This document shows, piece by piece, positions 1-27,353 of a stretch of DNA of 27,353 bases. Every line of letters begins with the position of its first letter. The stretch's first letter is position 1. Source of the DNA: Acidobacteriaceae bacterium (GTDB lineage Bacteria; Acidobacteriota; Terriglobia; Terriglobales; Acidobacteriaceae). Below the pieces are notes generated by a model, which was not told the origin of the DNA, ran no database searches, and was given only the letters and a program-made list of their open reading frames with translations. Both the position numbers and the translations under genes were made by a program. Location: the NCBI GenBank assembly GCA_031296355.1, contig JARLFX010000133.1, positions 1-27,353 on the forward strand, in the 5' to 3' direction.

Positions 1-2402
1 ATCTCGCGCGTCGTATCGCGGAACGTATAGTGATCGTCCGTCAGCGACGATAGCGGCACCAGCCCTTCCACGAATAACTCATCCAGTTCCACAAAGAATC
101 CGAACTTCGTCACCGACAGAATCATCGCGTCGAAATCCTCGCCCACGCGGTCCTGCATGAACTTGATCTTCTTCCACTCGATCAGCTCGCGTTCCGCCTC
201 TTCCGCACGACGCTCCGCCTGGCTGCTCTCTGTCGCAATCGCCGCCAGCTCCGTCTCTGGAATCGGGCTGTCCGCGCGCAACTCTTGCTTCTTCTTCGGC
301 GTCTCGTGTCCCCACGGATGCGGCGCGTCGCTGAACAGCGCCCCGCCCTTCGGACTTGCTCCCTCGTGCAGCAGCGCCTTCACAATGCGGTGAATAATGA
401 GGTCAGGATACCGCCGGATGGGCGACGTGAAGTGCGTATAGCTCGGCGCTGCCAGCGCAAAATGGCCTTCGTTCTGCTCGCTGTATCGCGCCTGCTTCAG
501 CGAACGCAGCATCATGAATGCGATAATCCGCTCTTCCGGCTTGCCCGCGATCTTCGCTGTCAGCTTCTGATACATCCGCGGCGTTACCGGAATCGCGCCC
601 ACAATTTCCTGCTGTTGCGGCTTGCGTCCCGTGCCCTGCGCATACCGGCGGTCGCCGCGCAGCGTCAGCTTCTTCACCGGCAGCGAACTCAGCCCCAGCG
701 TGTAGCCGAACCCCGCCGCCATGTCCTCAAACTCCACAATGCGTTTCGGCTCCGGCTGCTCGTGAATGCGGAAGATGCTGGCCACGCCCTGGTGCTCAAT
801 CCACGTCGACACGCACTCGTTCGCCGCCAGCATAAACTCTTCGATCAGCCGGTTCGCCCACTTCCGCTCCGAGCGCACAATGCTCATCATGTTGCCTTCA
901 GGATCGAAGTTGATGATCGGCTCCGGCAGATCGAAATCAATGGACCCGCGCCGCCTGCGCTTGTGGTTCAGCAGCAGCGAGAGCTTCTCCATTCGCTCAA
1001 ACTCCTCCACCAGCGGCGCAAACTGCTCGCACGTCGCGGCGTCCTTATCCAGAATCGCCTGCACCTGCGTATACGTCATGCGCTGTGCCGAGCGGATGAT
1101 GCCTTCGCACACCTCATAGCTCAGCACTTCGCCCTTCGCGTCGATCTCCATCAGGCAGCTCAGCACCAGCCGGTCTTCATGCGGGCGCAGGCTGCAGATA
1201 TCCGTTGAAAGCTCCTGCGGCAGCATGGGAATCGCACGGTCAGGGAAGTAGACAGAGTTCCCACGCAGCCGCGCCTCCAGGTCAAGATCCGTTCCCGGCT
1301 TCACATAGTTCGATACATCGGCAATGTGCACCTGTAGTTGCTGATTGCCGTTGGGCAGGTCGCGCACCATCACCGCATCGTCAAAGTCTCGCGCCGTCTC
1401 GCCGTCGATGGTCACAATCGGCAGGCCGCGGAAATCCCGCCGCGCCGCAATCTCTTCCGGTGTTAGCGTCGCCACCGTGTGGGTTGAAGCCTCGCGCGCC
1501 TCCGCCAGCACGTTCTCCGGGAACAGATGCGGTAGATGGTGCTTGCGGATGATGATCTCCACATCCACGCCAAACGCGTTCTGATCGCCCAGTATCTCGA
1601 TCACGCGGCCCCGCGCTGGCTGCGTCACCGTCGGCCAATGCGTAATCTCCACGTCAACGGCCAGGCCTTCCAGCGAATCGCCGTGGACCTCCTGCGCCAG
1701 CGCCTCTTCGCCCAGCACACGATGCGGCGTCGCCGTATTCGCGGGCACAATCTCCATGCCGTCCGGAATCAAAATAGGCTGCGCTATGCGCTCGTCCAGC
1801 GGCGTCACGTAGTTGCCGCGGCGCAACAGCATGCCGCTGCGGCCTTCGCGGTCGTGGCTGGCGTAGTGGAACACGCCCACCATGGTCGGATTCTTCCGCG
1901 TCATCACCCGCGCAATGCGACCCGAGAGCCGGCCATCGCGATTAGGCGGTCCTACTTCCACCAGAACCTCGTCGCCCTGCATGGCGCCGTTCAGCTCATT
2001 CGGTGGAATAAAAATGTCCTGGTCAGATTGCCCGTGCTGGCCTTTGGTGGGTCGCACAAATCCATAGCCGTCGCGGTGCAGGTCCAGCCGCCCAGCGGTC
2101 AGATTCTCGCGGCTCGGATCCCGCGGCTGAATGTTGCCGGCTCCGGAGCGCGCCCGCTTGTCGGTCGAATTTTCCGCTGCGCCAATCGTCCACACGTCGC
2201 GGTCCAGCTTGGTCAGTGCGCCGCGCGCTGTCAGCCGGGCCAGTTGCTCCAGCAGCAGTCTGCGTTCGCGCCCTCCGCCCAGGCCAAATTCGGTGATCAG
2301 CTGCTTATATCCGGCACGGTGGCCCGGCGCGCGCTCAATGCGGCGCAGCAGGTCCTTGTCAGATCGCTCGTGTGACGTAGTGTGGCGTTTGGGTGCGGGC
2401 AC
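1..2402 (-). CDS. rnr: Ribonuclease R (3' end beyond window)
   Basis: Processive 3'-to-5' exoribonuclease of the RNase II/R family, a cytoplasmic enzyme that degrades structured RNA. About 800 codons are visible and no stop is reached, so the C-terminus lies past the left edge. In order: an N-terminal winged-helix-like part (about residues 15-65), a cold-shock OB domain with DGYGFVRP (about 85-130), the RNB catalytic domain with GETARDFDDAVMV (about 330-345; the Asp cluster is the Mg-binding centre), and the start of a C-terminal S1 domain (FGFFVELDELFVEGLV). The start is GTG at 2402, because an in-frame TGA lies two codons upstream and no ATG comes before the conserved N-terminus. It is divergent from the bactofilin gene across 227 bp. 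Length and domain order favour RNase R over RNase II. Confidence 0.95.
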   Translation of the reverse strand, partial: MPAPKRHTTSHERSDKDLLRRIERAPGHRAGYKQLITEFGLGGGRERRLLLEQLARLTARGALTKLDRDVWTIGAAENSTDKRARSGAGNIQPRDPSRENLTAGRLDLHRDGYGFVRPTKGQHGQSDQDIFIPPNELNGAMQGDEVLVEVGPPNRDGRLSGRIARVMTRKNPTMVGVFHYASHDREGRSGMLLRRGNYVTPLDERIAQPILIPDGMEIVPANTATPHRVLGEEALAQEVHGDSLEGLAVDVEITHWPTVTQPARGRVIEILGDQNAFGVDVEIIIRKHHLPHLFPENVLAEAREASTHTVATLTPEEIAARRDFRGLPIVTIDGETARDFDDAVMVRDLPNGNQQLQVHIADVSNYVKPGTDLDLEARLRGNSVYFPDRAIPMLPQELSTDICSLRPHEDRLVLSCLMEIDAKGEVLSYEVCEGIIRSAQRMTYTQVQAILDKDAATCEQFAPLVEEFERMEKLSLLLNHKRRRRGSIDFDLPEPIINFDPEGNMMSIVRSERKWANRLIEEFMLAANECVSTWIEHQGVASIFRIHEQPEPKRIVEFEDMAAGFGYTLGLSSLPVKKLTLRGDRRYAQGTGRKPQQQEIVGAIPVTPRMYQKLTAKIAGKPEERIIAFMMLRSLKQARYSEQNEGHFALAAPSYTHFTSPIRRYPDLIIHRIVKALLHEGASPKGGALFSDAPHPWGHETPKKKQELRADSPIPETELAAIATESSQAERRAEEAERELIEWKKIKFMQDRVGEDFDAMILSVTKFGFFVELDELFVEGLVPLSSLTDDHYTFRDTTRE

Positions 2403-2629
2403 ATCTCAATCGTAAGCTAATAGCGCGCCCAGCGGGTCTATGCATGGAATTGTGTGTCTGGGAACGAAGTTTTCAACCGCTGCACAGCTTTCCACAGTTC
2501 CGCACCGCCGTCAGGCAATCTAACATAAAAACAGCATCACCTTTGAGTCCTGCGCAGCAGGAGTCAGCAGAGTAAGATGGATGGAAGTTCGCTGCCGACA
2601 GGCATATTGCCGAAAGGAATTTAAGTCTC

Positions 2630-3136
2630 ATGTGGAAACCCAATACCCCGCCAACAGGAACGCCCTCGCCGGAGCCAGTACGTCCGGTTACACCTACACC
2701 CGGCGTCTCCACCTATGAAGCAGCACCAGTTCGCCCCGCCGCTCCTACGCCCACTGCTCCGGCAGGCGACCAGGCTACGATCGGCAAGTCACTCATTGTC
2801 AAGGGCGAAGTCAGTGGTTCTGAGTCTCTCTACATTGACGGCAAAGTAGAAGGCGCCATCAGCCTGCCCGGCAATCGCGTCACTGTCGGTCGCAACGGCC
2901 AGGTAGCTGCCAGCATCGCCGCCCGCGAAGTTGTGGTGCTCGGCAAGGTGAAGGGCAATGTCTCCGCAAGCGATCGCGTCGATATCCGTAGCGAAGGCTC
3001 GCTCACTGGCGACGTCATTGCCCAGCGCATCAGCATTGAAGACGGCGCATTCTTCAAGGGCGGCATTGATATCCGCAAGCCCGGCAAAGAAGGCGAGCCG
3101 GCGCTCCCGCTTCACGTGGAAGAAGCAGCTCACTAA
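2630..3136 (+). CDS. Bactofilin (polymer-forming cytoskeletal protein)
   Basis: A 168-residue bactofilin. Residues about 50-150 form the repetitive right-handed beta-helix domain: short strands such as IGKSLIVKGEV, LYIDGKVEG, VTVGRNGQV and VVVLGKVKGNV, with Gly at turns. The family self-assembles into nucleotide-independent filaments that scaffold cell-envelope enzymes or shape. The first 45 residues are a Pro/Thr/Ala-rich unstructured tail, usual for the family. The ATG at 2630 follows a GAAAGGAA Shine-Dalgarno-like stretch. It is monocistronic by position, with a strong terminator 18 bp after the stop and convergent murJ behind it. Its partner proteins cannot be told from this context. Confidence 0.93.
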   Translation: MWKPNTPPTGTPSPEPVRPVTPTPGVSTYEAAPVRPAAPTPTAPAGDQATIGKSLIVKGEVSGSESLYIDGKVEGAISLPGNRVTVGRNGQVAASIAAREVVVLGKVKGNVSASDRVDIRSEGSLTGDVIAQRISIEDGAFFKGGIDIRKPGKEGEPALPLHVEEAAH

Positions 3137-3153
3137 ATTTCAACCAGCTACTG

Positions 3154-3188
3154 AACGGCTCCGGCGATTGCTGGAGCCGTTTCTTTTT
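3154..3188 (+). terminator. Rho-independent terminator of the bactofilin gene
   Basis: A 9-bp perfect stem (AACGGCTCC at 3154-3162 with GGAGCCGTT at 3173-3181), a 10-nt loop and a T-rich tail at 3180-3188. It sits between the convergent bactofilin and murJ genes. Confidence 0.85.
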
Positions 3189-3198
3189 GTACGTAGAG

Positions 3199-4851
3199 TT
3201 ATGCTGCTTGTGCTGCGGAGCGTTTGCGGAACCGCGCCAGCACCGTCTGCGGCAGTTGCGATCCCATTGCGATCAGCAGCCCTGCGCTGATTGCGACCCA
3301 TACCAGCGTGCCCAGCGTCAGCGATACGGTATCTGCAATCATGCCGCTACGCTGTGGCAGATAGTGCATCATGGCGCGCAGCGCAACCAGAGCCACCACA
3401 CCAGTCAGCAGCGTGCGCGTCAGTTCTTTCCATGCGATACCGCTCAGTCTTGCCAGCTTGCAGTGATGCAGCAGCACAGCCATTGCCATGGTCTGCACGA
3501 AGATTCCAATGTTTGAAGCCCAGACCAGTCCGATGGTGCCGTGGGTGCGATACAGTAGTTTGTAGACCGGATACGAGGCAATGGTGATGATGGTGCCCGC
3601 TATCATGGGCGTAAGCGTGTTGCCCGCTGCGTAGAAGGCTCGTGCATAGATGGATTGTGCTGACCAGAAGCACAGCGAGATGGCAAACATGGAGAAGTAG
3701 AGCGCAATAGCATCCGCATTGCTCTGCCGCAGCGCACCATGGTGCAGCATCAGGTCGATCGCCGGTTTCGCCAGCCCAATCATCCATGCTGACCCCAGCA
3801 GTGAAACGGCAGCAATGCGCGTGACTGAGCCGTTCACCAGCCGCGCAAACTCCACGCGCTTGCCCTGCCCGATAAGCGATGCAAAAAACGGCATGGAAGC
3901 TGCCCCCGCGGCCATGCCCAGGATCGCCATGGGCGCGGTGAAGAATTTCTTCGCATAGTTCAGTTGCGCAATCTGTCCGTCGCCCGCTGACGCAATGCGG
4001 TTGATGATCCAGGTATCGAAGGTCACCAGCGAAACGCCTAGGATCAGCGGTAGCGAGAGCTGTACCCACTCCTTCACGCCAGGATGGTTCCATGCCAGCG
4101 AGAGCCGCAGCCGGAAACCGGTGCGGTAGACCCCGATGGCATTGATGAGAAATGGGCCCAGTATCACGCCGATAAGCGCGCCCACCGAAAGCCCGGAGAT
4201 TCCCAGACGATGCGCCAGCGTCACGCCGCCGAAGATGATGCCTAGGTTGTAGATCAGCGGCCCAATCGCCTGGTAGGCGAACTGCTTGCGCACGATCAGC
4301 ACTGAGCCCAGTACTCCGCCGGCAAAGAAGAAGAGCTGCACCGGCAGCAGAATGCGCGTCATGTGTGTGGTCAAGTCGATCTTTTCTGGCGTGAACTTAT
4401 CGAACCACCACGCCACAAAGTAGCGCGCAAAGACTTCGCCCAGCACAATGCCAGCGCCCAGTACCACCAGCATCATGGAAAGAATGGCTGAGAGCGCGTC
4501 TTCGCCTTCCTTCTCCTTGCCCTGTTCGCGGTAGCGCCCCAGAATGCTGACGAACGCGATCGAGGCCACGCCGCCGACCAGAAAATAATTGATCATGTCT
4601 GGGAGTTGGAAAGCGGCCGTATAGGAGTCCACATCGCCGCCCGCGCCGAAACGCCATGCGGTATAGGTGTCGCGCAGCAGCCCGATTACCCGCGACAAGA
4701 TGGTGGACGCCATCAGCAGCAGCGTGGCGGAGAGTGCCGTGTGTTGGTGCGAAAGTCGCAACCAGCCCGGCCGTTTTGCGGACGTATCCGTTACGGCGGC
4801 AGCAGAATCAGGTTCCAGCGGTGCGGGCGAAGGGGAGAGGTCAGCGGACAT
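3199..4851 (-). CDS. murJ: Lipid II flippase MurJ
   Basis: Integral membrane flippase of the MOP superfamily that moves the peptidoglycan precursor lipid II across the inner membrane. The 550-residue product is almost entirely hydrophobic segments, as expected for 14 helices. SRVIGLLRD (residues 53-61) and DSYTAAFQLPD (75-85) match the E. coli MurJ N-terminal motifs that carry Arg18, Arg24 and Asp39; here these would be Arg54, Arg60 and Asp75. The first 40 residues are a hydrophilic extension relative to E. coli. I chose ATG 4851 (MSADLSPSP); the frame stays open up to 5013, but translation there looks unlike protein. No good Shine-Dalgarno lies near 4851 (an AGGA is about 20 nt upstream), so the exact start is uncertain. 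It lies 85 bp after the small cysteine-motif gene on the same strand. Confidence 0.93.
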   Translation of the reverse strand: MSADLSPSPAPLEPDSAAAVTDTSAKRPGWLRLSHQHTALSATLLLMASTILSRVIGLLRDTYTAWRFGAGGDVDSYTAAFQLPDMINYFLVGGVASIAFVSILGRYREQGKEKEGEDALSAILSMMLVVLGAGIVLGEVFARYFVAWWFDKFTPEKIDLTTHMTRILLPVQLFFFAGGVLGSVLIVRKQFAYQAIGPLIYNLGIIFGGVTLAHRLGISGLSVGALIGVILGPFLINAIGVYRTGFRLRLSLAWNHPGVKEWVQLSLPLILGVSLVTFDTWIINRIASAGDGQIAQLNYAKKFFTAPMAILGMAAGAASMPFFASLIGQGKRVEFARLVNGSVTRIAAVSLLGSAWMIGLAKPAIDLMLHHGALRQSNADAIALYFSMFAISLCFWSAQSIYARAFYAAGNTLTPMIAGTIITIASYPVYKLLYRTHGTIGLVWASNIGIFVQTMAMAVLLHHCKLARLSGIAWKELTRTLLTGVVALVALRAMMHYLPQRSGMIADTVSLTLGTLVWVAISAGLLIAMGSQLPQTVLARFRKRSAAQAA

Positions 4852-4936
4852 GGGCAGTGCGATGATTTTATCCTGCGGAAAGCCATGCCCAGTGCAATTC
4901 AGGGGTAAGCAGTCGGTTTCCTGCCTTGCAAAACCG

Positions 4937-5233
4937 TTACTTGTCGTGTTTCTTTTGCAATGCTTCCAGCGCTGCGCGGTCCGATCCGGCCGTCCACGAG
5001 CGCCAGTTTTCACGCGCCTTGGTGGGCGTTGCGCCGCGGCTGGCGGCAGAGAGCGCCATGCATGCAGTCAGAAAATCCACATACTGCCTCTGGCTGCAGC
5101 GCCGACAGCGCACGGGATAATGCAATTTCAGCAGCGCAATGAAATCAGTCATGCCGCGAAAGCCCGAGCGGATGAACTTTCGCCCCGGACAATACTGGCA
5201 GCCGCCGCGAACGCCTTTCGGCTTTTCCTGCAT
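4937..5233 (-). CDS. Small four-cysteine (zinc-ribbon-like) protein
   Basis: I do not recognise a named family. The 98-residue reading has paired CxxC motifs (C12/C15 in GCQYCPGRK and C43/C46 in PVRCRRCSQRQYVDF) around a basic/hydrophobic middle, the layout of a small zinc ribbon. ATG 5233 is the first ATG in frame but has no Shine-Dalgarno. The same frame is open upstream into the merR 3' end, and two ATT codons at 5344 and 5341 follow a clean AGGAG (minus strand, 5349-5353) by 4 and 7 nt. Translation from ATT 5341 would give 134 residues. It lies between merR and murJ on the same strand. The ORF is probably real because of the cysteine pattern; function unknown. Confidence 0.6.
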   Translation of the reverse strand: MQEKPKGVRGGCQYCPGRKFIRSGFRGMTDFIALLKLHYPVRCRRCSQRQYVDFLTACMALSAASRGATPTKARENWRSWTAGSDRAALEALQKKHDK

Positions 5234-5378
5234 GGCCGGCGGGCCACGCTTTTCCGTTGCAAGGGGTGCAAATTCCTGCCATGTCGGTTCGGACGGTCCT
5301 TCGCCTGTTGTGGAATGACTCGACTTGGTTGAATCGGAAATAATGGCGCTCCTGTTGCAACGGTTGCGTGTTTGCGCC

Positions 5379-5879
5379 TTAGAACAGCCCGCGCTCGGGC
5401 CCTGGTGCAGGCTGCGGCTTCAATCGCGGACGAAACCGTGAAGCCGTCAACTGGGTAACAGGGGCTGGTGCCGAGAGCATGTTCAGAATCTCATTCAGTT
5501 CCTTGCGCAATTTCTGCACACGAATATCGGTTTGCAGGCTGCTTACGCCTCGCGGTTCAAACGGCAGCTCGGGCGATTTCTGCTTCTGCTGTTCCTTGAA
5601 GACCTGGCGCGCCCCGGGAATGGTGTATCCCTCGTCGTAGAGCAGCCGCTTGATATGCAACGCGCTCTCTACATCCCGGCGGCGGTACAGGCGTTGCCCG
5701 GTGCCGCCCTTATTGGGCTTCAGTTGCGGAAATTCGCTCTCCCAGAAGCGCAGCACATAGGCCGGTACATCGCACAGCCGCGCTACTTCGCCAATGCGAA
5801 AGTAGAGCTTGTCCGGAATCTGTGCCGGCGGCTTCGGTGGCGCTGCATTCCGTTTGCGGGTTGGCTGCTGCGATGGCAT
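5379..5879 (-). CDS. MerR-family transcriptional regulator
   Basis: A 166-residue DNA-binding regulator. Residues about 25-95 form the MerR winged-helix domain: [22 protein letters not shown] (two parts, 26-47), then [24 protein letters not shown] (62-85 region). A Gln/Lys-rich linker and a helical tail ([17 protein letters not shown]) follow, suitable for dimerisation. No C-terminal effector domain or metal-binding cysteine cluster is visible, so the signal is unknown; this short subtype is common beside housekeeping genes in acidobacteria. ATG 5879 follows GGCAGGAAG almost directly. A TATACT -10-like box (minus strand, 5893-5898) would give a very short leader. The reading frame upstream of 5879 overlaps the oxidoreductase gene and is not coding-like. 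Confidence 0.88.
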
Positions 5880-5940
5880 CTTCCTGCCATGCAGTATACG
5901 GCCAACGCAGCGTGGAAGAACGGCCTTTTTGCGCGGATTC

Positions 5941-7080
5941 TCAGCCCTGTCGTTCAGGCGGAAGGACAGGTTCGCGATGCGGCACTTTGTATGCTGCGGC
6001 GCGCTCATACTGCACCGGCCAAGGAATGGCATGGCCAAGCGCACGCGCAGCATGCAGTGGCCAGTAAGGATCGCGCAGCAGCTCCCGTGCCAGCAGTACC
6101 AGGTCTGCCTGGCCGCTGCGCACAATGGCATCAGCCTGCTCCGGCTCTGTGATCAGCCCCACGGCCGCCGTCGGCACCTGTGCCTCGCGGCGGATACGCT
6201 CTGCGAACGGCACCTGGAAGCCCGGCCCCACCGGTATCTTCGCGCTATGCAGGTTGCCGCCAGTCGAAACATCCACCAGATCTACGCCCTCCGCGTGTAG
6301 CAATTTTGCCAATTTGACCGATTGGTCCGGATCCCACGACTGTCCAGAGCCTTCCGCGGCCCAATCCGTGGCGGAAATACGGACGAACAGCGGTAAATTT
6401 TGCGGCCATACCGCGCGCACGGCCCGGGTTACTTCCAGCAGCAGCCTGCTCCGGTTCTCAAAGCTGCCGCCATACTCGTCAGTGCGCTGATTGCTGAGTG
6501 GCGAGAGGAACTGGTGCAGCAGATAGCCGTGCGCTGCATGGATCTCCGCGACGTCAAAACCAGCCGTCAGCGCCCGTTGCGCAGCCGTGGCAAATGCCGT
6601 AACCAACCGTGGAATATCCCATAGATTGACCATGTGCGGCACCGCATAATTCTCCGCGTAGGGCACCGGCGAAGGCGCCACCACATTGGTCCATCCGCCG
6701 TCCGCCTCGCTCACCACATGCGCTGAAGCCCACGGCACGGCCATGCTGGATTTGCGCCCTGCATGCGCCAGTTGGATGCCTGCATAGGCTCCATGCTGGT
6801 GCAGAAAGCTGGTAATACGCTGCAGTGGCGCAATCTGCCCGTCGTTCCATAGGCCCAGGTCCTGCGGCGTGATGCGCCCCTCCGGCAAGACCGCAGCCGC
6901 CTCCGTAATCACCAGTCCTGCGCCGCCGATGGCCCGGCTCCCGAGGTGGACCAGGTGCCATTCGTTCGCCAGTCCATCAACCGAGCTGTACTGGCACATG
7001 GGCGAGACCGCAATGCGGTTTGGCAGGGTGATGCCGCGAAGCGTAAGGGGAGAAAAGAGGTGGTTTATTGAATCGGCCAT
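5941..7080 (-). CDS. NADH:flavin oxidoreductase, old yellow enzyme family (YqjM-like)
   Basis: FMN-dependent ene-reductase with a TIM-barrel fold, 379 residues, which reduces activated C=C bonds with NAD(P)H. Motifs: [13 protein letters not shown] with Cys29, matching the redox-modulating Cys of B. subtilis YqjM; HAGRKSS (106-112); SPVPYAE; the substrate-anchoring His pair HAAHGYL (H181 and H184); and [15 protein letters not shown], the family signature. The PMC(Q)YS variant marks the thermophilic-like/YqjM subclass. Start ATG 7080 gives [12 protein letters not shown], the usual N-terminus; the frame upstream is not conserved-looking. It is divergent from the zinc-ribbon gene at 7198 and lies 61 bp upstream of merR on the same strand. 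The physiological substrate is not known for this class. Confidence 0.93.
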
Positions 7081-7197
7081 ACATAGTAAAGATGCGCTAA
7101 ACGGCCATACGATGCCAAATGAGACGCCCTTTTCCTGCATCTTCCACGGCTGCATCTCCTTGCTACTCGTGGCCTACTGCGTTAGCTTCGATAAGGA

Positions 7198-7923
7198 ATG
7201 CAAGCTGACCAGATTATCTGTCACCGCTGTTCTGCCGTCTTTCCAGACGAAAGCCTGTACTGCCCCCAGTGCGGCGCGCCGCAGCTGGTATTGACTGAGG
7301 CAGACGCGGAACGCATCACTGCTGACCGGGCGCTGGCCCCTGCATCGGCCACCGCAATGCCGCGCCTCTCCGGTTCACAACGCATTCGCTGGCGGCCCTT
7401 GTTGCGCATTATTGCAGTTCTGGCACTGGTGGCGGCACTGGTACTGGCGCTCGGCAGTGCGCTGCCGGGTCTGGGACTGCTGGGCCTGTTCATCATCTTC
7501 GCTTCACCCATGTTTACGCTGAACTTTTACCAGCGCCGGGTGTCGGGAGCGCCCATGAGTGCGAGCATCGGTGCACGCATCGGCATTGCTCTTGGAGTCC
7601 TGATGGCCTTTGTCCTGGCCACGGTGGATGCTGCCCGGGAGCTCATCTCCCGCTACCTGCTTCACAACGGCGCAGCCATGGATCAGGCGATAAGCGCGGC
7701 GGTGCAGAAGATGACGGAGCAGATGGCTTCCAATCCGTCTGCCGCGGCAAATGCTCCGGAATTCCGGCAGATGCTCCATTTCTTTACGACGCCGGACGGG
7801 CACGCCGCCCTGGGGTTGATGAGTGGAGCCATGATGGCAGCCGGCATCCTGGTTTACAGCGCATTTTCCGCCATGGTGCTGGGCTGGCTGCGCCCCATGC
7901 CACAGCGCCGCAATGGGTTGTAG
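7198..7923 (+). CDS. Zinc-ribbon membrane protein, function unknown
   Basis: 241 residues. An N-terminal zinc ribbon (C8, C11, C22 and C25 in CHRC and CPQC) is followed by a polar linker and about four hydrophobic segments: two between about residues 65 and 110, one at 124-145 and one near the C-terminus (ALGLMSGAMMAAGILVYSAF). This layout is common in acidobacterial hypothetical proteins. The only possible ATG is 7198, because TAA sits two codons upstream in frame; the AAGGA motif directly abuts that ATG, far closer than the usual 5-9 nt. The gene lies 76 bp before pyrR on the same strand and may be cotranscribed with it, but nothing links it to pyrimidine metabolism. Confidence 0.75.
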   Translation: MQADQIICHRCSAVFPDESLYCPQCGAPQLVLTEADAERITADRALAPASATAMPRLSGSQRIRWRPLLRIIAVLALVAALVLALGSALPGLGLLGLFIIFASPMFTLNFYQRRVSGAPMSASIGARIGIALGVLMAFVLATVDAARELISRYLLHNGAAMDQAISAAVQKMTEQMASNPSAAANAPEFRQMLHFFTTPDGHAALGLMSGAMMAAGILVYSAFSAMVLGWLRPMPQRRNGL

Positions 7924-7999
7924 AGGAGCGCCGGTTTCTTCCACAGAGCAGAAGATTTGCTCCACAGCCGCGACAGAACGTATCATCACCACAATCGAT

Positions 8000-8563
8000 A
8001 TGAGTGACAACAGCAAACCTGTCTTGCGTGAAAAGGCTCGCCTGATGTCGGCCTCCGAGATTGAGCGGACGCTGGTTCGTCTGGCGCATGAAATTACGGA
8101 AAAGAGTAACGGCAGCAGCAATCTGGCGTTGGTCGGCATCAAGCGTCGCGGTGTACCGCTGGCTAATCGCATTGCCGCCCACATTGCGCAGATTGAAAAG
8201 CGCCCCGTCGATACCGGCGTGCTCGATATCAGTTTCTACCGCGACGATCTCTCGACCTACGATGTGCGTCCTGTCGTGCATAAGGGTGCAATCGGTTTTG
8301 ACGTGAACGGTCGCGATATTCTGCTAATGGACGATGTGCTTTACACTGGCCGCACCATTCGCGCCGCCATGGATGCACTCTTCGATCATGGCCGTCCGCG
8401 TAGCGTGCAGTTGCTGGTTCTGATCGATCGCGGACACCGCGAACTGCCCATCGAAGCGACCTACGTGGGCCGCACCGTGCAGACGACGGATAAAGAGATC
8501 ATCGAAGTGAAATTCCAGGAGATCGACGGCTCCGAGCAGGTTCTTCTCGTCGAACGGGACTAG
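8000..8563 (+). CDS. pyrR: PyrR: pyr operon regulator / uracil phosphoribosyltransferase
   Basis: 187-residue type I phosphoribosyltransferase. In PyrR proteins this fold binds UMP/UTP and pyr mRNA and also makes UMP from uracil and PRPP. The PRPP-binding signature ILLMDDVLYTGRTIRAAMD is at residues 107-125. GIKRRGVPLANRIA (47-60) and DISFYRDDLST (76-86) are the other PyrR-typical blocks, and the C-terminus GRTVQTTDKEIIEVKF is also typical. Start ATG 8000 gives MSDNSKPVLREKARLMSASE; the longer frame from 7913 overlaps the upstream gene. It is followed 46 bp later by pyrB. I see no PyrR-type attenuator before pyrR or between pyrR and pyrB, so the regulatory role here is inferred from family and context. 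Confidence 0.95.
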   Translation: MSDNSKPVLREKARLMSASEIERTLVRLAHEITEKSNGSSNLALVGIKRRGVPLANRIAAHIAQIEKRPVDTGVLDISFYRDDLSTYDVRPVVHKGAIGFDVNGRDILLMDDVLYTGRTIRAAMDALFDHGRPRSVQLLVLIDRGHRELPIEATYVGRTVQTTDKEIIEVKFQEIDGSEQVLLVERD

Positions 8564-8609
8564 CAGTAGAAGCAAACTGGGATAAACGCAACACACTCCA
8601 GGCCGGTGC

Positions 8610-9650
8610 ATGGCAGGCAAGAAAACAGCATCTCGAGTCTCGCGGCAAGCGCCCGCATCACAACCACGCACTCCCGTTTCCGTTAGTTCCTATGCAGCAG
8701 GTTCGCTTCTTTCCATTACCCATCTCTCACTGGATGAGATGGGCAGCATTCTGACTGCTGCTACAGCATTGGAAGTTGCCTCGCCCAAAGAGCGCGCCAC
8801 GCTGCTCGAAGGCCGCAAGGTTGCGCTGCTCTTCTACGAATCCAGCACCCGCACCCGCACTTCATTCGAACTCGCGGCAAAATCGCTTGGAGTGATTACT
8901 ACGCTGGTCAGCGACAAGTCTTCCAGTATCGAAAAGGGCGAATCGCTCAAGGACACCGGCATTACCCTGCGCGCGCTTGGCGCGGAGTGCATCATCCTGC
9001 GGCATCTCAGCTCCGGTGCACCCTGGCTGCTGGCCCAGTCCACCGGCCTGCCCGTACTGAATGCAGGTGACGGCATGCACGAGCACCCTTCGCAGGCACT
9101 GCTAGATCTGCGCACCATGCTTGCACGCCTGAGGCTTTCGCCTGTTGCGCGGACTACTGCCGGCATCTCCAAAGCCACGTTGCGCGGTATTACCGTGGTG
9201 ATTACCGGAGACATTCTGCACAGTCGCGTCGCCCGTTCCAATGCGCTGTTGCTGCCGCGGCTGGGCGCGCGCGTCATCTACTGCGGCCCGCCGGAGCTGC
9301 TGCCGGAGCATGCGGTCAGCATCGGCCCGGGCGTCACCATTGAGCGTGATTTTGATAAGGCGCTCGCGCAGGCCGACGTGGTGATGATGCTCCGCATTCA
9401 AAAGGAACGGCTTGCCGGCCTGCAACTCAATCTCGCTGACTACATTGACAACTACCAGCTCACCGTCGAGCGTCTCTCGATCTATGCACCCAACGCCTTC
9501 ATCCTGCATCCCGGCCCCATTAATCGTGGGCTTGAGATCAGCAGCGAAGCCGCCGACGGCCCGCAGTCGATGATTGCAGAGCAGGTGCGTCACGGCGTGG
9601 CCATCCGCATGGCGCTGCTGGTGCGCGCGCTGCAGGGAGGCACGGTATGA
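8610..9650 (+). CDS. pyrB: Aspartate carbamoyltransferase, catalytic subunit
   Basis: 346-residue PyrB, which forms carbamoyl-aspartate from carbamoyl phosphate and aspartate, the committed step of UMP synthesis. Carbamoyl-phosphate loop STRTRTSFE at residues 79-87, SSSIEKGESLKDT (104-116) with the second-loop Lys, HPSQALLDL (159-167) and HPGPINRG near the C-terminus are all present. The first 30 residues are a poorly conserved basic/Ser-rich extension; a start near residue 30 would match shorter family members, but ATG 8610 is the first in frame. The stop overlaps the pyrC start as ATGA, which implies translational coupling. No pyrI regulatory subunit lies nearby, so the enzyme probably belongs to a class without it. 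Confidence 0.96.
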   Translation: MAGKKTASRVSRQAPASQPRTPVSVSSYAAGSLLSITHLSLDEMGSILTAATALEVASPKERATLLEGRKVALLFYESSTRTRTSFELAAKSLGVITTLVSDKSSSIEKGESLKDTGITLRALGAECIILRHLSSGAPWLLAQSTGLPVLNAGDGMHEHPSQALLDLRTMLARLRLSPVARTTAGISKATLRGITVVITGDILHSRVARSNALLLPRLGARVIYCGPPELLPEHAVSIGPGVTIERDFDKALAQADVVMMLRIQKERLAGLQLNLADYIDNYQLTVERLSIYAPNAFILHPGPINRGLEISSEAADGPQSMIAEQVRHGVAIRMALLVRALQGGTV

Positions 9651-10960
9651 GCGTGAAGCCGATGATCATTCGCGGCGGCCGCGTGGTCGACCCTGCTACC
9701 GGAACCGATGCGCCTCGCGACCTGCTATTGCGGGATGGTGTGGTTGCGGCAGTCGAGAGGCCCGGCCAGCTTGGCAAAGTGCAGGGCGCAACGGTGGTGG
9801 ATGCAGCGGGCCTCGTCGTGGCGCCCGGCCTGGTGGATATCCACGTACACCTGCGCGAACCGGGGCAAAGCTACAAAGAGACCATCGCCACGGGAACGGC
9901 GGCAGCAGCAGCCGGTGGATTCACCAGCGTCTGCTGCATGCCCAATACCATTCCGGTGAACGATACGCCAGAGATCACACGCTGGATGCTTGCGCCTGAG
10001 CGTAAGGCGGTCGTCAATGTCTTTCCCATCGGCGCGGCCACGGTGGGAAGCATGGGCGAGGAGCTCACCAGCTACGACAAGCTGCGCGATGCCGGTGCGG
10101 TCGGCGTCTCCGACGATGGCAAGCCTATTCTTGGCGACGACATCATGCACCAGACCCTAATCGCTGCGGCGAAAACGGGCTTGCCCGTGATTCAGCACGC
10201 AGAAGATACGCGGCTGACCGGCGGCTGCTCCATGAATGCAGGGCCGGTCGCATTCCGCCTGGGGCTGCGCGGCATGACGGTGGAAGCCGAAGCTGCCATC
10301 GTCGAGCGCGACATTCGGTTGATCCGAGAAATCGTCAAACGTGACCGCCATGTGCGTCCGCACCTGCATGTGGCGCACCTCTCCACTTCGCGCGCGCTGG
10401 AGGCGGTGAAGCAGGCGCGCAAAGAAGGCCTGCATGTGACCTGCGAAGTTGCGCCGCATCACTTCACACTCACCGACGAAGCTATCGGCGACTACGACAC
10501 CCACAAGAAGATGAATCCGCCGTTGCGTGCAGAGATCGACCGCGAAGCCATGATTACGGGTCTGCTCGATGGCTCTATCGATGCCATTGCAACGGATCAC
10601 GCGCCCCACGCCGCGCACGAGAAGCAGGTGGAGTTTGATCGCGCGGCCAACGGCATTACCGGGTTGGAGACGGCGCTCGGCCTTACCCTGCGCCTGCTGC
10701 ATCGCAAACACGGCATGAAGCTTGACCGCATCATCCACCTGCTGGCGCTCGGGCCCGCGCAGGTGCTCAACTTGCATGGCCGCGGAGCCCTTGCCGCTGG
10801 AGCAGCTGCCGATGTGGTGTTGTTTGACCCCGGGACGGACTGGACCTTCCACGCCAGTGAGTCGCGTTCGCGTTCGAAGAACACGCCGTTCGACGGCTGG
10901 AGCCTTCCCGGCCGGATAGCGCTTACCATTCGCAATGGGCAGATTGTGTACCGCCGCTAA
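9647..10960 (+). CDS. pyrC: Dihydroorotase (class I)
   Basis: 437-residue amidohydrolase that cyclises carbamoyl-aspartate to dihydroorotate. Zinc ligands are in place: DIHVHLREPG (H66 and H68), SDDGKP (D156/D157), IQHAED (H184), AHLSTSRA (H244) and ATDHAPH (D317). KMNPPLR (residues 288-294) is the class signature. With all ligands present it should be a real enzyme and not one of the inactive pseudo-dihydroorotases that only scaffold PyrB. The start overlaps the pyrB stop by 4 nt (ATGA), so PyrB and PyrC are probably made together and may form a complex, as in other class I systems. A 124-bp gap and a new promoter-like sequence separate it from the lipoprotein gene. Confidence 0.96.
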   Translation: MSVKPMIIRGGRVVDPATGTDAPRDLLLRDGVVAAVERPGQLGKVQGATVVDAAGLVVAPGLVDIHVHLREPGQSYKETIATGTAAAAAGGFTSVCCMPNTIPVNDTPEITRWMLAPERKAVVNVFPIGAATVGSMGEELTSYDKLRDAGAVGVSDDGKPILGDDIMHQTLIAAAKTGLPVIQHAEDTRLTGGCSMNAGPVAFRLGLRGMTVEAEAAIVERDIRLIREIVKRDRHVRPHLHVAHLSTSRALEAVKQARKEGLHVTCEVAPHHFTLTDEAIGDYDTHKKMNPPLRAEIDREAMITGLLDGSIDAIATDHAPHAAHEKQVEFDRAANGITGLETALGLTLRLLHRKHGMKLDRIIHLLALGPAQVLNLHGRGALAAGAAADVVLFDPGTDWTFHASESRSRSKNTPFDGWSLPGRIALTIRNGQIVYRR

Positions 10961-11034
10961 AAGTTGCCTGACCAGCAAAAAAAATAGACCGTAAATCCCC
11001 GTCTCACTTCCACGCTTTTGCGCATCGTACTGAG

Positions 11035-11062
11035 TTGGACGCCCGGTTTGGGCACATACTCA
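11035..11062 (+). promoter_or_regulatory. Possible sigma-70-like promoter of the lipoprotein gene
   Basis: TTGGAC at 11035-11040 and TACTCA at 11057-11062, separated by 16 bp, 23 bp before the ATG at 11085. The -35 is close to consensus and the -10 is weak. The RBS AGAGGGA lies 7-8 nt before the ATG. Confidence 0.35.
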
Positions 11063-11084
11063 GATCGCGAAAGAGGGAACGACA

Positions 11085-11939
11085 ATGAACCAGACACTTC
11101 GGTACTCCTGTAACCTGCTATGCATCGCCGCCATGTCGCTCAGTCTGGCCGGTTGCAAATCAAAAGAGCAGCAGGCAATTGATCAGGCGACGCAGCAGGC
11201 GATTACTACTGGTCAGGCGCAGCAAGTCGTAACAACAGATAAGAACGGCAATACGACCACTACCGTCGTGCAGCCGCCAGCGGCTCCAGGACAGAAGCCA
11301 CTCATCACCACCACGACCACCACCACCCAGGGCGGCACTCCTGCGCCTAACGCTACTGATCCGGCCGCTGCCAACAGCGCAAACGCGCCGGTGTCAGGCA
11401 CACCAGGAACTTCAGTGGTCACGCCCATCTCTGTGCATGTTCCCGCAGGTACGCGGCTGTCGATTCGCATTGATCAGCACATCAGTGTGAAAGACACCCC
11501 CGCCGGCTCGCGCTTCACGGGCGAGATCGTGGAACCGGTTATGGACGAGAGCAACCATCTTGCTATCGCCAAGGGTTCGGCGGTTGAAGGCCGGGTGGTT
11601 GCATCGCACAAGCGCGGCCACTTCAAGGGCGCATCCATCCTTCAGCTGGAGCTGACGGCGGTCAATATCAATGGCACCAGCTACCCGCTGGATACCAATA
11701 ACCTGACCCGCACCAAGAAGGGCAAGGGCAAACGCTCTGCCGCGATGATTGGTGGCGGCGCAGGTGCAGGCATGCTCATCGGCGGTCTGGCTACCGGCGG
11801 TGTTGGTCTACTGGTTGGCGGCCTGGTTGGCGGCGGTGCAGGAACGGCAGCAGCTGGCCTTACTGGAAATGGCGACATCAATATTCCCGCCGAATCCATC
11901 GTTACCTTCCGGCTTGCCGATCCGCTCATTATTTCCTGA
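11085..11939 (+). CDS. Glycine-zipper lipoprotein, function unknown
   Basis: 284 residues. A signal peptide with lipobox LAGC (residues 21-24) makes Cys24 the likely lipidation site. A Gln/Thr-rich linker follows, including an eight-residue stretch of almost pure Thr, then a beta-rich domain (about 105-205: ISVHVPAGTRLSIRIDQHISVKD split around 108-130, and GEIVEPV, GSAVEGRVV, LELTAVNINGTSYPL). A Gly/Ala-rich membrane-inserting stretch (IGGGAGAGMLIGGLATGG and onward, about 220-260) resembles a glycine zipper, and the C-terminus is beta-like (ESIVTFRLADPL). The VPAGT...ITG and glycine-zipper layout recalls envelope proteins whose role is undefined. It has its own promoter-like sequence, a good RBS and a strong terminator, so it is probably monocistronic. 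Confidence 0.85.
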   Translation: MNQTLRYSCNLLCIAAMSLSLAGCKSKEQQAIDQATQQAITTGQAQQVVTTDKNGNTTTTVVQPPAAPGQKPLITTTTTTTQGGTPAPNATDPAAANSANAPVSGTPGTSVVTPISVHVPAGTRLSIRIDQHISVKDTPAGSRFTGEIVEPVMDESNHLAIAKGSAVEGRVVASHKRGHFKGASILQLELTAVNINGTSYPLDTNNLTRTKKGKGKRSAAMIGGGAGAGMLIGGLATGGVGLLVGGLVGGGAGTAAAGLTGNGDINIPAESIVTFRLADPLIIS

Positions 11940-11957
11940 GCGGAATTGCAAGCCAAC

Positions 11958-11995
11958 GCCGCGACACGTTACCTGTGTCGCGGCCTTTTTGTTTT
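11958..11995 (+). terminator. Rho-independent terminator after the lipoprotein gene
   Basis: A 10-bp perfect GC-rich stem (GCCGCGACAC at 11958-11967 with GTGTCGCGGC at 11975-11984), a 7-nt loop and a T-rich tail 11986-11995. The stop codon of the convergent miaA (11969-11971) lies in the loop and the last miaA codons form one arm. Confidence 0.88.
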
Positions 11996-12961
11996 AAATT
12001 GTGACTGAGCCAGCTTCAGGGCGGCTTCTGCGATCTCAGCATCATCGCCACAGCCCTTCAGCCATTGCACTTCGAGCTCACGCCGGAACCAGGTCAATTG
12101 CCGCTTTGCATAGTTGCGGTGCCCCTGTTGCGCGCTCACGATGGCCTCGTCGCGCGACATTTCGCTGCGCAGCACTGCCATCGCCTGCGCATAGCCCAGC
12201 GATTGTAGCGGACGGCACTCGTAGCCGTAGCGCTCCACCAGCATCTGCGTCTCCTCTACCAGACCATCGTCAAACATCGCCGCTGCGCGCAGGTTGATGC
12301 GCTCATACAGCCGCGCCCGTGGTGGTTCCAGTCCGATGCGCAGAATACGGTAACCGATGAGCGGATCGCGCCCATCCTTCCACGCATCGGTCATGGTGCG
12401 CCGCGTCAGCAGCGGCACCTCCAGAGCACGGATGATCTTCGGCAGATCGTTGGCATGCATCTGGGCTGCGGCGATGGGGTCGAGCTTCGCGAGTAGACGA
12501 TGCAGTGTGCCCGCGCCGTGGCGTTCTTCCTTGGCGCGAAGGCGCGCACGCAGGGTGTCAGACCGCGCGGGTCCGGCAAAGAGCCCATCCAGCAGCGCGC
12601 GCAGGTACAGGCCCGTACCACCAGTCACGATGGGTACCCGCCCGCGCCCGCTGATGCCGCTTAGCGCTTCACGCGCTTCACGGCCATAGTCGCCGGCGGT
12701 ATACGGCTCATCCGGATTGCGAACATCGATCAGGTGGTGTGGCACGCGCTGGCGTTCGTTGCGCGAAGGCTTCGCGGTGCCGATCTCCATCTCGCGAAAT
12801 ACCGCGACCGAATCGCAGCTCACGATCTCGCCGGAGAGTTTTTCTGCGAGCTGCAGCGAAAGCGCGGTCTTGCCGCTGGCCGTCGGACCGAGCAGTACGA
12901 CCAGCAGCGGCTCCAGCGCTTGTATGGGCTTTGGCTTTACTCCAGCCGCGGGCGCTACCAT
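11969..12961 (-). CDS. miaA: tRNA dimethylallyltransferase
   Basis: 330-residue enzyme that transfers a dimethylallyl group to N6 of A37 in tRNAs reading U-starting codons. P-loop GPTASGKT at residues 25-32, DSVAVFREMEIGTAKPS (the DSMQVYRGMDIGTAKP block, with A and F substitutions), HHLIDVRNPDEPYTAGDY, TGGTGLYLRALLDG, and the C-terminal YAKRQLTWFR. I chose ATG 12961 because it overlaps the stop of the 50-residue ORF upstream (ATGGTAG), which suggests coupling; an in-frame ATG 12973 is the alternative. The gene ends inside the terminator hairpin of the convergent lipoprotein gene. Confidence 0.94.
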   Translation of the reverse strand: MVAPAAGVKPKPIQALEPLLVVLLGPTASGKTALSLQLAEKLSGEIVSCDSVAVFREMEIGTAKPSRNERQRVPHHLIDVRNPDEPYTAGDYGREAREALSGISGRGRVPIVTGGTGLYLRALLDGLFAGPARSDTLRARLRAKEERHGAGTLHRLLAKLDPIAAAQMHANDLPKIIRALEVPLLTRRTMTDAWKDGRDPLIGYRILRIGLEPPRARLYERINLRAAAMFDDGLVEETQMLVERYGYECRPLQSLGYAQAMAVLRSEMSRDEAIVSAQQGHRNYAKRQLTWFRRELEVQWLKGCGDDAEIAEAALKLAQSQFKTKRPRHR

Positions 12962-13107
12962 AGCCGCCACCATCCCGCGGGAAACGCGGTGTGCAGCCCG
13001 GCGCGCGCAATGGCGAAGATCACGACCAGCAGCGCAAGCCAGAGCAGGCCACGTATCTGGATGCGGCGGTGCCGATGCGTCGACGGAAGTGGATCGCGGT
13101 GCGCCAT
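12955..13107 (-). CDS. Small single-span membrane protein (50 residues)
   Basis: An ORF between the TonB-like gene and miaA. The product begins with a basic, polar segment (MAHRDPLPSTHRHRRIQIRG) followed by one hydrophobic helix (LLWLALLVVIFAIARAGL) and a short tail ending GWWRLW. It starts 9 nt after the upstream stop, and its TAG lies inside the ATGGTAG that begins miaA, so it fits an operon without gaps. The topology (positive N-terminus inside, one transmembrane helix) looks like a real small membrane protein. I know of no family; function unknown. Confidence 0.6.
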   Translation of the reverse strand: MAHRDPLPSTHRHRRIQIRGLLWLALLVVIFAIARAGLHTAFPAGWWRLW

Positions 13108-13116
13108 AGCAGCAGC

Positions 13117-14160
13117 TTACTCGAGCGGCTCGTTGACCATGTAGCGAATCAGCAGCGTCAGGTTCGGATCCTTCATTCCCCTGGGCAACGTGCCGAACGA
13201 TGTGCCGGTAATGGAGCCCCACGCCGCGCGGTTCAGGGCATTGTCATGGGTGGAATCGACCAACTGCATGCCAATAACTTTTCCGTCTGGCGCAATGGTG
13301 AAGCGAATCACCGTCTCACCCTGCTTCAGCAAGGGTGGCTGGGCTTCTTCCGGAATCAGCGGCAGCCAGGTCTGTTTTACGTCGTGCAGCAGACGCTTCA
13401 GGTAGGCGTTCAACTGGTTCTCATCCACGCCCGTGGTATCGCTCAGTACCTCAACCGGGGCCTGCAGCCCGGAGTGGTGCGGCACGCCGGTATCGCCATA
13501 GCGGCCAGCGCCGAATCCGGGGCGCGTCGGCAGAGCGTTCTCGGCCAGGCGTTGCAGGTTATCTCCCACTGACCGCGATGGCTGGTTGAAACTGGGCTTC
13601 GATGGCTGTGGCCTCGGAGCATCCAGAATCGATTGGTTCGGCTGCGGGTGCATGGGTGGTGGCTGCTGGGGCTGCGGGGAGGGGGGGAGTTGTGCCTGCT
13701 GCGCCGGTTGCGGTGTGGGCGCGGGGGGAGGCTCCTGCTCCTGCAAATGCTGTAGCGTCTTCTTGTCCAGCGGCTTTACCGTCTGCTCGACGCGGTCCCT
13801 GTCAGAGAGTGCCTTGGGCGGCGTTTTGGGCTTGAGCTGCTTCAGCGCGTCCGGTGGCAGATCAAGGTATGTCAGGTCGCGGGTCTTCAGCACATCCGCC
13901 GGATTGATCATGTGCGGCTGGTGCCAGAGTACGCTGGGGCCGTAGAAGACGAACCATGCCAGCAGCAGGTACACGATGGTCGAGAGGTAGAAGGCCTCGC
14001 GGCGGCGTGCGCGTGCGCGCTCGTCGTCCATATCGTCCAGCAGTTGCCAGAGTTCGTGCGTCGCCAGGTCGCTGTAACGCGAGCCCGCTGCGTAAAGCGG
14101 CGGTGGCTGCGGCGGCCTGGGCTGCAGATTCTGGGGATTGTCGGGATCTTCGACTGGCAT
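13117..14160 (-). CDS. TonB-like energy-transducer protein
   Basis: 347 residues. A cytoplasmic N-terminus of about 55 residues, one transmembrane helix (AFYLSTIVYLLLAWFVFYG, 56-74), a long Pro/Gln-rich periplasmic spacer (about 105-185, with PPAPTPQPAQQAQLPPSPQP), and a C-terminal domain (about 240-347: VIRFTIAPDGKVIGMQLVDS) that resembles TonB_C/TonB-family domains. TonB proteins pass proton-motive energy from ExbB/ExbD to outer-membrane receptors. No exbB, exbD or receptor gene is nearby, and the N-terminal cytoplasmic part is longer than in classical TonB. Start ATG 14160 (MPVEDPDNPQ); the longer frame runs antisense over mogA and is not coding. TolA-like function is an alternative. Confidence 0.8.
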   Translation of the reverse strand: MPVEDPDNPQNLQPRPPQPPPLYAAGSRYSDLATHELWQLLDDMDDERARARRREAFYLSTIVYLLLAWFVFYGPSVLWHQPHMINPADVLKTRDLTYLDLPPDALKQLKPKTPPKALSDRDRVEQTVKPLDKKTLQHLQEQEPPPAPTPQPAQQAQLPPSPQPQQPPPMHPQPNQSILDAPRPQPSKPSFNQPSRSVGDNLQRLAENALPTRPGFGAGRYGDTGVPHHSGLQAPVEVLSDTTGVDENQLNAYLKRLLHDVKQTWLPLIPEEAQPPLLKQGETVIRFTIAPDGKVIGMQLVDSTHDNALNRAAWGSITGTSFGTLPRGMKDPNLTLLIRYMVNEPLE

Positions 14161-14298
14161 CGCTATGGGGTACGGACGTGCGGACGCAGGTAAAGTTGCC
14201 TGCGCACCGCAGTAATCTCTCCTACATATTCTCGCATCTTCCTTTAGACGGCGTTGGGCGAGTTCCGCTGTTCTTCCCGGCAACGTAGAATCAAAGAG

Positions 14299-14811
14299 AT
14301 GGAAAAAATCTTCCAGGCCGCAGTGATCACCGTCAGCGACGGTTGCGCCCAGGGCCAGCGTCAGGATGTTTCCGGGCCTGCCGTGGCGCATGAGTTGCAG
14401 GAGGCCGGCTTCGCCGTTACCGCCGGCGCCGTGGTGCCAGACGATACCGCCGCCATTGCAGCCGCGTTGCGCGCGCATGCTGCCATGGTGGATCTGGTGG
14501 TTACCACCGGGGGGACGGGGCTAGCAGCGCGCGATGTGACGCCGGAGGCGACCCGGCAGGTATGTGAACGCATCCTCGAAGGGCTGGCTGAGCGCATGCG
14601 CTTCGAAGGGGCGAAGGAAACGCCACTGGCGGCCCTTAGCCGCGGCATTTGCGGCAATCTGGGCCGGACGCTCATTGTGAACCTTCCGGGCAGCCCACGG
14701 GGCGCTGTGACCTCGCTACGGGCGGTGCTGGACGTGCTGCCACACGCTCTGGACATCCTGGCGGGGAGAACCGAACACGAGCGCGCCCCCGGACCGGACA
14801 AGGGCAGGTAG
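14299..14811 (+). CDS. MogA/MoaB-family molybdopterin adenylyltransferase
   Basis: 170-residue protein of the MoCF-binding family, which adenylylates molybdopterin during molybdenum cofactor synthesis. [17 protein letters not shown] (residues 72-88) is the family signature; [19 protein letters not shown] near the start and [24 protein letters not shown] near the end also fit. ATG 14299 follows AAAGAG, and an upstream in-frame ATG (14254) gives unlikely sequence. The VTT membrane gene follows after 5 nt, so the two are probably cotranscribed. MogA and MoaB cannot be separated from sequence alone; no other moa/moe genes are in the window. Confidence 0.9.
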
Positions 14812-14816
14812 AATCA

Positions 14817-15521
14817 GTGACTGTCGTGACAATTGGACCCATAGCTGCCCTGCATAAACTCTCCGCTCTCATCTTCCTGGTGCTCAAGCCGCTTGGCATA
14901 TGGGGACTCGGCGGACTGTCGCTGATTGACTCCGCGCTCTTTCCCATCCCGGTTTCGATGGATGCTGTGCTCATCGGCTACGTGGTGAGTGCGCCTAGTA
15001 AATTCATCCTGTACTGCCTGATGGCTGCAGTTGCGTCTGCTCTGGGTAGCCTGGTGCCGTACTACGTAGGCCGCGCCGGAGGAGAACTTTTCCTGCTCAA
15101 GCGCATCAACCGCGAGCGCTACGAGCGCATGCGCGACCGCTTCGAGAGCCAGGAATTTCTCGCCATCATGATCCCGACCATGCTGCCGCCGCCCACCCCG
15201 GTGAAGCTGTTTGAGTTCGCGGCGGGCGTGTTTGAGATGCGTCCGCTGCCGTATGTTCTGGCGGTCTTTACGGGAAAATTCATTCAGTTCATGGTGTGCG
15301 CCCTGCTCACAATCTTCTTTGGTCCGGCGCTTTTTCACACATTTCTGTATGAATTTCATCGGCACGCGGCGATTGCGCTGCTCGTTCTCGGCCTCGTTGT
15401 GCTTGCTCTGGTCATCTACATCGTTCGCAAGGCATTCGACCGGCGCAGCCGCCTGCGTTTTCCTGTGGAGATCGCGGCAGATGAAGAAGAAGCGGCCAGC
15501 GAGGAAGAGACCACACCGTAG
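14817..15521 (+). CDS. VTT-domain (DedA/YqaA-like) membrane protein
   Basis: About 234 residues with the VTT/SNARE-associated domain: an early hydrophobic helix, SLIDSALFPIPVSMDAVLIG, ALGSLVPYYVGRAGG, a cytoplasmic arm (KRINRERYERMRDRFESQ), the PTMLPPPTPVKLFEFAAGVF block and a C-terminal helix pair, ending in an acidic tail (DEEEAASEEE). The family includes DedA/YqaA-type flippase candidates for undecaprenyl phosphate or phospholipids; the substrate here is unknown. No ATG precedes the conserved part. GTG 14817 is 5 nt after the mogA stop and follows GGGCAGG; GTG 14826 is the alternative. The IS target site lies 48 bp downstream. Confidence 0.85.
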   Translation: MTVVTIGPIAALHKLSALIFLVLKPLGIWGLGGLSLIDSALFPIPVSMDAVLIGYVVSAPSKFILYCLMAAVASALGSLVPYYVGRAGGELFLLKRINRERYERMRDRFESQEFLAIMIPTMLPPPTPVKLFEFAAGVFEMRPLPYVLAVFTGKFIQFMVCALLTIFFGPALFHTFLYEFHRHAAIALLVLGLVVLALVIYIVRKAFDRRSRLRFPVEIAADEEEAASEEETTP

Positions 15522-15568
15522 GGGTACCCCTCCCCCACCTGAAAAGCTAAATATCTTGTTTGCAGGCA

Positions 15569-15576
15569 CTTAGCCT
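15569..15576. repeat. Target site duplication, left copy
   Basis: CTTAGCCT directly outside the left inverted repeat; an identical copy lies at 17801-17808 outside the right inverted repeat. Eight bp is the duplication length typical of the IS1595 family. Confidence 0.9.
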
Positions 15577-15600
15577 GACAATTATCCCCTTGACACAGAA
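15577..15600 (+). repeat. Left terminal inverted repeat (24 bp)
   Basis: Begins GACAATTATCCCCTTGACAC and is the exact reverse complement of 17777-17800. It contains the TTGACA -35 box of the likely transposase promoter. Confidence 0.93.
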
Positions 15601-15618
15601 AAGGATTTATCCGATACT
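15590..15618 (+). promoter_or_regulatory. Likely transposase promoter, -35 inside the inverted repeat
   Basis: Consensus TTGACA at 15590-15595, exactly 17 bp, then GATACT at 15613-15618 (4 of 6 matches to TATAAT). Transcription would begin near 15625, shortly before an AGAGGA ribosome site and the ATG at 15641. Confidence 0.55.
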
Positions 15619-15640
15619 GAACAGGTAGAGGATAACAGCC

Positions 15641-16594
15641 ATGAACCTGATAGACGTTTCCCGCGAACTTGCTACCGATGAGCAGTGCCTAGCCTTCCTT
15701 GAGAAGCAGCGTTGGCCGGATGGAATCGTGCGTTGCCCTACCTGCGGCAATGACAAGATCAGCCACATCACACGCAAATCAGCAACCAAGAACAAACGCG
15801 CTCAGGTCTACCAGTGCTTAGAGCCGACCTGCAAGCAGCAGTTCTCCGCGACCAATGGCAGCATCTTCCATGACTCTCACCTTCCCCTGCATAAGTGGTT
15901 TATGGCGATTGCCCTCATCGTGGATGCGAAGAAGGGAATGTCAGCCAAGCAGCTACAGAAGCATCTCGGCATCGGCTCCTACAAGACTGCATGGTATGTC
16001 TGCCATCGCATCCGTAAGGCTATGGTGGACTCCAATCCTATGCCCATGACTGGCACGGTCGAAGTGGATGAGACGTACATTGGCGGTACTTCTATCCGCC
16101 GTTTCCAGAAGACTCCAAAACCTAAACCGCCAAAAGAGATGGTGCTGGCAATGCGTGAGCGCAGCACAAAGACCACTACAGGCCGGGTGCGTTTCTTCCA
16201 TGTTCCCGATGGCAAGCGCGTCACACTACAGCCACTCATTGACGCACACATTGACCCGTATGCGAAGCGCATCATCACTGACTGCTCATCGGTCTATGAC
16301 TTTGCAATAAGCGCATGGCACAAGAACAATCACCGCAAGGTGAATCACTCTCAGGAATGGGTTGTTCCGGGTAGCCGCATCCACACGAATACAGTGGAGT
16401 CCAGTTTCTCACTCTTGAAGCGCGGCCTGATAGGGAGCTTCCATCGCGTCTCGATAAAGCACCTGCACCGCTATCTAACCGAGTTTGAGTATCGCTTCAA
16501 CGCACGGCGTGACGCTGCCATCTTCGAGAACACGGTAAGCGAGATGCTACAGACCAAGCCGATGCCAATGAAGCAGCTTATCGCAGGGGTTTAG
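15641..16594 (+). CDS. IS1595-family (ISXO2-like) transposase
   Basis: 317 residues, complete. An N-terminal zinc ribbon (C32, C35, C59 and C64: CPTCGND and CLEPTC) is followed by a helical DNA-binding part (KGMSAKQLQKHLGIGSYKTAWYVCHRI in 98-124) and the ISXO2-like catalytic domain: D143 in EVDETYIGG, D214 in IITDCSSVYDF, and HTNTVESSFSLLKRG (248-262) with N250 and K260, matching the DD(N/E) arrangement of this family. FHRVSIKHLHRYLTEFEYRFN is the usual C-terminal block. No frameshift or stop interrupts it. Start ATG 15641 follows AGAGGA. Four of its 21 Ile codons are ATA (residues 4, 223, 264 and 272). Its last 17 bp overlap the 3' end of the opposite-strand 43-residue ORF. Confidence 0.95.
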   Translation: MNLIDVSRELATDEQCLAFLEKQRWPDGIVRCPTCGNDKISHITRKSATKNKRAQVYQCLEPTCKQQFSATNGSIFHDSHLPLHKWFMAIALIVDAKKGMSAKQLQKHLGIGSYKTAWYVCHRIRKAMVDSNPMPMTGTVEVDETYIGGTSIRRFQKTPKPKPPKEMVLAMRERSTKTTTGRVRFFHVPDGKRVTLQPLIDAHIDPYAKRIITDCSSVYDFAISAWHKNNHRKVNHSQEWVVPGSRIHTNTVESSFSLLKRGLIGSFHRVSIKHLHRYLTEFEYRFNARRDAAIFENTVSEMLQTKPMPMKQLIAGV

Positions 16595-16709
16595 TCTCTA
16601 TTATTTTGCCGACCTTCGGCTGACCCGTCTTGGCATCTGACCGCTTTATCGGTGAGGCCTTCAAGAGGTTATCAACCACAGCGACGAATTGTGCTTTATC
16701 AACCTTCAT
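16578..16709 (-). CDS. IS passenger: 43-residue basic ORF
   Basis: Product MKVDKAQFVAVVDNLLKASP followed by a Lys-rich tail (KTGQPKVGKIIETKPLR region). It starts 24 nt after the XRE gene on the same strand and ends antisense to the last codons of the transposase, so XRE and this ORF form a small minus-strand operon. The amphipathic start plus basic, Pro-rich tail resembles small proteins that I recall sitting beside XRE regulators, but I cannot name a family. All three of its Ile codons are ATA. The ATG has an ATGAAG context but only a weak ribosome site (TTCAATCC). It could be a DNA- or antisense-linked regulator, or a toxin/antitoxin partner; function unknown. Confidence 0.55.
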   Translation of the reverse strand: MKVDKAQFVAVVDNLLKASPIKRSDAKTGQPKVGKIIETKPLR

Positions 16710-16733
16710 GGATTGAAGTATAAGCCTAGACAT

Positions 16734-16946
16734 TTATTCAACTCCATCAAACATCTCCGCTAAAGTCACTCGTAGCCCTTTGGCAATAAGGTGCAAGGTA
16801 TCTATTCGTGCAGAGAATTTTCCATTCTCCAACTGGCTTAGGTAGGCACGCTGTTGCTGTGACGCTTTGGCTAAATCCGCCTGCGTCATGCCTTTTAGGT
16901 GACGTATAGCGCGGATTCTTGCGCCTAAACGCTCCTGAACATCCAA
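16734..16946 (-). CDS. IS passenger: XRE/Cro-CI-family DNA-binding protein
   Basis: A 70-residue single helix-turn-helix domain: LGARIRAIRHLKGMTQADLA (7-26), then KASQQQRAYLSQLENGKFSA with the recognition helix and the usual LSQLENGK motif, and TLHLIAKGLRVTLAEMF closing the five-helix bundle. The start is TTG 16946, with GAGG placed 6 nt upstream; no ATG is available in frame. It is divergent from the 144-residue ORF across 108 bp, the expected place for its operators. By analogy with other mobile elements it probably represses its own operon or the divergent gene. Two of its four Ile codons are ATA. Confidence 0.85.
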   Translation of the reverse strand: MDVQERLGARIRAIRHLKGMTQADLAKASQQQRAYLSQLENGKFSARIDTLHLIAKGLRVTLAEMFDGVE

Positions 16947-17054
16947 GATAACCTCGGGAAATGTTCAAAGTTTTAAACAAAGACCATTTTTCCTTGATGG
17001 AAGTATTGCGTCAACAACCAAAGAGCCATAGGGTTAACTACAGGGTAACAAGCC

Positions 17055-17489
17055 ATGACCATCGACCTCAAAACGATTGAAAGCAACTTGGCAAAGGCCA
17101 AGTTAGATGTCTTGTTCTGGGAAAAGGCTCGCGCTGTATTCAGCGATCCACGTGTAGCAGCTGTGGTTGGTAGCGCAGAGCTTGTACAGCCTCGCCCAAC
17201 ACTCTTAGAGCAGGTAACAGCACAAAAGCCTTACGGAGAACTCAAACGGAGAGTGTATGCGCTTCTCCCAGGATTTGAAGATGATGGATTAACCACCAGC
17301 GCCATCGTGGGAATGATGCAGAATGCCGGATATATATTCGCTTCAAAATATCCGCCAATATCGGTCAATGAAGCCCTTGTGACACTTGCTGGAGAAGGCA
17401 AGGCTCGTATTGTAGGTAAACGTGGTGTGTCTAATTTATGGACACGCGAAAAAGTTCAATCCCAGCTTGAAGAAAATGCAGCCGGGTAA
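17055..17489 (+). CDS. IS passenger: 144-residue protein with probable winged helix
   Basis: I do not recognise the family. Residues 1-30 are an amphipathic helix (IDLKTIESNLAKAKLDVLFW); about 62-131 read as a winged helix: LKRRVYALLPGF, GLTTSAIVGMMQNAGY (helix-turn-helix-like), ISVNEALVTLAGEGKARIVG (recognition helix and wing) and RGVSNLW. This suggests a DNA-binding or replication/regulation accessory protein. ATG 17055 follows CAGGGTAACAAG. It is divergent from the XRE gene and 103 bp upstream of the tRNA gene, with a strong hairpin in between. Two of its six Ile codons are ATA. It could cooperate with the transposase or control the tRNA; neither is shown. Confidence 0.7.
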   Translation: MTIDLKTIESNLAKAKLDVLFWEKARAVFSDPRVAAVVGSAELVQPRPTLLEQVTAQKPYGELKRRVYALLPGFEDDGLTTSAIVGMMQNAGYIFASKYPPISVNEALVTLAGEGKARIVGKRGVSNLWTREKVQSQLEENAAG

Positions 17490-17546
17490 AGATTGCGGCG
17501 CGCAGGGCAGCCTCCAAGCCTGCCGCTTGTTGCCGTAATGCAGGAA

Positions 17547-17583
17547 GAGCCAGTAAAGAGCATCCAACACTCTCTACTGGCTC
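17547..17583 (+). other. Strong hairpin just upstream of the tRNA gene
   Basis: A 9-bp perfect stem (GAGCCAGTA at 17547-17555 with TACTGGCTC at 17575-17583), one A/C mismatch, then 4 more bp (AGAG with CTCT) and a 9-nt loop. It ends 9 nt before the tRNA 5' end. There is no T-tract, so it is not a classical terminator; it may guide processing, regulate, or stop the preceding transcript imperfectly. Confidence 0.6.
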
Positions 17584-17592
17584 CCACATATC

Positions 17593-17678
17593 GGAGGGTT
17601 ACCCCTAATGGTAAGGGCGTGGATTTATAATCCACCGTGGCTGGCCGTCACTTGCGGGTTCGAGTCCCGCACCCTCCG
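17593..17678 (+). tRNA. Class II tRNA with anticodon UAU (AUA-reading), carried by the IS
   Basis: An 86-nt cloverleaf. Acceptor GGAGGGT/ACCCTCC (7 bp, perfect); linker TA; D arm with 3 bp (CCC/GGG, a 13-22 mismatch as in class II tRNAs) and the GG pair at 17610-17611; anticodon stem GTGGA/TCCAC (5 bp) with loop TTTATAA, so the anticodon is TAT at 17626-17628, T33 and A37 in place. The 18-nt variable region holds a 5-bp stem GTGGC/GTCAC (one G-U) with a TGGCC loop, then TT. T arm GCGGG/CCCGC has loop TTCGAGT. Discriminator G73 at 17678; no encoded CCA (CAC follows). The long arm, GGA..TCC acceptor and G73 resemble tRNA-Ser; the anticodon would read the isoleucine codon AUA. Which synthetase charges it is unknown. 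Confidence 0.85.
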
Positions 17679-17776
17679 CACAACTTTTCCAAGCTTAGCT
17701 CTGATGCTTGCAGAGCGCAAGCCCCCAAACACTCCCATACCCTGTCACGGCAATACCAGAGTGCGCCTCATGGTAC

Positions 17777-17800
17777 TTCTGTGTCAAGGGGATAATTGTC
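17777..17800 (-). repeat. Right terminal inverted repeat (24 bp)
   Basis: Exact reverse complement of 15577-15600. A TTGACA box pointing inward on the minus strand is present, but no -10 follows at the right distance, so only the left end appears to drive transcription. Confidence 0.93.
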
Positions 17801-17808
17801 CTTAGCCT
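17801..17808. repeat. Target site duplication, right copy
   Basis: CTTAGCCT, identical to 15569-15576. Joining the flanks and removing one copy restores a continuous AT-rich spacer reading ...GGCACTTAGCCTATAGGATT... Confidence 0.9.
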
Positions 17809-18159
17809 ATAGGATTGGGGCTAAATATTTGGAAACGGGATATTTACGGGTAAATAATTCATTCGCAATGGGTTAGGCCATGAACCGGCTGCGTCTGGAA
17901 TTTACTTCCTGTATTAATTGTAGCGATTTTGGATGGAAACTACGCCAAACTTTCTGGATAAAGTTTAGTTTTTCGTGTTTTTTTATGGACAGTTTGTGGA
18001 CTGCTCATGGATGACGCGCGGTGATTGCATGGATAGTGCATGGGTGCTTTATGGACGCTACGGCGTTCCGTGGGGCGGAAGGCTCGCTGCGCCTGCGGCT
18101 CCGCTCAGGCCTGCGGCAGCAAGGAGCGCGCCTGACGGCGCGGCTGGTTTTTTGCAGCA

Positions 18160-18191
18160 GGGCTGAAGCCCTACCCCCCGGAAGCCGGGGG
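18160..18191. repeat. REP-like paired hairpins
   Basis: GGGCTGAAGCCC (18160-18171) followed by CCCCCGG-AAG-CCGGGGG (18175-18191, 7-bp stem). Compact back-to-back palindromes of this kind are scattered through acidobacterial intergenic DNA, as I recall. Confidence 0.55.
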
Positions 18192-18233
18192 CTTAATCAA
18201 AACGGGTTCGCGCAGGGCGAATGGCGATGGCAT

Positions 18234-18318
18234 CTGTGCAGCGGAAGTCGTTTGACGGTATGGGTGACGTGGAGTGCGTCTGGATTCTTCGACTGCGCTA
18301 CGCTTCGCTCAGAATGAC
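18234..18318 (+). repeat. Interspersed repeat, copy A
   Basis: An imperfect direct repeat of 19645-19720. Shared blocks include CTGTGCAGCGGAAG, TTTGACGG, ATGGGTGA and GGATTCTTCG, ending in CTCAGAATGAC. It lies just upstream of the alginate-lyase-family gene. Confidence 0.7.
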
Positions 18319-18494
18319 TCAAGGTGAGTTTGTCGGTTTGGGGATTGTGTATGGGGCACGCGGATTTCCTTGTCCCGGGATTCAAGGAATGATGGGCACC
18401 GGATTGCGATGTAGCCACCCATCCGCCGCGCCGACGTTGCTCTATGAATTACGACCGTGAGAAGATCAGGTTCATCCTAACGGAGGATTTCGAA

Positions 18495-19601
18495 TTGTCT
18501 GCGGCTCGGCTCGTACGCTCAATGACTTTCTTGCTCGGGATCATCTCGATAGCAGCCGGTTTTCTGGTGCCAGCTTACGGTTTCGCCTCTACTACGCCGT
18601 CAAATATGGCCACGGGTTATGCAATCTTCTCCCCGGACGTGATTGCAAAACTGCCTTCGCTTCGAGCGACACCGGTCGGCGCGGCCACACTAACCAAAGC
18701 GAACGCCTTCCTAGGCACCGTTCCCAAACCCATGCCCCGCTTGCATGTCAGACACCTTAATGAGTCGACGGAATTTCATGACCAGTCCAATCTTGCCCAG
18801 CAGGATTGGGAAGCAATGCTTTACCTGGGCTTGGCGTACCGCATCAGCGGAGCCAAGCAATACCTGGATGCCGATGTTCGGTATTTCGGGGTTTGGGCTG
18901 AAGTGTTTAAGCCGGGTTTTGCGGACCTGGATCCCATCGATCAGGCCCAAACCGAGCAACTGATGATGGCGTATGACCTCGTCCGCGACAGCCTGCCTGC
19001 TCCAATAGTTACGGAAATGAATACGCTCTGTAGATCGCTGGCGGAAGGATACATGCAGTGGGCTGCGAAGTCTGGTCAGGATGGCAATTTGCAAAGCCAT
19101 GCGGTTGAATTAGCGATGTTGGCGGCTTACGAAACCAATGACCCGGACATAGAAAAGCGCGCGGCAAAGCTGTTCCTTAAGCAGATATCGAAAGCTGTCC
19201 AGAAGGACGGATCCGTCACCGACTGGAAGGCTCGTGACGCGCTTCTCTATGTCGATTTTAATTTGAAGCCGTTGGCGACGGGAGCTTACGCGGGTCACGT
19301 TCACGGCTTCGAGTGGTTTCATACAGGAGGAAAGAGGTCGCTCGCTCATGCTGTTGAGTGGCTCATCCCATATACGGATGGAAGGCTACAACATCGAGAG
19401 TTCATTCACACCACGCTGGGATTCGACCATCATCGCAAGGAATGGGGGGTAACGTGGAAGCCATCAAAAAGCTCGCAGGACATTCTCGGCCTGGCCGCTC
19501 TAATGGACCCTGCCTTTGAAGTCCCCTTCCAACAATGCATGCAAGTTGCAACGTATCCACCAGGCATCCTTGTGCAGGTGATGTCGGCAATACAGCCATA
19601 A
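18495..19601 (+). CDS. Exported alginate lyase family protein
   Basis: 368 residues. The start is TTG 18495: a strong GGAGG (18482-18486) precedes it by 8 nt, and it yields an ideal signal peptide (MSAARLVRSMTFLLGIISIA, then AGFLVPAYGFA, cleavage near residue 31). Upstream ATG 18444 has no ribosome site and a hydrophilic lead. The mature part is an alpha-helical barrel of the alginate lyase family type: GQDGNLQSHAVELAML (193-208), DGSVTDWKARDALLYV followed by DFNLKPL (238-260), HVHGFEWFH (268-276), and HAVEWLIPYTDGRLQHREF, then W(K)PSKSSQDILGLAA. Family members cleave alginate or related uronate polymers by beta-elimination. The canonical PL5 NNHSYW is not present, so substrate is uncertain. 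It is an orphan gene between repeats, a sign of an accessory region. Confidence 0.78.
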   Translation: MSAARLVRSMTFLLGIISIAAGFLVPAYGFASTTPSNMATGYAIFSPDVIAKLPSLRATPVGAATLTKANAFLGTVPKPMPRLHVRHLNESTEFHDQSNLAQQDWEAMLYLGLAYRISGAKQYLDADVRYFGVWAEVFKPGFADLDPIDQAQTEQLMMAYDLVRDSLPAPIVTEMNTLCRSLAEGYMQWAAKSGQDGNLQSHAVELAMLAAYETNDPDIEKRAAKLFLKQISKAVQKDGSVTDWKARDALLYVDFNLKPLATGAYAGHVHGFEWFHTGGKRSLAHAVEWLIPYTDGRLQHREFIHTTLGFDHHRKEWGVTWKPSKSSQDILGLAALMDPAFEVPFQQCMQVATYPPGILVQVMSAIQP

Positions 19602-19994
19602 GTTGCACAGTGATTGCCGCTGCGCATCGGAATAACAAATGGAACTGTGCAGCGGAAGCTTTTTGACGGCATGGGTGATGTGGGGAGCGTCGGGATTCTT
19701 CGCCTGCGGCTCAGAATGACACTGTTGAGAGTAGTGGTGGTGGGGCGTGGGCGGATGTGCATGCAGGTTCCTCCGCTGCGCATCGCAAGAGGCCGCGATG
19801 CTTCGGTCGGAATGACGGCGGTGGAGGGCGAGGGCGATGGGGAGATGGGCGGGGGCGTCGCCGCTGCGCGACGATATCCCACTCATCGCAAAGTACGCGA
19901 TGAATGGGGCACCCGGCATTGATCCCAGGTCTCAGATGCGAGACCCATTCGGCTTCGCTCAGGGCAGGCTCTGGGGCACCCGGTAAACGCAGCT
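19602..19994. other. Repeat-rich spacer without recognisable genes
   Basis: Contains repeat copy B (19645-19720), a CTGCGCATCG motif repeated at 19619-19628 and near 19780, an 11-bp direct repeat GGGGCACCCGG at 19906-19916 and 19973-19983, and a 6-bp palindrome GGTCTC...GAGACC (19928-19945). Open frames over it are repeat translations. Confidence 0.6.
19645..19720 (+). repeat. Interspersed repeat, copy B
   Basis: Same orientation and order of blocks as 18234-18318, but about 9 bp shorter because the second CGCTACGCTTCG-like block is missing. It lies just downstream of the alginate-lyase-family gene, so the gene is bracketed by two copies. Confidence 0.7.
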
Positions 19995-20024
19995 AAAAAG
20001 GCACTCCAGATGGAGTGCCTTTTT
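19995..20024. terminator. Bidirectional Rho-independent terminator
   Basis: AAAAAGGCACTCC-AGAT-GGAGTGCCTTTTT: a 13-bp perfect stem (8 bp plus 5 A-T pairs) with a 4-nt loop, giving T-tracts on both strands. It serves the minus-strand gene ending at 20042 and blocks read-through from the repeat region. Confidence 0.9.
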
Positions 20025-20041
20025 GCTATACGAAGAATGTT

Positions 20042-20578
20042 TTAGGCGGCTGCTGAATTGTTGCCGTGGCGGTGCATGGCATTGGCCAGCTTGCGGCCCA
20101 GGGCAGGCAGGCCAAACAGGGCGCCTGCGATGATGCCGGTGGAGACCAGATCGTTGCCGTAGAAGGGAATTGCCGCGGCATAGCAGGCGGTGAGGCCGGC
20201 GGCGGAGTGGGCGTAGGTCGCGGAGCCCATCCAGACCACAAAGTTGCTGATGACGAAGAAGGACGTGGCCGAGGTGAAGACGGCGGCACCTACGCGGAGT
20301 GCGCCGGCATTGCGGCCAAGCAGGCTGTGACCAAGCAGACAGACGCCGGCGTACCATGCCCACGTCACCAGGTAATCCTGCATATGGAACGCGTAGCCAT
20401 AGGCGAAACGCGTGAGGTAAAAGTCGGTTGCGGCCAGGGCCACCATTGCGATTGCTGCCTGCCAGCGGCTGCGGCGCGCGCCAAAGAAAAGCAGGCTGCC
20501 GCCCACTGCCGTCAGGTTCACAGTGTGGGGAACAACGCGGCTGACGATTGCCAGCAGGAGAATGAGATACGCAATCAT
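20042..20578 (-). CDS. Small integral membrane protein (DUF6580-like)
   Basis: 178 residues with about five hydrophobic segments: IAYLILLLAIVSRVVPH, NLTAVGGSLLFFGAR, QAAIAMVALAATDFYLT, YLVTWAWYAGVCLLGHSLLG, VFTSATSFFVISNFVVWM, and a C-terminal one after NDLVSTGIIAGALFG. The opening R-x-x-P-H-x-x-N-x-T-x-V-G pattern and TSFFVISNFVVW resemble the family called DUF6580, proposed as transporters; I recall this from memory and am not certain. ATG 20578 follows GAGG by 5 nt. A TATACT -10-like box lies at 20632-20637 (minus strand) with a poor -35. The gene ends just before the strong bidirectional terminator, so it is likely monocistronic. Confidence 0.75.
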   Translation of the reverse strand: MIAYLILLLAIVSRVVPHTVNLTAVGGSLLFFGARRSRWQAAIAMVALAATDFYLTRFAYGYAFHMQDYLVTWAWYAGVCLLGHSLLGRNAGALRVGAAVFTSATSFFVISNFVVWMGSATYAHSAAGLTACYAAAIPFYGNDLVSTGIIAGALFGLPALGRKLANAMHRHGNNSAAA

Positions 20579-20803
20579 AAGGGCCTCTAGCTCTTTGGTC
20601 GAAGGTTCCGGGGAACTTTACCGGTTCAAACAGTATAGCGTCAGCCAATCCACAATGCAGGCTGGCAGGCTGTATCGACATCGAGGGATACAAAACGGAC
20701 CGATGCGGCAGGATAAAGACAAATACTGAGATCCTTCGCTGCGCTCAGGATGACGCCGCTGGATCTATTCATGATTTCTCCGATATTTCCATGACGATAC
20801 GGC
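20579..20803. other. Intergenic region with a REP-like palindrome
   Basis: 225 bp between two minus-strand genes. 20726-20756 holds CTGAG...CTCAGGATGACG, another member of the TTCGCTGCGCTCAG palindrome class seen in the repeat region. I looked for a cobalamin-type or other riboswitch before the downstream gene and saw no conserved box. Short open frames here are repeat translations. Confidence 0.5.
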
Positions 20804-23994
<3,191 letters not shown>

Positions 23995-23997
23995 CTG

Positions 23998-25158
23998 CTA
24001 CTGCGGAGCCTTCTGCGCGAAGTAGCCCTTGCGTACATGCACGACATAGCGCGGATCGGTGGCTTGCAGGTAGATGGTGCGGAAGGCGCCGTCCATCTTG
24101 AAGTCTGAGGGCTGATAGACCAGAGAGTACTGGCTGCGCAGTTCGTCGCGAATGCTGTTGAAGCCGAGGGCGACGTCTTCAATGCGCTTGGGGAAGAAGG
24201 TCTGGCCGCCGGTGGCTTCTGACATCTCCTTCAGCACATCATCGCCTTTGTCCTTGGATGGGCCAACGTTGGTGCTGATGGCGAAGATGATGGTTTCTGC
24301 GCGCTGGCACATTTTGATGGCGTCAGACTCCAGCGCGTGGCTGTAGATGTCGTCGCCGTCAGAGACGAGGATGATGGCGCGGCGGGTGGCTTCCTGCGAT
24401 TGCAGCGGCAGCAGTTGATCGCGGCAGGTCTTGTAGATGGCGTCGTAGAGCGCGGTGCCGCCGCCGGGCCGGAGCTTCTGGATGCCCTGGTTCAGCTTGT
24501 CGATGTTGCCGGTGAAGTCCTGCGATATATCGACACCGACGTCGAAGCCTTCGATGAAGGCGCGGTCCTGGTGGCCCAGGATCTCCAGCAGGAACTCGGT
24601 TGCCGCCTCCTGCTCAAAGTGGAAGCGCGTACGTACTGAGCTGCTGGTGTCGAGCACAATGCCTACGCGCAGCGGCAGGTTGGTCTGCTGCTTGAAGCTG
24701 AGCACGCGCAGCGGCGGCTTACCATCATCGAGCAGACCAAAGTTCTGCTGCTGCAGATTCTTGATGGATTGATTGGTGTGCTTGTCCGTTACCGTGAAGA
24801 TCAGGTTGACTTCGCTGGTCTGGCGCTTGAAGACGTAGCTTGACGCGGTGTCAGACGAGTCAGCTTGCGGCGGCTGGGCTGTCGCTGGGGGCTGTTGTGC
24901 CGCGATTGCCTGATCCGTTGCTGCGGGTGCAGGCGTTGCAGCCGGGAGAGCAGATGACGGCGCAGCGATCTGAGCCTCTTCGGGAGCTGCCGGTGAAATC
25001 GCGGACTCTGCCGAAGGCATCGCGGAGGATACGAGTGAAGGTGCGGCGAACTGTGAGGACATCTGTGAGTGCGTCTGGGATCGCGCACAGCCACTCAACG
25101 CAAGCGCGCCGAACACGGTAAACAAGGAAATCGAATAGATTGCTTTCACGGTCTTCAC
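23998..25158 (-). CDS. VWFA-domain lipoprotein (acidobacterial VWFA-related family)
   Basis: 386 residues. A lipoprotein signal with LSGC at 21-24 (Cys24), an Ala/Pro/Gln-rich linker to about residue 105, and then the acidobacterial VWFA-related unit: an N-terminal block (EVNLIFTVTDKHTNQSIKNL and FGLLDDGKPP), the A domain with MIDAS-type DTSSS in GIVLDTSSSVRTR, GGGTALYDAIY, RAIILVSDGDD, and a C-terminal beta strand set (LRSQYSLVYQP and HVRKGYFA). The family is strongly expanded in Acidobacteria; the role is probably extracytoplasmic protein interaction. Start GTG 25158, with GTG 25149 as alternative; both lack a strong ribosome site. It lies 44 bp after the RluD-like gene and is probably in the same operon. 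Confidence 0.9.
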   Translation of the reverse strand: MKTVKAIYSISLFTVFGALALSGCARSQTHSQMSSQFAAPSLVSSAMPSAESAISPAAPEEAQIAAPSSALPAATPAPAATDQAIAAQQPPATAQPPQADSSDTASSYVFKRQTSEVNLIFTVTDKHTNQSIKNLQQQNFGLLDDGKPPLRVLSFKQQTNLPLRVGIVLDTSSSVRTRFHFEQEAATEFLLEILGHQDRAFIEGFDVGVDISQDFTGNIDKLNQGIQKLRPGGGTALYDAIYKTCRDQLLPLQSQEATRRAIILVSDGDDIYSHALESDAIKMCQRAETIIFAISTNVGPSKDKGDDVLKEMSEATGGQTFFPKRIEDVALGFNSIRDELRSQYSLVYQPSDFKMDGAFRTIYLQATDPRYVVHVRKGYFAQKAPQ

Positions 25159-25202
25159 TGGCTCAATTCTAGCAAGGTAGTGCGGGCTGCGGGATGGGGA
25201 GG

Positions 25203-26399
25203 TCAGCTTTTCAGCAACTCCAGAAAAGCGGTCAATTCCGGCGCGAGGGGGGCTTCCAACTCCAACTGTTTTCCGGTCTGGGGCTGGGCAAAGCGTAGGC
25301 GTGCAGCGTGCAGGAAATTGCGTTCCAGGGTCAGCGGTTCCACCTTGTCCGCTACGGGCGCTGCGAGCTTCTTGGCTCCGCCACTGGCTTTCAGGTCGGG
25401 CTGCATCAGGATGGAGGGGATGGTTGCTCCCCGGGCACTCCGGGATTGCGCTGTCGGCCCAATCCTGAGGGGCGCGCCGTAGAGGGTATCGCCCACTACG
25501 GGGTGGCCGATGGAGGACATGTGGACGCGGATCTGGTGGGTACGCCCAGTCTCAATGCGAACCTCGATCAGGGTGAACCAGCCGCGTGAGGTCTCCAGCC
25601 GCTCCAGCACGGTGTAGTGAGAGACGGCGCTGCGGCCACCGGCGCGGCGTGTGGTCATGCGGGTGCGGCGGATGGCGTCGCGGTGGATGGGGGCGTCTAC
25701 GGTGCCTTTGGCCTTCTCCACGCGGCCATGGACCAGGGCGACGTATATCTTCTCCAGCTGGTGACGGGCAAACATTTCGGAGAGCTTGCGGTGGGTGCTG
25801 TCATTTTTTGCGACTACGATCAGGCCGCTGGTCTGCTTATCGAGACGGTGCACGATGCCGGGGCGCATCTCGCCGCCAACGGCGGAGAGCTGCTGGAAGT
25901 GGAAGAGGATCGCATTGACCAGGGTGCCGCGGTTGCGCTCGTCGTCTGTCGCGCCAGCGCCTGCATGCACCATCATGCCAGCGGGCTTGTTGACCACGGC
26001 GAGGTCGTCGTCTTCGTAGACGATCTGCAGCGGGATATCTTCTGCGATGGCGTGGAGCGGTTCGGGCCGGGGCTCACCCTCAATCTCGATGGCCTGGCCG
26101 CCGCGCACCTTCTGCTTGGCCGATGCAGGCTTGCCATCTACACGCACCTGCGCGTTGTCAATGAGCAACTGCACGCGCGCGCGGCTGATATCGGGCAGGC
26201 ATTTGGAGAGATACATATCGAGCCGCATGCCGCTGGCGGCGGAGTCGGCGGTGAAGCTGCGGATGCCGTCTTCGAGGTCATCGCCCTCGATCACGGGGAT
26301 CACGGTCTCTTCTTCCTGCGCGGCAGAGCGGGCTGCGATGTACTGCGGCCGCACGCTACGGCGACGTTGACCCTTGGGAAGCATGTTCTTAGATGGCAT
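25203..26399 (-). CDS. RluA/RluD-family 23S rRNA pseudouridine synthase
   Basis: 398 residues. Residues 1-50 are a charged, unstructured extension. An S4 RNA-binding domain follows (GMRLDMYLSKCLPDISRARV, 57-76, to about 107), then the synthase core with VNKPAGMMVHAG and catalytic HRLDKQTSG (184-192, Asp187), IETGRTHQIRVHMSSIGHPV and GDTLYG. About 40 extra residues (after LYGAP, Ser/Arg/Lys-rich) interrupt the usual run into the final HAARLRF strand, making it about 70 residues longer than E. coli RluD. The S4 domain plus core suggests modification of helix 69 of 23S rRNA. ATG 26399 overlaps the lgt-like stop by 11 bp, so the two are coupled. Confidence 0.92.
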   Translation of the reverse strand: MPSKNMLPKGQRRRSVRPQYIAARSAAQEEETVIPVIEGDDLEDGIRSFTADSAASGMRLDMYLSKCLPDISRARVQLLIDNAQVRVDGKPASAKQKVRGGQAIEIEGEPRPEPLHAIAEDIPLQIVYEDDDLAVVNKPAGMMVHAGAGATDDERNRGTLVNAILFHFQQLSAVGGEMRPGIVHRLDKQTSGLIVVAKNDSTHRKLSEMFARHQLEKIYVALVHGRVEKAKGTVDAPIHRDAIRRTRMTTRRAGGRSAVSHYTVLERLETSRGWFTLIEVRIETGRTHQIRVHMSSIGHPVVGDTLYGAPLRIGPTAQSRSARGATIPSILMQPDLKASGGAKKLAAPVADKVEPLTLERNFLHAARLRFAQPQTGKQLELEAPLAPELTAFLELLKS

Positions 26400-27180
26400 A
26401 GTGTAGGGTCTCTCGTGAATCCAGGTGCATCCACAGGATACCGCCCGCGACGATCATTGCGAGCGAGGCGGCCTGCGTGAGGTCAAGCAAGCCGCCAAAG
26501 AGCTCGATTCCGCGGTTGCCACGGTAGAACTCCAGCACAAACCGCGCAATGCCGGCAAAAAAGAGCCACGCGCCGAAGATCTCGCCGTCGCGGTGGGGGA
26601 TTTTCAGGAGCAGTAGAAGGAATGCGCAGAGGAGGAGCTCGATTGCGCCCTCGTAGAGCTGCACGGGATGCAGCGGTATGTTCAGCGGCGTGCCGAACCA
26701 CATCAGCGCATAGCGGCTATGGAAGGTGACGGCCCAGGGCAGGGTGGTGGGAGCGCCATAGTCCGCGCCGCCGGCAAATGCGCCGACACAGGCCAGAGTG
26801 GCGGCTAAAGCGATGGGGGCAGCGAGGGCGTCGAGGGTGCGGCGCAGGGGCAGGGGATGCCGCCACAGGCTCACTGCGCATACTGCCAGCGCCACGCAGA
26901 TGCCGCCGTAGAGCACGGCTGGCGAGTGTGAGTTGACCACAAGCAGCAGAGCCGGGTACTGCACCAGTTCGCGCCAGTGCGTTACAAAGAGCACCACGCG
27001 GCCGCCTACGATGTAGCTGGCGATTGCGGTGAAGGCGAGGTTCCAGGTGGCATCGGCATCGAGCTTGAGCAGGCGCGATGTGCGCACAGCGAGCAGGAGC
27101 CCGAGCGCCAGGCCAAGCGCGATGAGGGCGCTGTGGGTGGGAATATTGAGTGCGCCGAACTGGAGGAGGCGTGGAAACAT
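26389..27180 (-). CDS. lgt: Prolipoprotein diacylglyceryl transferase-like protein
   Basis: 263 residues, seven predicted membrane segments. Lgt moves a diacylglyceryl group from phosphatidylglycerol to the lipobox Cys of prolipoproteins. Family marks present: GGRVVLF (59-65), LPLHPVQLYEG (169-178) and ARFVLEFYRG (212-221). The classical signature GRxGNFxNGExxG is not recognisable; the equivalent stretch reads ACVGAFAGGADYG (about 130-142), and the HGG motif of helix 4 is YGG (91-93). This places it with divergent Lgt-like proteins, so activity is likely but not certain. It heads a minus-strand operon with the RluD-like and VWFA lipoprotein genes. ATG 27180 is the only sensible start. Confidence 0.82.
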   Translation of the reverse strand: MFPRLLQFGALNIPTHSALIALGLALGLLLAVRTSRLLKLDADATWNLAFTAIASYIVGGRVVLFVTHWRELVQYPALLLVVNSHSPAVLYGGICVALAVCAVSLWRHPLPLRRTLDALAAPIALAATLACVGAFAGGADYGAPTTLPWAVTFHSRYALMWFGTPLNIPLHPVQLYEGAIELLLCAFLLLLLKIPHRDGEIFGAWLFFAGIARFVLEFYRGNRGIELFGGLLDLTQAASLAMIVAGGILWMHLDSRETLHYAI

Positions 27181-27353
27181 GGGTGGAGTTGGCGGGGAAG
27201 CGCCGGGGGAGGAAATAAGAAACCGACCCGCTTGGCCGTGCGATGGAGCGCCGGTGAACCCGTCCTAAGACGACGGAACTCTGCCGCGGCTCTTTAGGCG
27301 TTCCTGACTGGAGGACAGCACACCGAGCTGAATACGCGAGACAAAATCCCTGG
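27181..27353. other. Unassigned right-edge region
   Basis: 173 bp upstream of lgt. GGAGGAAATAAG lies near the ATG side but on the plus strand. A hairpin CCGTC-7 nt-GACGG occurs at 27260-27276. On the minus strand one frame stays open from the edge to beyond 27300 with no recognisable domain. I cannot identify a gene, and no tRNA, riboswitch or terminator is recognisable. Confidence 0.3.

Follow-up and report, generated by a model that had tools for sequence, protein, structure and literature searches.

A serine-type tRNA gene within IS1595-family elements of Acidobacteriota may alter the reading of sense codons in the elements' own genes

Why would a small insertion sequence carry a tRNA gene? 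The question is raised by a stretch of 27,353 nucleotides from an Acidobacteriaceae bacterium (contig JARLFX010000133.1), hereafter called the window, in which a complete IS1595-family element occupies positions 15577-17800 and includes a tRNA gene. An earlier note, made on this DNA from its letters, had described a mobile unit bounded by perfect 24-bp ends and an 8-bp target duplication. Both descriptions are accurate: repeat comparison gives identical terminal inverted repeats at 15577..15600 (+ strand) and 17777..17800 (- strand), with 24/24 bp matching, and direct reading gives CTTAGCCT at 15569..15576 and again at 17801..17808. The likeness to IS1595 suggested in the note is borne out by the transposase (317 aa, 15641..16594, + strand), which matches the Pfam families DDE_Tnp_IS1595 (PF12762, 106.9 bits) and Zn_ribbon_IS1595 (PF12760, 44.1 bits) and the NCBIfam IS1595 family transposase (NF033547, 189 bits for a cut-off of 75). 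The element thus combines a DDE_Tnp_IS1595 transposase and zinc ribbon with inverted repeats and an 8-bp target duplication. A sequence search of the PDB returned no relative of the transposase. GC content is 51% in the element and 61% in its flanks within the window.

The tRNA gene (17593..17678, + strand) lies between the two 24-bp ends, as the note had stated, and is recognized both by ARAGORN, as tRNA-Ile(TAT), and by Rfam (RF00005, 51.2 bits). Its fold is that of a class II, serine-type tRNA, with a 7/5 cloverleaf, acceptor GGAGGGT/ACCCTCC, G73, a long variable arm with a variable stem, and the anticodon UAU, which reads AUA. Isoleucine tRNAs have a class I body and A73, and a serine-type body with G73 is not a known substrate of IleRS; identity as a cognate tRNA-Ile was rejected for the window tRNA because of its class II body, long variable arm and G73. 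Across 47 element tRNAs (see below; loci are numbered with the prefix L), G73 is present in 45 (43 computed; L001 and L112 assigned by eye), L123 having U and L077 A, and G3-U70 is absent from all 47. The long variable arm, serine-type identity features and non-serine anticodon of the window tRNA are those of allo-tRNAs; its acceptor branch folds as 7/5, not as 8/4 or 9/3, which makes it a member of an element-borne group rather than a strict allo-tRNA. Relatives with an 8/4 (L001) or 9/3 (L054 and L143) branch do exist. Three peculiar cases were observed in other elements. The ARAGORN "Stop" call at L118 is better taken as UAU with a mismatched stem. At L064, a second tRNA has the anticodon UUA, reading the stop codon UAA; no partner was found for it, and the L064 transposase stops with TAG. 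Finally, the element at L073 has a tRNA with anticodon GUC and no GAC or GAT at the transposase sites described below.

To see how regularly such a tRNA accompanies the element, we examined 126 related transposase loci, namely the window and 125 acidobacterial loci. Genome sampling started from one Granulicella MAG or a relative and covered its class, family, phylum and order, and the loci are therefore akin; they were chosen as 60 + 60 from two longer match lists, mainly the best-scoring, with L002 and L005 removed as duplicates and L008-L011 as partial or too distant. All 126 loci were scanned with ARAGORN and a structural UAU finder, 37 loci with a relaxed finder and 49 sources with a covariance model; since the latter two covered subsets, odd-shaped tRNAs in more distant elements could be missed. 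A UAU tRNA was found at 41 of the 126 loci and a similar tRNA with anticodon UAA at six. At 87 loci both ends were identified along with a target duplication whose two copies agree at 6-8 of 8 bp (8/8 in 84 cases); of these complete elements 31 have a UAU tRNA and 5 a UAA tRNA. The claim that the tRNA is cargo of an insertion sequence, kept by other copies, is upheld by these counts. The structural UAU finder gave matches at 31 loci, within the element (or, for loci whose ends were not located, no more than 4 kb past the transposase), and none in 933 kb of flanks.

Seven loci for which the first two finders gave no tRNA gained one in a wider search, and five of these seven had ATA at two or three of the sites described below. 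Eleven further loci comprised one with a UAA tRNA and TTA at site 4, and ten with neither tRNA nor matching codon. A second, looser search in 16 loci gave nothing convincing. Viral contigs yielded only two distant transposases, neither with a tRNA nor with a matching codon at those sites that the sequence covers. When the tRNA model was searched across the phylum and 20 loci were inspected, the 16 classified non-UAU matches were all tRNA-Ser (13) or tRNA-Sec (3), in line with a serine-type tRNA, and the other four genes were UAU-type. Two of the latter, L172 and L177, lie within elements, and two, L173/L196 and L176/L197, have no transposase nearby; at L173/L196, where element ends were looked for, these are absent too. 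The earlier note had named related genomes with the tRNA at this locus, free of transposase and ends, as evidence against its proposal, and the latter two loci partly count as such evidence.

The codons of the transposase tell what the tRNA is associated with. In the window, ATA occurs at codons 4 (15650..15652), 264 (16430..16432) and 272 (16454..16456), all on the + strand, and at codon 223 (16307..16309, + strand), a lineage-specific site shared in the alignment with L001. In the 41 transposases accompanied by a UAU tRNA, ATA makes up all isoleucine codons of the columns of sites 4 (30/30), 264 (28/28) and 272 (31/31), that is 89/89, whereas the 13 further columns that hold 20 or more isoleucine codons contain only 2 ATAs among 326; 89 of 91 ATAs of these isoleucine columns are thus confined to three of them. 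Neither ATT nor ATC was found at the three sites among the 41, whereas such codons do occur there in transposases of tRNA-less loci. In the six UAA elements, sites 4 and 272 have TTA in 12 of 12 cases (6/6 at site 272), versus 1 of 133 in other leucine columns. Counted by complete element, at least one of the three sites has ATA in 29 of 31 UAU elements versus 6 of 56 others (p 6e-15, kinship ignored), and TTA stands at the sites in 5 of 5 UAA elements versus 0 of 82 others. The exceptions are the UAU elements L143 and L144, without ATA at the three sites and with 5 ATA elsewhere, and six complete non-UAU elements that keep one ATA at the sites. In addition, 15 incomplete loci have a matching codon and no tRNA found; the sequence stops within 1.7 kb of the transposase in 14 of them, and L141 has 5.0 kb.

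These covariation counts rest only on tRNAs found by search (41 UAU loci, with L057, L138 and L143 in, and L113, L117 and L120 out). Earlier counts used 15 UAU loci, for overall codon usage, and then 33. The surveys of polar columns and of sites in the small ORF described next used another 41-locus list, enlarged by eight loci (L112, L113, L117, L118, L120, L054, L119 and L131) on the strength of their codons, so that this list favours the link between tRNA and codon. The overall share of ATA among isoleucine codons was 67/306 at the 15 UAU loci versus 70/781, and 166/790 versus 115/1216 in the final groups. An AT-rich composition as source of this enrichment was rejected: at the 15 UAU loci most other A-ending codons tested are lower (AGA, GTA, GGA, ACA, CCA, AAA and GAA), while TTA, GCA, TCA and CTA are slightly higher, and the ATAs are confined to three isoleucine columns.

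A second gene follows the same pattern. The small ORF o51 (51 aa, 16578..16733, - strand) has a match at 40/41 UAU and 6/6 UAA loci; read from an inner ATG (16578-16709) it is the 43-residue ORF of the earlier note, and it is real: a search gave 10 homologues, of which 8 measure 41-44 aa. It has one ATA in the motif P-ATA-K-R-S (16647..16649, - strand) and two in K-ATA-ATA (16599..16604, - strand), where five of six UAA elements have TTA at the matching place. In o51, ATA accounts for 58/84 isoleucine codons and TTA for 2/123 leucine codons in the UAU group; the figures are 0/15 and 6/23 in the UAA group, and 20/56 and 6/79 at the remaining loci. Judged from these alignments, the conserved partners of the tRNA are the transposase and this ORF of 43-51 aa, whose codons covary with the anticodon, and coupling between the anticodon and the codons of both genes is strongly supported.

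Which amino acid do the sites call for? We compared likelihoods of residues at the ATA columns, omitting rows with the same codon; the telling figure is the contrast between serine and isoleucine. For UAU transposases, the log-likelihood of ATA was -14.8 as serine and -44.8 as isoleucine; for tRNA-less transposases it was -100.4 and -0.9, respectively. Serine was not alone in ranking high in the UAU group (T -12.2, S and K -14.8, A -15.6, R -17.1), and came first in 147 of 2000 resamplings. Used as controls in the same transposases, ATC ranked valine first (V 21.0, I -30.2, S -171.4) and ATT isoleucine (I 21.4, V 20.5, S -144.1). Rerunning the inference on the search-only 41-locus list left the numbers nearly unchanged. 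On the alignment evidence, then, ATA is not isoleucine-like in UAU transposases and is isoleucine-like in tRNA-less ones: by evolutionary inference, the elements' own genes carry a recoded codon behaving as a non-standard amino acid.

Because the loci are related and the p-values ignore descent, the transposase tree serves as a guard. It places four to five tRNA-less lineages among the UAU ones, and all nine of their members are without ATA at 264 and 272. These nine retain both ends and target duplications, and have I at site 4, I, V, L or F at 264, and T, V or H at 272. At the ATA positions of o51, relatives have V, I, L or M (on the list including the eight loci added for their codons). Serine is thus almost never the directly encoded residue, and the sites, taken alone, would also fit ordinary hydrophobic residues.

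We propose that the serine-type tRNA gives a second reading to selected sense codons in the element's transposase and in o51, forming a self-regulating recoding switch that acts as a brake, a reading to which we give about an even chance. Host SerRS would charge the tRNA, and serine insertion at AUA, in competition with isoleucine from the host lysidine tRNA-Ile, is likely. One element could then, with less certainty than the charging itself, yield two forms of transposase. In a naive cell, where the tRNA is not yet present, isoleucine would be placed at AUA and the protein would resemble that of tRNA-free relatives; with the element established and its tRNA produced, folded transposase containing serine would build up and transposition would be damped. 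The tRNA would thus be a self-limiting translational switch, where other insertion sequences limit their transposase by frameshifting or antisense RNA, and the UAA/TTA elements would form a separate regulation or immunity group. More broadly, though we hold this with slightly less than even confidence, these elements may be an insertion-sequence clade with a private, switchable reading of sense codons (AUA, and UUA in the sister group), in which residency sets which of two protein forms is made and the anticodon defines an immunity or incompatibility group.

The direction of control, brake or licence, is what we infer with most caution. Serine at AUA or UUA might instead be needed for an active transposase, the enzyme working only where its own tRNA is made, under a small private genetic code. 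The avoidance of ATA and TTA at other isoleucine and leucine columns would follow if the altered reading produces the functional protein. Beyond the three sites, many ATAs fall at polar columns (e.g. W237 with S/K/T, W193 with S/A and W84 with T, on the list that favours the link). Of the 77 transposases that have neither ATA nor TTA at site 272, 43 have alanine, a residue that serine could replace. However, the nested tRNA-less relatives have Ile, Val, Leu, Phe, Thr and His at the sites, not Ser, with ends and duplications intact, and a direct serine codon would abolish the dependence. We regard such a requirement as unlikely, if still a serious competitor of the brake.

It is improbable that the tRNA just speeds the decoding of rare codons with the standard amino acid, isoleucine at AUA and leucine at UUA. 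AUA is indeed rare in the host (98 of 1234 isoleucine codons when the ORFs flanking 14 tRNA-bearing loci are counted), the sites are mostly hydrophobic in relatives, and phages carry tRNAs matching their codon use. But a serine-type tRNA with G73 is unlike known IleRS substrates, ATA is avoided rather than used at other isoleucine columns, and the columns that do have it are not isoleucine-like. The absence of ATT and ATC from the three sites in the presence of the tRNA also argues against mere supply.

The earlier note had favoured a selfish or addiction-type module comprising the tRNA, an XRE regulator, the 43-residue ORF and a 144-residue winged-helix ORF, a reading that we consider very improbable. 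The regulator is there (70 aa, 16734..16946, - strand, HTH_3 1.1e-12). The 144-aa ORF (17055..17489, + strand) has six homologues besides itself, at 45-52% identity, and a winged helix was not confirmed by the family scans (no Pfam or NCBIfam match). Among 20 cargo proteins scanned in other elements were XRE, XRE-peptidase M78, Gp49-like, trypsin-like and DUF3800 proteins and unknowns; XRE occurs in four elements (L123, L119, L062 and L001) and Gp49-like, a weak match, in L119 only. Some of these genes would suit a toxin-antitoxin system, and the review PMC7609411 refers to a hypothesis that links UAU allo-tRNAs to toxin-antitoxin systems or transposons. However, the regulator is a passenger not conserved across elements; in the cargo scanned, passengers change from element to element while the tRNA stays, and it is the codons of the transposase and o51 that covary with the anticodon. 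That the tRNA is a chance hitchhiker or degenerating remnant, as mismatched stems in some copies and the two UAU-type loci without transposase might suggest, is scarcely credible, since its anticodon is invariant across 15 copies with a mean column identity of 57%, and covariation with codons of two genes is not expected of a hitchhiker.

If the proposed brake is correct, a transposon would control itself with its own tRNA, by changing the reading of its own sense codons, and a mobile element of roughly 2 kb would be able to change the genetic code in a local and reversible way. Anticodon and codon could be swapped together, as has apparently occurred naturally in the UAA group.

Several known systems invite comparison. 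Some phages recode stop codons and carry their own suppressor tRNAs, perhaps as a switch; there too, the tRNA of a mobile genome gives an altered meaning to codons of its own genes, but in the present elements, mostly 2-4 kb, the codons are the sense codons AUA and UUA, confined to a few fixed positions instead of spanning the genome. The phage tRNAs that match phage codon use are likewise supplied by a mobile element for its own rare codons; these are cognate, whereas the element tRNA is serine-type with an Ile or Leu anticodon, and its codon is avoided at other Ile or Leu columns. IS1595-family insertion sequences have a transposase, inverted ends, an 8-bp target duplication and variable passengers, and the present elements share this layout but add a tRNA as constant cargo and transposase codons matched to it. 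Programmed frameshifting limits the transposase of IS1 and IS3 elements; both are recoding at the level of translation, here through a self-encoded tRNA acting at sense codons.

The closest relatives are the acidobacterial allo-tRNAs (Mukai et al. 2017, via the review PMC7609411), serine-type class II tRNAs with non-serine anticodons. According to this review, soil and sediment metagenomes contain more of the UAU group than of any other, and this group was not usable for translation in E. coli; allo-tRNAs of an acidobacterium, tried on CUC and UUA codons, insert serine in E. coli, and irregular relatives from metatranscriptomes were not chargeable by E. coli enzymes. A tRNA in delimited IS1595 elements with anticodon-codon covariation was not found in the literature searched. 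The element tRNAs share with allo-tRNAs the serine-type class II body and non-serine anticodon, and 8/4 and 9/3 forms occur among their relatives. Unlike the allo-tRNAs described there, they lie within delimited IS1595-family elements, are usually foldable by ARAGORN, include a UAA group, and have an anticodon that covaries with codons of the transposase and small ORF. Our reading, if true, would give a function to the UAU allo-tRNAs of soil, so far an orphan observation, and explain their abundance.

The IS1595-family element of the window (15577-17800) has 24-bp ends identical to each other and is flanked on both sides by the target duplication CTTAGCCT, which bears out the mobile unit that the earlier note had delimited by perfect ends and an 8-bp duplication. 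Every feature tested placed it in IS1595, and its GC content is 51%, against 61% in the remainder of the window. It carries the transposase gene (15641-16594, with Pfam and NCBIfam matches), a small minus-strand ORF beside it, o51 (16578-16733; 51 aa, or 43 aa from an inner ATG), an XRE regulator and a 144-aa ORF. These passengers had all been named before; the 144-aa ORF matches no Pfam or NCBIfam family. The tRNA gene (17593-17678, with ARAGORN and Rfam matches) does lie inside the unit, as claimed. Counterparts of o51 with differing C-termini were seen in four tRNA-less IS1595 relatives (L002, L003, L005 and L007), and given this presence o51 may be an accessory gene of longer standing in IS1595-type elements.

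The comparison then covered 126 loci whose transposases are related: the window, 5 others, and 120 retrieved through searches at class and family level. At 87 of them both ends are present and the two copies of the target duplication agree at 6-8 of 8 positions, in 84 at all 8. Among these complete elements, 31 carry a tRNA with anticodon UAU, 5 one with UAA, 1 another tRNA and 50 none; for all 126 loci the figures are 41, 6, 3 (other or doubtful) and 76. A structural finder of UAU tRNAs gave 0 matches across 933,352 bp of flanks. The tRNA is, on these counts, the element's constant cargo, and the other cargo changes. A Pfam scan of 20 cargo proteins (19 of the 84 listed ORFs and one from L001) found XRE genes in L123, L119 and L062, an XRE-peptidase M78 protein in L001, a weak Gp49-like match in L119, trypsin-like proteins in L142, L077 and L065 and a DUF3800 protein in L063; the remaining proteins matched no Pfam family. 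Of the tRNA and regulator pair that the earlier note proposed to look for in other elements, the tRNA recurred in 31/87 (UAU) and 5/87 (UAA) complete elements, and XRE was not constant among the 20 proteins. The PADLOC model RmrA matched the L001 protein (7669-8727) with 199 bits.

The codons of the transposase follow the anticodon. In the 41 UAU transposases, 16 alignment columns hold at least 20 Ile codons. At sites 4, 264 and 272 (numbered after the window transposase) all of these are ATA (30/30, 28/28 and 31/31), with no ATT or ATC in any of the 41 sequences, and the other 13 columns have ATA in 2/326. In the 6 UAA elements, where 25 columns hold at least 5 Leu codons, TTA makes up 12/12 at sites 4 and 272 and 1/133 in the other 23 columns. 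The same two places, 4 and 272, therefore switch codon with the anticodon. Counted by complete element (87 in all), ATA occupies one or more of sites 4, 264 and 272 in 29/31 UAU elements versus 6/56 others, and TTA does so in 5/5 UAA elements versus 0/82 others. As a control, the 50 complete elements without a tRNA have 26 columns holding 10 or more Ile codons, and none of these was fixed for ATA, the top share being 5/12, at residue 4. The small ORF o51 obeys the same rule as judged by its codon counts: ATA among Ile codons is 58/84 in UAU elements, 0/15 in UAA elements and 20/56 in the rest, and TTA among Leu codons 2/123, 6/23 and 6/79, respectively. These alignments demonstrate covariation of the tRNA anticodon with the element's own codons. 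Across 15 tRNA copies, mean column identity of the bodies is 57%, yet the anticodon is invariant.

Wider searches gave a UAU tRNA to seven loci lacking one by ARAGORN or the first finder (L054 and L143 in one search; L112, L131, L057, L119 and L138 with a tRNA model). Five of the seven have ATA at two or three sites, L138 has one and L143 none. Of 11 new family loci, one combines a UAA tRNA with TTA at site 4, its match ending short of site 272; the other ten lack a tRNA, and none of the three sites is ATA or TTA in them. Counter-evidence comes from 15 incomplete loci that carry ATA or TTA at one or more sites yet gave no tRNA, where the sequence stops at most 1.7 kb from the transposase in 14 and extends 5.0 kb in L141, and from L143 and L144, which have the tRNA and five ATAs elsewhere, with 0/3 at the sites.

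On a tree of 71 transposases, several forks of which are weak, complete elements lacking a tRNA branch off within the UAU group on four or five occasions (L052/L053; L056; L059/L060/L136; L126/L129 and L134, the last two maybe one lineage). The tRNA model found no tRNA inside these nine members, which carry ATA at no more than one of the three sites: sites 264 and 272 lack it in all nine, and site 4 is ATA, ATC or ATT. UAA elements form one branch, containing the truncated TTA-bearing locus L154. Because of the weak forks, and since the UAU label needs 16 changes with truncated loci scored as tRNA-less, we give no exact count of events; the nested lineages may have lost the tRNA, or the others may have gained it late.

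The tRNA also occurs alone. In a phylum-wide search of 297 genomes, the tRNA model matched in 73 at E 1e-6 or better; 20 inspected loci comprised 16 host-type genes (13 tRNA-Ser, 3 tRNA-Sec) and 4 UAU-type. Two of the latter, L172 and L177, sit in elements. No transposase match was found in the 18 kb fetched around L173 (re-fetched as L196; tRNA from 9001 onwards), nor any element ends, or in the 12 kb around L176 (re-fetched as L197; tRNA 6493-6578), so solitary copies exist. The tie to transposase and ends on which the earlier note relied thus holds at two of four UAU-type loci and fails at two, for the ends also at L173. By eye, the L173 tRNA adjoins a passenger-like ORF resembling those of L137/L138.

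Further tRNA genes were also noted. Just upstream of the UAU tRNA, L061, L114, L125 and L144 have a second, irregular class I tRNA-like gene (acceptor GGCCCGG/CCGGGCC, or GGGCCGG in L125), whose anticodon varies (TGC, CGC, GGC or a 4-base reading). In L064 (oriented 7251-7342 and 7350-7435), the UAU tRNA is followed by a serine-type tRNA with anticodon UUA, which reads the stop UAA; the L064 transposase ends in TAG. Related IS1595-type loci include L073, with a GUC tRNA inside the element, and L080, with a class I Ser(ACT) call and element ends not delimited. An acidobacterial contig (L198:3886-8086) arrays 20 tRNA genes, one TAT, in about 4.2 kb.

ARAGORN called the window tRNA tRNA-Ile(TAT). 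Its long variable arm, the acceptor GGAGGGT/ACCCTCC and G73 are, however, features of serine identity. Among 47 UAU and UAA element tRNAs, G73 occurs in 45 (two of them corrected by eye), G3-U70 in none and an encoded CCA in 16; acceptor-branch folds are 7/5 or 8/4, and 9/3 in L054 and L143. Given G73, the lack of G3-U70 and the tRNA-Ser and tRNA-Sec matches of the model, serine is favoured as the inserted residue, and the element tRNA is likely charged with it.

Codon meaning was scored from the transposase alignment with a column-profile likelihood. ATA of the UAU transposases, taken over 33 columns, scored T -12.2, S -14.8, K -14.8, A -15.6, R -17.1 and I -44.8, and S -10.1 and I -44.0 with the three sites left out. 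In tRNA-less transposases, ATA scored V 0.2, I -0.9 and S -100.4. As controls, the UAU transposases gave I 21.4 and S -144.1 for ATT, and V 21.0, I -30.2 and S -171.4 for ATC. An earlier locus list gave similar values. Upon column resampling, S lay above I for ATA in 98.8% of draws, with Ser the top residue in only 147/2000. By these scores, therefore, ATA does not behave as Ile in UAU elements, and serine is compatible without being singled out. AUA is apparently decoded conventionally, as Ile, in the hosts: TilS matched above cut-off in 14/14 host genomes tested, and 98/1234 Ile codons are ATA in the ORFs flanking 14 loci that bear the tRNA.

Two observations pull in opposite directions, as we read the alignments. 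Outside the sites, Ile (or Leu) columns steer clear of the codon read by the tRNA, which looks as though the working protein were made with altered reading; in tRNA-free relatives the three sites are filled by Ile, Val, Leu, Phe, Thr or His, and almost never by Ser. Two transposase forms made from one gene would cover both. Ile at the sites would give a form like the protein of the tRNA-free relatives, whose ends and target duplications are intact, and Ser a folded but altered form. The latter would be a brake once the element is resident, because the tRNA appears only then. This direction of control is a guess of moderate weight; its main rival is the reverse, a licence, in which Ser at the sites would permit activity.

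Among the papers listed on tRNAs carried by transposons, on recoding, on the IS1595 family and on allo-tRNAs together with transposons, none describes such a system in its title or abstract opening, few subscription papers being covered. Recoded phages encode their own suppressor tRNAs, to which the element tRNA may be likened in its working; it differs by acting on sense codons and by its insertion-sequence carrier. Allo-tRNAs are serine-type tRNAs with foreign anticodons. According to a review, their UAU group was not usable for translation in E. coli, whereas two members from Silvibacterium bohemicum did insert serine when tried on CUC and UUA codons (PMC7609411). The window tRNA differs from allo-tRNAs by its 7/5 branch, so that one defining feature is missing, and is like them in its identity features.
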